Part shown: positions 1-59,134 of the stretch, in pieces
How positions within the stretch are numbered: position 1 is the first letter of the stretch
How the letters are laid out: every line of letters starts with the position of its first letter
From: a virus
IMG/VR virus record: IMGVR_UViG_3300030060_005339
Location: 1-59,134 of that record
Reading direction: 5' to 3' (one strand)
Length of the DNA: 59,134 nt
Notes under the pieces: generated by a model
What the model was told of the DNA's origin: nothing
Seen by the model: the letters and a program-made list of their open reading frames with translations, nothing else
Databases searched by the model: none
Translations under genes and position numbers: made by a program

Positions 1-174
1 GTATCTGCTGAGGTGCAACGAGGTAGAGCGGCAGGTTTATATGTAGAACGTAAAGAAGTTAGAACAGGTACGTTAGATTCTTTGAGTGAAGTAGAGATAA
101 AAGAAAGAATAGAGAAGCTACTTGGAGACTATAAGCCTTTGCTCGAGGCAGAAGATGCCGTTATTGTTGAGTAG
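1..174 (+). CDS. terS: Terminase small subunit, C-terminal part (continues from 58658-59134)
   Basis: The frame is open from base 1 and stops at 172-174. It continues the gene that starts at 58658 and runs off the far end, and the first 50 codons repeat the last 50 codons of that copy at protein level. Joined, the protein is about 166 residues. The small terminase recognises the packaging site and hands DNA to the large subunit. This part carries the region 'SAEVQRGRAAGLYVERK' and a charged C-terminus ending EDAVIVE. Its last 14 bases overlap the end of the convergent minus-strand gene 161-301. It is split only because the molecule was opened here. Confidence 0.8.
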   Translation, partial: VSAEVQRGRAAGLYVERKEVRTGTLDSLSEVEIKERIEKLLGDYKPLLEAEDAVIVE

Positions 175-301
175 CTTGTTTCTTTTTTTGCTTGTAGGCC
201 GTTAGCTTCCTAATCCATTTCACGGGTCTTTTCTTCCCGTTAATCATATAACTGTCAGGATTATCTTCTTGCCACTCTTTGTATGCGTTTTTTAAGTCCA
301 T
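161..301 (-). CDS. Small basic protein, 46 aa, unknown
   Basis: ATG at 301-299 and TAA at 163-161 give 46 residues starting MDLKNAYKEWQED and ending in a lysine/glutamine-rich tail (KQKKKQATQQ). The start overlaps the stop of the upstream gene by one base (TAATG), the coupling used throughout this operon. It is the last gene of the leftward operon and its end overlaps the small terminase gene by 14 bases. I recognise no family. The overlap pattern is the main support. Confidence 0.6.
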   Translation of the reverse strand: MDLKNAYKEWQEDNPDSYMINGKKRPVKWIRKLTAYKQKKKQATQQ

Positions 302-624
302 TAGTCGTAGCTCCCCAATAAGTCTATGAAGTCCCTAAGACCGTCTTCCTCAGGCTCCATATCTTTATCGTCATAATCCTCCCATAATATAGACTCAATC
401 GCTTGCTTGTGTGTTTCTACCAATGTATCCGCTACGTCTTGAAGCTTGTTTACCAGTCGTGGGTGGGTGTCTGTTGGACAATCTAAACATAATTTGTACT
501 GTCCATTTTTGTGCTTGCTATCTACTTTTAAAAACACAGCTAAATCTCCTAACTGTCCACGTCTAAATATCTGTACCACAGCCTTAGCTTGCGGTTTATC
601 TAAGTATGCTATGCGTCTTTTCAT
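301..624 (-). CDS. Hypothetical protein, 107 aa
   Basis: Begins MKRRIAYLDKPQAKAVVQIF. The N-terminal half is mixed and probably beta-rich, with a CLDCP motif near residue 48. The C-terminal third is strongly acidic (EDYDDKDMEPEEDG). It overlaps the upstream gene 621-875 by four bases (ATGA) and the downstream 46-aa gene by one. Such acidic small proteins are typical of phage early regions, where they often bind host proteins, but nothing here identifies a target. Confidence 0.7.
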   Translation of the reverse strand: MKRRIAYLDKPQAKAVVQIFRRGQLGDLAVFLKVDSKHKNGQYKLCLDCPTDTHPRLVNKLQDVADTLVETHKQAIESILWEDYDDKDMEPEEDGLRDFIDLLGSYD

Positions 625-875
625 AATTGTTTTATCCTCTTTGGGTTCTCCTTGGGTGGGTTTAAGTCTAGGTAAAGCTCGCTTGTTAGTTCTTTTCTTT
701 GTTCGGGCGTTACCTGGCTAGTGATCCGTATATGGTTCTTTTTTATCTTGCTTGTTTTCCAATAAATACTTTCGGGTGGATCCATTTTTAAAGTCCATTC
801 TATTGTTCCGTGGTTATCGGAATCAAATTGCATGATGGGGTGGCAATCAAACCTGTCTTTATATAGTTCAGTCAT
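621..875 (-). CDS. Hypothetical protein, 84 aa
   Basis: I place the start at ATG 875 (MTELYKDRFDCHPIMQ) and not at the in-frame ATG at 911. The 875 start lies within the overlap ATGACTGA, which contains the stop of the upstream 48-aa gene, and that is how junctions in this operon are built. The protein is rich in mixed charge and has a C-terminal 'TPEQRKELTSELYLDLNPPKE' type region. No family recognised. Confidence 0.65.
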   Translation of the reverse strand: MTELYKDRFDCHPIMQFDSDNHGTIEWTLKMDPPESIYWKTSKIKKNHIRITSQVTPEQRKELTSELYLDLNPPKENPKRIKQL

Positions 876-1014
876 TGAATTGCATATATGGTGTTGCTCG
901 TTTCTTCGCAACTTCTAAATCGTCCGTGCCTAATCGTATAGTCGGACGGCTAGAGTCTGAGCAAACCAATACATATTCCCCGCTTAATTTGTCTAAAATG
1001 TACTCTTTCGTCAT
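868..1014 (-). CDS. Small protein, 48 aa, unknown
   Basis: ATG at 1014-1012, TGA at 870-868; begins MTKEYILDKLSGEYVLVC and ends YMQFND. It overlaps its upstream neighbour by four bases (ATGA, 1011-1014) and its downstream neighbour by eight, filling what otherwise looks like a gap in the operon. It looks like a compact alpha/beta protein ('VLVCSDSSRPTIRLGTDD'). No family recognised. Support is the frame, the overlaps and normal codon use. Confidence 0.6.
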   Translation of the reverse strand: MTKEYILDKLSGEYVLVCSDSSRPTIRLGTDDLEVAKKRATPYMQFND

Positions 1015-1214
1015 TTTAAATCCTCTGTAAGTTTGTTAATGATTTCACTAATCACTAATTTATGCAATTTTTTGTTTTTAAAAATCGCTTGTTGTTCTGT
1101 GTGTAAATAAACTAAAGGTAATCCCTGCGAATTTAAAACAACGTTGTATCTTACCCATTGTTCACAACAGTTTACATACTGCGTTCCTATCCCTGTAATT
1201 TCTCGTAGGTTCAT
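1011..1214 (-). CDS. Hypothetical protein, 67 aa
   Basis: Begins MNLREITGIGTQYVNCCEQW and ends in a helical, lysine-containing stretch (INKLTEDLK). The start overlaps the upstream gene by four bases (ATGA). The protein is unrecognised. It belongs to the leftward small-gene operon and is probably translationally coupled to its neighbours. Confidence 0.65.
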   Translation of the reverse strand: MNLREITGIGTQYVNCCEQWVRYNVVLNSQGLPLVYLHTEQQAIFKNKKLHKLVISEIINKLTEDLK

Positions 1215-1420
1215 TCTCCGTCCTCCCGATCAAACTCCCAACCAAGTATGAGACACAATTCTCTGTAGGTTATTTTTCCACTTGTGGACATTCTTTGATA
1301 TTCCCAACCTAAATCCTCTACCAAATCTTGTATTTCTTCCATTAGTTTTATTTGAGATACTGGATCAGAAACTTCTACTACCGCATTTAAACCTGCGTTG
1401 CCTTTTTTAATTTTAGCCAT
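1211..1420 (-). CDS. Hypothetical protein, 69 aa
   Basis: Begins MAKIKKGNAGLNAVVEVSDP. The rest looks helical and acidic with two tryptophans (LGWEYQ, LGWEFD). The start sits directly behind GGAGAAAAGCTAATG, one of four identical 15-base ribosome-binding/start cassettes in this operon. No family recognised. Confidence 0.68.
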   Translation of the reverse strand: MAKIKKGNAGLNAVVEVSDPVSQIKLMEEIQDLVEDLGWEYQRMSTSGKITYRELCLILGWEFDREDGE

Positions 1421-1431
1421 TAGCTTTTCTC

Positions 1432-1632
1432 CTAAATGTAGATAATTTCAAATTTAATCTCTTGTACTGTATCTAGCCAAAAGAATACAACGTAGATAAA
1501 CAAAGATGCTATAAATAGAGCTATAGTAGTTTTAATAACTGTTCTCCATTTATATTTGATCAGGTCTATGGCTCTATCCATGAAGTTAAATATTTTGTCT
1601 CTTTTGCGTATTATTTTCTTTGGTCTTCCCAT
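1432..1632 (-). CDS. Small membrane protein, 66 aa
   Basis: A basic cytoplasmic N-terminus (MGRPKKIIRKRDKIF) is followed by one hydrophobic segment at about residues 36-54 (TTIALFIASLFIYVVFFWL). That predicts a single-pass inner-membrane protein with N-in topology. AGGAGAAAAA precedes the start. Early phage membrane microproteins often modify host envelope functions or exclude superinfection, but nothing specific is visible here. Confidence 0.65.
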   Translation of the reverse strand: MGRPKKIIRKRDKIFNFMDRAIDLIKYKWRTVIKTTIALFIASLFIYVVFFWLDTVQEIKFEIIYI

Positions 1633-1644
1633 CTTTTTCTCCTG

Positions 1645-1746
1645 TTAATTAATTAATTTTAGTACTACAAAAAATACAAAGATTAAAATAGCTGATCCCA
1701 ACCACTTCATTTCTTTTTCTAGTTCTTTTTCAAATATCTTTTTCAT
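1645..1746 (-). CDS. Membrane microprotein, 33 aa
   Basis: ATG at 1746-1744, TAA at 1647-1645. A charged head (MKKIFEKELEKEMKW) precedes one hydrophobic helix (LGSAILIFVFFVVLKLIN). The start uses the exact cassette GGGAGAAAAGCTAATG and overlaps the stop of the upstream zinc-ribbon gene by one base. That makes it a credible gene despite its size. Function unknown. Confidence 0.6.
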   Translation of the reverse strand: MKKIFEKELEKEMKWLGSAILIFVFFVVLKLIN

Positions 1747-1880
1747 TAGCTTTTCTCCCAACCTAGCCCACATTTATGACAAACTAATATGTCTGTTTCT
1801 TGTTCATCTTGATCTAATACAAACCCACATTCTAGACAATTTTCACTCATATTCGTTTCTGTTATTTTTGGTTCGTCCAT
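1746..1880 (-). CDS. Zinc-ribbon microprotein, 44 aa
   Basis: ATG at 1880-1878, TAA at 1748-1746. Two CxxC knuckles (CLEC and CHKC) are separated by about 15 residues, the layout of a zinc ribbon, and the protein ends GLGWEKS. AAAGGAGAAAAAGTAATG is a strong ribosome-binding site. It overlaps the next gene by one base. Zinc ribbons of this size bind nucleic acid or protein; a role in modifying host transcription is possible but only inferred. Confidence 0.65.
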   Translation of the reverse strand: MDEPKITETNMSENCLECGFVLDQDEQETDILVCHKCGLGWEKS

Positions 1881-2107
1881 TACTTTTTCTCCTTTATAAA
1901 TTCGTTGTATGGTTCAATCACCATAGGTTCACTAGGTAACTCAACCAGCTCATAAGATTTGATTTCTTTTATAGTTCCGTCAATTTCTTTAGGCGGATTT
2001 ACAAGCATTTGATAATCGGCTTGAGCTATAGCTTCCTTTAAAGATTTTGTAGTTACGCTACAGTATTTAACTTGTTTTTTAGTAACTCTTAAATGATATG
2101 TTTTCAT
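1880..2107 (-). CDS. Hypothetical protein, 75 aa
   Basis: Begins MKTYHLRVTKKQVKYCSVTTKSLKEA. The pattern of short beta strands followed by 'SLKEAIAQADYQM' resembles small alpha/beta phage proteins with a repeated domain that inserts an 'EA' helix, but I cannot name a family. The start overlaps the DUF3310 gene end (ATGA, 2104-2107). Confidence 0.65.
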   Translation of the reverse strand: MKTYHLRVTKKQVKYCSVTTKSLKEAIAQADYQMLVNPPKEIDGTIKEIKSYELVELPSEPMVIEPYNEFIKEKK

Positions 2108-2304
2108 TTGTTCCTCGTCTCCTTAATTAATCTGTTTAAGTACCACTCTGCTTTGAGTAAGTCCTCAAGGCCGTTCTTGTGTTTGTGTCGGGTAACATAC
2201 TTGATGATGTTACCCTCCAAGAATCCTAGCTTGTGAGACTGTATATAGTCCGTGGTCTCTATACCTTTCTTATAGTAGGAAGGATTTATCTTATCTTCTT
2301 CCAT
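2104..2304 (-). CDS. DUF3310 family protein, 66 aa
   Basis: The core 'NPSYYKKGIETTDYIQSH', followed by 'GNIIKYVTRHKHKNGLEDL' and 'KAEWYLNRLI', is the signature of DUF3310, a small family common in phages and often annotated loosely as nucleotide-kinase-like. I start at ATG 2304 (MEEDKINPSYY) and not at the longer ATG at 2361. The stop of the upstream 44-aa gene (TGA, 2308-2306) lies immediately before it, and the extra N-terminus would lie over that gene. Biochemical role unknown. Confidence 0.75.
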   Translation of the reverse strand: MEEDKINPSYYKKGIETTDYIQSHKLGFLEGNIIKYVTRHKHKNGLEDLLKAEWYLNRLIKETRNK

Positions 2305-2305
2305 A

Positions 2306-2440
2306 TCAGATCCAACATTTGTAGCCTGGGCAGTCCTCTTTGGTCTCACCACAATGCTCACAATATTTTTCGTCTTTTGCTTGTATCTCTTTGCGTAAGC
2401 GTTTAGCTATATAAGGCCTGATGTTTGTTACTTTACTCAT
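2306..2440 (-). CDS. Cysteine-rich microprotein, 44 aa
   Basis: ATG at 2440-2438, TGA at 2308-2306. Begins MSKVTNIRPYIAKRLRKE, and the C-terminus carries CEHC, then C and C again (CGETKEDCPGYKCWI), a plausible metal-binding knot. Its ribosome-binding site AAGGAGT lies inside the last codons of the upstream gene, which it overlaps by eight bases. Function unknown. The basic N-terminus plus zinc-type cysteines suggest nucleic-acid binding. Confidence 0.6.
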   Translation of the reverse strand: MSKVTNIRPYIAKRLRKEIQAKDEKYCEHCGETKEDCPGYKCWI

Positions 2441-2645
2441 TGTCGGACTCCTTTATTTCTAACTCTATAATCTCTTCATTTTCAAAACCATAATCCAATC
2501 CATTACCCGTCATTTTTTCATTACTAGGGTCGTAGCACCCGTCATAGTAAAGATTCTTAGCTTCATCCTCATTGTCGGCTTCTATAGTTATTTCGCTATA
2601 TCCTGTCCAAGAGGTAGTAAATTTATATATTTTTGATTTACTCAT
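2433..2645 (-). CDS. Hypothetical protein, 70 aa
   Basis: I start at ATG 2645 (MSKSKIYKFTTSWTGYSE), which has CAGGAGAA just upstream, and not at ATG 2687. The sequence 'YSEITIEADNEDEAKNLYYDG' looks like a strand-helix unit seen in many small phage proteins. It ends in the acidic KESDNE, whose codons double as the ribosome-binding site of the next gene. Function unknown. Confidence 0.65.
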   Translation of the reverse strand: MSKSKIYKFTTSWTGYSEITIEADNEDEAKNLYYDGCYDPSNEKMTGNGLDYGFENEEIIELEIKESDNE

Positions 2646-2668
2646 TGTTATTCTCCTGTTGTATGTGA

Positions 2669-2812
2669 TTAATCTGTTCGATCGCAAGCGATTAATTCAT
2701 AATCAATAAACATTTCTTTAACTTGCACTGTACTGTACGCATAAACATATATACAAATATGATCACCATTACCAACTCCGTCATTTATAAACTCAACCCA
2801 ATATTTATTCAT
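2669..2812 (-). CDS. Small protein, 47 aa, unknown
   Basis: ATG at 2812-2810, TAA at 2671-2669. Begins MNKYWVEFINDGVGNGDHICIYVYAYS, an apparent beta-rich peptide. The ribosome-binding site AAGGAGT is inside the C-terminal codons of the upstream gene, with an eight-base overlap. This is the same arrangement as at 2433-2440. No family recognised. Confidence 0.58.
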   Translation of the reverse strand: MNKYWVEFINDGVGNGDHICIYVYAYSTVQVKEMFIDYELIACDRTD

Positions 2813-3230
2813 CGTCGGACTCCTTATTTTTTACATATTCTTGATATTCTTCTATAGACATATTTTCTTCTAATCCGTCTTTATAGACTTCGTATCCCCA
2901 ATTAAATTCTTCGGTTACGTCATTGGTCGGTAGGTATTTGGTTAATACTTTTGCATCTTCATTGAGTAGTTTTTTGAATTCCCACACTTCATAAAAACTT
3001 TCTCCGCAAGAATAACAATTTTCATCTTCATCATATTGTATTAAATCACCGCTACTGTAATTCCAACGTAAGACTGCCTCTTCCATTGCATCTTGTAAGG
3101 AGTTTTTATTTTCGTTATCTAGGTTTTCAAAATCTTTATCAATATCGGGAGCAGTAACACAAAATCTGCTGATACTTTCTGCCTCTCCGTATCGTCTCCA
3201 AGTCTCTACATAGTAAGTTACTTTACTCAT
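2805..3230 (-). CDS. Hypothetical acidic protein, 141 aa
   Basis: Begins MSKVTYYVETWRRYGEAESI. The whole chain is acidic, with a CYSCGESF motif in the middle and the C-terminus KNKESDDE. The start uses the repeated cassette GGAGAAAAGCTAATG. The first five residues and their 14-base DNA context match those of the gene at 2440, suggesting that start regions have been copied around the operon. Function unknown. Confidence 0.68.
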   Translation of the reverse strand: MSKVTYYVETWRRYGEAESISRFCVTAPDIDKDFENLDNENKNSLQDAMEEAVLRWNYSSGDLIQYDEDENCYSCGESFYEVWEFKKLLNEDAKVLTKYLPTNDVTEEFNWGYEVYKDGLEENMSIEEYQEYVKNKESDDE

Positions 3231-3436
3231 TAGCTTTTCTCCTGTATTTGCTCATACATATTTTCTATATGGAATAAGATATTTTCAATTAAATCTCCTG
3301 TGGTTTCTTCGTTGTCTGAACCGCCATGAACCCTTTTATATTTATCTAGTTTATTAGCTTCTAAGGTGCGTTTTAAATCTTGAGCATCAAAGTATGCTTG
3401 AGATATATCTTCTCTATAGATTTCTATATATCTCAT
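3230..3436 (-). CDS. Hypothetical protein, 68 aa
   Basis: Begins MRYIEIYREDISQAYFDAQD and is probably all helical, ending MYEQIQEKS. Its stop and the next start share the 'GAGAAAAGCTAATG' cassette. No family recognised. Confidence 0.65.
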   Translation of the reverse strand: MRYIEIYREDISQAYFDAQDLKRTLEANKLDKYKRVHGGSDNEETTGDLIENILFHIENMYEQIQEKS

Positions 3437-3693
3437 TAGCTTTTCTCCGTTAGTTCAACTTCATTAAAATCTTCATCATAAGCTTGTTCATTACTTGCCC
3501 ACTTCCAATCCATATCACATTCATGGTAGTTATGTTGCTCAATAACTATTCCATTTTTTAATGCAATATAAAGTGTTGCGTACTTCACCCAATAATCTTT
3601 AACGTCCTTCCAATCAATATCTAAATCTTCCAGGTCAAATTGTAAAGTTTGTCTGTAATCAGCTTCAATGTATTTTGCTTTTTGCATAGTCAT
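3436..3693 (-). CDS. Hypothetical protein, 85 aa
   Basis: Begins MTMQKAKYIEADYRQTLQFD. A second in-frame ATG two codons later is also possible. It is tryptophan-rich (DWKDVKDYW, DMDWKW) and acidic, ending VELTEKS, with those codons again supplying the ribosome-binding site for the next gene. Overlaps the upstream gene by four bases. Function unknown. Confidence 0.65.
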   Translation of the reverse strand: MTMQKAKYIEADYRQTLQFDLEDLDIDWKDVKDYWVKYATLYIALKNGIVIEQHNYHECDMDWKWASNEQAYDEDFNEVELTEKS

Positions 3694-3992
3694 TCGTCCT
3701 CCTCCCCGTTTTCTTCTAAAAATATCTCTCTGACTGCAGAGCCTATCGCGTCATTCAGCAAGCCTAATATGAGGTGGTATTTCTGTGGAGTATCGCTCGC
3801 GCGTTTAAGATGCATGTAAGCCAGCCAATATATCGAGTCAAATATTAATTGTGGCTCGCTATCTGTATCAATAGCGTTGTGTTGTTCTTCAAGCATTCGC
3901 AATAAATTCTTTTTAACAATTTCGTCCGAAGTCATTTTCTTAATCGGCACAACTTTTGCTTGCTTGTTTTTTCGTTTAGCTTTCATTTCCAT
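3690..3992 (-). CDS. Hypothetical helical protein, 100 aa
   Basis: Begins MEMKAKRKNKQAKVVPIKKMT, a basic tail, followed by an apparently all-helical body (DEIVKKNLLRMLEEQ; YHLILGLLNDAIGSAV) and an acidic end. Basic-tail plus helical-body proteins of this size may bind DNA or a host protein. No family recognised. Overlaps neighbours by one and four bases. Confidence 0.66.
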   Translation of the reverse strand: MEMKAKRKNKQAKVVPIKKMTSDEIVKKNLLRMLEEQHNAIDTDSEPQLIFDSIYWLAYMHLKRASDTPQKYHLILGLLNDAIGSAVREIFLEENGEEDE

Positions 3993-4285
3993 TACGCCAC
4001 CTCCATAGGTTTAAGTATTGAAAGAGGTGCAGTATATTTATCTTTTCCGATTTCTATATCTGCGGTCGTCCTGTTGATTTTGGTTATGGTGGCCTCGTGC
4101 ACTCCGTCTCTAGCATTACAAAGCACTCTGTCCCCTACCTCAAAACTTTTTAAAGCGTTTAAGGTAAGTTCTGCTTTTAACTCTTTTTGTTTTTTCTTGA
4201 TAGCGTTGATAACTGTTTCCATTTCATCATTGCTTGAGATTTCATCTATTGAATTAATTAACTGTTTCATTACGCTATCTCTCAT
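3992..4285 (-). CDS. Hypothetical protein with SH3/KOW-like C-terminus, 97 aa
   Basis: An N-terminal helical part (SIDEISSNDEMETVINAIKKK) leads into 'FEVGDRVLCNARDGVHEATI' and 'TTADIEIGKDKYTAPLSIL'. This is the strand pattern of a small beta-barrel of the KOW/SH3 type. Such barrels bind RNA or protein. The family assignment is my inference from the VGDxV pattern only. It is translationally coupled on both sides by one-base overlaps. Confidence 0.66.
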   Translation of the reverse strand: MRDSVMKQLINSIDEISSNDEMETVINAIKKKQKELKAELTLNALKSFEVGDRVLCNARDGVHEATITKINRTTADIEIGKDKYTAPLSILKPMEVA

Positions 4286-4566
4286 TACGCGACCTCCAAT
4301 TCTAAACTTAATTTACGGACGGCGGTTTCAAATTCGTCTTTTGATAATCTGATTGAATGGTCGGGATTAATCCAATTTAGATGTTTCCCTGTAGTAGTTC
4401 CCCAAACATTTTCGCGAATTATTTCTTCTCCTGTTCTAGTTACTACTGCTATTAAAGTGTTATAGCTAAAGTAATAACTATGCCCCTCGCTATCTCTAAA
4501 GGCTTGTGTATGACTTCCGTAATTATCTGAGCTATAGTTTCCATAGTTCCATTTTTTTATTTTCAT
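4285..4566 (-). CDS. Hypothetical protein, 93 aa, first gene of leftward operon
   Basis: Begins MKIKKWNYGNYSSDNYGSHT, with aromatic and asparagine-rich strands in the first half and a helical second half. It is preceded by CGGAGAACG and by a candidate promoter at 4612-4640, so it heads the operon that runs down to 161. First genes of such operons are usually highly expressed early. No family recognised. Confidence 0.68.
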   Translation of the reverse strand: MKIKKWNYGNYSSDNYGSHTQAFRDSEGHSYYFSYNTLIAVVTRTGEEIIRENVWGTTTGKHLNWINPDHSIRLSKDEFETAVRKLSLELEVA

Positions 4567-4611
4567 TTTTCGTTCTCCGTTTGTTAGTAAAAAGGGTTTA
4601 ACCTTGTAGTT

Positions 4612-4640
4612 ATCCTATAGGATTTCTCCCATATATGCAA
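4612..4640 (-). promoter_or_regulatory. Candidate promoter with 12-bp palindrome for the leftward early operon
   Basis: On the minus strand TTGCAT (4640-4635), 17 bases, then TAGGAT (4617-4612) fit a sigma70-type promoter. The -10 lies inside the perfect palindrome ATCCTATAGGAT (4612-4623), a natural operator. It shares the TATGGGA element with other phage intergenic regions. Placement upstream of the first operon gene supports it. Activity is inferred. Confidence 0.45.
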
Positions 4641-4675
4641 CTAAAATCTTTTACTTTGTTTATAATGTTTTTACT

Positions 4676-5104
4676 GTGGCTCAACCCGAAAAATTATTCT
4701 GGCAACAAGTAAGAAAAAACCTTACTGCGTTTTCTTGGATTAGGCTGGAGTCTAGGGTAAATCATGGCATCCCTGATGTTTTAGGCACTACTGAGGAGGG
4801 TATTTATTTTACTGTTGAACTCAAAGTAAGCAAAAGTAATAAAGTTAATATGTCGCCGCATCAAATCGCCTACCATGAAGAGCGAAAGAAAGCCCCCGCT
4901 TTTATCTTGGTCAAGTCCCTCTTGAAGGATAGTCCCAGAAAATATGACGTTTATCTGTATGCCCCCGAACAAGCACGGGAATTGGCAGTCCTTGGTCTGT
5001 CGTTGCCTCCTCTTTATCGGTCGTCCTCCGCCCATTGGCCTTTGGTTCAAGAACAATTAGCTTTGATCGTTCGACAAAGAACCAAAGGCCAATGGGCGGA
5101 GTAG
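4676..5104 (+). CDS. VRR-NUC / PD-(D/E)XK endonuclease, 142 aa
   Basis: GTG start. 'GIPDVLG' (D34) and 'FTVELKVS' (E48, K50) form the PD...ExK active site, with E25 in 'RLESRVNHG' as the usual preceding acidic residue; this matches small VRR-NUC nucleases. Such enzymes cut branched or nicked DNA. It is the only rightward gene in a leftward region. A -10-like TATAAT lies at 4661-4666, and no clear ribosome-binding site is visible. The final 26 codons contain a long inverted repeat (5026-5101). It could be a resolvase for replication intermediates or a stand-alone mobile nuclease. Confidence 0.8.
   Translation: MAQPEKLFWQQVRKNLTAFSWIRLESRVNHGIPDVLGTTEEGIYFTVELKVSKSNKVNMSPHQIAYHEERKKAPAFILVKSLLKDSPRKYDVYLYAPEQARELAVLGLSLPPLYRSSSAHWPLVQEQLALIVRQRTKGQWAE
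5026..5101. repeat. Long inverted repeat IR1 (23-bp perfect arms)
   Basis: Left arm 5026-5048 and right arm 5079-5101 are exact reverse complements, separated by 30 bases. The arms begin CTCCGCCCATTGG. It lies at the 3' end of the VRR-NUC gene, so it also encodes its C-terminus. The right arm contains the 10-mer AAAGGCCAAT (5084-5093) that reappears in the loop of IR2. No T-run follows, so it is not a simple terminator. Confidence 0.85.
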
Positions 5105-5124
5105 CTTGCTTGCTTGCTTGCTTG
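5105..5124. repeat. CTTG tandem repeat, five units
   Basis: Five uninterrupted CTTG units follow IR1 directly and lead into TTCTG. A shorter relative (three CTTG units, then TTTG and TTCTG) follows the right arm of IR2 at 5797-5808. The paired occurrence suggests the two tracts belong to the same kind of element. Confidence 0.85.
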
Positions 5125-5170
5125 TTCTGCCCACCCGTCCAGCCCTGGGATGGTAAATAAAGATGGGCAT

Positions 5171-5199
5171 AAAAAAAGAGAGGACATTTCTGCCCTCCC
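5171..5199 (-). terminator. Intrinsic terminator after the 154-aa gene
   Basis: Read on the minus strand: an 8-bp stem with two G-U pairs (GGGAGGGC / GTCCTCTC), a six-base loop and then seven T. It lies about 20 bases past the stop of 5220-5684. Confidence 0.75.
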
Positions 5200-5219
5200 T
5201 TTCCACTTAGGAGAAGTGT

Positions 5220-5684
5220 TCAACAAATCTGAAAGCCACCCGAATCTTTGACAAACTTTACAAACTCCTCAACATTCTCAACTGAGAAGGGATAGTTTTT
5301 ATTAAAGTCATCTTCGGGTAACGTCTCAAGGTGAGCTTTACGCCCTTCCTCAAATTTCTTTACTCCTCCTATTTTGAGCAAGAAAGTTAAACGCTCAACA
5401 ATCTGCTCGGCAGTTTTTTCGTCTATTTCATGACCACCATTATGATGACCACGTTCAATATCTTCTTCGGTCATGAAATCACCACAAGAGATGCAAACAA
5501 AGTCCCAAAGTGGATGCCACCACCAAACATTATTTCTGAAATAGTGTCCAGGGTTTTCAAGCTCCCATTTTTCTTTGGCTTCAAAATAAGCGTCTTTTTC
5601 TTCGTCGCTTGGCTTTGATTCCCAATCTATTGTTGGGGGTTCAGATTTAAGTTTTGGGTTAATCCCATATACATCCATTCCCAT
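5220..5684 (-). CDS. Conserved phage/bacterial protein of unknown function, 154 aa (MGMDVYG family)
   Basis: Starts MGMDVYGINPKLKSE after AAAGGAGAAA. The motif 'GHYFRNNVWWWHPLWDFV', then 'CISC' and a histidine cluster (GHHNGGHEID), is the hallmark of a conserved family I have seen in phages and bacteria, always without a function. The cysteines and histidines could bind a metal. The gene has its own promoter-like region and terminator and sits between the two inverted-repeat elements IR1 and IR2, so it forms an isolated cassette. Confidence 0.75.
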   Translation of the reverse strand: MGMDVYGINPKLKSEPPTIDWESKPSDEEKDAYFEAKEKWELENPGHYFRNNVWWWHPLWDFVCISCGDFMTEEDIERGHHNGGHEIDEKTAEQIVERLTFLLKIGGVKKFEEGRKAHLETLPEDDFNKNYPFSVENVEEFVKFVKDSGGFQIC

Positions 5685-5708
5685 AATATTTCTCCTTTAG
5701 TTAATAAA

Positions 5709-5739
5709 CCTATATTCTATACAATTTATCCCATACAAG
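5709..5739 (-). promoter_or_regulatory. Candidate promoter/regulatory element with TATGGGATA motif
   Basis: On the minus strand CTTGTATGGGATAAATTGTATAGAATATAGG precedes the 154-aa gene in two readable parts: TTGTATGGGATAAATTG, then TATAGAATATAGG. TTGTAT can serve as a -35, and ATATAG lies about 17 bases on. TATGGGA followed by TATAG recurs at 4612-4640, 6546-6581 and 56763-56780. It abuts the left arm of IR2. Weak by consensus, supported mainly by recurrence. Confidence 0.35.
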
Positions 5740-5804
5740 CAAGCACAACGACTCACCAATTTTAAAGGCCAATAAACAAATTGGTGAGTCGTTGTGCTTG
5801 CTTG
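5736..5804. repeat. Long inverted repeat IR2 (27-bp perfect arms)
   Basis: Arms 5736-5762 and 5778-5804 are exact reverse complements around a 15-base loop (TAAAGGCCAATAAAC). The loop carries the 10-mer AAAGGCCAAT also found in IR1. The right arm runs into CTTG repeats (5797-5808). It lies between the terminator of the 5908-6105 gene and the promoter region of the 154-aa gene. A transcript would form an unusually stable hairpin. Confidence 0.88.
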
Positions 5805-5865
5805 CTTGTTTGTTCTGACTGACTGCCGACGGCTGCCAGCCTGGACGGATCTGATGTGAGCAAAT

Positions 5866-5891
5866 AAAAAAAGGGCGACTGATGTCGCCCT
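5866..5891 (-). terminator. Intrinsic terminator after the 65-aa gene
   Basis: On the minus strand the 8-bp stem AGGGCGAC / GTCGCCCT with loop ATCA is followed by a run of T (5872-5866). It lies 17 bases past the stop of 5908-6105 and closes that three-gene unit. Confidence 0.85.
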
Positions 5892-5907
5892 CTCTTGTTT
5901 CGGTTGA

Positions 5908-6105
5908 TTACTCCTCACGATGCTTGTAGTAACTGTTTAAACTGTAATCGCTCCAAAGCTGTTCGACCACAGAACCAACGAGGACTTCGCCATACTGACT
6001 GACTGCTGTCTGCATCACTCTGTCGAAAACCTCTTCGATTGTTTCACATTGCAGGTGGCACTCGACCTCCTGCTCTATTTCCATTAGCACATCTTTCATG
6101 CTCAT
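5908..6105 (-). CDS. Hypothetical helical protein, 65 aa
   Basis: Begins MSMKDVLMEIEQEVECHLQC. The whole protein looks helical and acidic, ending YYKHREE. AGGAGAAGATC precedes the start. Last gene of a three-gene minus-strand unit that ends at the terminator 5866-5891. No family recognised. Confidence 0.68.
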   Translation of the reverse strand: MSMKDVLMEIEQEVECHLQCETIEEVFDRVMQTAVSQYGEVLVGSVVEQLWSDYSLNSYYKHREE

Positions 6106-6290
6106 GATCTTCTCCTATAGTTTCTAAAATTAGCGGCAATCTCTATGAGAGCAGCCGAACACATACCAAACAAAACACCGAGTAAAAATACCAAAGTGAA
6201 TTGAATGAAATATCCGTAAGTATCTGCGTAAAAGAACGCAAGACCTAATGACGAGGGCAAAGCCATACTAAACATAACTATGCGACTCAT
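6102..6290 (-). CDS. Small membrane protein, 62 aa
   Basis: Two hydrophobic stretches (about residues 4-21 and 29-53, 'FTLVFLLGVLFGMCSAALIE') suggest two membrane helices, followed by a basic tail (NFRNYRRRS). Overlaps both neighbours by four bases. Could be a small holin-like or exclusion protein, but its place in an early unit away from the lysozyme argues against a lysis role. Confidence 0.65.
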   Translation of the reverse strand: MSRIVMFSMALPSSLGLAFFYADTYGYFIQFTLVFLLGVLFGMCSAALIEIAANFRNYRRRS

Positions 6291-6484
6291 GATAATAACC
6301 CCTGTTCTTGCATCACGATTGCCCCATGCTCTGCCTCATGATCTTCTAGTAGAGGTGTGTCTTCTTGTATCTGCCCATTGGCAACCACAACAACACCATT
6401 GATGACAAGGCTCGTGCAGTTAGGCTCTATCGCCTTTGCTACTTCGAACCCATTATTATTAAACATACTTATTTTTAATTTCAT
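6287..6484 (-). CDS. Hypothetical protein, 65 aa
   Basis: I start at ATG 6484 (MKLKISMFNNNGFEVAKAIE), which has AAAGGAGAAGAT in front, and not at the ATG at 6562, which lacks one. Likely a small beta-rich protein (TSLVINGVVVVANGQIQ). First gene of the 6484-5908 unit. Confidence 0.68.
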   Translation of the reverse strand: MKLKISMFNNNGFEVAKAIEPNCTSLVINGVVVVANGQIQEDTPLLEDHEAEHGAIVMQEQGLLS

Positions 6485-6545
6485 ATCTTCTCCTTTGTGA
6501 TTATTAAATAAGTAAATACATATTAAACAATCGCATGTAATAAGT

Positions 6546-6581
6546 CTATAAGATACATGCACAAATATCCCATATAGTCAA
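6546..6581 (-). promoter_or_regulatory. Candidate promoter region for the 6484-5908 unit
   Basis: On the minus strand TTGACT (6581-6576) is followed by ATATGGGATATTTGTGCATG and TATCTT (6555-6550), a 20-base spacing that is long for sigma70. The shared TATGGGA...TATAG block recurs in other phage intergenic regions. It may be a phage-modified or factor-dependent promoter. Supported by position and motif only. Confidence 0.35.
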
Positions 6582-6622
6582 CCCTTTGCGCGTGTGTGTC
6601 CGCCTTGGCTCGCTCCGCTCGC

Positions 6623-6742
6623 CTTCGCTCGTTGGGGGGGATAGGGTATAGAATGAATCTAATAGCATATTAATGAACAACAGGCGAAGCCCATAATATC
6701 TATTAGAATGAATCTATACCCTATCCCCCCCAACGAGCGAAG
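6623..6742. repeat. Long inverted repeat IR3 (29-bp perfect arms) in the divergent region
   Basis: Arms 6623-6651 and 6714-6742 are exact reverse complements including seven G/C. The stem can extend inward by a second imperfect segment (TCTAATAGCATATT versus AATATCTATTAGA), leaving a short terminal loop. Flanking bases also nearly match (CTCGC on both sides). It occupies the centre of the 6485-6883 gene-free stretch between divergent transcription units. I see no protein-coding gene in that stretch. Candidates are a replication or packaging landmark, or a structured leader. Confidence 0.88.
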
Positions 6743-6797
6743 CGAGTGGGTTGTATATAGAAGAAAAAAATAGACATGGAGAGAATATCCAGAAACT

Positions 6798-6826
6798 TTG
6801 ACAAATGGGGCTCCCCCCTTCATCAT
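6798..6826 (+). promoter_or_regulatory. Candidate promoter for the late (structural) operon
   Basis: TTGACA (6798-6803), 17 bases, then CATCAT (6821-6826) gives a consensus -35 and a 4/6 -10, 58 bases ahead of the large terminase start. The spacer contains GGGGCTCCCC, which could act as an operator. No clear ribosome-binding site precedes the terminase gene. Confidence 0.5.
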
Positions 6827-6883
6827 AGGAAACATTGAAAACGATTTGGCCACAAAAAATTTTAAAATTTCAAAATATTTGGC

Positions 6884-8374
6884 ATGGAAAATCCTGATAT
6901 AAATTTAGAAAGACTAGCAGAGCAATACCCTGAAGCCACCAGAGAACTGTTAGAATTAACTGAAGCACTAAATTCCAAGAAACTACAGCGTGAAGGACAA
7001 GAAAGTTTTTTGACCTATATCAATCACATGTGGCCAGACTTTGTAGAAGGCAGACATCACCAGATATTTGCAGAAAAACTAGAGCAAGTAGCACAAGGCA
7101 AGATAAAACGCTTGATAGTAAACATGCCACCAAGGCATACAAAGTCTGAATTTGCCTCTACATTCTTTCCATCATGGATCTTGGGCCGTAATCCTAAGTT
7201 GAAGATCATGCAGATTACGCACACCGCAGAACTTGCCTTCCGTTTTGGTAGAAAAGTTAGGGATATTATCGACTCAGACCTGTATCAAGACGTTTTTCCT
7301 GGCGTAAGTCTAAAAGCAGACAGCAAATCAGCAGGGAGATGGGAAACCAATAAAGGGGGCGAGGCGTTTTATTCAGGTATTGGTGGTGCGGTAACGGGTC
7401 GTGGTGCAGATCTGCTAGTTTTGGACGATATTCACTCGGAACAAGACGCACTTTCTCCTACAGCTTTGGACAATGCTTGGGAATACTACAGTTCTGGACC
7501 CCGACAAAGGCTACAGCCAGGCGGAGCTATCGTTATTGTCATGACACGTTGGAGTATTAAAGACCTGACAGGTAGATTATTGAACAAACAGGCAGAAGAC
7601 CACGCCGATCAGTGGGAAGTGGTAGAGTTTCCTGCAATATTCCCTGAAACCAACAAACCGTTATGGCCAGAATATTGGCAATTAACAGAATTAGAGGGTG
7701 TAAAAGCCTCTTTGCCAGTAAGCAAGTGGGAAGCACAGTGGATGCAAAACCCTACGTCCGAAGAAGGGGCAATTTTGAAGCGAGAATGGTGGCAATTGTG
7801 GGAAGACGACGAAGTTCCAGAAATGCAGTACGTAATACAGTCGTACGACACGGCATATACCAAGAAAGAAACGTCTGACTTCTCTGCTATTACGACATGG
7901 TGCGTTTTCTACCCTGATCCTCACTCTATGCGGCCAGCTTTGCTATTGCTTGATGTCAAAAAAGGTAGGTGGGACTTTCCTACACTCAAGAGAGAGGCAT
8001 ATAAGCAGTTTGAATACTGGGATCCAGATACAGTTATTGTAGAAGCCAAGGCCAGTGGTCTACCGCTCACGGACGAATTACGTCATGCGGGTATTCCCGT
8101 GGTCAACTATTCACCTGGCAAAGGACAAGACAAGATTGCAAGAGTAAATGCGGTCGCACCCATGTTGGAATCGGGCATGGTGTACGTACCCGACACGCGT
8201 TGGGCGGAAGAATTAGTAGAAGAATGTGCAGCGTTTCCATTTGGAGATCATGACGACTTAGTGGACTCGACAACGCAAGCGTTAATGCGTTATCGACAGG
8301 GCGGATTTATTGGTTTAGAATCGGACGATGATCTGCAGGAAAACGAACCCAGACGGATCAGAGAATATTATTAG
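6884..8374 (+). CDS. terL: Terminase large subunit, 496 aa
   Basis: Packaging motor ATPase and headful/cohesive-end nuclease. Walker A-like 'PPRHTKSE' (about residues 82-89) is the variant typical of terminases, and Walker B 'LLVLDD' (177-182) is followed by the coupling 'IHSEQDA'. The C-terminal RNase H-like nuclease shows 'SYDTAYTKK', 'VIVEAKASG' and 'GDHDDLVDSTTQALMRY'. The length is normal. It acts with the small subunit whose gene lies about 6.7 kb away across the origin of numbering, separated by leftward genes, which is unusual. First gene of the long rightward structural operon. Confidence 0.95.
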   Translation: MENPDINLERLAEQYPEATRELLELTEALNSKKLQREGQESFLTYINHMWPDFVEGRHHQIFAEKLEQVAQGKIKRLIVNMPPRHTKSEFASTFFPSWILGRNPKLKIMQITHTAELAFRFGRKVRDIIDSDLYQDVFPGVSLKADSKSAGRWETNKGGEAFYSGIGGAVTGRGADLLVLDDIHSEQDALSPTALDNAWEYYSSGPRQRLQPGGAIVIVMTRWSIKDLTGRLLNKQAEDHADQWEVVEFPAIFPETNKPLWPEYWQLTELEGVKASLPVSKWEAQWMQNPTSEEGAILKREWWQLWEDDEVPEMQYVIQSYDTAYTKKETSDFSAITTWCVFYPDPHSMRPALLLLDVKKGRWDFPTLKREAYKQFEYWDPDTVIVEAKASGLPLTDELRHAGIPVVNYSPGKGQDKIARVNAVAPMLESGMVYVPDTRWAEELVEECAAFPFGDHDDLVDSTTQALMRYRQGGFIGLESDDDLQENEPRRIREYY

Positions 8375-8383
8375 GAGAGAGCA

Positions 8384-8542
8384 ATGGCTGATAAAGGCGA
8401 AAAGATAAAGGACCAAGGATTTGTTCCTTATGCAAAACAAACTGATATGAAAGCACCCATGACCAAACCTGGAGACGGGAAAGGCAAAAGCCGTGGTGGT
8501 GGAGACGCAATGAGAGGAACAAAGTTTACGGGCGTTTACTAA
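8384..8542 (+). CDS. Small Gly/Lys-rich protein, 52 aa
   Basis: ATG at 8384 after AGGAGAGAGCA. Sequence begins MADKGEKIKDQGFVPYAKQT and has a glycine-rich end (GKGKSRGGGDAMRGT). Lies between large terminase and portal with 9 and 7 base gaps, a site where marine phages often hold such a small protein. Probably unfolded and basic. Function unknown. Confidence 0.65.
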   Translation: MADKGEKIKDQGFVPYAKQTDMKAPMTKPGDGKGKSRGGGDAMRGTKFTGVY

Positions 8543-8549
8543 ACTGTAG

Positions 8550-10952
8550 ATGGCAGAGAACAGTAAACCAACCAACATAGAAAGGTTGTCAGATCTTATT
8601 GATCTGGAAGTACAAGACGGAGAGGAAGTTCAAATTGAAGAGCCCATGCAAATGGGTGAAGGCGATATTGCCGTTGAACTATCCGAAGAAGGCGCACAGA
8701 TAGATTTCTTTCCTGATGAAGAAGTTATCGATACCACGCCCTTCGACGCAAACTTAGCGGAGTACGTTGACGAAGGCGAGCTAGGACGAATTGCTTATCA
8801 ACTGATTACTGACTATGAAGAAGACAAAGGAAGTCGTCACGATTGGGAAGATGCTTACGTAAGAGGGTTAGACCTACTTGGATTCAAGTACGAAGACAGA
8901 GACAGACCTTTTCCAGGAGCATCAGGCGTAACCCATCCTATGCTCGCCGAATCCGTAACCCAGTTCCAAGCGCAGGCATTTAAGGAACTATTGCCAAGTA
9001 AAGGCCCTGTGAAAACAAGAGTTATGGGCAACGAAACTCCTGACGTAGAAGATCAAGCACGTAGGGTAGAAGAGTTCATGAACTACCAGATTACTACGGT
9101 AATGGAAGAATATACTCCTGAAATGGATCAATTATTGTTCTATTTGCCACTAGCAGGGACAGCATTTAAGAAAGTTTATTACGACCCAAGCAAACAAAGA
9201 GCAGTCAGCACCTTTGTACCCGTAGAAGATTTAGTCGTTCCATACACAGCCAGTGACCTAGAAACGTGTGAAAGAGTTACACATGTAGTCAAAATGAGCT
9301 ACAACGAAATCAGAACACAACAACTTGCAGGATTCTACAGAGACATACCATTACAGCCTGCTGAAACAAACATAGGCAGCGAAACCACAGACAAAGAAGA
9401 CGAGCTAGAAGGACTTAGTGCTAACACCAATGACATGATGTATGAACTGTTGGAGTGTCACGTATCTATAGACATACCAGGTTTTGAAGATCCAGACGGA
9501 TACCACTTGCCTTACATTATTACGATAGACAGAGCGTCAAACGCAGTCTTATCTATTAGAAGGAACTACCGTCAGGACGATCCACTAAGAACAAAAATAC
9601 AATACTTTGTACACTACAAGTTTCTCCCTGGTCTTGGATTCTATGGGTTCGGCTTAATACACATGATTGGCGGACTGTCTCGAACCGCTACTGGAGCCCT
9701 ACGACAATTGATCGATGCAGGTACGCTGGCAAATCTACCTGCTGGATTTAAGGCCAGGGGACTTAGAATCAGGGACGATGAAACTCCACTAGAACCAGGA
9801 GAGTTTAGAGACGTAGATGCACCAGGCGGAGCGTTAAGAGATTCATTAATACCGCTACCGTACAAAGAACCATCTGGTACGTTACTGTCCCTATTAGGAT
9901 TTTGTGTAGAAGCGGGACAACGATTTGCATCAATTACGAATTTACAAATAGGCGAAGGCAACCAAGAACTTCCTGTTGGAACAACCATGGCTTTACTAGA
10001 GCAAGGCACAAGAGTCATGTCTGCAGTTCACAAAAGACTACACTATGCACAAAAAACAGAATTTAAGATACTAACCAGATTGTTTGCAGAGTATCTGCCT
10101 CCTGTATATCCATACCAAGTTATAGGCGGAGACCAACAAATCAAACAAGCCGACTTTGATAACAGAGTAGATGTGATACCTGTGAGTGATCCTAACTTCT
10201 TCTCAATGAGCCAACGTATTACATTGGCACAACAAGAGCTCCAGTTAGTACAAAGCAATCCTGAGATACACAACATCAAAGAATCGTACAGAAGAATGTA
10301 CCAAGCCTTAGGCACTGAAAATATTGAAGCGTTGTTCGCACCTGATCCGCCCCCACCCGTTCCGATGGATCCAGCAAGTGAGAATAGCGCAGCATTAATG
10401 GGTGCACCTCTTATGGCATTCCCTGATCAGGCGCATCAGATTCACATAGAGGTGCATCTTTCTTTCTTAGAGTCTGGAGCAGGTATGACAAACCCTGCAG
10501 CGGTGCCTATGATGGTGTCGCACATATTCCAACACATATCATTAGAAGCACAGAACCAAGCTAATGAACAGATGCCAGATCAACCACAACCGACGCAACA
10601 ACAGATACCAGCCATGCAGCAAGGAGGAATGATGATGCCGCCCCCACCTAACCCTGCAAAAGAAGCTTTGAAGGCACAACTAGAACTAGAGATCATGGAA
10701 TCGATCATGCCTAGAATAGAGAAGATACTATCTACTGACGATGGCGTAGTGGCACTGAAACAGCAAGAGCTTGCAATTCGTGCAAAAGAGAACGAAGATG
10801 ATAAAATGATTGCAGAGGAAAGAATCAAACTGGATAAAGCGAAGCTTAAACAGAAAGATCAATCCGAAGAAGAGAAACTAAGATCTCAAGAAGATATAGC
10901 AGCAATGAAAGTTGGTGCAGAAAGAGAAAGGACAAGAAAAGATGGTAATTAA
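8550..10952 (+). CDS. Portal protein, 800 aa
   Basis: Large P22-like portal, called from its position after terL and before scaffold and capsid, from its size, and from the N-terminal region 'DKGSRHDWEDAYVRGLDLLGF' and 'FPGASGVTHPMLAESV'. The portal is the dodecameric ring through which DNA enters and leaves the head. The C-terminal 150 residues contain a proline/glutamine-rich stretch (QQGGMMMPPPPNP) and then a long charged coiled coil (residues about 720-800) that could form the inward-facing barrel. Its end overlaps the next gene. Confidence 0.8.
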   Translation: MAENSKPTNIERLSDLIDLEVQDGEEVQIEEPMQMGEGDIAVELSEEGAQIDFFPDEEVIDTTPFDANLAEYVDEGELGRIAYQLITDYEEDKGSRHDWEDAYVRGLDLLGFKYEDRDRPFPGASGVTHPMLAESVTQFQAQAFKELLPSKGPVKTRVMGNETPDVEDQARRVEEFMNYQITTVMEEYTPEMDQLLFYLPLAGTAFKKVYYDPSKQRAVSTFVPVEDLVVPYTASDLETCERVTHVVKMSYNEIRTQQLAGFYRDIPLQPAETNIGSETTDKEDELEGLSANTNDMMYELLECHVSIDIPGFEDPDGYHLPYIITIDRASNAVLSIRRNYRQDDPLRTKIQYFVHYKFLPGLGFYGFGLIHMIGGLSRTATGALRQLIDAGTLANLPAGFKARGLRIRDDETPLEPGEFRDVDAPGGALRDSLIPLPYKEPSGTLLSLLGFCVEAGQRFASITNLQIGEGNQELPVGTTMALLEQGTRVMSAVHKRLHYAQKTEFKILTRLFAEYLPPVYPYQVIGGDQQIKQADFDNRVDVIPVSDPNFFSMSQRITLAQQELQLVQSNPEIHNIKESYRRMYQALGTENIEALFAPDPPPPVPMDPASENSAALMGAPLMAFPDQAHQIHIEVHLSFLESGAGMTNPAAVPMMVSHIFQHISLEAQNQANEQMPDQPQPTQQQIPAMQQGGMMMPPPPNPAKEALKAQLELEIMESIMPRIEKILSTDDGVVALKQQELAIRAKENEDDKMIAEERIKLDKAKLKQKDQSEEEKLRSQEDIAAMKVGAERERTRKDGN

Positions 10953-11907
10953 AATTCCAGGCCTAGAAAACATTGACATGGAAGCTATAAACTCAGCTGT
11001 TGAACAAGCTGTGGCTTCTGCTGGCGTAGGTCAATTAGACTTAGGGTCTTTAGGAACAAGCGGACAGTCTGTTATGGAAGGTGAGCCAGTAACTTTAGCT
11101 GCTGACCCTGTAGCTCCAGTTTTTGACACAAACGATGTAGCGGGTTCATTAGCTGCTGGTTTAGTTCCAACACAAGCAGACATTGTAAACATGTATGCAC
11201 CCTATGTTTTTGGTTCTAAAGTTCCAGAAAAAACTTTTAATGAGATAAGAGCTTTAGAAGAAGCTGGTTATCCTTTAATAATTGATGGCAAACAGTATGC
11301 ACCAACCAGCACTATTTCTCATATACAAGATGGTAAGTTTATACCCAAGACTGTAGGCACTGACTACACTTATCCAAGCGTAGCAGACACTGTTATTACG
11401 GGTGAGCCAGAGGTCACCCCCATGGATAGCGATATAGACAGAGCTGTTGCTACAGCCGTAGCGTCTGCTATGGCATCTGGTGGAGACATGCTAGTACAAG
11501 CTGCTGACGATCCTATAATGACTGCGGTTGAAACAGCCGTGGGCAGTGGTCAACCGACCACGGACGATACTATACTTACAGAACAAGCAATGACTTCTGT
11601 TCCTACAGAAACAACACAAGTAGCACAAGAAGCACAACCCGATTTCATGACTCAGATAAACGAACTTATTGCACAAATGCAAGCTGAACAAACTGCCGCA
11701 GCCGCTGCCCAGCAACAACAAGCAGCTGAAATGGCACAGAATTACATGGTTGGACAACCAGCCGTAGGTTATAACCCGTACGAAAGCGGACAGTATCAGA
11801 ACAATCCGTATGGAGCCGCTGGAGTACCAGACATGGGAGGTATAACATCTATACCTGTACCTGCAGCCTATACCCCTAACCCTTACTTAATCGGAGGAAC
11901 AACATAG
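10942..11907 (+). CDS. Hypothetical structural-region protein, 321 aa
   Basis: I start at ATG 10942 (MVIKIPGLENIDMEAI), preceded by GAAAGGACAAG, not at an upstream TTG. The chain is low in charge and rich in Ala, Val, Thr and Gln. It has repeated 'AVEQAVASAG', 'AVATAVASAM' and 'AVETAVGSG' units, a Gln/Ala run (QAEQTAAAAAQQQQA) and a Pro/Tyr/Gly-rich tail. It looks like a flexible virion or assembly protein. Its stop TAG shares four bases with the ATA start of the next gene. I do not recognise the family. Confidence 0.65.
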   Translation: MVIKIPGLENIDMEAINSAVEQAVASAGVGQLDLGSLGTSGQSVMEGEPVTLAADPVAPVFDTNDVAGSLAAGLVPTQADIVNMYAPYVFGSKVPEKTFNEIRALEEAGYPLIIDGKQYAPTSTISHIQDGKFIPKTVGTDYTYPSVADTVITGEPEVTPMDSDIDRAVATAVASAMASGGDMLVQAADDPIMTAVETAVGSGQPTTDDTILTEQAMTSVPTETTQVAQEAQPDFMTQINELIAQMQAEQTAAAAAQQQQAAEMAQNYMVGQPAVGYNPYESGQYQNNPYGAAGVPDMGGITSIPVPAAYTPNPYLIGGTT

Positions 11908-12092
11908 ATTTACTACAATTCGCGACAGCTGTATTGCGCGCCATAGATGAAAAAGAACAGCAACTTCAAGAAATACTCTCCAACGGCGAAGTCCGAGATT
12001 GGGAGCATTACAAGAATCTGACTGGTCAAGTCGAGGCGTTAAATTACACACGAGAAGAAATTCGACAACTAATGAAAAACCAGGAGATATAA
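11904..12092 (+). CDS. Small helical protein, 62 aa, apparent ATA start
   Basis: The frame from 11904 reads (M)DLLQFATAVLRAIDEKEQQL and ends RQLMKNQEI. No ATG or GTG exists at its start. A strong ribosome-binding site, GGAGG, lies six bases before ATA 11904, and ATAG gives a four-base stop/start overlap with the upstream gene like the ATGA overlaps elsewhere. In-frame TTG 11934 is the fallback and would remove ten conserved-looking residues. The protein is helical and charged; similar small proteins occur next to portals in marine phages, function unknown. Confidence 0.6.
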   Translation: MDLLQFATAVLRAIDEKEQQLQEILSNGEVRDWEHYKNLTGQVEALNYTREEIRQLMKNQEI

Positions 12093-12569
12093 ATGCCAAC
12101 CCCAAGCACGTTAGCAATGGAAGAAGAATGGAAAAAGAAAGAAGCAGATAAGTCTGTTTTAGAAAAAGCTTATCAATCAGGTAAGAAAAAAGGAGACGCG
12201 ACCACGCTCGATCCTGATAAATTAGATTCAAAACTACTAGATCAACTACCTTCACCTACAGGGTGGAGAGTTATGATCTTGCCGTACAAAGGCCAAGGAC
12301 AAACCGAAGGTGGTATTGTCCTGACAAGCGAAACTCGTGAAAGACAGCAGATAGGAACGCTGCTTGGCTACGTACTAAAAGTCGGACCACAAGCGTACGA
12401 CGGAGAAAGATTTTCTACTGGCCCTTGGTGCAAACCAGGAGACTGGGTATTGATTGGAAGATACTCAGGATCAAGGATACAAATCGAAGGCGGAGAAATA
12501 AAACTGTTGAATGATGATGAAATCATTGCAACGGTTCCAGACCCAGAAGCAATTCTGCATCAATTTTAA
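12093..12569 (+). CDS. GroES-like co-chaperonin, 158 aa
   Basis: After a 50-residue charged N-terminal extension, the Cpn10 fold is visible: 'PTGWRVMILPYKGQ', a mobile-loop region 'GGIVLTSETRERQQI', 'GYVLKVGPQAY', 'PWCKPGDWVLIGRYSGSRI' and 'EIKLLNDDEIIATV'. Cpn10 caps the host GroEL chamber. Phage versions (as T4 Gp31) tailor it for capsid protein. Position just before scaffold and capsid fits that. No GroEL partner is present, so host GroEL is the likely partner. The long extension is unusual. Confidence 0.85.
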   Translation: MPTPSTLAMEEEWKKKEADKSVLEKAYQSGKKKGDATTLDPDKLDSKLLDQLPSPTGWRVMILPYKGQGQTEGGIVLTSETRERQQIGTLLGYVLKVGPQAYDGERFSTGPWCKPGDWVLIGRYSGSRIQIEGGEIKLLNDDEIIATVPDPEAILHQF

Positions 12570-12587
12570 TAACCATGGAGAACGACC

Positions 12588-13535
12588 ATGCCTGAGCATA
12601 AACTAAATATGAATGCCGCTGAGGAAACAGTACAGTTAGATGATACTGGTCCTGAGGTGGATGTTGATATAGACGAAGGTGGAGCTTTACCTATAGATCC
12701 CCAGCAACCTACTAAACCTGTACTAGGTGACGAGGGAGCTGCGGAAGTAGTACCAGAGCCCCAACCCGAAGAAGCAAAAGCTGACGATCACGAAGAATAC
12801 AGTAAAAGTGTAAAGAAACGTATTGACAAGCTAACTGCTAAACTAAGGGAAGCCGAACGAAGAGAGCAAGCAGCAACGCAATTTGCAGAAAACGTAAAGA
12901 AAGAAAACGAAACATTAACACAACAAAAAACGAATTTAGATAGTAACTACATCGTAGCTGAGGCCAATAGGATTTCAGCTGAAACCGAAGCAACGAAAAA
13001 TATTTTAAGAAAAGCAAACGAAGAAGCAGATATTGAAGCACAAACAAACGCACAACAAAAACTAGCAGCTCTTGCCGTTGAAGCTCAACGTGTACAAGCT
13101 TTGAACCAAGAGCGCACTGCACAAGCAGCGCAATACCAACAAGTAACACAGGATATTCCGAAAGGGCCACAGCCACAGCCTCAAGAGTATTCTGAACCAG
13201 ATCCCAAAGCTCAAGCATGGGCAGAAGAGAATCCTTGGTTCGGAAACGACAAAGCTATGACTATGACCTCGTTTGCTTTTCATGAAGATTTGTTGTCAGA
13301 AGGGTTTGACCCCGCAAGCAATGAATACTATGATGAGATAAATAACAGGATTCGAAACGAGTTCCCTCATAAATTTAATGATGAAACTCAGCCGAACCAA
13401 CCCGCTCAGACGGTAGCACCAGCGAAGCGAAGTGCAAAATCAGGGCGCAAAACTGTGAGACTCACACCTTCACAGGTTGCAATAGCAAATAAATTGGGTG
13501 TGCCTTTAGAAGAGTACGCGAAATATGTTGAATAA
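12588..13535 (+). CDS. Capsid scaffolding protein, 315 aa
   Basis: An acidic N-terminus (DVDIDEGG, residues 20-35) is followed by a long coiled coil (about residues 70-190, rich in K, E, Q and A) and a basic C-terminal region (AKRSAKSGRKTVRLTPSQ). This is the usual layout of podovirus scaffolds, which form the internal core that shapes the procapsid and bind the capsid protein through a basic C-terminus. Position two genes before the capsid genes agrees. ATG at 12588 follows GGAG. Confidence 0.75.
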   Translation: MPEHKLNMNAAEETVQLDDTGPEVDVDIDEGGALPIDPQQPTKPVLGDEGAAEVVPEPQPEEAKADDHEEYSKSVKKRIDKLTAKLREAERREQAATQFAENVKKENETLTQQKTNLDSNYIVAEANRISAETEATKNILRKANEEADIEAQTNAQQKLAALAVEAQRVQALNQERTAQAAQYQQVTQDIPKGPQPQPQEYSEPDPKAQAWAEENPWFGNDKAMTMTSFAFHEDLLSEGFDPASNEYYDEINNRIRNEFPHKFNDETQPNQPAQTVAPAKRSAKSGRKTVRLTPSQVAIANKLGVPLEEYAKYVE

Positions 13536-13550
13536 CGTGGAGCAACGTAA

Positions 13551-14042
13551 ATGACTGAAAATAATAAAAAGATTGACGAGAATCGTCAACCACGCGAAGC
13601 CCAGACTCGCGAAAAGCAAGTAGCGAGAAAACCATGGGCTCCCCCATCTGCTTTGGACGCACCTACACCTCCCGAAGGTTATGTTCATCGTTGGGTGAGA
13701 TTAGAAATCAGAGGACAAGATGATCGTAAGAATGTCATGTCTAAGATGAGGGAAGGATGGGAACCTGTGAGAGCAGATGAATATCCTGACTTTGAATCTC
13801 CGACAATCGATGATGGTAAGTTTGAGGGTGTTATAGGCGTTGGTGGTTTAATACTATGTAGGATTCCTATTGAAACTGTACAGGAAAGATCTGAATACTT
13901 TGCAAATAAAACGCAAAGCCAGATGGATGCTGTAGATAACGATATGATGAAAGATGGTACGCACCCCAGTATGTCCATAAACAGACCAGAGAGGCAGTCG
14001 CGCGTAACAATTGGTGGAACTCAAGGTTCGTCAAACAACTAA
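13551..14042 (+). CDS. Conserved structural-module protein, 163 aa
   Basis: An N-terminal unfolded, charged region is followed by 'GYVHRWVRLEIRGQDDRKNV' and 'MREGWEPVRADEYPDF', a pattern I associate with a conserved protein found between scaffold and capsid genes of marine phages. No function is established to my knowledge. Starts with ATG 13551 behind GTGGAGCAACGTAA. Probable capsid-assembly accessory. Confidence 0.7.
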   Translation: MTENNKKIDENRQPREAQTREKQVARKPWAPPSALDAPTPPEGYVHRWVRLEIRGQDDRKNVMSKMREGWEPVRADEYPDFESPTIDDGKFEGVIGVGGLILCRIPIETVQERSEYFANKTQSQMDAVDNDMMKDGTHPSMSINRPERQSRVTIGGTQGSSNN

Positions 14043-14082
14043 GAGTTCTTTATATTAATTCTTGTAAATTAGAGAAAAGAAT

Positions 14083-14664
14083 ATGGCAAATGTAGATAAA
14101 GCCTTTGGGTTAAAACCTTATAAAGGTCTCAATGTCGGTTCAGCCGTTCAAGAAGCTAATAAATATAACATTAATCCATCAGGATACGGTACAAGCATCT
14201 TCCAAGGTGACTTAACTATATTCAACGGAGGATACATCGAAAGATCAGCAGCTAGTTCTGCTAATAACGTAGGTGTTTTATCTCATGTTTTTTATACAGC
14301 TACTGACGGAACTCCCACTTTTAAGAATTACTATCCAGCATCTACAACGGCACTTGGAAGCGGAGACATAGAAGCTTACATCTATGACGACCCTAATCAA
14401 TTGTTTGTTGTTCAAGCGGATGGTGCTTCTACTATCGCAGCTGTTGGCAGAAATGCTGACACTGATGGTATTGGTGGTAGTACAACAACTGGCGTAGCTA
14501 CTCGCGAGCTCGACTCTAGTACACTAGCAACAACCCAAGCACTTCAGCTTAAAGTTGTGGGCGTAGTTCAAGATGATAAAAACGGAGACCTTTCAAGCAA
14601 TAATGCGAACTTAGTTGTTCTCATTAATGAACATGCTTATAGAGGTCCTGTCGCTGGAACATAA
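14083..14664 (+). CDS. Putative head decoration or capsid-associated protein, 193 aa
   Basis: Begins MANVDKAFGLKPYKGLNVGS. The chain is uncharged and beta-rich with 'GDIEAYIYDDPNQLFVVQAD', compatible with a capsid-surface or cement protein. It is directly upstream of the major capsid gene with a 12-base gap, so it should be made in high amounts. The role is inferred from position. Confidence 0.62.
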   Translation: MANVDKAFGLKPYKGLNVGSAVQEANKYNINPSGYGTSIFQGDLTIFNGGYIERSAASSANNVGVLSHVFYTATDGTPTFKNYYPASTTALGSGDIEAYIYDDPNQLFVVQADGASTIAAVGRNADTDGIGGSTTTGVATRELDSSTLATTQALQLKVVGVVQDDKNGDLSSNNANLVVLINEHAYRGPVAGT

Positions 14665-14676
14665 GGAGTAAATTAG

Positions 14677-15585
14677 ATGGCAATTTCTAGAGGACAATTA
14701 GTCAAAGAGTTACTTCCAGGTCTAAACGCGTTATTTGGTCTTGAGTACGATAGATATGAAAACGAACATGAAGAAATTTTTGACGTTGAAAATTCTGATC
14801 GTGCTTTTGAAGAAGAAGTAATGCTAACAGGCTTTGACCAGGCACCCGTTAAATCAGAAGGAGCAGGCGTAGCGTTTGATTCAGCCCAAGAGGCGTTCAC
14901 GTCACGTTATACCCACGAAACCATAGCTTTAGCGTTTAGCATCACAGAAGAAGCGGTAGAGGATAACCTATACGACAGATTGTCGGCTAGGTACACTCGT
15001 GCGCTTGCAAGAAGTATGTCAAACACTAAGCAAGTCAAGGCGGCAGCTGTATTGAATAATGCTTTCAATTCAAGTTTCCCTGGCGGCGATGGGAAAGAAC
15101 TTTGCGCAACAGATCACCCAACTGTGGGGGGTCCTAATTTGAGCAATGAGCTTTCAACATCTGCTGACCTAAGTGAAACTTCACTTGAACAAGCATTGAT
15201 TGATATTGCAGCCTTCACTGACGAACGTGGTTTGAAAGTAGCTCTTCAAGGAACTAAGTTAATTATTCCTAAAGAACTACAATTCGTAGCTGATAGAATA
15301 TTGGAAACTCCAGGCAGAGTTGCCACGTCTGATAATGATATTAACGCCATGAGAAACATGGGTATGATCCCTGAGGGATATACAGTTAATCACTATCTGA
15401 CTGACACTGATGCTTTTTTCATTAAAACTGATGCACCGAACGGTTTCAAAATGTTTAATCGTTCACCAATCAGAACTTCAATGGAAGCGGATTTCGATAC
15501 GGGTAATGTTAGGTACAAAGCTAGAGAAAGATACAGCTTTGGATTCTCGGATCCACGTTGCGTCTTCGGTAGCCCAGGAGCATAA
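14677..15585 (+). CDS. Major capsid protein, 302 aa
   Basis: HK97-fold-type capsid protein of the Mu gpT-like kind. Landmarks are the N-terminal helix 'GQLVKELLPGLNALFGLEYD', then 'ALAFSITEEAVEDNLYDRL', the P-domain region 'GRVATSDNDINAMRNMGM' and the C-terminal 'FDTGNVRYKARERYSFGFSDPRCVFG', which is typical of this class. Length and position after scaffold are right. AAGGAG precedes the start. A hairpin terminator candidate follows at 15603-15622. Confidence 0.88.
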   Translation: MAISRGQLVKELLPGLNALFGLEYDRYENEHEEIFDVENSDRAFEEEVMLTGFDQAPVKSEGAGVAFDSAQEAFTSRYTHETIALAFSITEEAVEDNLYDRLSARYTRALARSMSNTKQVKAAAVLNNAFNSSFPGGDGKELCATDHPTVGGPNLSNELSTSADLSETSLEQALIDIAAFTDERGLKVALQGTKLIIPKELQFVADRILETPGRVATSDNDINAMRNMGMIPEGYTVNHYLTDTDAFFIKTDAPNGFKMFNRSPIRTSMEADFDTGNVRYKARERYSFGFSDPRCVFGSPGA

Positions 15586-15602
15586 CACTCGATTAGTTTA
15601 AT

Positions 15603-15622
15603 GGAACCCAGCTGGGGGTTTC
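15603..15622 (+). terminator. Possible weak terminator after the capsid gene
   Basis: GGAACCC / GGGTTTC forms a 7-bp stem (one G-U pair) around AGCTGG, 17 bases past the capsid stop, with only a mixed TTCTTACT tail. Could trim transcripts so that capsid mRNA is more abundant. The rest of 15586-15765 holds no gene; it contains another small inverted repeat (ATCTC / GAGAT) and perhaps a promoter. Confidence 0.4.
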
Positions 15623-15765
15623 TTACTCAACCCAGCAACCTTATCTTTTCTACACATTTCCATTTTTTTCTGATACGATAATCTCATACCGAGATAATTT
15701 GTTATACCAACTGACTCGGCAGACTCACTCCAAGATGGTGTAACACATTTAGTTAGGAGAAAAAT

Positions 15766-16272
15766 ATGGCTAAATCAACATTTTCAGGACCAGTCAAGTC
15801 TTTGGCTGGATTTATATCAGCAGGTAGTTCAGCTTTTGTTAGCTTAACAGCCGATACTTCACTTACAGTAGCAGCACACGCAGGTAAGGTTCTTACTTGT
15901 AACGATGCAGATGGTAAATTTACTTTACCTTCAATCGTAGCAACTACTCCAAGTGACTCTACTGATCCAAACCAACTTAATAACATAGGTGCAACTTTCT
16001 ACTTTGTTGTCGAAACAGCTGCTACTGATATGGATATTAAAACAGATGGAACAGATAAGTTTGTAGGTGCACTTTACACTGGTAAAGATGATGCTACAGG
16101 TAAGACTTTTATATCTGGTGCGTCTAATGATGTTATCACTATGAATGGATCAACTAAAGGTGGGCTTGCTGGTAGTATCGTAAAAGTAACTGCAATGGCT
16201 TCTGCAAAGTATGCTGTTGAAGGACTTATTTTAGGTTCAGGAACTATAGTTACACCATTTGCTGACGCTTAA
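15766..16272 (+). CDS. Putative virion decoration protein, 168 aa
   Basis: Begins MAKSTFSGPVKSLAGFISAG. Thr/Ala/Gly-rich and beta-strand-like throughout, with 'IGATFYFVVETAATDMDIKTDG', as in capsid decoration or fibre-head proteins of marine phages. Strong ribosome-binding site (TAGGAGAAAA). Function inferred from composition and place. Confidence 0.6.
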   Translation: MAKSTFSGPVKSLAGFISAGSSAFVSLTADTSLTVAAHAGKVLTCNDADGKFTLPSIVATTPSDSTDPNQLNNIGATFYFVVETAATDMDIKTDGTDKFVGALYTGKDDATGKTFISGASNDVITMNGSTKGGLAGSIVKVTAMASAKYAVEGLILGSGTIVTPFADA

Positions 16273-16284
16273 TAGGAGACTAAT

Positions 16285-16611
16285 ATGAGTTCAGATGTAA
16301 AAGCATCCGTTCCTTTAACTAGCTCAGGGAGGCTTCAAGGTTTTATTGGAGCATCAGGAGCTGGAACTGCTACTAATTTAGGCTCACTAAGGATACAGTC
16401 TGTACAAGCTCAATCTAGCGATGCTGACGCACAGATCATCATATACGATGGTTCTAGCGCAAGTGGCACTAGAATAATAGCTCAGTTTAAGTTTGGTTCT
16501 GCAGCGAACGAATCTTTCGATCACTACATACCAGGCATGGGCTGTCGTTTTACAGAAGGAGCTTATGTAGCTTTGACTAACTGCGACTTTTTCGTTGCAT
16601 ATTACAATTAA
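16285..16611 (+). CDS. Hypothetical beta-rich virion protein, 108 aa
   Basis: Begins MSSDVKASVPLTSSGRLQGF. The pattern of alternating hydrophobic residues ('AQIIIYDGSSASGTRIIAQF') and the ending 'CDFFVAYYN' suggest a small jelly-roll or beta-sandwich. Follows the previous gene by 12 bases with GGAG. Likely a virion surface protein; unproven. Confidence 0.6.
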   Translation: MSSDVKASVPLTSSGRLQGFIGASGAGTATNLGSLRIQSVQAQSSDADAQIIIYDGSSASGTRIIAQFKFGSAANESFDHYIPGMGCRFTEGAYVALTNCDFFVAYYN

Positions 16612-16620
16612 GGATTAGAT

Positions 16621-16818
16621 ATGTTTAAAAAGACTAAAGGTTACGCTCAAGGCGGTAAAATGAAGTCCAAAGGTATGAAAACTGGCGGAGTTACAAAAAC
16701 CAAAGGTTATAGAAGAGGCGGTGTAACCATGAGCACTAAAGGCTATAGAATGGGCGGTGTAATCGCTATGAATACCAAAGGTAATAAAAAAGGCGGGAAG
16801 AAAGGCGGAAAGCCCTAA
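16621..16818 (+). CDS. Small basic repeat protein, 65 aa
   Basis: Built from imperfect repeats of the form TKGY-RR/RM-GGV (four copies), with 18 or so lysines and many glycines and no acidic residues. It resembles other short basic proteins later in this genome. Such proteins may condense DNA or be packaged. The 'xxGGV' units recur in several virion proteins here. Confidence 0.62.
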   Translation: MFKKTKGYAQGGKMKSKGMKTGGVTKTKGYRRGGVTMSTKGYRMGGVIAMNTKGNKKGGKKGGKP

Positions 16819-17508
16819 GTGGCCTATCTACATAGCAACATACCCCACTTTAAGTGTTGGGTAAGGAAAGAGTACACCCACAACCACGAACGGTTTCATG
16901 GCGAGTTTTTACACGCCATGGCTGTGGGTGTCACAACAATGCCTTGTAGATGTCTTAGTTTTCAAATTATTTTTACAGGTGTTCCTTCCGAAGAACAGGA
17001 AGAACAAGGAATGGAAAACGTGTACGGTGGTGCAATGTGGGCAAGAATGCCTATTACTGCCTTAGTAGGAGACACGCCATTTACCGAATGGCCAGAACCT
17101 ATGGCTGTACATGATGCTCAGCCTTGGGATTGTTCTTCTCACAATCATGCAGTCTACGTTATAGACAGGGCAACACCATGTCCTTGGTTAGCAAAGATAG
17201 GTGGACAAATGTATCCAGCTAAATACTTGTTTACAGTAGATTACGCAGAGAACGAAATTGCAGACGATCCTGCACAGCACAAACAAAGTCATGTTATGGA
17301 ATTATTAGATGCGGGGCCGTGGACAGGTAACATAGTTGCCTTACCAAACAACCGTGTCAGAGTTACACATCCAGCTTGGTTTGAAACGGGACAAGGAGCA
17401 CCTGATTTCAAACCGTCAGCTCACATACATTATTCTAAATCTGATTTAGATTATACGTTGGATGTTAATAGAATATTTGATAATCTATACGCAGAGGAAG
17501 AAGAATAA
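16819..17508 (+). CDS. Conserved protein of unknown function, 229 aa
   Basis: GTG start one base after the previous stop. 'HFKCWVRKEYTHNHERFHGEF' and 'QPWDCSSHNHAVYVIDRA' are rich in His, Cys and Trp, which suggests metal binding or an enzyme rather than a plain structural protein. Ends acidic (YAEEEE). Overlaps the next gene by one base. I recognise it only as a type of protein present in marine phage tail modules. Confidence 0.68.
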   Translation: MAYLHSNIPHFKCWVRKEYTHNHERFHGEFLHAMAVGVTTMPCRCLSFQIIFTGVPSEEQEEQGMENVYGGAMWARMPITALVGDTPFTEWPEPMAVHDAQPWDCSSHNHAVYVIDRATPCPWLAKIGGQMYPAKYLFTVDYAENEIADDPAQHKQSHVMELLDAGPWTGNIVALPNNRVRVTHPAWFETGQGAPDFKPSAHIHYSKSDLDYTLDVNRIFDNLYAEEEE

Positions 17509-18167
17509 TGGCAACATCAGGAACAACTTCATTTGATTTAAGCGTAGATGAAATTATAGAAGAGGCATACGAAAGATGCGGTCTTGAGTTACGCACTGGC
17601 TATGACTTAGAAACAGCGAGACGCTCATTAAACATAATGATTGCTGAATGGGCAAACAGAGGCTTAAACCAATGGCTAATAACAGAGAACACTTTTACTG
17701 TTACAAAAGGAACTGACGAATACAGTTTAGGAACAGATATAGTAGATATTACTTCTGCTGTTATTACGCGTGATGGCACAGATTTTCAAATGTCTAGATT
17801 GAGTAGGTCTGATTATCTCTATACCCCTAACAAAACGGATCAGGCAAAGCCTACTCAATTCTTTTTAGAAAGACACATAACACCAAAAGTTTATTTATAC
17901 CCCACTCCAGAAAATTCTACAGATGTAATCAAATACTACGCTTTAACAAGAATACAAGATGCAGGGGACTACACGAACACGATGGAAATAACATTTAGGT
18001 TCTTGCCTTGCTTAACAGCAGGTCTTGCCTATTATATTGCTATGAAAAGAGCTCCAGATAGGTTACAGTTATTAAAAACAGTTTATGACGAGGAATGGGA
18101 TAGAGCAGCAAGTGAAGATATAGATTCTGTAAGCTCTAAATTCTTACCTCCAAGAATGATAATATAA
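17508..18167 (+). CDS. Head-tail adaptor / tail accessory factor (P22 gp4-like), 219 aa
   Basis: 'LSVDEIIEEAYERCGLELRTGYDLETARRSLNIM' type helices, of which 'YERCGLELRTGYDLETARR' is most telling, and 'WANRGLNQWLI' match the adaptor family that binds below the portal and extends the channel. A beta segment (VYLYPTPENSTD) and C-terminal helices complete the fold. Start overlaps the previous stop by one base. Confidence 0.72.
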   Translation: MATSGTTSFDLSVDEIIEEAYERCGLELRTGYDLETARRSLNIMIAEWANRGLNQWLITENTFTVTKGTDEYSLGTDIVDITSAVITRDGTDFQMSRLSRSDYLYTPNKTDQAKPTQFFLERHITPKVYLYPTPENSTDVIKYYALTRIQDAGDYTNTMEITFRFLPCLTAGLAYYIAMKRAPDRLQLLKTVYDEEWDRAASEDIDSVSSKFLPPRMII

Positions 18168-18178
18168 AGGAAAATAAT

Positions 18179-18649
18179 ATGAGTATTTTTAAAACATTAG
18201 GAGGTATACGACAACCAACGTTTACAACACCTACATTACCTATGACTGGACCTGCGGCTCCTTCACAAATGCCAGTAATGCCAGTTGTTTCACCCCCTGC
18301 ACCAATGCCTATTCGAGGACCTGGTGAGATTGGTATTGGTGGCACTACTGCTCCCATCATGCCTCCTTCTAATCCTGGCCCTGGCCCTAGTCCTATGCCT
18401 GGCCCTAGTCCTATGCCTATGCCTATGCCTGTGCCACCAGAAGGTGCTATGCCTGTGCCTGTGCGAGGCGGAACTTTAAAAAAACTAATGTTTGAAAGGG
18501 ATAGACTACAAGCTAGATTAGATCAGATTAATGCAAGGATACAAGAATTAATGCAAGGTCAAGGTTCTGGAAAATCACAAGAAGGAATTGGAAATCTTTT
18601 AGAACAACTATTAAGGAATCAGAGCGAAAGAGGCGATTTCGGCGATTAA
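18179..18649 (+). CDS. Proline-rich repeat protein, 156 aa
   Basis: The N-terminal two thirds is Pro/Met/Gly-rich, with the tandem 18-base DNA repeat at 18380-18415 encoding PGPSPM twice and then PMPMPMPVP. The C-terminal third is a short coiled coil (FERDRLQARLDQINARIQEL). It looks like a flexible linker with an oligomerising end, perhaps within the tail. No family recognised. Confidence 0.62.
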   Translation: MSIFKTLGGIRQPTFTTPTLPMTGPAAPSQMPVMPVVSPPAPMPIRGPGEIGIGGTTAPIMPPSNPGPGPSPMPGPSPMPMPMPVPPEGAMPVPVRGGTLKKLMFERDRLQARLDQINARIQELMQGQGSGKSQEGIGNLLEQLLRNQSERGDFGD

Positions 18650-18655
18650 AACAAA

Positions 18656-19444
18656 ATGGCTTTTGCTTCTGGTAAACGAGCTTATGGAATTTGTGACACT
18701 TGTGGACAAAGATACCGTTTACATCAGTTGCAAGAACAATGGGACGGTTTCAAAACTTGCCCAGAATGTTTCGATCCTAAACAACCTCAACTAGAAGCTC
18801 CCCCTGTTGGAGCTGATCCAGAAGCTTTACTGAACCCACGACCAGACAGAACAGAGCCTTCTGCTCAAAGTCTTCTTGTAAATAATCCATTTCTTACTAC
18901 ACAAGGTAGTGCAGTGATAACTGTCTTTGAAGATAATCATGGCAGAAGCACAGGAGATAAAGTTAGATTTAGAAACGTAGATTCTTTTGATGGTTTTACA
19001 AGCAGTGTCATAGAAGATCCTGATGGATATGCAATCACAGTAACTGCTAATACAACTACTGACATACTTAATTACAACAACAATACATATACTTTTACAG
19101 CTACGTCTGGAACAGGCACAGCAGGAGCTAGAGGAGGCGGAATAGATTGTACAGTTGGACCTGCACAAACGCTTTTGCCTTTAAATCCATTTAAAACAGG
19201 TAGCTCAGGAGCAAGTACAGTTATATTTGTTACAGAATTTAAACATGGTAGAACTACTGGAGATACAGTAAGATTCAGAGACACAGAGGCTGTTGATGGT
19301 GTGACGACCACTGTACTTGAAGCAGCAAGTGGATATACAATAACAGTGGTAGATACAAACGAGTATAAGTTTACATCTACAGGAACAGCCACCACAGGTG
19401 ATGTTACAGGTGGTGGAGATAGCGTAACAGCAGGACCAGTATAA
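18656..19444 (+). CDS. Zinc-ribbon plus duplicated beta-domain virion protein, 262 aa
   Basis: An N-terminal zinc ribbon (CDTC ... CPEC, residues 13-37) is followed by a linker and two homologous beta domains. The domains share 'NPF', 'HGRSTGDKVRFRNVDSFDG' / 'HGRTTGDTVRFRDTEAVDG' and 'GYAITVTA' / 'GYTITVVD'. 'HGxxTGDxVRF' domains also occur in phage tail proteins (compare 25887-27764, 'SHGAATNDFVTF'). Probably part of the tail tube or base. Confidence 0.7.
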   Translation: MAFASGKRAYGICDTCGQRYRLHQLQEQWDGFKTCPECFDPKQPQLEAPPVGADPEALLNPRPDRTEPSAQSLLVNNPFLTTQGSAVITVFEDNHGRSTGDKVRFRNVDSFDGFTSSVIEDPDGYAITVTANTTTDILNYNNNTYTFTATSGTGTAGARGGGIDCTVGPAQTLLPLNPFKTGSSGASTVIFVTEFKHGRTTGDTVRFRDTEAVDGVTTTVLEAASGYTITVVDTNEYKFTSTGTATTGDVTGGGDSVTAGPV

Positions 19445-20100
19445 TGGCAGGATTTACATATAGCTCACTAAAAACAACAATACAAAACTATGTAGATAGT
19501 TCTGAAACAACTTTTGTTGATACGTTGAATACTATTATTGAACAAGCCGAAGAACGTATTTTAAAAGGCGTTTGGTTAGATAATTTTAAAAAGAACGTCA
19601 CAGGAACAGCTACAGCAGACAGTCCTTACTTAGGAATGCCTACAGATTTCTTAGCTCCTTTTAGTTTAGCTGTGATAGATAGTGACACATATCATTATCT
19701 TAATTTAAAACAAGTTAGTTTTATGAGGGCCTACAAACCAACTACGACTGGTTCTGTAACAGGAAGACCAAAATATTATGGCGAATTTGATAGCGACACT
19801 TTTATCCTTGCACCTACCCCTAGTAGTAACTTTACATTTGAACTTCACTATTTTTACAGGCCATCTTCTTTGACCGCAGCTGGGGATAGCGGACAAACTT
19901 GGCTTTCTGAAAACGCACCTATAGCTTTGCTGTACGCATGTTTAACAGAAGCAGCCATATTTTTAAAAATGGATCCAACAGAAATAACAACATACAACCA
20001 AAGGTTTGAGGACGCTTTGGCTAGATTAAAAAACACTGCAGAGGGAGCAGGAACACAAAGTCAGTACAGATACGACCAAGTTCGTATTCCTACCACCTAA
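19444..20100 (+). CDS. Head-tail connector / neck protein, 218 aa
   Basis: 'FTYSSLKTTIQNYVDSSETTF' with 'IIEQAEERILKGVWL', then 'LGMPTDFLAPFSLAV' and C-terminal helices 'LTEAAIFLKMDPTEITTYNQRF', is the layout of gp6/adaptor-like neck proteins of short-tailed marine phages. It probably binds the adaptor encoded at 17508. Overlaps both neighbours by one base. Confidence 0.68.
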   Translation: MAGFTYSSLKTTIQNYVDSSETTFVDTLNTIIEQAEERILKGVWLDNFKKNVTGTATADSPYLGMPTDFLAPFSLAVIDSDTYHYLNLKQVSFMRAYKPTTTGSVTGRPKYYGEFDSDTFILAPTPSSNFTFELHYFYRPSSLTAAGDSGQTWLSENAPIALLYACLTEAAIFLKMDPTEITTYNQRFEDALARLKNTAEGAGTQSQYRYDQVRIPTT

Positions 20101-20828
20101 TGCTACAAAAACCTCTTCCAGAGTTGGAAGGTAAAAACATCGCGCTTGTAGCTATGGGGCAAAGTCAATTAGATTATCATTTGTCCAGGACACACAGTCT
20201 GACGTTTGATGAAGTGTGGGCCGTAAACGCTATGATAAGTGTTTTACCAGAAGTAGACAGAGCGTTTATTTTAGATCCTATGTCTAGGTTTTTTGATACA
20301 GAGGATGCAGGCACCATGACCCAAGTTATGAGAAAGTATTTGCCTGAAATTGAATACCCCATATATACGTGCGAGCTTGACGAACGTGTACCAGCTGCAG
20401 AAGAATTTCCATTAGGACCTTTGGTAGGTGATTTAACATGTGCTTACCTCAACAACACTGTAGCCTACGCTATAGCTTTTGCTCTATGGAACAAGGTAAG
20501 TCATTTAACAGTTTTTGGCGTAGACTTTACTTATAAAACTAACATGCACTTTGCAGAGTCAGGTAAAGCTTGTTGTGAGTTTTGGTTAGCTAAATGTATG
20601 GAAAATAATATACAGGTGTCTGTAGCACCTAGATCTAATTTACTTGAAACAGATGTTCCTACAAAAGAAAAGTTGTACGGCTATCATAGACTAGAAGACC
20701 CTGTTGTTACTTACATGGATAAAGGTAAGATGGGCGTTTGTAAATGGTCTGATATAATAAAACAACAACAACAATTTATTGGAATGATAGATAGAAATGA
20801 TTTACCACCAGAACCAGAGGAATATTAA
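20100..20828 (+). CDS. Rossmann-like protein (DUF115/motility accessory factor-like), 242 aa
   Basis: 'GKNIALVAMGQSQLDYHLSR', followed by 'EVWAVNAMISVL', 'DRAFILDP' and 'LTVFGVDFTY', is a Rossmann-type nucleotide-sugar or SAM-like fold. The G(x)G(x)S loop and 'xFGVDF' strand resemble DUF115 proteins linked to surface glycosylation. In the middle of tail genes it may modify a virion or host surface sugar. Enzyme activity is an inference; I see no certain catalytic residue. Confidence 0.62.
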   Translation: MLQKPLPELEGKNIALVAMGQSQLDYHLSRTHSLTFDEVWAVNAMISVLPEVDRAFILDPMSRFFDTEDAGTMTQVMRKYLPEIEYPIYTCELDERVPAAEEFPLGPLVGDLTCAYLNNTVAYAIAFALWNKVSHLTVFGVDFTYKTNMHFAESGKACCEFWLAKCMENNIQVSVAPRSNLLETDVPTKEKLYGYHRLEDPVVTYMDKGKMGVCKWSDIIKQQQQFIGMIDRNDLPPEPEEY

Positions 20829-21118
20829 TGTTTTCACTTGATTCAGAAACAGAAGTTGGTAATCTTAACGTTACTACAACGAATAACAGAGGGCACACTG
20901 TAGAAGAAGTTGCAGAAATGGCTACTAATAGATTAGTTTCCATTAGCGACACGGCCCCTGCACCCATTAGGGCACAAGCACATGCTTTTAAAGAAGCATG
21001 CAAACACATTATTACTTATTATATGCGCGAGGCCGTAAAGAACCACGTTTGTACAATATGTAATGAATTAGAAAAACAAGGTCAAAAAGACCTAGCTAAT
21101 ATTATTAGGAGACTATAA
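20828..21118 (+). CDS. Conserved small phage protein, 96 aa
   Basis: 'TEVGNLNVTTTNNRGHTVEE' followed by 'VAEMATNRLVSISDTAPAPI', and 'FKEACKHIITYYMREAVKNH', is a pattern common in marine phage structural clusters. A C-terminal Cys pair (CTIC) is present. No function known to me. Overlaps both neighbours by one base. Confidence 0.68.
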   Translation: MFSLDSETEVGNLNVTTTNNRGHTVEEVAEMATNRLVSISDTAPAPIRAQAHAFKEACKHIITYYMREAVKNHVCTICNELEKQGQKDLANIIRRL

Positions 21119-21549
21119 TGGCTATAACACAAGCAATGTGCACTTCTTTTAAAAAAGAACTTTTAGAGGGCGTTCACAATTTTAAAGCTTCGGGTGGCAA
21201 CACTTTTAAGCTGGCGTTATACACAAGCTCTGCAACTATGACTGCAGCCACTACAGCGTTTACTACAACTAACCAAGCTAGTGGAACAAACTACACATCA
21301 GGCGGAGCAGCGTTAACAAATGTCAATCCAACATCTTCTGGAACCACTGCGTTTACAGATTTCAACGATCTTACATTTGGAACAGCAACAATCACAGCAA
21401 GAGGTTGTATGATTTACAACGACTCTGCGTCAGGTGATCCAGCTGTTGCGGTGTTTGATTTTGGTGGAGACAAGACATCAACTGCGGGAAGCTTTACTAT
21501 TCAATTCCCAGCAGCAGACGCAAGTAACGCAGTAATAAGAATAGCGTAA
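21118..21549 (+). CDS. Virion structural protein, 143 aa
   Basis: 'MCTSFKKELLEGVHNFKASG' with 'TFKLALYTSSATMTAATTAF' and 'GCMIYNDSASGDPAVAVFDF' is a well-conserved beta-rich protein of marine phages, found next to fibre genes. Probably a tail or fibre base component. The name is by resemblance only. Confidence 0.68.
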   Translation: MAITQAMCTSFKKELLEGVHNFKASGGNTFKLALYTSSATMTAATTAFTTTNQASGTNYTSGGAALTNVNPTSSGTTAFTDFNDLTFGTATITARGCMIYNDSASGDPAVAVFDFGGDKTSTAGSFTIQFPAADASNAVIRIA

Positions 21550-21555
21550 CCCTAG

Positions 21556-22353
21556 ATGTCAGGTTGGGGTCGAGCTGGCTGGGGCGAAGGGCCCTGGGGT
21601 CAGCCCGCAATAGTTAATGTAGCTGTAAACCTTACAGGTGTTGCAGGAACTTCTGCGTTAGGTACAGAAACAGTATCTTGTGACGCAAACGTAGCTGAAA
21701 CAGGTGTTACTTGTACAGGTTCGGTTGGATCTCTCACAGCTACAGGACAAGCTAATGTTACAGAAACAGGTCTAGCAGGAACTTCTGCGCTAGGATCGGT
21801 CAGCGTTTCTGCAGGAGCAGTTGTAACAGAAACAGGTGTAACAGCCACTAGCGGTATAGGTTCTCTTGTTGCTACAGGTACAGCAAACGTAACTGAAACA
21901 GGTCTAGCGGGAACAGGTGGTTTAGGTTCCCTTACAGCCACAGGTGCAGCGAATCAAGCTGTAACAGGATTAGCAGGGACAACAGCACTAGGAAATGTTT
22001 TAACTGCAGGTGCTGCAATAACAGGTGTTTCAGGCACCGCTTCTACAATTTCAGTAGGAGACGAAACTGTAATATGTGACGCTAACGTAGCTTGTACAGG
22101 AGTATCAGCAACTGGTGCGCTAGGAAGCGTAACTACATTTACAGAAAATATTGTATCTATAACAGGTGTTGGAGCAACATCAGCAATAGGTAATTTAACT
22201 GTAAACGCTCAAGCTATTGTGGTTCCAACAGGAGTAGAAGCAATAGGGGCTGTCAGTCAAATATTAGTTTGGGGTCCTATTATTCCTGGACAAGATCCAA
22301 GTTGGACAAATGTTACAGATACACAAAATCCAGGGTGGGAAGAAGTTGCTTAA
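21556..22353 (+). CDS. Repeat-rich tail fibre-like protein, 265 aa
   Basis: Starts MSGWGRAGWGEGPWGQPA, a WGxGxWG motif. It then has about ten copies of a 22-residue unit around 'ETGLAGTSALGSLTATG' (roughly 21610-22250) with alternating hydrophobics. Repeats of this kind form extended beta structures in phage fibres. Just upstream of the large S74 fibre, so perhaps its adaptor. Repeat copies differ at silent sites, so the array is not recent. Confidence 0.68.
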   Translation: MSGWGRAGWGEGPWGQPAIVNVAVNLTGVAGTSALGTETVSCDANVAETGVTCTGSVGSLTATGQANVTETGLAGTSALGSVSVSAGAVVTETGVTATSGIGSLVATGTANVTETGLAGTGGLGSLTATGAANQAVTGLAGTTALGNVLTAGAAITGVSGTASTISVGDETVICDANVACTGVSATGALGSVTTFTENIVSITGVGATSAIGNLTVNAQAIVVPTGVEAIGAVSQILVWGPIIPGQDPSWTNVTDTQNPGWEEVA

Positions 22354-22395
22354 CTATCCAATAAAAAGTAATATTATCAAAGCGGAGACAAATAT

Positions 22396-25047
22396 ATGGC
22401 AAGCTCATACGTAAATGATTTAAGACTCAATGAAATGGCGACAGGTGATGCGTCAGGAACATGGGGCGATGTGACGAATACGAACCTCGAATTGATTGGA
22501 GAGGCTCTTAGTTTCGGCACAGAGGCTATAACAACCAATGCTGACACGCATACCACCACAGTAGCCGACGGTGCTGCTGATCCTGGTAGAGCTATGTACC
22601 TCAAATATACGGGAACATTAGATTCAGCCTGTACGATTACGATTGGACCGAACACTATAAGCAGAATGCAGTTTATTGAGAATGGCACAAGTGGTTCTCA
22701 AAACATAATAATTTCACAGGGTTCTGGAGCTAACGTAACTATACCTCCAGGAGACACAAAAGCAGTTTACCTAGATGGTGCTGGAAGTGGCGCAGCAGTA
22801 GTAGACGCTTTTGCTAGTCTTTCCACAGTAGACCTAAAAGTACAAGACGATTTAACAGTTACAGATGATGTAAGTGTGGGCGGAGATTTAGCTACAACAG
22901 GTGCTTCTACAGCAGCCAGTTATAATGGAATTACAAGTAAGACCTTTGGTACTGGCTCCATAATGATTGGAGATAATGCTACAGGTACTATAGATGCTGC
23001 TAATTATAATACTGGTTTAGGTGTAGATATTTACGCTGCATTAACGACAGGTGATGAAAATACAGCTATTGGTGCATTTAGTTTAGGTGCAGTTACAACA
23101 GGTAGATACAATACTGGTTTAGGTAAAGGCACTCTGGAAGCAACAACAACCGCAGATAGTAATACGGCTGTTGGAACAAATGCTATGCAGAGCAACACTA
23201 CAGGAACACAAAATGTTGCGGTAGGTTCGTCATCATTAGACGCTAATACTACAGGAGACAATCTTGTTGCTCTCGGTCATGCTGCTTTAGGGGCTAATAC
23301 AACTGCTGACGATAATACGGCAATAGGAGCATTTTCATTAGATGCTAATACAACTGGTACTGGAAACACTGCTGTCGGTAAAAGTTCTTTAGGTGCTAAC
23401 ACTACAGGTACTGCAAACACAGCAGTCGGTAAAAATGCTTTAGAAGTAAATACCACAGGTTCAGAAAACACAGCAGTTGGTACAGCAGCGTTAGACGCTA
23501 ATACTACAGGTTCTTCCAGCACAGCAATGGGTACTTATGCTTTAGGAGCAAACACCACAGGAGAATCAAATACAGCCTTTGGTCATAATGTTTTAAATGA
23601 CAACACTACAGGTTCGTATAACGTAGCCGTTGGTGCAGGGTCTTTACAATTAAATACAACAGGTACAAGAAACACAGCAGTTGGACAAAATGCTTTAGAC
23701 ACTAACACTGAAGGAAATGACAACGTAGCAATCGGACTTAATTCTTTAGACGATAACACGACAGGTGATAACAACACAGCAGTTGGTAGAAGTTCTTTAG
23801 CTAATAATACAACCGCAGACGGCAATACAGCAGTTGGTTACTATGCTTTAGAGGCAAACACTACAGGTACAGGAAATGTTGGTATAGGTTATCAAGCTTT
23901 AGATGCAAATACGACTGCATCTAATAATAACGCTCTTGGCTATGGTGCTTTAGGTGCTAATACCACAGGAGCACATAATAATGCTTTTGGAACTTTAGCA
24001 TTAGATGCAAACACGACAGGTCAACAAAACACAGGTATAGGCACTAATGCTTTAGGAGCAAATACAACTGCAAGTTACAGCACAGGAGTTGGCTATCAGG
24101 CTCTAGCAGCAAATACAACTGGTCAAGAAAATGCTGCATTTGGAACAGATTCCTTATTAGCAAATACTACAGGTGGCAGAAATACTGGAATTGGTGCTTA
24201 CGCTTTAAACGCAAACACTACTGCGTCTAATAATACAGGCGTAGGTTATTCAGCTTTAATTGCAAACACTACAGGAGCTCAAAACGTAGCAGTTGGAACA
24301 CAATCATTAGACGCTTGCACAACAGGAAGTAATAACACCGCACTAGGATATGAAGCACTTGGTAAACATACTACTGGTACAGATTGCGTAGCAGTAGGCA
24401 GAGCAGCAGCACTTGATAACACAACAGGTAGTGGAGCTGTTGCATTAGGTGTGGAAGCATTAGAAAACGCTACTACTGGCAGCAATAATGTAGGATTAGG
24501 AAAACAAGCTGGTAGGTCAGTTTCTACTGGTGGTAATAATATGTTACTTGGTCCTTTTGCTGGTAACTCAGGCTCACCAGGAGGAGAAATAACAAGTGGT
24601 AATAACGAAGTTACTTTAGGTAATGGCGACCATTCTAAAATAAATGCACAAGTATCAATCACAGTAGCTTCTGATGAGAGAGACAAAACAGATTTTCAAC
24701 CTTTATCTGCTGGATTAGATTTTGTAAATCAATTAAGACCATATACTTATTACTGGGATAAAAGACATAAGTATGTAGATTGGGCAGAAAATCCTGATGT
24801 GGATTTGAATACTATTACACATGATGGCACACACAAAGAAGATTGGATGGATGTTGGCTTTAAAGCACAAGATGTTGTTGCTTTAGAAGAATCAATAAAT
24901 CATAGCTTATCTGATAAAACTAATTTGGTTAGTAACTTGTCAGGTGATGGTAAACAATATTCTTTGCAATATGAAAAGTTTGTACCAATATTAGTAAAAG
25001 CAGTGCAAGAACTTTCGGCTAAAGTTGAAGAATTAGAAAAACATTAA
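22396..25047 (+). CDS. Tail fibre/spike with S74 self-cleaving chaperone, 883 aa
   Basis: The N-terminal 100 residues (DLRLNEMATGDASGTWGDVT) look like a virion-attachment domain. Residues 217-709 are 29 tandem 17-residue repeats of the form TTGxxNTAVGxxALxAN, as in trimeric adhesin head domains. The C-terminus has 'SDERDKTDFQPLSAGLDF', 'YTYYWDK', 'DVGFKAQDVV' and a terminal coiled coil. This is the peptidase S74 intramolecular chaperone, which cuts itself off before the conserved Ser after trimer folding. Likely the receptor-binding protein. Confidence 0.85.
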   Translation: MASSYVNDLRLNEMATGDASGTWGDVTNTNLELIGEALSFGTEAITTNADTHTTTVADGAADPGRAMYLKYTGTLDSACTITIGPNTISRMQFIENGTSGSQNIIISQGSGANVTIPPGDTKAVYLDGAGSGAAVVDAFASLSTVDLKVQDDLTVTDDVSVGGDLATTGASTAASYNGITSKTFGTGSIMIGDNATGTIDAANYNTGLGVDIYAALTTGDENTAIGAFSLGAVTTGRYNTGLGKGTLEATTTADSNTAVGTNAMQSNTTGTQNVAVGSSSLDANTTGDNLVALGHAALGANTTADDNTAIGAFSLDANTTGTGNTAVGKSSLGANTTGTANTAVGKNALEVNTTGSENTAVGTAALDANTTGSSSTAMGTYALGANTTGESNTAFGHNVLNDNTTGSYNVAVGAGSLQLNTTGTRNTAVGQNALDTNTEGNDNVAIGLNSLDDNTTGDNNTAVGRSSLANNTTADGNTAVGYYALEANTTGTGNVGIGYQALDANTTASNNNALGYGALGANTTGAHNNAFGTLALDANTTGQQNTGIGTNALGANTTASYSTGVGYQALAANTTGQENAAFGTDSLLANTTGGRNTGIGAYALNANTTASNNTGVGYSALIANTTGAQNVAVGTQSLDACTTGSNNTALGYEALGKHTTGTDCVAVGRAAALDNTTGSGAVALGVEALENATTGSNNVGLGKQAGRSVSTGGNNMLLGPFAGNSGSPGGEITSGNNEVTLGNGDHSKINAQVSITVASDERDKTDFQPLSAGLDFVNQLRPYTYYWDKRHKYVDWAENPDVDLNTITHDGTHKEDWMDVGFKAQDVVALEESINHSLSDKTNLVSNLSGDGKQYSLQYEKFVPILVKAVQELSAKVEELEKH
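23044..24522 (+). repeat. 29 tandem 51-bp coding repeats in the fibre gene
   Basis: Each 51-base unit encodes TTG-x2-NTAVG-x3-L-x2-N. All 29 are the same length with no indel. A further degenerate copy (STGGNNMLLGPFAGNSG) follows. Third positions differ widely between units, so protein sequence rather than DNA is conserved. Confidence 0.9.
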
Positions 25048-25059
25048 AAGGAGAATAAT

Positions 25060-25356
25060 ATGCATCAAACAGTAGCAGAATGCTTAACAGCAGCAACAGA
25101 TAGTGCCACAGTTATTAATGACGTTAATACTAATGGCAAAAGGTCAACGCACATTGGCGGTACAGCAGATACAGATACAGATATGTCGCAAGCAGATATA
25201 AATATATTAATACAACAAAATGTTGACCATTTAGAAGTAATTTTGGCTTACGATGGCACTGGTCTTACACCTAACGTGGTAGGTTCATCTTCAAGTAAAA
25301 AGACTACTTGTAGTGACGCTATTACTACAGGTAAAGCGTACATTGCAGCGAATTAA
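25060..25356 (+). CDS. Hypothetical protein after the fibre, 98 aa
   Basis: Begins MHQTVAECLTAATDSATVIN. Small, Thr/Asp/Ala-rich, with 'DMSQADINILIQQNVDHLEVIL'. The ribosome-binding site AAGGAG is strong. Position suggests a fibre accessory or chaperone. Not recognised. Confidence 0.62.
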   Translation: MHQTVAECLTAATDSATVINDVNTNGKRSTHIGGTADTDTDMSQADINILIQQNVDHLEVILAYDGTGLTPNVVGSSSSKKTTCSDAITTGKAYIAAN

Positions 25357-25374
25357 TAATAAAGGAGAAAATAA

Positions 25375-25539
25375 ATGTTATATCTTAATATTTTTGCTTG
25401 GGTTACAGCCATAATAGCAATAGCTTCATTAGTAGCTGCTATTACACCCACCCCAAAAGGAGATAAATTTTTGGCTAAACTATATAAAGTCATAGACTTT
25501 TTAGCTCTTAATATTGGTAAAGCCAAGGATAGATCATGA
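25375..25539 (+). CDS. Small membrane protein, 54 aa
   Basis: ATG 25375 after AAAGGAGAAAATAA. One hydrophobic N-terminal helix (FAWVTAIIAIASLVAAIT), then a basic tail (KFLAKLYKVIDFL). Ends in a four-base overlap (ATGA) with the next gene. Could be a holin or spanin-like element of the lysis cluster, but the lysozyme lies 2.7 kb away. Confidence 0.6.
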   Translation: MLYLNIFAWVTAIIAIASLVAAITPTPKGDKFLAKLYKVIDFLALNIGKAKDRS

Positions 25540-25697
25540 GTTGGTGGAACAAAGTAGTTGGTTTTTGGACGAACACTGAGGAAGTAAAAGTTCGTGCTAG
25601 AACCGAAGAAGGTAAATTTGTTGCTGACGACAAATCTACTCCAGATGTTAATGAAGCTTACACAACTAAACGGGTAAAGAAAAAGTCTAAGAAGTAA
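25536..25697 (+). CDS. Small basic-tailed protein, 53 aa
   Basis: ATG 25536, TAA 25695-25697. Begins MSWWNKVVGFWTNTEEVKVRA and ends KRVKKKSKK. An aromatic N-terminal amphipathic helix may touch membrane or capsid. Overlaps upstream by four bases and downstream by one. No family recognised. Confidence 0.58.
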   Translation: MSWWNKVVGFWTNTEEVKVRARTEEGKFVADDKSTPDVNEAYTTKRVKKKSKK

Positions 25698-25879
25698 TGG
25701 CTACTGCTAAAGAAGCGTTACTCAAAGTAGAGGCACATGAAAGAGAGTGTGCAATTCGTTATGAAAATATAGAAAAACGATTGGACGAAGGCTCTGCTAA
25801 ATTTAGAAGATTAGAGTATATTATGTGGGGCCTTTACGGTTTGACTGCTGCTTCTTTAGGTATAGATAAATTAATATAA
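25697..25879 (+). CDS. Small coiled-coil/membrane protein, 60 aa
   Basis: A charged helix with heptads (EAHERECAIRYENIEKRLDEG) is followed by one hydrophobic helix (YIMWGLYGLTAASLGI). This is the layout of XhlA/holin-like accessory proteins of phage. Starts in a TAATG overlap. A lysis role is plausible, not shown. Confidence 0.6.
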   Translation: MATAKEALLKVEAHERECAIRYENIEKRLDEGSAKFRRLEYIMWGLYGLTAASLGIDKLI

Positions 25880-25886
25880 ATGCGAA

Positions 25887-27764
25887 ATGGCACTAGAAAA
25901 ATTTATACTTCGACCAGGAATCAATCGAGAAGGAACCGACTATTCCAATGACGGAGGATGGTTTGACGCTAATCTTGTAAGATTTCGTAAAGGACTACCA
26001 GAAAAAATTGGAGGCTGGGCTAAAGCTACGACCAATACTTTTTTAGGAACCGCCAGAGGTTTACACGCTTGGGTAGATTTATCTCTTAGTAAATTTTTAG
26101 GAGTCGGAACTACTTTTAAATACTACATAAGAGAGGGACAAAACTTTTATGACATTACACCATTAAGAGTTACTACTACTGCAGGGGACGTTACTTTTTC
26201 AGCTACAAATGGCAGCTCTACCATTACTGTAACTGACACAAGCCACGGAGCAGCAACTAACGACTTTGTTACATTTAGCGGTGCCTCTAGTTTAGGTGGC
26301 AATATAACCGCTGCTGTTTTAAATCAAGAACATCAAATTACTTCAGTTCCTTCTGCTAATACTTACACATTTGAAGCAAAAGACACATCAGGAGCTACCG
26401 TTACAGCAAACTCCAGCGATAGCGGTAATGGTGGTAGCTCTGTAGTTGGAGCATATCAAATAAACGTAGGCTTAGATGTCTATGTGCAATCTACTGGTTG
26501 GGGAGCAGGTCTTTGGGGAGCAGGCACTTGGGGATCTTCTACGGCAATTACAGCTAGTAACCAATTAAGATTATGGTCACACGATAATTTTGGAGAAGAT
26601 CTAGTAATAAATCCTAGAGCAGGAGGCGTATTTTATTACGACACCAGTGCTGGAACTTTAGGCACAACGAGAGCTACAGCATTAAGTGATTTAGCAGGAG
26701 CAAACTTAGCACCTACAGTAGCGTTACAAGTCTTAGTTAGTGACATAGACAGACACGTTATTTGTTTTGGAGCTGATCCAATATCAGGTAGCTCGCGCAC
26801 AGGCACGTTAGATCCAATGTTAATAGCCTTTAGTGATCAAGAAAATGTAACAGAGTGGGAACCGTTGTCTACAAACACTGCAGGGTCTTTAAGATTATCT
26901 GCAGGATCATCGATTGTAGGAGCTATTAGAGCAAGACAAGAAACTTTAGTCTGGACGGATACTTCTCTTTATTCTATGACATTTGTAGGCCAACCATTTA
27001 CTTTTGGTGTTAACCTAGTGAATGAAGGTGTTGGTTTGATTTCTCCCAACGCAGCTATTAATTCTCCTAAAGGTATTTTTTGGATGGATAAAAAAGGTTT
27101 TTATAATTATAACGGACAAGTACAAGACGTTCCTTGTAGTGTACAAAACTATGTGTTCAGCGATTTTAATGAAGGACAGTCCTTTCAAACGTTTGGATTT
27201 TTAAATAAACAGTTTGATGAAGTAGGATGGTTTTACTGTTCTGGTGACACCACTACCATAGATAGATATGTTGTCTACAACTATGAAGAACAAGTCTGGA
27301 GCATAGGACAACTTAATAGAAGTGCATGGGTAGATGAAGGCATATTTGATAATCCAATGGCTACTTCATCAGGGTATCTGTATAACCATGAAACAGGTAA
27401 CGATGATGACGGTTCGCCAATGGACAATGTGTTTATAGAGTCTAGTGACTTTGCATTAGGTAACGGAGATCAGTTTCAATCAATAAACAGGATTATACCT
27501 GATGTTAAATTTACAGGAGACGGAGGCACAGGGCAGACAATAAATTTTGTTTTGAAACAAAGAGACTTTCCAGGAGACAGTCTTGTTACTGAAACTACAA
27601 GCACTTGCACTTCTTCCACAACTAAAATAGATACAAGACTTAGAGCAAGACAGGCCGTGCTTAGAATAGAATCAGACGATGATAATAGTGAAGGAGCTCG
27701 TCTTGGTGTGGGTTTTAGGGTGGGTGCTACACGCATGGATTTAAAACCAAATGGCAGAAGATAG
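25887..27764 (+). CDS. Tail hub / packaged-DNA stabilisation protein (P22 gp10-like), 625 aa
   Basis: 'FILRPGINREGTDYSNDGGWFDANLVRFRKGLPEKIGGW', seen best as 'LRPGINREGTDYSNDGGWF' and 'DANLVRFRKGLPEKIGGW', is a conserved start found in podovirus stabilisation proteins that close the tail. The body is beta-propeller-like. It includes a WGxGxWG stretch ('GWGAGLWGAGTWG') and a 'TSHGAATNDFVTF' insertion domain like that in 18656-19444. Length is normal for the family. Confidence 0.72.
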   Translation: MALEKFILRPGINREGTDYSNDGGWFDANLVRFRKGLPEKIGGWAKATTNTFLGTARGLHAWVDLSLSKFLGVGTTFKYYIREGQNFYDITPLRVTTTAGDVTFSATNGSSTITVTDTSHGAATNDFVTFSGASSLGGNITAAVLNQEHQITSVPSANTYTFEAKDTSGATVTANSSDSGNGGSSVVGAYQINVGLDVYVQSTGWGAGLWGAGTWGSSTAITASNQLRLWSHDNFGEDLVINPRAGGVFYYDTSAGTLGTTRATALSDLAGANLAPTVALQVLVSDIDRHVICFGADPISGSSRTGTLDPMLIAFSDQENVTEWEPLSTNTAGSLRLSAGSSIVGAIRARQETLVWTDTSLYSMTFVGQPFTFGVNLVNEGVGLISPNAAINSPKGIFWMDKKGFYNYNGQVQDVPCSVQNYVFSDFNEGQSFQTFGFLNKQFDEVGWFYCSGDTTTIDRYVVYNYEEQVWSIGQLNRSAWVDEGIFDNPMATSSGYLYNHETGNDDDGSPMDNVFIESSDFALGNGDQFQSINRIIPDVKFTGDGGTGQTINFVLKQRDFPGDSLVTETTSTCTSSTTKIDTRLRARQAVLRIESDDDNSEGARLGVGFRVGATRMDLKPNGRR

Positions 27765-28087
27765 TGGCTAAACTGTTAGAAACAAAATTACCCATAGCCA
27801 TAGGAGACATATCTCCTGAAACTTTTAACAGGCTTGTAAGAGTCCTGGAGCTTTCTTTAAATAAAGTAGACATCGACTCTACTTTGTCTGTAAATGAAAC
27901 TCAACGTAACGCAAATAAATTTCAACAAGGCGATATTATTTGGAACTTGACTGCACAAGAACTGCAACTATGGAATGGTGAACAATGGATAAGTTTATAC
28001 GAGCGAAGAGAATTTGGCGTAGAGGCTGTAACTTCCTTGGGCAAAGTTACGGTATCTACGAACGGAGCGACCTCAATACAAATATAA
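27764..28087 (+). CDS. Conserved small tail-module protein, 107 aa
   Basis: GTG start overlapping the previous stop by one base. 'LPIAIGDISPETFNRLVRVLELSL' and 'FQQGDIIWNLTAQELQLWNGEQWISL' make a helix plus beta unit seen next to gp10-like genes in marine phages. Probably a tail-tip or needle accessory. Its end overlaps the lysozyme start (TAATG). Confidence 0.65.
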   Translation: MAKLLETKLPIAIGDISPETFNRLVRVLELSLNKVDIDSTLSVNETQRNANKFQQGDIIWNLTAQELQLWNGEQWISLYERREFGVEAVTSLGKVTVSTNGATSIQI

Positions 28088-28527
28088 TGGACAGAGAACA
28101 ATTATTAAAGGAACTTATGTTAGACGAAGGTGTTATTCATGAGATTTATAGGGATCATCTTGGATACCCTACTTTTGGTGTAGGGCATTTGATAACAGAA
28201 AAAGACAAAGAATGGGGCCTCAAGATGGGTACGCCTATATCAAAAGAAAGAGTTAAAGAATGTTTAGAGCAAGATGTAGAAATAGTTTGCTCGGAGCTAG
28301 ACAAGAATATGAAATGGTGGAGAGAGCTTAGCGATGCGAGACAACGTGTCATGGCTAATATGTGTTTTAATCTAGGTTATCCTAGACTTAGTAAATTTAA
28401 AAACTATCTTGCAGCTGTACAAGAACAAGATTGGGAAACAGCAGCCAAAGAAATGTTGGATAGTAAGTGGGCTAGACAAGTAGGAGATCGAGCAGTAAGA
28501 CTACAAACGATGATGTTAGATGGTTAA
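28087..28527 (+). CDS. T4-type lysozyme (endolysin), 146 aa
   Basis: I start at ATG 28087 (MDREQLLKELMLDEG), not at ATG 27985, whose extra residues lie over the previous gene. E14, D23 and T29 ('LDEG', 'YRDHLG', 'YPTFGVGH') have exactly the spacing of T4 lysozyme E11, D20 and T26. It cuts peptidoglycan between MurNAc and GlcNAc (GH24). 'NMCFNLGYPRLSKF' and 'SKWARQVGDRAVRL' complete the fold. No signal peptide, so it needs a holin; one is at 29732. Confidence 0.92.
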   Translation: MDREQLLKELMLDEGVIHEIYRDHLGYPTFGVGHLITEKDKEWGLKMGTPISKERVKECLEQDVEIVCSELDKNMKWWRELSDARQRVMANMCFNLGYPRLSKFKNYLAAVQEQDWETAAKEMLDSKWARQVGDRAVRLQTMMLDG

Positions 28528-28588
28528 AAGAACTAAAAAGAAAAAGAAAAATGTGTCAAACTATAAGAAAAGATTAAGGAGACCATAA
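28520..28588 (+). CDS. Very short basic peptide, 22 aa (tentative)
   Basis: ATG 28520 inside the last codons of the lysozyme gene, TAA 28586-28588; MVKRTKKKKKNVSNYKKRLRRP. It overlaps the next gene start by one base, matching the coupling style, and is as basic as its neighbours. It lacks a ribosome-binding site, so it may depend on re-initiation or be a chance frame. Confidence 0.38.
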   Translation: MVKRTKKKKKNVSNYKKRLRRP

Positions 28589-28809
28589 TGAGTCTTTACG
28601 AAAATATACATAAGAAAAGAAAGTCAGGACGAAAAATGAGAAAGAAAGGTGCTAAAGGCGCGCCAAGTGCTCAAGATTTTGCCAATGCAGCAAAGACAGC
28701 CACAAAAATGCAAAGTGGCGGTGTGTTTATGCCAGGCAAGACAATGGTACAAAGTAAAGGTTGCGGTGCAGTATCAAACGGTCGCAGGAAAAAAACTAAA
28801 TTATCATAG
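28588..28809 (+). CDS. Small basic protein, 73 aa
   Basis: Begins MSLYENIHKKRKSGRKMRKK. The N-terminal half is highly basic and the rest has 'MQSGGVFMPGKTMVQSKGCG', a copy of the xxGGV motif found in several virion proteins here. AAGGAG precedes it. Probably a minor virion or DNA-binding protein. Confidence 0.66.
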   Translation: MSLYENIHKKRKSGRKMRKKGAKGAPSAQDFANAAKTATKMQSGGVFMPGKTMVQSKGCGAVSNGRRKKTKLS

Positions 28810-28818
28810 GAGAAAATA

Positions 28819-28932
28819 ATGGCAAAAAGAAGATTGTCCCCTAAGCAAAAAAAGATAGCTAAAGTAGCTAAGCCTCGTAATAGAATTACAGGAGCAGATT
28901 TTCAAAAACTAAAAAGAAGAAAGAAAAAATAA
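28819..28932 (+). CDS. Small basic protein, 37 aa
   Basis: ATG 28819 after TAGGAGAAAATA; MAKRRLSPKQKKIAKVAKPRN and a tail of KLKRRKKK. Stop overlaps the next start (TAATG). Together with its neighbours it forms a run of short, almost acid-free proteins. Confidence 0.62.
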   Translation: MAKRRLSPKQKKIAKVAKPRNRITGADFQKLKRRKKK

Positions 28933-29120
28933 TGGCTACAAGAACTTCAAAAAAGAAATCCGCTAGAAAATCAAAGAAGAGCGGTGCTAAACCTACTAAT
29001 CCAGCTTTATACTCAAGAGTAAAAGCTGAGGCTAAAAAGAAGTTTAAGGTCTATCCTTCTGCGTATGCTAATGGCTGGTTAGTGCGTACGTATAAGAAAC
29101 GCGGAGGTAAGTACGCATAA
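28932..29120 (+). CDS. Basic protein, DUF5872-like, 62 aa
   Basis: A lysine-rich head (TSKKKSARKSKKSG) then 'NPALYSRVKAEAKKKF' and 'YPSAYANGWLVRTYKKRGG', which matches the DUF5872 pattern. Function of the family is unknown. The basic charge suggests nucleic-acid binding. Coupled to both neighbours by one-base overlaps. Confidence 0.72.
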   Translation: MATRTSKKKSARKSKKSGAKPTNPALYSRVKAEAKKKFKVYPSAYANGWLVRTYKKRGGKYA

Positions 29121-29455
29121 TGGCTAAGCCTAAAGGCGGACTAACCGCATGGTTTGGAAAGGGACCTAAAGGCGATTGGGTGGACATAGGTGCGCCCAAG
29201 AAAAAAGGTAAGTTCCAAGCATGTGGTAGGAAGTCTGCTAAAGGCAGTAAACGTAAGTACCCTAAATGTGTACCGAGATCTAAAGCTAAAAGCATGACAG
29301 CAGCGCAAAGAAAAAGCGCAGTAAAAAGAAAGAGAGCAGCGGGCAATCCAGGAGGAAAACCTACTAATGTTCGCACCATAGTAAAGAAGAAAAAACCTGT
29401 AACTAAAAGAAGAACAGCAACTAGGAAAAGAAGACGTGGCACGAAAAAAAGCTAA
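29120..29455 (+). CDS. Basic protein with WVDIGAP motif, 111 aa
   Basis: 'GGLTAWFGKGPKGDWVDIGA', then 'CGRKSAKGSKRKYPKCVPRS' and 'MTAAQRKSAVKRKRAAGNPG', is a conserved arrangement in marine phages and giant viruses. The tail is histone H1-like (KKKKPVTKRRTATRKRRRG). Two cysteines could bind zinc. Possibly a DNA-condensing packaged protein. Overlaps the next gene by 20 bases. Confidence 0.72.
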   Translation: MAKPKGGLTAWFGKGPKGDWVDIGAPKKKGKFQACGRKSAKGSKRKYPKCVPRSKAKSMTAAQRKSAVKRKRAAGNPGGKPTNVRTIVKKKKPVTKRRTATRKRRRGTKKS

Positions 29456-29732
29456 ACCAATACGCAGAACCACTGGTAAAGGCGGTAACTACCGTCCTAC
29501 CAAGAAAGGTGCAGGCATGACTAAGAAAGGTGTAAGAGCCTATAGGAAAGCCAACCCTGGATCAAAGTTAAAAACTGCTGTAACAGGTAAAGTTAAAAAA
29601 GGTAGCAAGGCAGCTAAAAGACGTAAATCTTATTGCGCAAGATCATTAGGTCAATTAAAGAGAAGCTCTGCTAAAACTAGAAATAACCCTAATTCAAGAA
29701 TTAGGCAAGCGCGCAGAAGGTGGAAGTGTTAA
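29436..29732 (+). CDS. Basic protein, DUF6321-like, 98 aa
   Basis: GTG start. 'GGNYRPTKKGAGMTKKGVRA', then 'NPGSKLKTAVTGKVKKGSKA' and 'AKRRKSYCARSLGQL', is the DUF6321-type pattern of small basic proteins that travel with the previous family. The GTG start lies inside the previous gene, in a different frame. Function unknown, probably nucleic-acid binding. Confidence 0.7.
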   Translation: MARKKAKPIRRTTGKGGNYRPTKKGAGMTKKGVRAYRKANPGSKLKTAVTGKVKKGSKAAKRRKSYCARSLGQLKRSSAKTRNNPNSRIRQARRRWKC

Positions 29733-30211
29733 TGAAACTAGGTATATTAAAAAATCTTGTAGGAACAGTAGCACCAACCATAGGAACAGCACTAGGCGGT
29801 CCTATGGGTGGTATGGCTGCAAACATGATTTCAGAAGTATTAGGATGTGATCCTGAGCCAAAGAAAATACAAAAGGCCATGGAAACAGCTAGTCCTGAGC
29901 AACTGGCACAATTAAAGAAAGTAGAAGCTGACTTTGAAGTGCAAATGAAAAAACTGGACATAGACTTGTTTGCATTGGAAACAGCAGATGTACAAGACGC
30001 TAGAGGAAAGTTTAGCAAAGATTGGACAGCTAGAATTATAGGAATACTGGTTGTTGGTGGGTTTATGGGGTACATATTCCTAGTAACTTTACAGCCTCCA
30101 GAACAAAACTCAGAAGCATTGATAAACCTTGTATTAGGCTACCTTGGTGGCTTAGCAAGTGCTATTATATCTTTTTACTTTGGGGCATCGAACAAACAAG
30201 ACAACGAATAG
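29732..30211 (+). CDS. Holin of the 3TM (GTA-type) family, 159 aa
   Basis: I start at ATG 29732 (MKLGILKNLVGTVAP) in a TAATG overlap. It has an N-terminal hydrophobic helix, a charged middle (ETASPEQLAQLKKVEADFE, then 'ETADVQDARGKFSKDW') and two C-terminal membrane helices (IIGILVVGGFMGYIFLVTL; GYLGGLASAIISFYFG). This matches the holin_3TM pattern. It would release the lysozyme encoded at 28087. Confidence 0.8.
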   Translation: MKLGILKNLVGTVAPTIGTALGGPMGGMAANMISEVLGCDPEPKKIQKAMETASPEQLAQLKKVEADFEVQMKKLDIDLFALETADVQDARGKFSKDWTARIIGILVVGGFMGYIFLVTLQPPEQNSEALINLVLGYLGGLASAIISFYFGASNKQDNE

Positions 30212-30236
30212 AAAAAACGATAATATAGAGGGCATT

Positions 30237-31130
30237 ATGGCAGTAGATTTTAGTTTTTTAGATAATCTTTTTACAGACGAAGATACGACTGATTATACAC
30301 CTGTAGACTTGTTTGATGAAGCTGGCAACTATAATCCTGCTATCGAGGATTATTTAGATAACATTTCAACAGGCTATGATCTAGACTATTCCTATGATCC
30401 TAGTAACTATGGCATAGGTTCTTTTGACATTGGTGATTTTCTAGACATAGATTCTTATATTGACAACAACCCTGTTTTTGATGATGCAGGGAATTATACG
30501 GGTCTTTTCCAGGAATACACAGGTCCAGGCACTGTTGAAGAACAAGTAGCTAATTTTACAGATAATTTTATAAGTAACATGGATCCTTCAGCCTATGATG
30601 AAACTTTACAAGAGCTTTATCCTGGTTTGTATCCAACAGTTGATTTAACTCCTACTGCGCAAGAACCTGGCCTTCTGGATACTCTTTTAGGTTTTTTTGG
30701 TGCGGACAGAAAAGGAGGTAAAAGCAGAGCTCAAGGAATTATGCAAGGAGTTACAGGAGGAATCACAGACTTTGCTAACTCCCCTATAGGACAATTACTT
30801 TTATATAACTACTTAAAAGAACAAAGAAAAGATGATATAAGAGTTCCGATTGGAGCAGAAGCTTATGGCGATCAAGGACTAGGCAGTATGCCTGACTACA
30901 GGGTATTTAATATACAACCCGCACTAATGCCAGGTGTAGGCTACGCTAACGCTCCTCCACCAGAAATGAAACACGGTGGTATGCACGGTGCTGGCAAAGA
31001 CGATGGTCCTGGAGACATTACTCTAGCAAGATTAGAACCAGGTGAATTTGTCATGACAAGAAAAGCTACTGATAACATTGGTGCTAAAAATCTATACAAT
31101 TTAATGAAACAAGCAGAGAGGATGGGATAA
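30237..31130 (+). CDS. Acidic virion-associated protein, 297 aa
   Basis: I start at ATG 30237 (MAVDFSFLDNLFTDED) after AGAGGG, not at the earlier ATG inside the holin gene. The first 170 residues are very acidic and tyrosine-rich with 'DxxGNY' units. The C-terminus has 'MKHGGMHGAGKDDGPGDITL' and 'LEPGEFVMTRKATDNIGA', a motif widely repeated in phage internal or tail proteins. Probably an internal virion protein. Start of the ejection-protein group. Confidence 0.66.
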   Translation: MAVDFSFLDNLFTDEDTTDYTPVDLFDEAGNYNPAIEDYLDNISTGYDLDYSYDPSNYGIGSFDIGDFLDIDSYIDNNPVFDDAGNYTGLFQEYTGPGTVEEQVANFTDNFISNMDPSAYDETLQELYPGLYPTVDLTPTAQEPGLLDTLLGFFGADRKGGKSRAQGIMQGVTGGITDFANSPIGQLLLYNYLKEQRKDDIRVPIGAEAYGDQGLGSMPDYRVFNIQPALMPGVGYANAPPPEMKHGGMHGAGKDDGPGDITLARLEPGEFVMTRKATDNIGAKNLYNLMKQAERMG

Positions 31131-32335
31131 TGTCAGTTAATCCAAGTTTTTTTAGTGGAACAGCAGTAGGAGGTGGACCTACAACTACTGGTAGATATGA
31201 AGAGCCGTATGCTCAGGCCATGCGTCGTGGATTTTTGGAATCCTCATTCGGTTTAGCACAAACACCAACACCAGTTCCTGTTAAACAAGTAGCAGGACTT
31301 GATCCGTACGAGAGGCAGGCCAGAGCATTAGCTGGCGGCCTTGGTGGGTTTACACCATACATACAACAAGGCGGACAGATGATGCAAGAAGGCTTAGGCG
31401 TTGCACGTCAAGGACAAGGAGCTTTGGCTGGAGCACAAGACATGTATGGTCAAGGCACAGAATTAGTAGGACAAGGCACAGGACTATACGGATTAGGCAC
31501 ACAGTTAACTGGGCAAGCTTCTGATTACTTTAGGCCAGGAGCTGCTAGTGCTTTTTACAATCCTTACGAACAAGATGTTGTACAACAAACATTAAGAGAC
31601 CTACAAGAACAAAGCGCAAAACAAGGCATTGCTGATAGAACACAAGCTGTAAGCAGAGGAGCGTTTGGAGGTTCTCGTGGCAGATTGATGGAACAAGAAA
31701 GAGAAAGAGCATTTGGCAGAGGCGCAGCGGAAGCTATTGGAGACATTAGAAGAAAAGGTTTTGAAGGTGCAAGAAGTGCTGCAATGACAGCAGGTCAAGG
31801 ACTAGGACGACTAGGCGGCCAACTTGGAACATTTGGTTCAGGGCTAGGAAACTTAGGCGGACAACTTGGGCAGTTTGGTTCTGGTCTATCCAACGTAGCT
31901 GGGCAATATGGTAATTTAGGAAGAGACATTGGACAATTTGGAACTGGTTTTGCTGGTCTTGGAACTACTGGTCAAAGTAATCTGCTAAGACAAATTAACG
32001 CTCTTGAAGGATTAGGCAGAACAGGCAGAGGCATACAAGATCAAATGTACGGAGCTCAGTTTGATGCAGCTGATAGACTAGCCTTAGAACCCAGACAACG
32101 TTTAGCTGGCTTACAAAGTGCATTATCATTATTGCCAAAAACTTATGCTACCACTACGTTTAATCCTATAGCCAATACTTATGATCCTATGAGAGGTATT
32201 ATGGATCTTCTTGGCGGAGGCAACATAAACCTACCAGGCGTAGATCAAACACCTGTTTCTACACAACCTGCTAGACAACCTAATCAACTTGAACAGTTAG
32301 CGCAAATTCTTCAATTATTCGGAGGCTTAGGTTAA
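31130..32335 (+). CDS. Internal virion / ejection protein, 401 aa
   Basis: Gln/Gly-rich repeats (GQGTELVGQGTGLYGLGTQL; QFGSGLSNVAGQYGNLG) flank a conserved helical centre, 'FYNPYEQDVVQQTLRDLQEQ', followed by 'QAVSRGAFGGSRGRLMEQER'. That centre is a signature of ejection proteins in marine podoviruses. These proteins leave the capsid with the DNA and help build a channel across the envelope. One-base overlaps on both sides. Confidence 0.72.
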   Translation: MSVNPSFFSGTAVGGGPTTTGRYEEPYAQAMRRGFLESSFGLAQTPTPVPVKQVAGLDPYERQARALAGGLGGFTPYIQQGGQMMQEGLGVARQGQGALAGAQDMYGQGTELVGQGTGLYGLGTQLTGQASDYFRPGAASAFYNPYEQDVVQQTLRDLQEQSAKQGIADRTQAVSRGAFGGSRGRLMEQERERAFGRGAAEAIGDIRRKGFEGARSAAMTAGQGLGRLGGQLGTFGSGLGNLGGQLGQFGSGLSNVAGQYGNLGRDIGQFGTGFAGLGTTGQSNLLRQINALEGLGRTGRGIQDQMYGAQFDAADRLALEPRQRLAGLQSALSLLPKTYATTTFNPIANTYDPMRGIMDLLGGGNINLPGVDQTPVSTQPARQPNQLEQLAQILQLFGGLG

Positions 32336-33753
32336 TGCACGAGCAGTGGAAAAAAAGAAAGATGTTCTCTAATAGAGAGCAAGGTATTATGTCTGGCCTT
32401 GATCCTGTACCCATGGTACAAGGTGGCTACGTGCCTTACCCTGGTATCGACTTTGGTATCGAAGTGCCTTACCCTGGTATCGACATGGGAGGCATAGTAC
32501 CTCCACATACACATCCAGAATATGTAAGGCGCGCAGAAGGTAAAGATCTGGGTCCAAACGCTCTTTTGCTCGGCGGTCCTAAAATGCAAACAGGCGGTGT
32601 CGTCCCTCAACCACAGTTATTCGAAGAAGGTGATGCCGAAGTTAACGATGCACTAAATAGTCTGGCCAGCATTACTAAACCAGATGTCCCTGATATGCCA
32701 ATACCTATGATGGACGAGAAGGTAGAGGTCAAAGAAGAAGTAACGGAGGACCAAGGACCTGATGGTTACAGAAAAGCTGTGGACGAATTAAAAGTTAATT
32801 TTAGAGAAGAAATAAAAAGTTATGTAGCCAAAAGTGGCGGAGAAGATTTAGAAACCTATTTAAAAAATATGGGAAGACTTTACCGAAGTAAACTTGCGGA
32901 GCTTAAAGAAAAATACAGAGTTACAGAATATTCACCAGACGAAGAGTTAATATCGAAAGATTTTTTAGAAGAGATTATTCCAGGAATGACGACTGGAACC
33001 TTGGTTTATTCACCAGAAGAAATAGCGAAAGCTAAAGAGATAGTGGATTCTTTAGGAATTAATTTAACACCACAAGAATTTTTAAGTTTACCTGCGGACC
33101 AACAAGAAGATTTTAAAAATGTTTTTCTTGTCCAGAAAGCGCAAATGACTGGAACACCTACAAGTGCAACACTTGATACTACTAATCTAACAAATCTTTT
33201 AAAAGAAAGAAGAGCGTTAGCAGGAGAGGCAGGAAGAGCAGCTCGCGCAAACGTAGCTACAGTTGGATCTCCTTCTGGCAGATACCTTGCTGGACTAGCT
33301 GCAGGAAGAGCAGCAGAAACAGCAGCGTTGGACAAAGCCTTGGCAGGAGAAATAGATTTAGAAACAGCATTGATTAACGCACAAGCAAGAGCAGGCAGCG
33401 GAACAAATATGCCCAAACTAACTGAATATCAAAGAAATCTTTTGACGGGAAGAGACGATGATGTAAGCGGGTTGGATGATGAATTTTACGAAAAAGCCTA
33501 CACAGATTTATTAAAACCAGATACTTATGGGAAAGTTCGTTCGGCTTCAGATGCTCTGGCTATTTTTGTTTCTTTATACAGAAAAGTACCACCTAGTAGA
33601 GCTGCAGAGTTTCTAGGGAAAAAAGATATTGGTGGTGTACCTGTAAGTTTTGAAAACTTTTTAAGTAGTTTGTATCGAACTAAACCTGAACTAACTAGAG
33701 ACGAATTACAACAACAAATTTTAACTTGGTTAAAAGCACCACCAGCTACTTAA
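32335..33753 (+). CDS. Internal virion / ejection protein, 472 aa
   Basis: The N-terminal 100 residues carry 'VPYPGID' twice (21-base exact DNA repeats at 32431-32451 and 32464-32484) and xxGGV motifs (MVQGGYVP; MQTGGVVP). The rest is helical with 'LLKERRALAGEAGRAARANV' and 'SGRYLAGLAAGRAAETAALD'. Fits the medium ejection protein of short-tailed phages. Ends 15 bases before the giant protein. A re-start at M20 (MSGLDPVP) is possible. Confidence 0.66.
   Translation: MHEQWKKRKMFSNREQGIMSGLDPVPMVQGGYVPYPGIDFGIEVPYPGIDMGGIVPPHTHPEYVRRAEGKDLGPNALLLGGPKMQTGGVVPQPQLFEEGDAEVNDALNSLASITKPDVPDMPIPMMDEKVEVKEEVTEDQGPDGYRKAVDELKVNFREEIKSYVAKSGGEDLETYLKNMGRLYRSKLAELKEKYRVTEYSPDEELISKDFLEEIIPGMTTGTLVYSPEEIAKAKEIVDSLGINLTPQEFLSLPADQQEDFKNVFLVQKAQMTGTPTSATLDTTNLTNLLKERRALAGEAGRAARANVATVGSPSGRYLAGLAAGRAAETAALDKALAGEIDLETALINAQARAGSGTNMPKLTEYQRNLLTGRDDDVSGLDDEFYEKAYTDLLKPDTYGKVRSASDALAIFVSLYRKVPPSRAAEFLGKKDIGGVPVSFENFLSSLYRTKPELTRDELQQQILTWLKAPPAT
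32431..32484 (+). repeat. Two 21-bp direct repeats, period 33
   Basis: The identical 21-mers at 32431-32451 and 32464-32484 encode VPYPGID. Perfect identity at silent sites suggests a recent in-frame duplication. Confidence 0.85.
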
Positions 33754-33768
33754 ACTTAGGAGAAAATT

Positions 33769-36700
33769 ATGTCCGTTTCTCCAGAAGAATTAACAAAAGA
33801 AGAAGAAGAAAAACTACAAAATTTTTTTAAAAATAGTCTTAATTTATCCGAAGAAGAAGAAACTATTGAACAAACTTCTGTTGAAGAATCGGAACAAAGT
33901 AACTACCCTATTTTAGACGCATTAGAGCAAACGCCAGTAACGTATTCTCCAGCTGGACAAATAGCATTAGGAGCAGCTCGTCTTGGTAAACGTTTGTATG
34001 GAGGCTTTCAAGGCCTTGCAGGATCTTTTCAAAGAACTGGAGCAGTTACTGCAGAGAAGTTAGGGTTTCAAGAACAAGCAAAAAATTTACGTGAAGCATC
34101 AGACTTGAACCGAGAACAAGCAGCTGAGACTGTGTATAAAAATAAATATGGAGACACAGGGCTTGAACAATTTAAAAATCTGGAAGATGAAAATTGGTGG
34201 ATCGATACTATAGGTGCTGTGATACCAGGGTCTATTCCTTTTTTAACAGGAGCAGCAACTGGAGGGTATTCTACATTAAAAATGACAAGAAATCCTTATG
34301 CAGCGTTAGTGGGTGCTATGGGAGGCGGGGCATTAGCTGTATATGCTCAATCTTATGGAGACGCGTATGACGAGTATTTAGAAAAATTTCCTAATGATAT
34401 TGAAGGAGCTTCCGACTATGCTTTTAATGTTTCTGGACTATCTTCTCTTATAAATGCAGCAAGCATACCGCTTAGTTTTATTGGTCTTGGTACAGCTCCC
34501 TTAAAACATTATTTAATACAAGCCATGCTACAAGGAAGTATTGGAAGCACAGATACAACAACACAAAACTATCAAGCTAAAAGTTATGGTGTAGATCCAG
34601 ACAGAGATTTAAGTACAGGACTTGCACCTAGTTTTGTAGGAGAAGCAATAGCCGAAGCACCTATTTTAACAAGCACTGTGCGTAAAGCATCCGAAATAGT
34701 TGAAAGATCACCAGAAGAACAAGCTCAAGAAATTCAAGAACAAGCTGAGGCTGAAAGAGACAATATTGAAGATCAAGCAGAACGAGCAGTTAAATTTAGA
34801 TTAAAAAATATTGCTGAAAAATATGCTGAAAGAAAAGGTTTACCTTACGACAAAGACATAAAAGATCTAGAACGAAATGAACTGTTAGAAATAATAGAAG
34901 AAGAAAAATTAGAAATAAGAACTGTTCCTGAAGAATCATCTGAGTCTCTCTATAATAAAATAGTTGAAAGTATAGAAACTCAAGCTATGCAAGAACGAAT
35001 AAAACATCGTCAAAGAGGTTTAGTAGGTTCTAAACAAACGTTAGATGATTTAGAAAAAGAACAAAAAATGATTTTAGACGAAATGTCTCCTGAACAATTA
35101 GCAGATGAAATAGAAAAAGATTTTGGTTCTCCTGAGGTGTATAGAAGTTGGGCTTTGGACCAAGGAGCTTTAGCTTTTGATCCCGAAGAAAGTTCTTCAA
35201 ATTATGAACAAGACAAAGCTGCTTTAGCAAGAGCCAAAGCTACTGTTTTGTTTGATCGAAGAAGAAAACCTTTATGGGTTGTAGGAAGAGACAAAATTGA
35301 CACTTTAGTTGAAGAGTATAAAAACCAACATACGGTTGAAGAGTTAAGAGAAATGGTATATGAATTTTATACACCAGAAGAACTAACGCTTAGACAAGGA
35401 ACCGATACTCAACGAGCAGGAACGCAATTTGAAGACGCTCCTGCTTTAACTAAAGGAGAGCTTACTGCAGACGAAGCAGCTCTTTTACTAGCTGAACTAC
35501 AAGGAATTATTGATAATCAAAATGAAAAATTAAACTTAACTACGGGAACATCTTTTTTAGGCAAACGAAAAAGTTTTCTTAAAAGAGTGCAGTTCAGCCC
35601 CCAAGAACAAACAGAAAAAGAATTAATATTTAAAGAACATATAGCACCAAATGGAAATGCTTTAACAGCTAAAATTGAAGTGCCTGTTCCAGAAGGAAGT
35701 CAAGAAAAACCCATTGTTATATCTTTTAGACGAAGAGGATTAGATGTAGAAGGAACGTTAGCAGAACAAATGGCCTCTGGAGGAGCTAACTTAGTAGCCG
35801 TAAGAGCAGAAGGAGTTCCAGAAGAAGGTGTTATAGGAAAAACTATTCAAGAACTAAGAGATAGTTTTCCTGAATCCTACATAAAAGAATTTGAAATTCC
35901 TATTAATAGATCTCCTCACGTCAGACAAAACGGAACAGTAGATCGAATACTTGGCATGTATAACCGTATGGCTAGACCTTTAATGTCTACAGGAGCCATG
36001 GTCGGAGGTCGTTACAAACAACTACAAGGCAGACTAAAATCCATGGATCAATTTGCTCAATATATAGGATTAGAAGTGGAAAGAGCTATATTAAAAGCTA
36101 TAGATAAAGGAGAAGTAACTAACAAAGAGGAAGCCGATAAACTATTAATGGCGTTTCTTAGAAAGACAGGAGCTAGAGTTACGCTTACAGAAGAGGATAA
36201 AAGTAAATACAAAAAAGAAATTGAACGTTTAGAAAGAAGTAGATACGACAGCGACAACAGAGGCAACACAGCACGACAAAATCAAATAGAAGACGAAATA
36301 TCTCGTTTAGAAATAGCGCAAGAAGGCATTCAAGAAGAATCTGTTGTTCTTCAGCAATTACCAGAAAGCTTACGTAAAGTAGCTGCAGAAGTTCGCACAG
36401 GAATAGATTCATTGTCACAAAGATTATTAGACGAATTGCCTAGAGGGTTTTTAGACGCAGAACAAAGACAAGTTATTGAAGAAAATTTAAACAGATACGT
36501 CACTAGATCATTTGCTATTTTTGAACCTAAGTTAGGATTTAATCCAGCTTTTATGAAAAAATTTGGCACTTTTTTTGAAAATTCTAAGAAAGCACAAGAA
36601 CTTTATGAACGAGGTGTAGTAGCAATGGAAAGCGAACTTAAAGATAATCTTCCTGATTATGAAGCTCGTGTTATAAGAGAAAATAGAACTGCTACTCCAG

Positions 36701-39258
36701 AAGAAGTGCAACAAGAAGCAAGAAAAATTTTACGAGAAGAAGCAGAAGCAAAAGTAGATGAAATTATTAATACAGCTATGTATCAAAATGCGTATGATGT
36801 AATGCACTTAGCTGGTTTAAAAAAACCTCACAATGCAAAAACAGGGTTTTTAAAAGCAGAAGGATTATTATCAGAAAAAGGTTTTATTCCTTATGCAATT
36901 AGACAGTTGATGGGCGAAATAAATGAAGCTAATTTAGTAGCAGCTACGTCTTTTGCTAGAATTGCAAAATTAATTGAAACACAAAATTTTTATTCAGAGT
37001 TAATTAGAATAAATGATATGCCTGGAGAAATGTGGTTTTCTCCCCAACTCATACCAGGTAGTTATGAAGTAAAAATAGAAACAGAAGATTCTTTAAATCC
37101 TTTAAATGGTTACTACACGACTCAAGATATGTATGAAGCTGTGGTGGACAGATACAACCCAGCGGACCACCAAAACATAGTTTGGAATACATACGTTGCA
37201 TTGTTTGGAGGAGCACAAGCTTTAACTCAATATGGAATGATTGTTATAAGTCCAGGAACACAAATGAGAAACATTTATGGCGCAGCCATGATGTTATTAT
37301 TTAATGGCCACGTAGGAGCAGATTATAGTGAAGCTACCCGTGTAATTATGCAGGATATTTTTGGAAACAGTGAAGTTAAAGAAGGAGATCCCGAAGCTTT
37401 AGCTGCTAAACGTAAAATGGACGAGTTAGGTGTAACTACTACAGCTGCTCAACTTGGCGATACTCTTGGTGTATTAAGTCAAATTAGAGATGGAGGTATA
37501 AAAAGCGTAGGGCAATTTGTCGATATAATGTATGCTCTTAGAGAAACACCTGTTGGACAAGGTATTGACAAAACTCTTGGCGCAGCCAACAGACTAGCTA
37601 GAAAAACTTATGCAGCCACAGACGATTATTTTAAAATTCTTGCTTTTGGAAGCGAAAGATTAAAATTAAAAACACTTTTAAATAATCTACAAGATCAAAA
37701 TGGTAATGTTTTACCTGACGAAATAAAATTAAACATATTAAGAGAATTTGCTGAATCCATGACTTCTAAAAGCGACTTTGGAGGCATGGCGTACAGTCAA
37801 AATTTAAGAAATATTTTACGAAACGTAACTACTTTAGAAGATTACATAGACAATCTTGCAGCTTATTTAGTAAGAAATACAATGCCTAACTATGATTATG
37901 TAGGGCGATTTGCTGAGTATATAAGGCTTTTACCTTACGGTAATTTTATTGCGTTTCCTACAGAAATACTTAGAACGTCAGCTAACTCTGCTCTTTTTAC
38001 AAAACGTTTAGCAAGTTACAGAATATCTGATGAATTAATGCAGCAAGGAAACATAGCTAAAGAAACCATTTTGTTGTCTAGAAAAGAAGATCAAGCACTT
38101 TTTAAAGTAAATCCTAGACCATTTAAAAGTATGGCAATGAAAAGATTAATTGGAGGAGCGTTTGCTGGAGGGGGAGCAGTCGCATTAACGCAAACAATGG
38201 GTCAACTTTTATTTAATGTAGATGATGATGAACTAGACGCATTATCTGTTGTAGGAGCTGAGTATTCTAGAAACCAAAATATAATTCCAATGGGATCAAT
38301 TAGATCTAAAGAAGAAGGTGGAGGCACAGTTGGAACAAGTGCTGCATATATAGCTCCTTATGAAAGTTTACACGAACTTTTAAATGTAATTACCAGACAG
38401 TCTTTAAAGGGAGAATACACAGCTGACCCTGTAACACTGGATAATGCTGTAGTTACTTTTGCAATAGAGTTAGCATCTCCTTATACAGACAGATCAATTA
38501 GTCAAAGAGTTATAGACCAACTTAGGATTAATATGGATTTAGATACTTATAAGCCAGTATATCTTGAAGGAGACGACATGGGAGTTCGAGTTATAAAAAT
38601 GGTTAAATTTGCTTTAGATGAAACTCAACCAGGTCTAACACGACAGTTAAGCGATTTAATTTGGTCTTTAGAAGAAGGAGACGCAAGGTTTAACGAATAC
38701 GGTGAAGAAATGTCTGTTATGAGAGCGTTAGCAAAACTAATGGGATTGTCAACAACAAACGTAAACCCAGACAAAAGTTTTCCTTTTGTTCTTAATAACA
38801 GCATTGGAAGATTTAGAAGAGAAGTACCCACAAGTTTTAGGCGAGCGCGAGGCTCAGGAGAAGTTACAGAAGAGATGATTTTAGACATGTTTTATCAATC
38901 TAATTACTACTTTTTTAAAATTCAACAAGAGCTGTATTTTGTTTCTGAACAGTTTAAAAAAGTTAATCTTTCTGATGAACAATATAACAAACAAATGAAA
39001 AGATACGCAGATCAAGCTGGTGTGCCAAAACTTTTTCTCAGTAACATACAACAAGGTGTTTTTACACCTTACATGCCTACTCCAGGAATTGTAAAAAGTT
39101 TTTTTGAAGAAACTGAAAAGAATCAACTTAATCGAACTTGGCCGTTTGACGAAATTAATGATCGACACAAATTTATGATCGACAATAAAATTTCTTTAAC
39201 GGCTAATCCTGATCTGAATCGAGAACTTCGTCTGAATGCTCTAAAGAAGGAAGACTAA
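33769..39258 (+). CDS. Giant internal virion (ejection) protein, 1829 aa
   Basis: After TTAGGAGAAAATT. An acidic head, then hydrophobic glycine-rich segments at about residues 145-290 (IGAVIPGSIPFLTGAATGG; AMGGGALAVYAQSYGDAYDE) and long coiled coils (about 315-440). A helical core is visible as 'LFGGAQALTQYGMIVISPGT', and the C-terminus is positively charged. Giant helical proteins with membrane-active segments at the end of the structural operon are T7 gp16-like ejection proteins. I see no transglycosylase motif I can certify. Its last 56 bases overlap the convergent nuclease gene. Confidence 0.72.
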   Translation: MSVSPEELTKEEEEKLQNFFKNSLNLSEEEETIEQTSVEESEQSNYPILDALEQTPVTYSPAGQIALGAARLGKRLYGGFQGLAGSFQRTGAVTAEKLGFQEQAKNLREASDLNREQAAETVYKNKYGDTGLEQFKNLEDENWWIDTIGAVIPGSIPFLTGAATGGYSTLKMTRNPYAALVGAMGGGALAVYAQSYGDAYDEYLEKFPNDIEGASDYAFNVSGLSSLINAASIPLSFIGLGTAPLKHYLIQAMLQGSIGSTDTTTQNYQAKSYGVDPDRDLSTGLAPSFVGEAIAEAPILTSTVRKASEIVERSPEEQAQEIQEQAEAERDNIEDQAERAVKFRLKNIAEKYAERKGLPYDKDIKDLERNELLEIIEEEKLEIRTVPEESSESLYNKIVESIETQAMQERIKHRQRGLVGSKQTLDDLEKEQKMILDEMSPEQLADEIEKDFGSPEVYRSWALDQGALAFDPEESSSNYEQDKAALARAKATVLFDRRRKPLWVVGRDKIDTLVEEYKNQHTVEELREMVYEFYTPEELTLRQGTDTQRAGTQFEDAPALTKGELTADEAALLLAELQGIIDNQNEKLNLTTGTSFLGKRKSFLKRVQFSPQEQTEKELIFKEHIAPNGNALTAKIEVPVPEGSQEKPIVISFRRRGLDVEGTLAEQMASGGANLVAVRAEGVPEEGVIGKTIQELRDSFPESYIKEFEIPINRSPHVRQNGTVDRILGMYNRMARPLMSTGAMVGGRYKQLQGRLKSMDQFAQYIGLEVERAILKAIDKGEVTNKEEADKLLMAFLRKTGARVTLTEEDKSKYKKEIERLERSRYDSDNRGNTARQNQIEDEISRLEIAQEGIQEESVVLQQLPESLRKVAAEVRTGIDSLSQRLLDELPRGFLDAEQRQVIEENLNRYVTRSFAIFEPKLGFNPAFMKKFGTFFENSKKAQELYERGVVAMESELKDNLPDYEARVIRENRTATPEEVQQEARKILREEAEAKVDEIINTAMYQNAYDVMHLAGLKKPHNAKTGFLKAEGLLSEKGFIPYAIRQLMGEINEANLVAATSFARIAKLIETQNFYSELIRINDMPGEMWFSPQLIPGSYEVKIETEDSLNPLNGYYTTQDMYEAVVDRYNPADHQNIVWNTYVALFGGAQALTQYGMIVISPGTQMRNIYGAAMMLLFNGHVGADYSEATRVIMQDIFGNSEVKEGDPEALAAKRKMDELGVTTTAAQLGDTLGVLSQIRDGGIKSVGQFVDIMYALRETPVGQGIDKTLGAANRLARKTYAATDDYFKILAFGSERLKLKTLLNNLQDQNGNVLPDEIKLNILREFAESMTSKSDFGGMAYSQNLRNILRNVTTLEDYIDNLAAYLVRNTMPNYDYVGRFAEYIRLLPYGNFIAFPTEILRTSANSALFTKRLASYRISDELMQQGNIAKETILLSRKEDQALFKVNPRPFKSMAMKRLIGGAFAGGGAVALTQTMGQLLFNVDDDELDALSVVGAEYSRNQNIIPMGSIRSKEEGGGTVGTSAAYIAPYESLHELLNVITRQSLKGEYTADPVTLDNAVVTFAIELASPYTDRSISQRVIDQLRINMDLDTYKPVYLEGDDMGVRVIKMVKFALDETQPGLTRQLSDLIWSLEEGDARFNEYGEEMSVMRALAKLMGLSTTNVNPDKSFPFVLNNSIGRFRREVPTSFRRARGSGEVTEEMILDMFYQSNYYFFKIQQELYFVSEQFKKVNLSDEQYNKQMKRYADQAGVPKLFLSNIQQGVFTPYMPTPGIVKSFFEETEKNQLNRTWPFDEINDRHKFMIDNKISLTANPDLNRELRLNALKKED

Positions 39259-39928
39259 ACTTTTCTACACGCTCCATCCAAGCTTCGGCAGCTCTTTTAA
39301 ACTCGTCACCTTCAAGAATAAATTCTTGATATAAACAATCTACAGAACACATCATAACAACACCTTTCTGTATGTCAGTGCCGTACAGTTCGTTGTGTGC
39401 AAGTGCGTAGGCAGCTAACTGTTGAAAGTAGTCCCACACCCACTGTCTGCGTTTAGGTTTATTGGTCTGTTTGAAGTCCATGATAGACAGATCGTCATTG
39501 TGCACACCGATCACGTCAGCTTTACCTGCATACTTGTCAGGGTAGTACAAAGATATTTCACAACCGTACACCTGTGATACGTTAGGCAAACCTTGATCCA
39601 TAATTGTACAGGCCATCTTGTAGGCACGTTTCTCTTCTGCGTTTCTAGGTTTGAAGTCCCAGATGTCACCGTTGACCAGCTGCTTCTCTAGGATGTCGTG
39701 CATGTACGATCCCCTAGTTGCAGCTTCTGTTCTGATACGCTCCGCTTCTTCCTCACCTACTTTGTCTATCCACTTTTTCAAGAAGTCCCCTTCTTTAGTG
39801 CCTGACAATATGGTGGTAACAGACGGAAGTTTTACACCGTTGCAGTCGTAGAACCGACCGCTGCGCCTGTCTTCGCTGGAGAACACACCGTACTCGTACG
39901 GAGACTCGTACAGTATTTTATGTTTCAT
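39203..39928 (-). CDS. Cas4/RecB-like PD-(D/E)XK exonuclease, 241 aa
   Basis: 'PSVTTILSGTKEGDFLKKW' and 'RGSYMHDILEK' (H77) are followed by 'YAGKADVIG' (D138), 'SIMDFKQT' (D151, K153) and 'YFQQLAAYALAHN' (Q169, Y174): the full RecB-nuclease motif set. Such enzymes degrade linear DNA, in phages typically host DNA or recombination ends. Last gene of the leftward replication operon. Its 3' end lies antisense to the end of the giant virion gene. Confidence 0.85.
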   Translation of the reverse strand: MKHKILYESPYEYGVFSSEDRRSGRFYDCNGVKLPSVTTILSGTKEGDFLKKWIDKVGEEEAERIRTEAATRGSYMHDILEKQLVNGDIWDFKPRNAEEKRAYKMACTIMDQGLPNVSQVYGCEISLYYPDKYAGKADVIGVHNDDLSIMDFKQTNKPKRRQWVWDYFQQLAAYALAHNELYGTDIQKGVVMMCSVDCLYQEFILEGDEFKRAAEAWMERVEKFSLPSLEHSDEVLDSDQD

Positions 39929-39930
39929 AA

Positions 39931-40101
39931 TTAGCTCTTAGGTACGTCATTCAAGCGTCCGCTTTCAAGATCATCTTGTAATCTTTTAACTGCATACGCA
40001 AACACATTGCTAGTAGGCCTTTCAGTTTTTTCACCGATGTCGGCTGCTACTTCAACAATTTCTTTACGTATAGCTACGCTTTTCCATTTAGTTGTATCCA
40101 T
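39931..40101 (-). CDS. Ribbon-helix-helix-like small protein, 56 aa
   Basis: I start at ATG 40101 (MDTTKWKSVAIRKEIVEVAA) with CAGGAG upstream. 'WKSVAIRKEIVEVAADIGEK' plus 'TSNVFAYAVKRLQDDLES' is a short strand followed by two helices, as in MetJ/Arc-type DNA-binding proteins. A perfect 14-bp palindrome lies 36 bases upstream, a natural operator. It may repress the replication operon's last genes, or itself. Confidence 0.62.
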   Translation of the reverse strand: MDTTKWKSVAIRKEIVEVAADIGEKTERPTSNVFAYAVKRLQDDLESGRLNDVPKS

Positions 40102-40136
40102 TTTTACTCCTGTAGATAACATTATACATTACAATC

Positions 40137-40150
40137 TAAGATATATCTTA
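40137..40150. promoter_or_regulatory. 14-bp perfect palindrome, candidate operator
   Basis: TAAGATATATCTTA overlaps the last codon of the DNA polymerase gene and precedes a minus-strand TATAAT (about 40119-40124) in front of the ribbon-helix-helix gene. Suits a dimeric repressor. Unproven. Confidence 0.45.
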
Positions 40151-42016
40151 ACTATTCTTAGGTTCCATTGAGTCGCCCCAATTATCTCCAATCTCGGCAT
40201 CTACCTTGTTTGGAACATCCAAAGGCACAGCTTCTTCCATCAAGCGACATATATTCTCTACGTCTTCATCTGATTTGATAGAGAACACTAGCTCGTCATG
40301 GACTTGTAAGAGCGGTAGATAACCCGCTTCATAACAATGGACCATGGCCTGTTTGGTCATATCTGCTGCTGACCCTTGAATTAGTTTATTTAAAGCTTTG
40401 TAAACAAATGCTCTTTTAATTTCACCGTTGTATTCATGCACGGCTTCTTTGTGCTTCATAGGTCTACCCGTTCCATACTTCAAAGGTTCCCACATATCAA
40501 AGTGACAACGCCTTCCTAGTATGGTTTTGATGTAGCCTTTTGAGTTTGCACTACGCATAACAGAATCTGCTAACTGTCTGACAAACGGTGCATACGTATT
40601 GAACTTAGCTAATATCTCTGACGCTTCGTCTACAGTAACACCCAGCTGATCTGCCAGCTTACCTTTGCCCATGCCATACATAATCCCAAGTCCTATTGTC
40701 TTTGCAGTCTTTCTATCGATATCCACAAGGTTAGCAACCTCCTGGTGGAAGTCTGCATCGCCAGCATGGTAAGCATCTGCAATTGCATCTGCACCATCAT
40801 ACTTAGAACGACTGGCATAGTGTGTCAGTATTCTAGGCTCTTGTTGTGAGAAGTCAGCAGAACACCACAGCTCTCCCTCTTCTGGTAAGAACAAAGATCT
40901 AATCAAAGGGCCAATCTCTTTATTACGTGCAGGCACTTGTTGTAAGTTTGGATTGCTCATGGACAACCGACCTGTGACTGTGCCGCCTGACTCACCTTTT
41001 AGCTGACGTATTTCTGCATGTATTCTACCGTTGTGTTCATGCTTCAATATAGAATCAATAAACGTGCTATGTGTTTTGTTTACTTCTCTAGCTTCACGTA
41101 TCAGTTTAGCTATGGGGTGAGAGTGGTTCTCTAGGAACGCTTTCGTAAAGCTGGGCATCCCTGTTGGTGTCCTCAGGTACGTAAGGTTCATTGCATCAAA
41201 TACTTTTGCTAATGAGTTGGCTGCCCACAGTTGTAGTTCCGCAACACCTGATTCTTTTTTTATCTGCTGGACAATATCCTTCTCTCTCTTAATAAGTTGC
41301 TTCTTTAGTGTTTCAGCTCTCTCTAAATCTACACGAACACCCTTTTGTTTCATTGCAAGAATGACAGGAAGCACTCGCATTTCTAAATCAAACACGTTCC
41401 AGAGGTTTTGTTCTTCTAATAAAATCTTGAAGTGATTCCATAATTTAAGCGTGAGGGCTGCGTCCTGTGTTGCATAAGTACCCACATAAGCTGATGGTAA
41501 CCGCCACATCTCAGCCTTAGGATCCAATCCCCACTCCTCCGCAGCAGCATTTAGTTCTGCCTCAGTCTTACCTTCATTTATGTATTCGCGACCCAAAGCA
41601 TTCAACGAATACCAGTATTGATTCTCGTCAATCAAAGGAGCGACTATCATTGTGTCGATAATACGACCGTTTATGGTCACGCCTTCTTTAGTCAACCATC
41701 CAACATCGTAGGTTGAGTTGTGAAATATCTTGTCACTGTTTGTAGCGCAAATCTTTTTAGTAAACTCTAGAACTTTCTTTTTAGAAAAGTTAAATCCTTG
41801 CTCATGTGCAAACGGGAAGTAGTCTTCGTATCCGTCTATTGCAAAAGAGATACCAACAACTTCACCATCGCCTCTAATGTATCCTGGTCCTAGCTCTTTC
41901 AAACCTGGATCTTTAGTCTCAAGGTCAATAGCAATCTCTGTTGCCTGACATAATTTCTCTGTTGGAAAACTATCGGGTGGTATCCACTCCGTTGGGGGCT
42001 TGTAAACAAAACTCAT
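40148..42016 (-). CDS. polA: DNA polymerase I family A with 3'-5' exonuclease, 622 aa
   Basis: Replicative phage polymerase. Exonuclease domain: D31/E33 ('AIDLET'), D104 ('NSTYDVGW') and Y181/D185 ('YATQDAAL'). Polymerase motif A 'SADFSQQEPRIL' (D388), motif B 'RKTAKTIGLGIMYGMG' (R435, K439, Y447) and motif C 'QVHDELVF' (573-575). The residue equivalent to E. coli Phe762 is Leu443. No 5'-3' exonuclease domain, as usual for phages. Starts in an ATGA overlap with the helicase. Confidence 0.95.
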   Translation of the reverse strand: MSFVYKPPTEWIPPDSFPTEKLCQATEIAIDLETKDPGLKELGPGYIRGDGEVVGISFAIDGYEDYFPFAHEQGFNFSKKKVLEFTKKICATNSDKIFHNSTYDVGWLTKEGVTINGRIIDTMIVAPLIDENQYWYSLNALGREYINEGKTEAELNAAAEEWGLDPKAEMWRLPSAYVGTYATQDAALTLKLWNHFKILLEEQNLWNVFDLEMRVLPVILAMKQKGVRVDLERAETLKKQLIKREKDIVQQIKKESGVAELQLWAANSLAKVFDAMNLTYLRTPTGMPSFTKAFLENHSHPIAKLIREAREVNKTHSTFIDSILKHEHNGRIHAEIRQLKGESGGTVTGRLSMSNPNLQQVPARNKEIGPLIRSLFLPEEGELWCSADFSQQEPRILTHYASRSKYDGADAIADAYHAGDADFHQEVANLVDIDRKTAKTIGLGIMYGMGKGKLADQLGVTVDEASEILAKFNTYAPFVRQLADSVMRSANSKGYIKTILGRRCHFDMWEPLKYGTGRPMKHKEAVHEYNGEIKRAFVYKALNKLIQGSAADMTKQAMVHCYEAGYLPLLQVHDELVFSIKSDEDVENICRLMEEAVPLDVPNKVDAEIGDNWGDSMEPKNS

Positions 42017-43560
42017 ATAACGTACCTGTAATAATCATCTTGGGCTTGTATCAGATATAGGTTTTCTATTGTGCGTGTAACCGCAACATAGAACTGTCTG
42101 TGCAGCCCATCGGGTTGTAACATAGAGGTTCGCTTTTGTGATTTAGATAAATCTAGATACACAGCAACGTTCTCCGCTTCTCCACCTTTTGCCTGATGTA
42201 TAGTTGAAATGACAATTCGTGGTTCTCCTAATAAATCTTCTTCGTTCTTTAATGCTTTCTCTATAAAACTTCTTCTTTCTACGTCTATCGTTTTATCAAA
42301 CACAGTTTGCCATTCTTGACCAAGGCATTCTGTTTTGAGTCCATAGTTATCTATAATCTGTTGCAGTGATAACGACTGCCCTTGGTTTGGAGCCTGAGAA
42401 ACCTGTGTAATAAACCCTCTCTTTACCCCTGTCTTGCCTAAATAACTGTAGAGATCATCTAGCTCTGCTAAAGTAATGTCTTCTTTATTATTTAGTCTTT
42501 CCCAAATCTGTATGGCCGCAACCATCTTTCTAGGTATGTACCGAAAGTTGTTGTGAGCAAAAGCAAAGCCATTGTCTATCAAATACTTTCTAACGTTGTA
42601 CCCTTTAGATGCGTCGGTAAGCATGTAGTCGCAAGACGCAAGCACTAGCCAGTTCCCCTCCCTCAAAGGCAATAAATCTACCGAACTAACTTTACTGACT
42701 GTGCCTGGTTCTTCTCTAGGCCTATACGTTTTAGGTTCTCTAGAAACTATGCGCTTAGATATGCGCTCAGCTATTGGATGTACTTTTCCAGGTATACGGT
42801 AAGACTGGTCTAACACAATGCTTTCACCTGTGTAGTTTACAAAACGCTGTGGCTTTGCTCCGTTCCATTCGTATATAGCCTGATCGTCGTCCCCAGCTAT
42901 GTATGTCTTTTTAGAGTTCAAAGCCAACTTTTCTACTAGCCTCCAGTTGAGCTCTGCCAAATCCTGCGCTTCATCGACAATCAGTAGGTCTAGTTCAGGA
43001 GCCTCACCATCGTCTAAAAATTTGTTTATCATGTCAGCGAACGAGTAGACCACAGGGACTCTAGAAAGCCTGAACGACTCCCAAGCTTCTGCTATGGGCT
43101 CCAACATGTGTGTGACAACACCCTTGCGTTGTTCTTTTTCCAAAGACAAACGTTCTTCTTTTAATGTACGACAGTTTGCTTTTGCACGTTCTATGATATC
43201 GAAATAGGGATCTTGGACCACGGACCTAAGGCCTCTTGCATTAGTGCCATACTTCTTTGTTAAGTTAAACTCATAATCTTCTAAGAAATCAAACACGTCT
43301 CTGCCACCCATCACTTGGGATATACCCATGATGCGTTTGCAGAAAGCATGGCTTGTACAGAAGTAAGGCATTTCATCAAAGCCAAGACCGAATCTTAAAT
43401 GAGCTCTGTTTTTTCCTTCATCAGCTGCTTTTACGGAGAAAGATATAAACGCTATCTTTTCAGGGGCAACACCTTCATCAAGGCTCTTCTCTATGATGTT
43501 CATAAGAGTTGTAGTCTTGCCTGTTCCAGGAGGCCCAAAGTATTTAGTTACTCTTCCCAT
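42013..43560 (-). CDS. UvrD/Rep-like SF1 DNA helicase, 515 aa
   Basis: Walker A 'GPPGTGKTT' (9-17), motif II 'LLIVDEAQD' (192-200), motif III 'IAGDDDQAIYEW', motif IV 'LDQSYRIP', motif V 'ISTIHQAKGGEAENV' and motif VI 'RQFYVAVTRTIENL' are all present, so it should be an active 3'-5' helicase. Shorter than UvrD (about 720), with reduced accessory domains. It may serve as the replicative helicase, since no DnaB-type gene is visible. The start lies within the last 13 bases of the primase gene. Confidence 0.92.
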   Translation of the reverse strand: MGRVTKYFGPPGTGKTTTLMNIIEKSLDEGVAPEKIAFISFSVKAADEGKNRAHLRFGLGFDEMPYFCTSHAFCKRIMGISQVMGGRDVFDFLEDYEFNLTKKYGTNARGLRSVVQDPYFDIIERAKANCRTLKEERLSLEKEQRKGVVTHMLEPIAEAWESFRLSRVPVVYSFADMINKFLDDGEAPELDLLIVDEAQDLAELNWRLVEKLALNSKKTYIAGDDDQAIYEWNGAKPQRFVNYTGESIVLDQSYRIPGKVHPIAERISKRIVSREPKTYRPREEPGTVSKVSSVDLLPLREGNWLVLASCDYMLTDASKGYNVRKYLIDNGFAFAHNNFRYIPRKMVAAIQIWERLNNKEDITLAELDDLYSYLGKTGVKRGFITQVSQAPNQGQSLSLQQIIDNYGLKTECLGQEWQTVFDKTIDVERRSFIEKALKNEEDLLGEPRIVISTIHQAKGGEAENVAVYLDLSKSQKRTSMLQPDGLHRQFYVAVTRTIENLYLIQAQDDYYRYVI

Positions 43561-45140
43561 GGTAAAGGTGTTTTCTGTGTTTTAAATTCGTTAGAGTCAA
43601 CGTTGTTTTCGTCTATCTCGTATATGTCTAACATCCAAATCTTTTTGTTACCAACTGTTCTGTCGATGTACTTAGCCATGTTTGTGGCTCCCATGTTTTT
43701 AAGTTCTGTAAACACTTCGGCTTCTTTAATGTGACGCATCTTCTTAAACTCTTGGATAAAAATTACTGCGTCTCTACCTGTAAACCACCACTGTTTAGTC
43801 TTTTCCTCTTCGTATCTAAACACACCGTTAGATGCGATAGACAATCTTGATGAAGACTCAGACAGTCTGCAGAATTCATAAATGGCTTCTTGTAGTAGTC
43901 CTTGTTTTGTCATGTCAGCAGGAACTTCAACTTCTTGCACGTCCTGTAACAGAGCGTTTAGCTTAGCCACCCAATCTGTTTTCTTTACATCAGGAGGACA
44001 TATATTAAGAACCTCCATACATCTTTGTTGATACATAGAGAAGTTGTGCAGTTGTTTTGTGTCTAGCACGATTGTTCTACCATCTACGTCTAAATGCCAA
44101 AGCGGTGGATCAGTTAGATACTTACGCAAACCACCAAAGTTAGGATCACGTTCAGACGCATCGATACCATATCTTCTAGTTACGCAGATACCACTTTGAC
44201 AAAAATCAACCAAAGGTTGTTTACTGCATTGGTATCTGTATTCTGATTTCTCTAGACTTTGTATGATTGTATTAAGCTCACTATGAGACAGAGCTTTTGT
44301 GCAAACTGTTTTGTTTATCTCCTGTAGTTTGTCTTTCCATTCTTCTCCCTCAGGATGCACTTTGCGTAAGAACACACCATAGTTAAGTAGTGCATTGTTG
44401 CGCATACCCTCAGGTATCCCATTTAGTTTCATGTGTATCAAACAAGGAGGAGCTTCGTCCCACATACTGCCTTGCTTAGTAATTTGTTTTTTCCTGCTTT
44501 TCTTTACAGCTATAAATTCGTCTAATTGTTTTTCTGTTACAGATATGTTGTCTACTAGATCAAAAAATTCTTTTATGTCCGCAGCTTCGCCATCAGGTTT
44601 TAGTGCGTATCTTGTTGTGTCTTCTCCTGCAAAGTAAGGCATGTTTAGCCAATTGCCTGTTTGATTTTCTTTTGGTAGTTGTTTAGACCATTCGTATTGT
44701 TTGGGAAAGATTTCGTCTCCTGTTCTCCCCATGGCCGCTGCTATCTCCTCTAGCTTAGCTTGGAACTTGAACGCTGGTATCGGTTCCTTAGTGAATAAAA
44801 ACAAATGTACGCCGCCTGATTTAGTCATACACGGCAACAAAGGCAGACTCATTTCTTCTATCCTTTGTAGTATTTCATTTGTATCGATGGGGTATTCGTC
44901 AACGTCTATACAACCCCATTTGCAAGTTTCATCATCAGTCAATGGTATTACACCAATAGACAGGTCACCTTTTAAATGTTTCTCCCAAAGATCTAATGTA
45001 AGAGGCTCTTGTAGTGTCCGTCCTCTGCCATCTTTCTTAACACCCTTTGCAGTGTTCTTTTGTCCTGTAATTTCATATATACCGTGAGCTCTCTCTAGTC
45101 CTGAGAATACTTGCTTAAATTTGTTTGCAATTTCTTCCAT
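43548..45140 (-). CDS. Archaeo-eukaryotic-type primase (PrimPol/TOTE-like), 530 aa
   Basis: 'WGCIDVDEYP' (D79, D81) and 'TKSGGVHLFLF' (S108-H112) are the catalytic hhDhD and sxH motifs of AEP primases of the TOTE-conflict type. 'NWLNMPYFAG' follows. A cysteine cluster (CSKQPLVDFC then SGIC, about residues 305-325) resembles the metal-binding knuckle of this group. It probably makes primers, perhaps also bypass synthesis. The C-terminal 170 residues, without helicase motifs, may bind the adjacent helicase. Confidence 0.82.
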   Translation of the reverse strand: MEEIANKFKQVFSGLERAHGIYEITGQKNTAKGVKKDGRGRTLQEPLTLDLWEKHLKGDLSIGVIPLTDDETCKWGCIDVDEYPIDTNEILQRIEEMSLPLLPCMTKSGGVHLFLFTKEPIPAFKFQAKLEEIAAAMGRTGDEIFPKQYEWSKQLPKENQTGNWLNMPYFAGEDTTRYALKPDGEAADIKEFFDLVDNISVTEKQLDEFIAVKKSRKKQITKQGSMWDEAPPCLIHMKLNGIPEGMRNNALLNYGVFLRKVHPEGEEWKDKLQEINKTVCTKALSHSELNTIIQSLEKSEYRYQCSKQPLVDFCQSGICVTRRYGIDASERDPNFGGLRKYLTDPPLWHLDVDGRTIVLDTKQLHNFSMYQQRCMEVLNICPPDVKKTDWVAKLNALLQDVQEVEVPADMTKQGLLQEAIYEFCRLSESSSRLSIASNGVFRYEEEKTKQWWFTGRDAVIFIQEFKKMRHIKEAEVFTELKNMGATNMAKYIDRTVGNKKIWMLDIYEIDENNVDSNEFKTQKTPLPWEE

Positions 45141-45155
45141 ACGTACTTAGTAAGA

Positions 45156-45190
45156 AGGCTCCAGCATTGAGTGAGGGAATGCTGGAGCCT
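45156..45190 (-). terminator. 13-bp hairpin, partial terminator between two replication genes
   Basis: AGGCTCCAGCATT (45156-45168) and its exact reverse complement (45178-45190) enclose nine bases. On the minus strand TTCTTACT follows, only a modest T tract. It lies between the 262-aa gene and the primase gene, so it may give partial termination, making the upstream protein more abundant. Confidence 0.6.
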
Positions 45191-45197
45191 AATGAAG

Positions 45198-45986
45198 TTA
45201 GTCTTCCCAATCCTTATTGGACTCAGACTTATCTTCGATTGCGGAGGTCTGCTGACCAGGTAGCTGATCCATTCCTCCATCGGAACAAAACTTAGAGAAT
45301 TCTTCGGCCTCTTTAAAGAGATCAATTTCTTTCTCCTCCAATACCCGTTCCTGCGTAATACTATAGCTATACCACGATCCACGATCATTGGATTCCACTT
45401 GCGTCTTTAGCTTGTACCAATGCGAGTATGCAGGTGGAGTGTAAGCTCCTTTTGCACCTTGCAGTTTGGTTCCCTGTATCAGGGTATTCCAACTACGCGA
45501 GTGTTTAAGTTGTGATCCAGTCATATTGATAACACACCTTTGGGGCGTATCATCAATGAGCGCGTAACCATAATGATTAGCAGTAGTCGTCAACTGAGTT
45601 TCCCCACTTGGCGTAACTAATCTACCTTGGCTATCACGTTGGCATCGATTCAACAGATCAGAGTCTGCAGGATGCACAGTAACAAGTCCTCCACCTTTCT
45701 CACGTAAACGCCACTCGACTAAAGTTTTGTTGTAGTAGACAGGTAGAAATGACAGACCTTCGTCTCCACTTATACAAGTGCTGTTGCCTGAATAGAAGAT
45801 GTCTCCTTCCTCTGCGTCTGCAACATAATCTGCGCTGGCTTTTTGTCTTTGCGGAGACATTGCTTGCACTATGCTGATACGCGGAGTCTTGAGGTCTTCC
45901 GCACCTACATCGCCGAAACCTTTTTCTTCGATGTTTTCAAATAGGGACGTTAAGGATGTCCCCTCTCCATTTTTCTTCGTTGCCAT
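45198..45986 (-). CDS. Replication-module protein, possibly ssDNA-binding, 262 aa
   Basis: 'LKTPRISIVQAMSPQRQKAS', 'EEGDIFYSGNSTCI' and 'FLPVYYNKTLVEWRLREKGGG' are followed by a mixed beta domain and an acidic, disordered C-terminus ending DKSESNKDWED. Proteins with this layout are conserved in phage replication operons. The acidic tail and the extra-expression hairpin behind it fit a single-stranded DNA-binding protein, which is not otherwise present. Family name not certain. Confidence 0.66.
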   Translation of the reverse strand: MATKKNGEGTSLTSLFENIEEKGFGDVGAEDLKTPRISIVQAMSPQRQKASADYVADAEEGDIFYSGNSTCISGDEGLSFLPVYYNKTLVEWRLREKGGGLVTVHPADSDLLNRCQRDSQGRLVTPSGETQLTTTANHYGYALIDDTPQRCVINMTGSQLKHSRSWNTLIQGTKLQGAKGAYTPPAYSHWYKLKTQVESNDRGSWYSYSITQERVLEEKEIDLFKEAEEFSKFCSDGGMDQLPGQQTSAIEDKSESNKDWED

Positions 45987-46008
45987 TTTTTACTCCTTCT
46001 TTCTTCGT

Positions 46009-46581
46009 TCAACGATTAATTTTAGTGCGCTTGCCTTGATACACAGAAAACTTCTTCTGTATGTCTTGGTCAAACTCACCGTTACCTGATTCTATTTGTT
46101 CTTTAACAAATGCTTTCAGGGTGCTTGGATGCACTGCTTCCTTTTCCTCAGGTATAAACCCTTGTTTGGAAAGCGATGCCACCAATTCTTTTGCGAGATT
46201 ATCCTCACCCTGACCAAACGAAAGTGTCATGGTGTTCTTGATAATATCTCCGTGTCCGTTTTCTCTGAGCCAGTTGTGCGCATCTTCTAAATTAGCTGCG
46301 GATATTCTGGCACTGTAGAATGGTTCAGCTGATATACGTGAACCATCATTTAGTCTAAGGTCTGACACACCAAGTTGTGTAAGTCTGTCAGGTATAAGTT
46401 GTTCTGAAAGTTCTCTCTGCTGATCTTTCAGTCGTTTTAATCTTTCTTCTGTGTTGCCTACCTCAGCTTCTACTCGTAAAAGTTTTTGACATAAATCACT
46501 GAGGTCCTTAATAGAGTCTTCTGATATTTCCTCTACTGCTTTTGTTGTGCTCTCTTCAAAGAGATCTTTGATGTTTGACAT
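46009..46581 (-). CDS. Conserved phage protein of replication operon, 190 aa
   Basis: An N-terminal coiled coil (residues 25-65, LLRVEAEVGNTEERLKRLKD) is followed by 'LRLNDGSRISAEPFYSARIS', 'WLRENGHGDIIKNTMTLSFG' and 'VHPSTLKAFVKEQIES'. This arrangement is widespread in marine tailed phages, function not known to me. First gene of the leftward replication operon, behind the promoter at 46628-46655. Confidence 0.72.
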   Translation of the reverse strand: MSNIKDLFEESTTKAVEEISEDSIKDLSDLCQKLLRVEAEVGNTEERLKRLKDQQRELSEQLIPDRLTQLGVSDLRLNDGSRISAEPFYSARISAANLEDAHNWLRENGHGDIIKNTMTLSFGQGEDNLAKELVASLSKQGFIPEEKEAVHPSTLKAFVKEQIESGNGEFDQDIQKKFSVYQGKRTKINR

Positions 46582-46607
46582 TTCTCACTCCTTCTTTTTT
46601 TCGTTAT

Positions 46608-46655
46608 CAACTTAAAGTTGCCAAGGCATAATACCATCTATATAATATATTGCAA
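46608..46655. promoter_or_regulatory. Divergent promoter region with operator-like palindrome
   Basis: On the minus strand TTGCAA (46655-46650), 16 bases and TATTAT (46633-46628) form a good sigma70-type promoter for the replication operon. TTGCAA is self-complementary, so it could also serve rightward transcription of the SNF2 gene, though its -10 is poor. The 13-base palindrome CAACTTAAAGTTG (46608-46620) lies at the expected leftward start point, as an operator would. Confidence 0.5.
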
Positions 46656-46704
46656 CACTTTAAGACGTGTTCAAATATATAACGAAGAATAAAGGACGGA
46701 ACTT

Positions 46705-48153
46705 ATGGAACTTAACAATTACGAATTCAAGAGCGAGCCCTACCAGCATCAATTAGAAACTCTCCAAGAAAGTTACCATCGTAACCTATTTGCATTGTTT
46801 TTGGAAATGGGACTGGGTAAATCTAAAATTCTCCTGGACAACGCAGGTATTTTATTTGAAGAAGGTAAAATATCTGGACTGCTTATCGTGTCACCGAAAG
46901 GTAACCTACGAAACTGGGACATCAATGAAGTAAACAAACATCTGCCTGACCGTATAGAACGTAACGTATTAGTATGGCAACCAAACCACACACAGAAATG
47001 GTTGCATGACTTTAAGAAGATGGTCAACGAACCAAGCGACGGCACATTAAATATCTTTCTAGTTAATGTAGAAGCTTTTGCTACAGTCAAGGCATGTAAA
47101 TTTGTAGAAGAGTTTATGGTTACACACGATGTAATGATGGCTGTAGATGAATCTACCACGATCAAGAATCCAAAAGCCAAACGCACACAACATCTTATTA
47201 AGTTGGCACCACTAGCAGACTACAGAAGAATACTTACAGGCTTTCCAATAACTAAGGCCCCACTTGATCTGTACTCACAATGTTATTTCTTATCTCCTAA
47301 CCTGCTGGGATTCAGCAGTTTCTACGCTTTTCAAGCTAGGTACGCAATCACACAACGCAGACAAATGGGCAAACATGCTTTTCAACAGATAGTTGGATTT
47401 CAGAAACTAGAGGAGCTGCAACAATCGATCAAGGACTTTTCTATACGTAAGATAAAAGATGAGTGTTTAGACTTGCCTGAGAAAGTTTATGTAAGACGAC
47501 ACGTAGAACTAACTGACGAACAAAACAAAGCATACGGCACAATGAAACGTGAAGCACTTATGGTATTAGAAGATGAATTGTTTTCTACTATGAACGTACT
47601 GACTCAGCTGATGCGCTTACAACAAGTGGTGGCAGGTAGTTTACGTAACGAAGAAGGTGAAACAATTATATTAAAGAACAACAGAGTGCAGACGGTATTG
47701 GACTTATTAGAAGAAACATCTGGCAAAGTTGTGATCTTTGCAGTTTTTCAAACAGATATACAAGAACTAGAACGAGCCATCACTGAGAAGTTCGGTCAAG
47801 GTTCTGTTGCATCTTACTATGGCCATACACCGCAGGACGAACGACAAAACATTATTGAGAAGTTTCAGGATCCTGACAGTGAGTTAAGATACTTTGTGTC
47901 AAACCCACAGACAGGTGGCAGAGGTATTACGCTTACGGAAGCCAGCACAATGATATTTTATTCTAACTCCTACGACCTAGAACTTAGAGTACAAGCCGAA
48001 GATCGCATACATAGGATCGGACAGGAACGCAGTTGTACTTATATAGACCTAGTGTCACAAGGCACAGTTGATGAACAAATACTTAAAAATTTGTTGAGCA
48101 AGGTTAAGATCAGTAACGAAGTTCTTGGGGAGGTTCGCAGTTGGTTCCAATAA
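46705..48153 (+). CDS. SNF2-family DEAD-box-like helicase, 482 aa
   Basis: 'YQHQLETL', Walker A 'LEMGLGKSK' (33-41), motif II variant 'DEST' (148-151), 'ILTGFPI' and 'FSSFYAFQARYA', then the C-terminal lobe with 'KVVIFAVFQTDIQEL', 'TGGRGITLTEAST' and motif VI 'EDRIHRIGQERSC'. This is the minimal SNF2 translocase, common in phages, used on dsDNA in replication restart or to strip proteins. Head of the rightward block 46705-58099. Confidence 0.9.
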   Translation: MELNNYEFKSEPYQHQLETLQESYHRNLFALFLEMGLGKSKILLDNAGILFEEGKISGLLIVSPKGNLRNWDINEVNKHLPDRIERNVLVWQPNHTQKWLHDFKKMVNEPSDGTLNIFLVNVEAFATVKACKFVEEFMVTHDVMMAVDESTTIKNPKAKRTQHLIKLAPLADYRRILTGFPITKAPLDLYSQCYFLSPNLLGFSSFYAFQARYAITQRRQMGKHAFQQIVGFQKLEELQQSIKDFSIRKIKDECLDLPEKVYVRRHVELTDEQNKAYGTMKREALMVLEDELFSTMNVLTQLMRLQQVVAGSLRNEEGETIILKNNRVQTVLDLLEETSGKVVIFAVFQTDIQELERAITEKFGQGSVASYYGHTPQDERQNIIEKFQDPDSELRYFVSNPQTGGRGITLTEASTMIFYSNSYDLELRVQAEDRIHRIGQERSCTYIDLVSQGTVDEQILKNLLSKVKISNEVLGEVRSWFQ

Positions 48154-48174
48154 AGGCTATAATTTATAGTCTAT

Positions 48175-48525
48175 ATGGAAGAAGCAATAAAATTTATTAA
48201 TGAAGTAGGCTTTCCTATTGCTGCTGCACTAGGTTTAGGTTTCTTTATATGGAAACTTATCAATAGAATTATTGATGGTATGGAAACTAAGTTAGATGTC
48301 TTAGATGATAAAGTAGCTGATCAGATAGAACAAATGGAACTACGTCTCGGCACAAAACTAGACTCTCAACATGGTATCTTAGTGGCTCTTATAGATCGTG
48401 TAAGAAGTTTAGATAATGAGATAATTAGACAGGATACTCTTATAAAAACAATACTTGGTGTGCCACAACTGATAGATAGCAACAAGATTGCGAAAGCAGA
48501 TAGAGACGACCAGAGGAAAGATTGA
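48175..48525 (+). CDS. Membrane-anchored coiled-coil protein, 116 aa
   Basis: An N-terminal membrane helix (VGFPIAAALGLGFFIWKLI) is followed by a coiled coil (residues 35-95, METKLDVLDDKVADQIEQME). This resembles BhlA/UviB-like holin-type proteins. It ends in a one-base overlap with csgF and has a -10-like TATAAT at 48158-48163 but no clear -35. Could be a second holin, or an inner-membrane partner for the secretion genes that follow. Confidence 0.6.
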   Translation: MEEAIKFINEVGFPIAAALGLGFFIWKLINRIIDGMETKLDVLDDKVADQIEQMELRLGTKLDSQHGILVALIDRVRSLDNEIIRQDTLIKTILGVPQLIDSNKIAKADRDDQRKD

Positions 48526-48992
48526 TGGCTCCTAAACGCCCTGATGAAATATTACTCTTAGCTTCTATGATAATAGTAATGTTTGTTGGTTTAGCTGTGC
48601 AAGCAGATGAAATGACCCACAAGTTTAAAAATCCTAGCTTTTCAGGGATAGGCACTTCTAGTCATTATTTAACTATAGAAAATCAAGAGTTCAATAGAAA
48701 AGAAGCTATACGTGAAGAGATCAAAGCCTACGTAGAAGATTTAGAAAGAGAAGCTGAGAACACAACCTTAGCTAGATTCATACGTAACTTAGAGAGTAGA
48801 ATATACGCACAACTTTCAAGACAGCTAGTAGATAGTTTGTTTGGTGAAACTGCATCTGATTTTGGTGTTCTAGAATTAGAAGGCAATACTATAGAATATC
48901 GGGTAGAAGACGACAAAGTAACATTAATAATAACAGATGAAGAAGGCGATACAACAGAGATTACTGTACCTCTCGGTTCTTTTACTTTCTAG
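48525..48992 (+). CDS. csgF: Curli assembly protein CsgF, 155 aa
   Basis: ATG 48525 after AGAGGAAAG. A signal peptide (residues 1-27, cleaved after VQA) puts the key CsgF motif 'THKFKNPSFSGIG' at the mature N-terminus, where E. coli CsgF has 'FQFRNPNFGG' and plugs into the CsgG pore. 'FNRKEAIREEI' and the helix 'LARFIRNLESRIYAQLSRQL' follow, and the C-terminal strands 'NTIEYRVEDDKVTLIITDEE' complete the fold. CsgF couples secretion to nucleation outside the cell. The last 56 bases overlap csgG in another frame. Confidence 0.88.
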   Translation: MAPKRPDEILLLASMIIVMFVGLAVQADEMTHKFKNPSFSGIGTSSHYLTIENQEFNRKEAIREEIKAYVEDLEREAENTTLARFIRNLESRIYAQLSRQLVDSLFGETASDFGVLELEGNTIEYRVEDDKVTLIITDEEGDTTEITVPLGSFTF

Positions 48993-49749
48993 TTGTGCAT
49001 TACTTGTAGACCCCTTAAACAATGGTGTACCACCACTACGAGATGTTGAACCTGCAAAAGTAAATTCTCTTCTTGTTACAGCACTTAAAGAACTAGACCC
49101 CCCTGTTAAAAAACCTATTGTTGCAGTTTACTCAACAAGTTTTCAAGATGATACAGGCCAACGTAGATCCAACAGTCAATACGCTAGTTTCAGTACAGCC
49201 ATCACTTCTTCTCCTGATGCCTATTTAATCCGAGCTCTTAAACACTCTAATTTTTTTGACGTGGTAGAACGCAAAGGACTAGATCATCTTACAAAAGAAA
49301 GACAAATAATTCGTTCTGCTAGAGAAAAGTTTGATGAAAAACAACAACTTAAACCTTTGCTTTTTGCTGGGCTACTTATGGAAGGGGGAGTCATAGGGTA
49401 TGAAACAAACGTAAAGTCTGGTGGAGCTGGAGCTAGGTATCTTGGAATTGGAGCATCCAAAGAATACAGACAAGACAGTATTACTGTGTCATTGCGAACA
49501 ATCTCTGTTCTTACAGGTAAAGTTTTAATAGAAATTTTAGTTACCAAAAGTGTTTTGAGTGCTTCTGTATCACAAGACGTTTTTAAGTTCTATAGTAATA
49601 ACACTGAATTAGTTGAAATTGAGAGCGGTATAGTAGAAAATGAATCTGTAAATATAGCATTACAGACAGCTGTGGAAACAGCAGTCTTACAAACGATACT
49701 CGAAGGCTTAGAACTAGGGTATTGGGAGCAAAGAAGTGAGAATGAATAA
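48937..49749 (+). CDS. csgG: Curli secretion channel lipoprotein CsgG, 270 aa
   Basis: The signal peptide MKKAIQQRLLYLSVLLLSSC ends in a lipobox with Cys20 as lipid anchor. 'ALKHSNFFDVVERKGLDHLT', 'ERQIIRSAREKFDE', 'LMEGGVIGYETNVKSGGAGA' and 'RYLGIGASKEYRQDSITVSL' follow the E. coli protein closely, as does length (277 there). CsgG forms a nonameric outer-membrane channel for unfolded curli subunits. In the pore loop 'YASFSTA' aligns with 'ASNFSTA': the Phe is kept, Asn is Ser. It starts inside csgF and overlaps the curlin-like gene by eight bases. Confidence 0.93.
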   Translation: MKKAIQQRLLYLSVLLLSSCALLVDPLNNGVPPLRDVEPAKVNSLLVTALKELDPPVKKPIVAVYSTSFQDDTGQRRSNSQYASFSTAITSSPDAYLIRALKHSNFFDVVERKGLDHLTKERQIIRSAREKFDEKQQLKPLLFAGLLMEGGVIGYETNVKSGGAGARYLGIGASKEYRQDSITVSLRTISVLTGKVLIEILVTKSVLSASVSQDVFKFYSNNTELVEIESGIVENESVNIALQTAVETAVLQTILEGLELGYWEQRSENE

Positions 49750-50458
49750 ACTACTTATATCGTTGTTTTTAATAGCAACACCCCTCTATGCAGCCGACAA
49801 CGAAGTGTATATAGACCAATCTGGTGCTACGTCTAACTTAGACATAGAACAAGTTGGCGGTGGCGGTAATATTATCGGAGGTTCAGATGCTACAGCTGGT
49901 GCCTCTAATATGACTCCGTTAGATTTAGATGGCGCAACTATGACTTTGGACGTATTGCAAAAAGGATCTACTAACAAATTCCTTGGTGATATATGGGCAG
50001 ATAACTACACAGGTTACTTTTCATTTATAGGTGACAGTAATACATTTAATATGTCTACAGATGAAACAAACGCCACAGGAGCAGATGGTTCTAATGTAAA
50101 CGTACAGGTTACGGGTAACACAAACACCATGACACTTAATCACGGCATGACTGCACTAGCAGCTAATCTAGACTTAGATTGGATCGTACAGGGTGGAGGT
50201 AACAGTATTACAGCAGCCATAGATGTAGATGGAGCTACTAACTACATGGATATTGATGGTGATGATAATACAGTTACTTATGATGGTGACGGTTACGCAG
50301 GTGGCTACTTTTATCTAGATCATACAGGCAGCACAAGAACATTTAATATAGACCAGGAATCTACATCAGATAATGATTGGCTCAAGATTACCTCTGTTGG
50401 CTCTAATGGCACAGTCTGTGTTACTCAGTCAGACGCAGGAAATTCATTCGTCTGTTGA
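49742..50458 (+). CDS. Secreted curlin-like beta-repeat protein, 238 aa
   Basis: I start at ATG 49742 (MNKLLISLFLIATPLYAADN), a clear signal peptide cut near residue 18. The rest has about nine strand-turn units of the curlin type, hydrophobic-x-hydrophobic-x-Q-x-G-x-x-N: 'YIDQSGATSNLDIEQVGGGGN', seen as 'YIDQSGATSN' and 'LDIEQVGGGGN', then 'LDVLQKGSTNKF', 'VNVQVTGNTNTM' and 'FNIDQESTSD'. Rich in Asn, Asp, Gly and Thr, no Lys-rich patches. Expected substrate of CsgG. More diverged than CsgA, so amyloid formation is inference. Confidence 0.75.
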   Translation: MNKLLISLFLIATPLYAADNEVYIDQSGATSNLDIEQVGGGGNIIGGSDATAGASNMTPLDLDGATMTLDVLQKGSTNKFLGDIWADNYTGYFSFIGDSNTFNMSTDETNATGADGSNVNVQVTGNTNTMTLNHGMTALAANLDLDWIVQGGGNSITAAIDVDGATNYMDIDGDDNTVTYDGDGYAGGYFYLDHTGSTRTFNIDQESTSDNDWLKITSVGSNGTVCVTQSDAGNSFVC

Positions 50459-51488
50459 TATAGGTTCTATATCTGAACTTAGAGGTAACGCACAAGTTCT
50501 AAGAGACAAAGCGTACGGAGCTGAGTTGCAGTTCGACATACAACAAATGGATGATGTCCGCACAGAAGCGGGCAGAGTTGCTATAACATTTGAGGACAGC
50601 TCTACAGTCAAACTAACAGAGCACTCTAAGTTAGTTATAGACGAATACATTTATGACCCTGACCCGTCAAAATCTAAAATGGCCTTAAAGTTTGCCAGTG
50701 GCACAGCACGATTTATCACAGGTAAGTTTAATAACAAAAGTAACATATCTATTAAAACTCCTACGGCAGACATAGCAATACGTGGTACCGACTTTACTTG
50801 CACCGTAGACGAGTTAGGTAGGTCTCTTGTCATACTGTTACCAGACGAGAACGGTATATCCAGCGGAGAAATATTAGTAACAACCGCAGCGGGTAGCGTA
50901 ACCTTAAATAAACCATACCAGGCAACGACTGTATCTGTGTATGAAAACAGCCCTACGAAACCAGTTACATTAGATATATCGTTAGACTTGATAGATAACA
51001 TGCTTATTGTTAATCCGCCTGAACAAACGCAAGAAGATTTAGAGCAGACACGAACGCAAACTTCAGCCGACTATTTAGATTTTAACGACCTAGATATAGA
51101 TTTTTTAAATGAAGACTTTCTTGATGCAGAACAGAATCTAGAATTTACAGAGTTAGACATTAACTATTTAGACGTAAACTTCCTAGAAGACTTGCTCAAC
51201 GTACTAGACGCATTAGCAATATCTAAAGAAGAAGACCAATTAAAACAAGGCGGTGTAGGCATTCGTATAGTTGGTACAGAAATAGGACAAGATAAAGATA
51301 CACAAATAACAACGATCATTGCAGGGCAAAAAATTAGTTTAATCAGAGCAGTTAATCAAAGTGCTAGACTGGACTTAGATGGATCACAAAGCTATACGGT
51401 CATATTGATACAGGATGGTGTAACAAATACAGTTAAAGTTAACGGTGGGTCTTCTACAACGATTACAATAAAACAAGGAACAGAATGA
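50373..51488 (+). CDS. FecR-domain periplasmic protein, 371 aa
   Basis: ATG 50373 (MIGSRLPLLALMAQSVLLSQ) gives a short export signal; ATG 50406 is an alternative. Residues about 30-170 are a FecR domain: 'ISELRGNAQVLRDKA', 'DDVRTEAGRVAITFEDSSTV', 'IKTPTADIAIRGTDFTCTVD'. A middle part repeats 'LDIDFLNEDFLD' / 'LDINYLDVNFLED', then a beta-rich C-terminus. FecR proteins sense or relay periplasmic signals and often partner CHASE2 cyclases. Its first 86 bases lie inside the curlin-like gene, and it ends in an ATGA overlap with the cyclase. Confidence 0.83.
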   Translation: MIGSRLPLLALMAQSVLLSQTQEIHSSVDIGSISELRGNAQVLRDKAYGAELQFDIQQMDDVRTEAGRVAITFEDSSTVKLTEHSKLVIDEYIYDPDPSKSKMALKFASGTARFITGKFNNKSNISIKTPTADIAIRGTDFTCTVDELGRSLVILLPDENGISSGEILVTTAAGSVTLNKPYQATTVSVYENSPTKPVTLDISLDLIDNMLIVNPPEQTQEDLEQTRTQTSADYLDFNDLDIDFLNEDFLDAEQNLEFTELDINYLDVNFLEDLLNVLDALAISKEEDQLKQGGVGIRIVGTEIGQDKDTQITTIIAGQKISLIRAVNQSARLDLDGSQSYTVILIQDGVTNTVKVNGGSSTTITIKQGTE

Positions 51489-53227
51489 AAAAACTCCGAC
51501 TACCAGGTTTGATAGCTTTACTTGGACTACCTTTAGTCTTACAGCTTACTCCTTTAGAGATACTAAAGCTCAAGGTGTTTGATGCGTGGACGAAGGACCA
51601 AGAACCTTCTGGGTACTTTACGGTGCTGAACATTACCGAAGAGGATATTGCAAATGAAGGAGGATACCCTTTATCTAGGCAGACACTAGCACAAATTCAA
51701 ATTAACCTTTTACGTAAAGGGGCAACTGGAGTGGGATGGGTAATAGCTTTTCCACAGCCTGATAGATTTGGTGGCGACTTTGAGTTTGCAGAAGCTTTAT
51801 CTTTTTCTCCCAGTGTACTAGCCATGTTTGAAGGAGAAGGTGACTATCCTCCAACCACAGGGACAGTTATTTTGGGAGAAGACACGGGTGGCATTTTAGC
51901 TACGGGAGCTATACAAAACATTAAAGTGTTACAGAAAAGTGCAACACAGGGTCTAGCTGTAGCCAGGACAGATGTAGATAATTTAGTTCGCAGATTACCT
52001 TTGTTGATGCGCACACCTGATGGGTGGGTATCTGCATACGGTACAGAAGTATTGAAAGTTTTAGCGGGAGCAGACACTTACGTTATAAAGACGAATGATA
52101 ATGGTATAGAAGAAATCAGGGTAAAAGGGCTCCCACCAGTAAAAACAGACAGTTTAGGGCGCAAGTGGATAAGTTTCGTGAATACCCCGCAAACAAATTT
52201 AAAAGAAATGGATGTAGAAAATAAATTTGTTTTTGTGGGATTTACTGCAAAAGGTATTATGCCTCAACTCGCTACACCTGTAGGTCTGCTAGAACCACAT
52301 AAAATACAAGCAGCTTTAGCTGAATCTATACTTATACAAGATAGTCCTTACATACCAGATTACGCATTGGCTGTAGAAATGGCAGCCTTATTATTAGGCA
52401 TAGCTATGATGTGGTCACTGATTAATTTCTTGGGGATAACGTTGGGGATAAGTTTAGCTGTGTCTACCATGGCCTTAACTTTATTCGCAGGTTATAGCGT
52501 GGCACAACAAGGAGTATTGATAGATGTAACGTGGACTTTGATAGCAGAGTTTATAACGGCCACTGTAGCTTTCTACACACGATTCAGAGAACAGTACAAA
52601 CTACGACAACAAATCAAGAAACAGTTTGAACATTACCTCGATCCTAGACAGGTCAAGGCTTTACAAAAAGATCCTAGTTTACTGAAGTTGGGCGGAGAAC
52701 GAAGGAACTGTACGTTTTTGTTTACAGATGTACGTGGCTTCACTGCAATGAGTGAGCGCATGGATCCTGAGTTAGTGACTGTAATTATGAATGAAGCACT
52801 AACGATACAATCTGATACAGTTAAAAAATATGGTGGAATGATAGACAAGTATATTGGCGATGCGATGTTTGCCATATTTAATGCGCCCATAGATATGGTT
52901 AATCACGAAGAAGCTGCTGTGTTATGTGCACAAGAAATACAAAAACAGTTTAAAGAATCTTCTATTGGAGTTGAGATAGGCGTAGGAGTTAATACTGGCG
53001 AGGCAATTATTGGGAATATGGGAAGTGCAACACGGTTTGATTACACAGCTATTGGGGATGCAGTAAACCTTGCAGCCAGGCTAGAGTCAAGCACCAAAGA
53101 AGTAGGTAAAGACATAGTAATAGGAGAGTCTACAGCACAAGCATGTTCTTTCCCTTTAGCGGTGCTGCCTTCGATTACTGTTAAGGGTAAACAGGATAGA
53201 ATAAACATATTCACCTTGATGCCCTAA
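51485..53227 (+). CDS. CHASE2-domain class III adenylate cyclase, 580 aa
   Basis: One N-terminal membrane helix, a periplasmic CHASE2 sensor (about 30-285, 'FTVLNITEEDIANEGGYPLS'), three membrane helices (293-364) and a cytoplasmic class III cyclase. All catalytic residues are visible: metal Asp415 ('LFTDVRGFTA') and Asp459 ('DKYIGDAMFA'), purine-selecting Lys455 and Asp525, and transition-state Asn528 and Arg532 ('GDAVNLAARLE'). The Lys/Asp pair indicates ATP, so the product should be cAMP. Coupled by ATGA to the FecR gene. Confidence 0.92.
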   Translation: MKKLRLPGLIALLGLPLVLQLTPLEILKLKVFDAWTKDQEPSGYFTVLNITEEDIANEGGYPLSRQTLAQIQINLLRKGATGVGWVIAFPQPDRFGGDFEFAEALSFSPSVLAMFEGEGDYPPTTGTVILGEDTGGILATGAIQNIKVLQKSATQGLAVARTDVDNLVRRLPLLMRTPDGWVSAYGTEVLKVLAGADTYVIKTNDNGIEEIRVKGLPPVKTDSLGRKWISFVNTPQTNLKEMDVENKFVFVGFTAKGIMPQLATPVGLLEPHKIQAALAESILIQDSPYIPDYALAVEMAALLLGIAMMWSLINFLGITLGISLAVSTMALTLFAGYSVAQQGVLIDVTWTLIAEFITATVAFYTRFREQYKLRQQIKKQFEHYLDPRQVKALQKDPSLLKLGGERRNCTFLFTDVRGFTAMSERMDPELVTVIMNEALTIQSDTVKKYGGMIDKYIGDAMFAIFNAPIDMVNHEEAAVLCAQEIQKQFKESSIGVEIGVGVNTGEAIIGNMGSATRFDYTAIGDAVNLAARLESSTKEVGKDIVIGESTAQACSFPLAVLPSITVKGKQDRINIFTLMP

Positions 53228-53244
53228 TCATATAAACTAAGTTT

Positions 53245-56200
53245 ATGTCCATATTTTTTGGTAAAGACATTACAGCAGAGGATTTAGCTGCGGGTAGGTT
53301 ACAAGGTTCTGAAAAAGAAAAATCAGCTGTTAGTAAAGCTTTGCGATTTGGCTTAGACCAGCCAACAGAGAATGTTGCAACAACATTACGAGCACTAGGA
53401 TTTGACACACAAGCAGATACTTTAAGTGGCTTAATAGATGCCCCTGAAAATTATGACTCAAAAGCTGCTCAGTTTGTAGGAGAGGAGGGAATGTACGACT
53501 TTAGTGCTCTGCCTCTAGCCGTAGTAGAACAAGCGGGGCAGCTAGGCGGATCTTTATTATCTAGGAGTATTGGTGCAGGAGCAGGACTAGCAGTTGGTGG
53601 TCTTCCTGGAGCATTTATCGGCGGTTTACTTGGACCAGGGTTATTCGAAGCTGTGCAGATAGCAGGGCCAGTAGCCTTAGAAAGAGCTAGAAATGCTAAT
53701 CCTCCTAGAGAAGAGCCAGATATTTCTGATTGGGCAGCTGCTTTAGGCACTGCAACTTTTTCTGGAGTCTTAAATGCTATCGGTGCTAAAAACATTGGTA
53801 AATTAAACACTACATTAGTTGGTACAGGAGTGCGAGAAGGGAGCACAGAGTTCTTACAAGGACTCACCGAACAGTTTGGTAGCACAGCTGGTACAGACAA
53901 GGGACTAGAGTTAGATTTGAGACAAGCAGGTGGTGAAGGATTGATAGGTGGTTTTGCTGGAACATCTGCACAAATTCCTTCTTCTACATTAAACACAGCT
54001 CAATCATTGGAAGATCTTAGGCAAGACATAATCGGAGACAGCATAACAAATGCAATGTTTGACCAAACTACACCTGACCAGGCTGTAGAAGAAATGGGAG
54101 AGCAATTAATGTTAACGGAGCAAACTGTACAAAATATAGAGCAGTTTGAACAAGAAGCCGATCAATATGACCCTGATGACCCAGGAGCTTTTACTGATGA
54201 AGACATTATTCAAGAATTCTTAACAACTAACGATCAGTATTTAGAAAATTTAATTGAAACTGAATTTGGAAATCAATTAACTAGAGATCAACAATTTCAA
54301 TTGTTTGTAAATGTACAAGACTACATAAGAAATCATTTTGAATTTTTCGATCCTCGAACAACTGTTTCGCCACGAGAAGCATTAGCTCAAATGGCTCAAA
54401 CTGTTCAACAAGAATCGACAGCATTTTTAGACAGGGCCAACTTAGAACAAGTTGAATCAGGGACAGACCCGCGTTATGTTGGACCACAGTCTATGAATGT
54501 AAATCTTAACGCTAAGGAAGAATTATATAATCAAGGTGGAGCAGGCATAACGTCTATAGAATCAGGCATCGATCCTAATTTCTTAACGCAATCAATTTTA
54601 ATAGAAGATGGAATATTAGACCAACGTTTACCTAAGGATCCTAACAAACTTGTAAATCCTCAAGGGCTACTGCAAGAATTAGGCGTAAAAGAAACTGACA
54701 AAAATTGGTTCGAAACATCAAAAAGAGGTAGCAAAAAAGTTGTTAGTGAAGTTGTGAACACAGAGATAGCTCCTTTCTTAAAAGCTAAAAAAGACGCAGG
54801 AGAAAAAGTTACCCGTGCAGAAATAGAAAACATACTTTACGATTCTTTAAGTCGTCATAATTCTTTTTACCGAGAAGGTATGGAAACTGAGCATCGAGGC
54901 GGGCATACTTTTGCAGGCGAGGGACTAGGAGATTTATTCCCTGAAGTAGTCGACGTAGATAATTATTTTGAATTGTGGAATCATTATATTCCATTAATAC
55001 CTGGCAATTCTGCACTAGAAAATAGTCCTTATTTTAATCGTGATGGCAACGATAATTTGCATAATCCTCATGGAGATGGAGCAAACATGTGGACAAGAGG
55101 GTTTAAGGTAAGCCACCCACAAGGACTAGGAACAGGAAAATTAATTGCGGAAAATCAATCTAAACTTCACGGGCACTCACAAGACCCAAATAAAACTAGA
55201 GAAATGTATCTCTCTTCAGTAAACGTTGTTGAAGATACAACAGAAATAGACAATATTAGAAACAGAAGAGCAGATTATGACAGGGCTTACAATAATTTTG
55301 CGGAAGAGGTAGCTAATAAAAATACGACTGATGATACCTCGGTGTCACGAGCCATGGATACAGTTGCAACTTTGCTTTTAGAAGAGCCAAGCCAGTACGA
55401 CAATTACAGAGATGAAGCACTGTTAAATATAGATAAAGAGTTAAGTTCAATATCAAACGAATATGCAAACGAAGTAAAAAAACTAAGAACAAAACAAGCT
55501 AAAGAAAATAACGATGCTTTTGTAGATATAATTAATATAACGCAGCCTCTTGGCTCGATAGGTATATTGATAGATCAAGATAGTTTTCAAAACTTTATGG
55601 ACCAACCTGCACAAGCTTTAGATGTTTTTGAAAGTGCTGGAAGACAAAGAAGAAATAAATTTATTGAGTACGTCCTTGCTAACCACGGAGTCAATTTAAA
55701 TCTTGGAAGGATAGAAGATCCAGACACTTTTAGACCTATAGATCAAGAAATTTTAAATTTAGCCGATAGACCTAATTTAACAATAAACGAAAAACACGCT
55801 AAAGAAAAAGTAGAGTTGATATTGGACTATAGTCCTAAACTGGCTGATAAATACAACACGTTTAACAATTTAATAATAGCATCCGATAATTATCCTTCTA
55901 TGGCAGAGTCAAGACAGTTGGAAGAATTTGAAGGCAGAAGCAGAGAAGATAGAATACTGTACCCAGACTATCCGTTTAAAAACAATTACTCTGTAATGAA
56001 TTTAAGACGCGTGGTGACTAAGAGCATAAAAGACGGAGACGATTTTGTGTTTATAGGCAGCGGCGGAAAAGGAGGAGCTCCTGAGTCTGTGTATAAAGCT
56101 CAGAAAAAAGAAGCTGGAAACATTGCAGAAGTCATAGCCAGTTACCAAGATGCTTTGAAAGCGGAAGATTTATTTAAAGTGTTGCCAGATTCAGCAGACG

Positions 56201-56340
56201 TGCCAGGAGGCCCGTACTACGCATTGGACATAAGGCCGTTGAAACAGTTGATAGAAGCCAAAGTATTTAAAGGTTTCAAGGGCTATAAAGAAGGTGGTTT
56301 GGTTATGAACTATGGTGATTATGGAAGGAGTTATATTTAA
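53245..56340 (+). CDS. Giant protein with membrane-active segment, 1031 aa
   Basis: The N-terminal part (residues 90-250) has a glycine-rich hydrophobic stretch (GAGAGLAVGGLPGAFIGG) and 'GVREGSTEFLQGLTEQFGST', an order like that in the 1829-residue ejection protein. The middle is acidic and helical, with a conserved-looking part 'EHRGGHTFAGEGLGDLFPEV' and 'WNHYIPLIPGNS'. The C-terminus ends 'YKEGGLVMNYGDYGRSYI'. Probably a second ejection or virion protein, or an effector. Follows the cyclase by 17 bases and overlaps the nuclease gene by one base. Confidence 0.65.
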   Translation: MSIFFGKDITAEDLAAGRLQGSEKEKSAVSKALRFGLDQPTENVATTLRALGFDTQADTLSGLIDAPENYDSKAAQFVGEEGMYDFSALPLAVVEQAGQLGGSLLSRSIGAGAGLAVGGLPGAFIGGLLGPGLFEAVQIAGPVALERARNANPPREEPDISDWAAALGTATFSGVLNAIGAKNIGKLNTTLVGTGVREGSTEFLQGLTEQFGSTAGTDKGLELDLRQAGGEGLIGGFAGTSAQIPSSTLNTAQSLEDLRQDIIGDSITNAMFDQTTPDQAVEEMGEQLMLTEQTVQNIEQFEQEADQYDPDDPGAFTDEDIIQEFLTTNDQYLENLIETEFGNQLTRDQQFQLFVNVQDYIRNHFEFFDPRTTVSPREALAQMAQTVQQESTAFLDRANLEQVESGTDPRYVGPQSMNVNLNAKEELYNQGGAGITSIESGIDPNFLTQSILIEDGILDQRLPKDPNKLVNPQGLLQELGVKETDKNWFETSKRGSKKVVSEVVNTEIAPFLKAKKDAGEKVTRAEIENILYDSLSRHNSFYREGMETEHRGGHTFAGEGLGDLFPEVVDVDNYFELWNHYIPLIPGNSALENSPYFNRDGNDNLHNPHGDGANMWTRGFKVSHPQGLGTGKLIAENQSKLHGHSQDPNKTREMYLSSVNVVEDTTEIDNIRNRRADYDRAYNNFAEEVANKNTTDDTSVSRAMDTVATLLLEEPSQYDNYRDEALLNIDKELSSISNEYANEVKKLRTKQAKENNDAFVDIINITQPLGSIGILIDQDSFQNFMDQPAQALDVFESAGRQRRNKFIEYVLANHGVNLNLGRIEDPDTFRPIDQEILNLADRPNLTINEKHAKEKVELILDYSPKLADKYNTFNNLIIASDNYPSMAESRQLEEFEGRSREDRILYPDYPFKNNYSVMNLRRVVTKSIKDGDDFVFIGSGGKGGAPESVYKAQKKEAGNIAEVIASYQDALKAEDLFKVLPDSADVPGGPYYALDIRPLKQLIEAKVFKGFKGYKEGGLVMNYGDYGRSYI

Positions 56341-56759
56341 TGTATGAATACGCTTGCACGGTGGAAAGGGTTGTCGATGGAGATACTATCGACGTTACTT
56401 TGGATCTCGGCTTTGACATTCTTCATAAGTGTCGTGTTCGCCTATATGGTATTGATACTCCCGAGTCACGTACTCGTAACCTGGACGAGAAGGCTAGAGG
56501 AAAAATGGCTGGGGCTTTCTTGAAGGAAGCGATTGAGGACGGGGAGAAAGTAGTTATACAAACAAAGCTCAAGGACTCCAAAGGTAAGTATGGCAGAGTA
56601 TTAGGTGATGTAGTTGTCGATGGCAAAAACATTAATCAGACGATGGTTCAATGCCACCTGGCGGTAGCCTACCATGGCCAATCAAAAGATGACGTAGAAG
56701 CTGAGCACATGCGTAACAGAGACATCCTGATCGAGAACGGTTTACACACACCAGTATAA
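56340..56759 (+). CDS. Staphylococcal-nuclease-like thermonuclease, 139 aa
   Basis: 'VVDGDTIDV' (D13, D15), 'RLYGIDTPES' (R34, D39, E42) and 'KYGRVLGDV' (R86) reproduce the SNase active site with correct spacing. No signal peptide, so it acts in the cytoplasm, probably degrading host nucleic acid. ATG 56340 overlaps the previous stop by one base. Followed by a 233-base non-coding stretch. Confidence 0.9.
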   Translation: MYEYACTVERVVDGDTIDVTLDLGFDILHKCRVRLYGIDTPESRTRNLDEKARGKMAGAFLKEAIEDGEKVVIQTKLKDSKGKYGRVLGDVVVDGKNINQTMVQCHLAVAYHGQSKDDVEAEHMRNRDILIENGLHTPV

Positions 56760-56992
56760 ATCCCTATACATATCCCATAGCCTGAAGTAGAATACATCCA
56801 CGCTGTAGATTTTTAGTCCAGCTGGATGGGGGGCAGCGTAAGGTCTTCAAAAACCTTGAAATCCAGAGAGTGCCAGCAGACGGTGTGCTCCATAAAGATA
56901 ACATCTGCAGGGGGAGCTGTTCGAGCCAAAACGCCTTACTTTTACATAATTTAAGTAAAGCCTCCAGCCCAGTGATCCCCCACTTATTTATT
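56760..56992 (+). other. Gene-free, structured intergenic stretch
   Basis: No convincing gene. The strand can form ACGCTG / CAGCGT enclosing the palindrome TCCAGCTGGA, then AAGGT / ACCTT with an eight-base loop, then GCAGA / TCTGC. It also carries TATCCCATAG, part of the TATGGGA motif family on the minus strand. A structured leader or small RNA is possible. tRNA rules are not met. Confidence 0.4.
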
Positions 56993-57283
56993 ATGAAAAA
57001 ACAAAAACATTCAATACTAGAAGCACTAAAGAATAGTGTTTACGAAGATTTGCCACCGCAGATAAAGGACTTCTTTGACAACATAACTCCACAAGATTAT
57101 GTGCAGATGTTAGATGCCTTGAGGGATTACGGTGTGTTCAGCCCCGAAATTTTTGATTTGCTCAAGACTGTTATCTTGGAGCAAGACGGACAAATGACTC
57201 AAGAACAATACAGAGACTTTGTAGAACTGTGGTACGAACCTTCTCAGCTACAGAATTTCGGCAAAAAATTTACTTTGCACTAA
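56993..57283 (+). CDS. Hypothetical helical protein, 96 aa
   Basis: I start at ATG 56993 (MKKQKHSILEALKNSVYEDL), not at an upstream GTG whose 41 codons look non-coding. The protein is helical with 'LPPQIKDFFDNITPQDYVQM' and 'WYEPSQLQNFGKKF'. No ribosome-binding site is visible. No family recognised; a marine phage late-region protein. Confidence 0.62.
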   Translation: MKKQKHSILEALKNSVYEDLPPQIKDFFDNITPQDYVQMLDALRDYGVFSPEIFDLLKTVILEQDGQMTQEQYRDFVELWYEPSQLQNFGKKFTLH

Positions 57284-57312
57284 ACCCTACATTTCTTTAT
57301 TATTAGCCTATC

Positions 57313-57975
57313 ATGATAGGCGATAGCGGCGGAGTAGGCGGAGGATCTACAGGCATAGACAGAATAGACGTGCTTGGTTCAATACCAGGCGGTACTATGG
57401 GATTACCTTCCTCTGCTATGACATACATGGGCCCTTTTAGTGGTGGCATAGGAGCTTATGCTTCACCGTTTGGAATAGGAGACTTCACACCTAGCATACC
57501 TACGCCTGTTATGCCTCAGGTCCAACCAGAAAAAACCTTTGGACAGAAGGCTGGTGAAAGTATCAAAAATTTTTTAAAGCGTCTGGCTAGAGTACATCCA
57601 GCCACGCGTAATATAATGTTTATCCGTGACTTTATAAAAGGATTGCAAAACTCAGAAAACCCACAAGACTTTGTTAAAGGTATGATAAGCAATCTTGCTA
57701 TGCAGAAGGTAGGAAGCAATCTAGGCATTTCTCCTATGGGTCGTGCTGGCATAAGAACATTACGAAATGTCAGTCAAGGCAGGATCACACCAGGACAAGG
57801 ATTAGGTAGTCTTGCAACCTCTGCTGCTTTCCAAAAGGCAGGACCGTCTTTGTTTAGATCAGCCTACGACAAAGGCGGAATGAACGCTGTGTACGGTGTT
57901 GCTACGCTATTAGGTATGGCACAAAACGCTGCTCAGCGAAATATTTTACAGCCAGGGCCAGGTGGCGATGGGTAA
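57313..57975 (+). CDS. Hypothetical Gly/Pro-rich protein, 220 aa
   Basis: A glycine/proline-rich N-terminus (MIGDSGGVGGGSTGIDRIDV) precedes a basic helical region (AGESIKNFLKRLARVHPATR) and a C-terminus with 'SLFRSAYDKGGMNAVYG'. Its composition is like that of the internal virion proteins at 30237-33753. Not recognised. Overlaps the next gene by eight bases. Confidence 0.6.
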   Translation: MIGDSGGVGGGSTGIDRIDVLGSIPGGTMGLPSSAMTYMGPFSGGIGAYASPFGIGDFTPSIPTPVMPQVQPEKTFGQKAGESIKNFLKRLARVHPATRNIMFIRDFIKGLQNSENPQDFVKGMISNLAMQKVGSNLGISPMGRAGIRTLRNVSQGRITPGQGLGSLATSAAFQKAGPSLFRSAYDKGGMNAVYGVATLLGMAQNAAQRNILQPGPGGDG

Positions 57976-58099
57976 AGGATCTAAGCAAAGACCAGCTTCT
58001 ATCTCTGTTGAAGAGTTTAGTAAGAACTGGGATAAGATTTTTAAGAATGCGCAGAAAAAACATTTAAGCGGTAGCCTGTCGGGTAAGGATACTGTATAA
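57968..58099 (+). CDS. Conserved small phage protein, 43 aa
   Basis: ATG 57968, TAA 58097-58099. MGKGSKQRPASISVEEFSKN followed by WDKIFKNAQKK is a pattern I recognise from many marine phages, where it is a short separate gene of unknown role. Overlaps the previous gene in an ATGGGTAA junction. Last gene before the non-coding region. Confidence 0.7.
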   Translation: MGKGSKQRPASISVEEFSKNWDKIFKNAQKKHLSGSLSGKDTV

Positions 58100-58107
58100 T
58101 ACATCTT

Positions 58108-58200
58108 ATATAAATAACCTCCTTGGTATTTATATGTTAAAAGTTACACACTGTTTGCCTAGTGTGGTCCTTGAAAGGCTTAGTTTCACAAAACTAGAAG
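58108..58200 (+). ncRNA. Candidate structured RNA with anti-Shine-Dalgarno-like loop
   Basis: A 9-bp perfect hairpin (ATATAAATA / TATTTATAT, 58108-58135) has the loop ACCTCCTTGG, which contains ACCTCCTT as in the 16S rRNA 3' end. It is followed by CACACT / AGTGTG (58147-58166) and TAGTTT / AAACTA (58181-58196), then the strong terminator. Consecutive hairpins ending in a terminator suggest a small RNA or a processed 3' end. No covariation evidence. Confidence 0.4.
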
Positions 58201-58232
58201 AAGGGAAGAACCCGTAATTCTTCCCTTTTTTT
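58201..58232 (+). terminator. Strong intrinsic terminator of the rightward block
   Basis: A 10-bp perfect stem AAGGGAAGAA / TTCTTCCCTT with loop CCCGTAA is followed by an uninterrupted T run to 58232. Ends transcription of the 46705-58099 unit before the small terminase. Confidence 0.9.
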
Positions 58233-58260
58233 GTGGACGAGGGACCAAGGACTACGGACT

Positions 58261-58592
58261 TTCTAACCTGAGCCTCACTTTAGAAGTTAGATGCAAGTTA
58301 TTGATTCTGTTGATAATAAAAATCTTCTAACTTTGGTAAGGTTAGATCGTAAGCTATTGATTTTATTAGCAATGTTTCTATTCCTATATAACAAAACCTA
58401 ACCTAACCTGAAATATTTCAAAAAGATTTTTCAAATACGTTAAAAATACAGAATTTTTATTTTCTAGGTTAGAAGTGATGAAAATATAGCCCTTATAAGG
58501 GTTTCCGTCTAACCTGACAGAAGTTAGCTCAGGTTAGAAAGTGCCAAGAATGTTGAAAGAATGCGGGTTTAGAGCTAACTTGACAGAAGTTA
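58261..58592. repeat. Cluster of TAACCT / AGGTTA repeats (iteron-like)
   Basis: At least nine copies or near copies in both orientations: 58263, 58285, 58326, 58339, 58398 and 58403 (tandem), 58466, 58509, 58523, 58531 and 58575. TCTAACCTGA at 58508-58517 and its exact reverse complement at 58529-58538 form an inverted repeat. CTAAC[CT]TGACAGAAGTTA occurs twice, 66 bases apart. Located in the non-coding run before the small terminase; candidate origin, packaging site or operator array. Confidence 0.7.
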
Positions 58593-58657
58593 TGTATTAT
58601 CTGTCCCATATATAATAAAACTTGTTACTTTTTATTACCTTGGTATATACTTCGCGA

Positions 58658-59134
58658 ATGCCAAAAGGAACATCAGGAAACATATCAGGTAAGAACGACA
58701 AGCATCTAACACCTAAACAAATGCTTTTCGCTAAGGAATACGTGTACAACGACGGATCTAAAACACAAACAGAGTGCGCGCTTGCTGCTGGCTATGCTGA
58801 TACATCTGCAGCCGTCAGGGCTTCGGAACTTTTGAATCCACAGAAGTACCCGCTTGTGGTTAGATACATACAAGGTCTCCAGGCAGAGCTGGACAAGAAG
58901 TACGAGGTTACTTTTAGTCGTCATGTCAGAGAGTTAGCCAAGATTAGAGATCAAGCCATAGACAAAGGCAATCTTACTGCGGCAGTATCTGCTGAGGTGC
59001 AACGAGGTAGAGCGGCAGGTTTATATGTAGAACGTAAAGAAGTTAGAACAGGTACGTTAGACTCCTTGAGTGAAGTAGAGATAAAAGAAAGAATAGAGAA
59101 GCTACTTGGAGACTATAAACCCCTGCTTGAAGCA
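58658..59134 (+). CDS. terS: Terminase small subunit, N-terminal part (continues at 1-174)
   Basis: ATG 58658 (MPKGTSGNISGKNDKHLTPK) follows a poor ribosome-binding site. 'LTPKQMLFAKEYVYNDGSKT' and 'QTECALAAGYADTSAAVRAS' form the helix-turn-helix region of the terminase_2 small-subunit family, which binds the pac site. 'ELLNPQKYPLVVRYIQGLQA' follows. The frame runs off the end exactly at a codon border and continues at base 1. The last 50 codons duplicate the first 50 of the window. Confidence 0.85.
   Translation, partial: MPKGTSGNISGKNDKHLTPKQMLFAKEYVYNDGSKTQTECALAAGYADTSAAVRASELLNPQKYPLVVRYIQGLQAELDKKYEVTFSRHVRELAKIRDQAIDKGNLTAAVSAEVQRGRAAGLYVERKEVRTGTLDSLSEVEIKERIEKLLGDYKPLLEA
58985..59134 (+). 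repeat. Terminal redundancy: 150 bp repeated from 1-150
   Basis: Aligned without gaps to 1-150 with 143 of 150 identities. The seven differences cluster in codons GAT/GAC, TCT/TCC, AAG/AAA, CCT/CCC, TTG/CTG, CTC/CTT and GAG/GAA, and none changes an amino acid. Shows the contig closes on itself. Confidence 0.95.

Follow-up and report, generated by a model that had tools for sequence, protein, structure and literature searches.

Why should a phage carry the genes of a curli-type secretion system, and what might it gain from them? The question is raised by the IMG/VR virus record IMGVR_UViG_3300030060_005339, whose 59,134 nt (the window) are the almost complete genome of an HTVC023P-type podovirus, a marine virus that belongs to the SAR11-phage group. 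Between positions 48175 and 53227, all on the plus strand, it has a tightly packed run of genes for a small protein (TMCC), CsgF, CsgG, a curlin-like protein, a FecR-domain protein, and a CHASE2-adenylate cyclase. It is unusual for a phage to build an exporter of surface fibers for its host. If the module works, infected marine cells would gain a trait that their species lacks, and superinfection, aggregation, and recombination would be affected in the most abundant bacteria of the ocean.

Five of these genes had been named in an initial annotation made without database searches, and all five were found in place by Pfam and by structure or profile matches. The overlaps that it described are genuine and conserved in phage loci. 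In the window, csgF and csgG overlap by 56 nt, csgG and curlin by 14, curlin and fecR by 86, and fecR and the cyclase by 4; the corresponding median spacings in the first 80-odd phage loci are -56, -32, -86, and -4 nt, the last being exactly -4 in 41 of 41. A chimeric assembly of host and phage DNA was rejected: near-identical contigs were found independently in IMG/VR (L001–L006, CsgG identity 97–99%). No break separates the module from phage replication genes, and no sign of a join was seen. No Rfam matches were found in the whole window, nor with them any riboswitch control like that reported for the Melnitz tmRNA. A promoter and terminator scan was uninformative, with 34 promoter-like sites vs. 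32.5 in shuffles; one 10/12 site lies at 48134–48163.

The secreted protein encoded by csgF (48525..48992) matches Pfam PF10614 (E 8.3e-18) and PHROG 35372 (E 3.1e-43). It starts at an ATG (48525) that shares bases with the TMCC stop codon TGA, or alternatively at a TTG (48522). The product of csgG (48937..49749), an outer-membrane export lipoprotein, matches PF03783 (E 1.7e-49) and, over residues 7–267, the solved CsgG structures 3x2r and 6l7a (E 9e-47). On inspection it has a signal peptide with the lipobox LLSSC, and CsgF, curlin, and FecR have signal-like N-termini. Comparison of sequences and structures establishes CsgF and CsgG as an outer-membrane export pair. A Pfam scan of the module genes found neither of the periplasmic accessory factors CsgE and CsgC.

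The next gene (49736..50458 from a GTG, or from an ATG at 49742) encodes a secreted repeat protein, the putative exported fiber subunit. Its assignment to curlin needed more than one sequence: alone it falls under the Pfam cut-off (Curlin_rpt E 0.15), while the family profile matches the curlin amyloid 8c50 (E 1.5e-6) and CsgA 8enq (E 0.019). Family members from large phages pass Curlin_rpt at E 4e-6 to 4e-7, and the GxxN motif occurs eight times in the window's copy vs. 2.95 in shuffles (P 0.003). The AF2 model, made for the mature part from 49793 onward, is all-beta (pLDDT 85.5, pTM 0.84); it had no significant match in a PDB fold search, but did match viral “Curlin associated” models in BFVD (E 3.7e-6). 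By sequence and structure comparison, then, the gene product is a beta-repeat protein of curlin-like type, as expected for the substrate of the CsgF/CsgG exporter.

The FecR-domain protein (50373..51488; PF04773, E 3.7e-13) is also secreted. In the AF2 model a signal-like N-terminal segment directly ahead of the FecR domain (residues 60–152) is followed by a disordered linker with repeated DxDFL-like motifs and a C-terminal beta domain. Foldseek likens the FecR domain to the PupR/anti-sigma signaling domains 4m0h and 6ovk (E 1.6e-4 to 4.5e-4). FecR is the sole Pfam domain, and neither a cytoplasmic anti-sigma domain nor an inner-membrane segment was found; both kinds of comparison identify a secreted, periplasmic-type signaling domain without the anti-sigma part. 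The C-terminal tail (51348..51485) may resemble the last curlin repeat: hhalign aligns it end-to-end with the curlin profile at E 0.0022 but with an HH probability of only 13%, a control profile giving E 0.53, so that the likeness is suggestive only.

The last gene (51485..53227) combines a CHASE2 domain (residues 13–304; Pfam E 8e-25) and a class III adenylate cyclase (residues 407–577; Guanylate_cyc E 3e-17), with matches to CyaC/CyaB structures at E about 1e-31 to 1e-25. With 160 homologues compared, the catalytic set is intact (D415, K455, D459, D525, N528, R532), providing the two metal Asp, the adenine-specifying Lys/Asp, and the transition-state Asn/Arg of class III; the metal Asp and the Lys are invariant across all aligned homologues. 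Comparison of structure as well as sequence shows an adenylate cyclase that has a CHASE2 sensor and whose active site is intact.

At the 5' end of the run is a sixth gene, absent from the list in the initial annotation. TMCC (48175..48525, 116 aa) has a single N-terminal transmembrane segment with a GFPI motif, then a coiled coil bearing “LIDRhRhLDNDhIRL”. Related genes lie upstream of csgF in HTVC008M and Melnitz, and this is probably the gene published as “histidine kinase”. That identity was rejected for lack of a kinase domain: among 16 diverse members there was no Pfam match to HisKA or HATPase catalytic domains, and all 16 match phrog_18771, whose function is not assigned. A general phage holin was also rejected as the main reading, since every one of the 51 loci above 20 kb that a search seeded with TMCC recovered had a curli-module gene within 10 kb; no linkage to endolysin genes without curli genes was encountered there. 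In each of 11 further phage records that were tested, TMCC occurs twice. It is a small membrane protein dedicated to phage versions of the curli-export module, a putative accessory that would sit in the inner membrane.

The gene combination had been thought undescribed, which proved wrong. Wittmers et al. (2022; PMC9599517) report HK-CsgF-CsgG-CsgA/B-FecR-[CsgA/B]-AC from nine genomes of the HTVC023P type as well as from myophages (pelagimyophages), show its transcription in Pacific metatranscriptomes, and already propose superinfection defense, “sibling capture”, and import. Earlier and parallel reports of csgF/csgG came with aggregation or lysis proposals (PMC7029224, 2020; PMC9004378, 2022). 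The window's module has the genes of the pelagiphage T8SS (e.g., HTVC008M), from the same phage group, and shares its order, in which csgF, csgG, curlin, fecR, (second curlin), and cyclase are preceded by one or two small genes; judged by sequence, it belongs as a new member to this described set. It departs from the published description in that the upstream gene lacks a histidine-kinase domain and the range of phages is wider.

Across phages this set of genes hardly varies. In testable phage loci, CsgG is accompanied by CsgF in 219/219, curlin in 189/189, FecR in 146/146, and the cyclase in 66/68. Jumbo phages of 278–344 kb carry the same set, and the module is thus more widespread than published, extending to these and to two bacterial genomes. 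This range, which takes in jumbo phages with T4-like capsids, marks it as a strategy of phages in general and not an oddity of pelagiphages. Compared with the curli genes of E. coli (csgBAC/csgDEFG), the phage module shares CsgG and CsgF homologues and a curlin-repeat substrate, though with divergent repeats; CsgD, CsgE, and CsgC are not seen in it, and FecR and the CHASE2-cyclase are added.

A closer bacterial counterpart is found in Hyphomonas sp. TMED17 (L088:9387-15410), where the whole csgF-csgG-curlin-fecR-CHASE2/cyclase operon has the order, overlaps, and domain content of the phage one, but no TMCC, and lies among bacterial genes on a 705-kb contig. The statement in PMC9599517 that FecR and the cyclase lie outside bacterial curli operons is contradicted fully by this genome and, for FecR, by the second (L089). 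Further searches for this FecR in bacterial operons turned up nothing else near the scores of these two (105 genomes family-wide; 385 and 369 class-wide). Phylogeny does not fix the direction of transfer: both bacterial sequences are on long branches, and the AU test does not reject a single clade for the phages (p-AU 0.22). The bacterial operon and the dedicated TMCC gene offer concrete handles on the mechanism.

The evidence therefore supports the presence, in a true phage, of a curli-type (type VIII) exporter together with FecR and a CHASE2-cyclase, and we consider it probable that the module as a whole exports curlin, reports by cAMP through FecR and the CHASE2-cyclase, and remodels the cell surface. 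The infected host would build the CsgG/CsgF pore and export curlin onto its surface; the FecR protein, with its curlin-like tail, would sense or nucleate curlin in the periplasm and, by way of the CHASE2 domain, make cAMP a readout of export. The FecR-to-CHASE2 link is one that we infer, counting in its support a Burkholderia contaminans biofilm operon (PMC5192318) in which a secreted FecR-domain protein likewise adjoins a CHASE2 receptor, although there the output is a histidine kinase and curli genes are absent. The likeliest benefit to the phage would be a remodeled surface that blocks competing phages or tethers neighboring hosts; Melnitz-infected cultures showed no clumping (PMC9004378). 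Among the functions first suggested for the locus, fiber export is favored over holes punched late in the membrane because curlin is always present and the phage has a separate lysozyme.

The same FecR-CHASE2 adjacency in a biofilm-control operon would also suit a module that chiefly rewires host physiology via cAMP, with exporter and curlin as sensor input, as would the intact active site and the retention of the cyclase. This seems unlikely, however: several podovirus modules (L017, L025, L030, L055, L056, L058) have lost the cyclase and kept everything else, so that cAMP is not essential everywhere, and no cAMP effector was identified.

Still less likely is lysis control, the model of the PMC9004378 authors for Melnitz, in which a CsgG/CsgF pore with holin-like TMCC depolarizes the envelope and times lysis. 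In its favor, a weak match links TMCC to a holin family (PHROG phrog_4898; of 16 members the best gave E 0.0008), and of about 80 podovirus loci up to 28 have holin-like and/or lysozyme genes downstream of the module. Against this, a phage lysozyme (27985–28527, Pfam E 8e-13) and a two-TM holin-like gene (29732–30211; phrog_1544, function not assigned) are encoded elsewhere in the window, some 18–20 kb from the module, which in 22 window-like loci follows a replication helicase. Moreover, the invariable curlin contradicts the premise of “no csgA/B”, the Melnitz annotation itself having two curlin genes, and CsgG in the outer membrane cannot alone depolarize the inner one. Nutrient import (PMC7029224, PMC9599517), with an open CsgG pore admitting large cofactors or siderophores and FecR as an iron-linked regulator, is the most doubtful, for although the CsgE gate is missing from the module genes, the curlin substrate is invariant, the FecR protein has a signal-peptide-like N-terminus in place of the iron regulators' anti-sigma domain and membrane segment, and neither a TonB receptor nor a sigma gene is seen in the module.

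Within the preferred reading of curlin export and surface remodeling, a more specific version is offered tentatively: a self-reporting device, shared by podophages, pelagimyophages, and jumbo phages, in which the curlin-like end of FecR would sense or nucleate exported curlin and set the activity of the CHASE2-cyclase, the infected cell making cAMP in line with export, with TMCC as a new inner-membrane part of the T8SS confined to phages. As for the fiber itself, diversifying selection was not seen: in podophages, few module proteins are better conserved than curlin (mean identity 0.86 at CsgG 0.81).

The phage-borne curli-type secretion and cyclase operon described in the initial annotation was confirmed, and the window is a new member of a kind already published. 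Part of the set is present in pelagimyophages (PMC7029224), the CsgGF pore of Melnitz has been described with a lysis hypothesis (PMC9004378), and the full set, including FecR and adenylate cyclase, is known from nine HTVC023P-type podophages and also from myophages (PMC9599517), so the suggestion that the combination was undescribed fails. HTVC008M and Melnitz also carry the module. Additions to the published picture are its presence in jumbo phages and in a bacterial operon, a dedicated non-kinase membrane protein, and a reinterpreted FecR.

The window (59,134 bases, from an IMG/VR virus record) has ~150 near-identical bases at both ends (1–150 and 58985–59134), so the genome is close to complete; several mismatches between them indicate that the ends derive from slightly different copies or reads. 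Judging by the nearest relatives of its terminase and DNA polymerase (023Pt_psg01, DSL-LC04, HTVC027P, and HTVC023P; 50–63% identity), it is an HTVC023P-type podovirus, presumably with a SAR11 host. Structural genes are on the plus strand and replication genes (~39.2 to 46.6 kb) on the minus strand. The module is preceded by a plus-strand helicase gene (from 46705), 21 bases away, and runs in the order TMCC (a membrane/coiled-coil protein), csgF, csgG, curlin, fecR, CHASE2-cyclase. Just 17 bases separate its end from a very long ORF (1031 aa, 53245–56340) which, like another of 1829 aa (33769–39258), has no PHROG match.

CsgF, CsgG, FecR, CHASE2, and cyclase all have Pfam matches far over cut-off. 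The curlin protein as a single sequence is under it; the curlin-like assignment is supported by a family profile of 40 relatives matching solved structures of curlin amyloids (8c50, E 1.5e-6), by a confident all-beta repeat model, and by the name “Curlin associated” carried by the model's best viral structural neighbors. The curlin is not fast-evolving. The predicted adenylate cyclase has the complete catalytic residue set expected for activity. At its transition-state Asn column (N528), Asn in the window, 53 of 140 phage cyclases have Ser, in a Melnitz-like motif (GDSVSTAARIE).

Scanning IMG/VR with three CsgG queries gave 236 further loci. On long-enough contigs, CsgG had CsgF with it in 219/219 loci and curlin in 189/189; the figures for FecR and cyclase were 146/146 and 66/68. 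These counts take in near-duplicate contigs and are not independent events. Published occurrences were in pelagiphages and an OM43 phage and, for csgGF, in sediment viruses (PMC9636769). The range is extended here to six records of 278–344 kb (G003, G005–G009), all encoding a Gp23 capsid protein of T4 type (E about 1e-98) and five with a terminase match; a search of the open-access literature yielded no report of curli genes in phages of jumbo or huge size. Large phages have an extra secreted protein of 635–664 aa between fecR and cyclase (L206:11987–13894 and L257:11899–13893), with no match in Pfam or PHROG. A jumbo-phage CsgG (L257:9001–10128) bears a bacterial SH3 domain at its C-terminus (Pfam 2.8e-10), and the gene directly 3' of the second curlin gene of L206 (11577–11924) matches a PagP-like PHROG (lipid A acylation, E 5.7e-12), making it another outer-membrane-modifying gene adjoining the module.

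TMCC proteins are about 75–120 aa and combine a single N-terminal membrane segment with a coiled coil. Two copies are usual in myophages and jumbo phages, and 11/11 records searched whole had both; in some large phages the pair is out of its usual position or inverted, still near the module. Position and number agree with the “histidine kinase” gene, one or sometimes two, reported 5' of csgF (PMC9599517), making this a probable identity; a kinase domain was absent from every member tested. Since module genes were found in 51/51 loci longer than 20 kb returned by a TMCC-only search, and TMCC is missing from both bacterial operons described below, it is a phage-specific part dedicated to the module.

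The FecR protein has a predicted layout of signal-like start, FecR domain, disordered acidic linker, and C-terminal beta domain. The FecR domain resembles PupR-type periplasmic signaling domains; its likeness to the surface-anchoring domain of an ice-binding adhesin (5ix9, sequence E 0.019) is weak. The protein lacks an anti-sigma part, which makes “iron regulator” an unjustified label. Its last 45 residues resemble the final repeat of curlin (hhalign E 0.0022, HH probability 13%; control E 0.53), and the C-terminus shows an hxhxQ pattern in 139 of 146 distinct FecR proteins, vs. about 10% of other ORFs. This resemblance is a lead.

The module comprises an exporter pair, a curlin-type substrate, a secreted FecR domain, an intact CHASE2-cyclase, and a dedicated membrane protein. 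Curlin would be exported onto the infected-cell surface, where it might block superinfection or aggregate hosts, neither being favored, and FecR and the CHASE2-cyclase may link export to cAMP; FecR likewise adjoins CHASE2 in a Burkholderia biofilm-control operon (PMC5192318). A role in lysis, as hypothesized for Melnitz, would fit another podovirus set in which the module lies 5' of holin-like and lysozyme genes, but is weakened because curlin is invariant among module loci, the window has a separate lysozyme, and in window-like phages the module sits in a replication-gene context.

FecR and cyclase are said to lie outside bacterial T8SS operons (PMC9599517). This is contradicted by two bacterial loci: L088 (Hyphomonas sp. 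TMED17, 705-kb contig), with csgF-csgG-curlin-fecR-CHASE2/cyclase in that order and ordinary bacterial genes either side, and L089 (a gammaproteobacterial MAG), with curlin-csgF-csgG-curlin-curlin-fecR and no cyclase. Both are MAGs, yet the contigs are long with bacterial flanks. In a concatenated tree, FecR-bearing modules split from other bacterial csg systems (support 100/98), with these two as long branches adjoining the podophage clade; a single phage clade was not rejected (p-AU 0.22). In the CsgG tree, podophage CsgG falls beside two bacterial long branches, not nested within the myophage clade as published. Eight other module-bearing GTDB contigs (L085, L086, L087, L091, L092, L093, L123, and L145), from Maricaulis, Pelagibacter, Rhodobacteraceae, Flavobacteriaceae, and Pirellulales genomes, seem to be phage sequences placed in bacterial bins. 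The bacterial-type csgG in the 1.5-kb “Salmonella phage S.Kent 1-2-1” record (L084, OR851715.1) is probably host DNA contamination.
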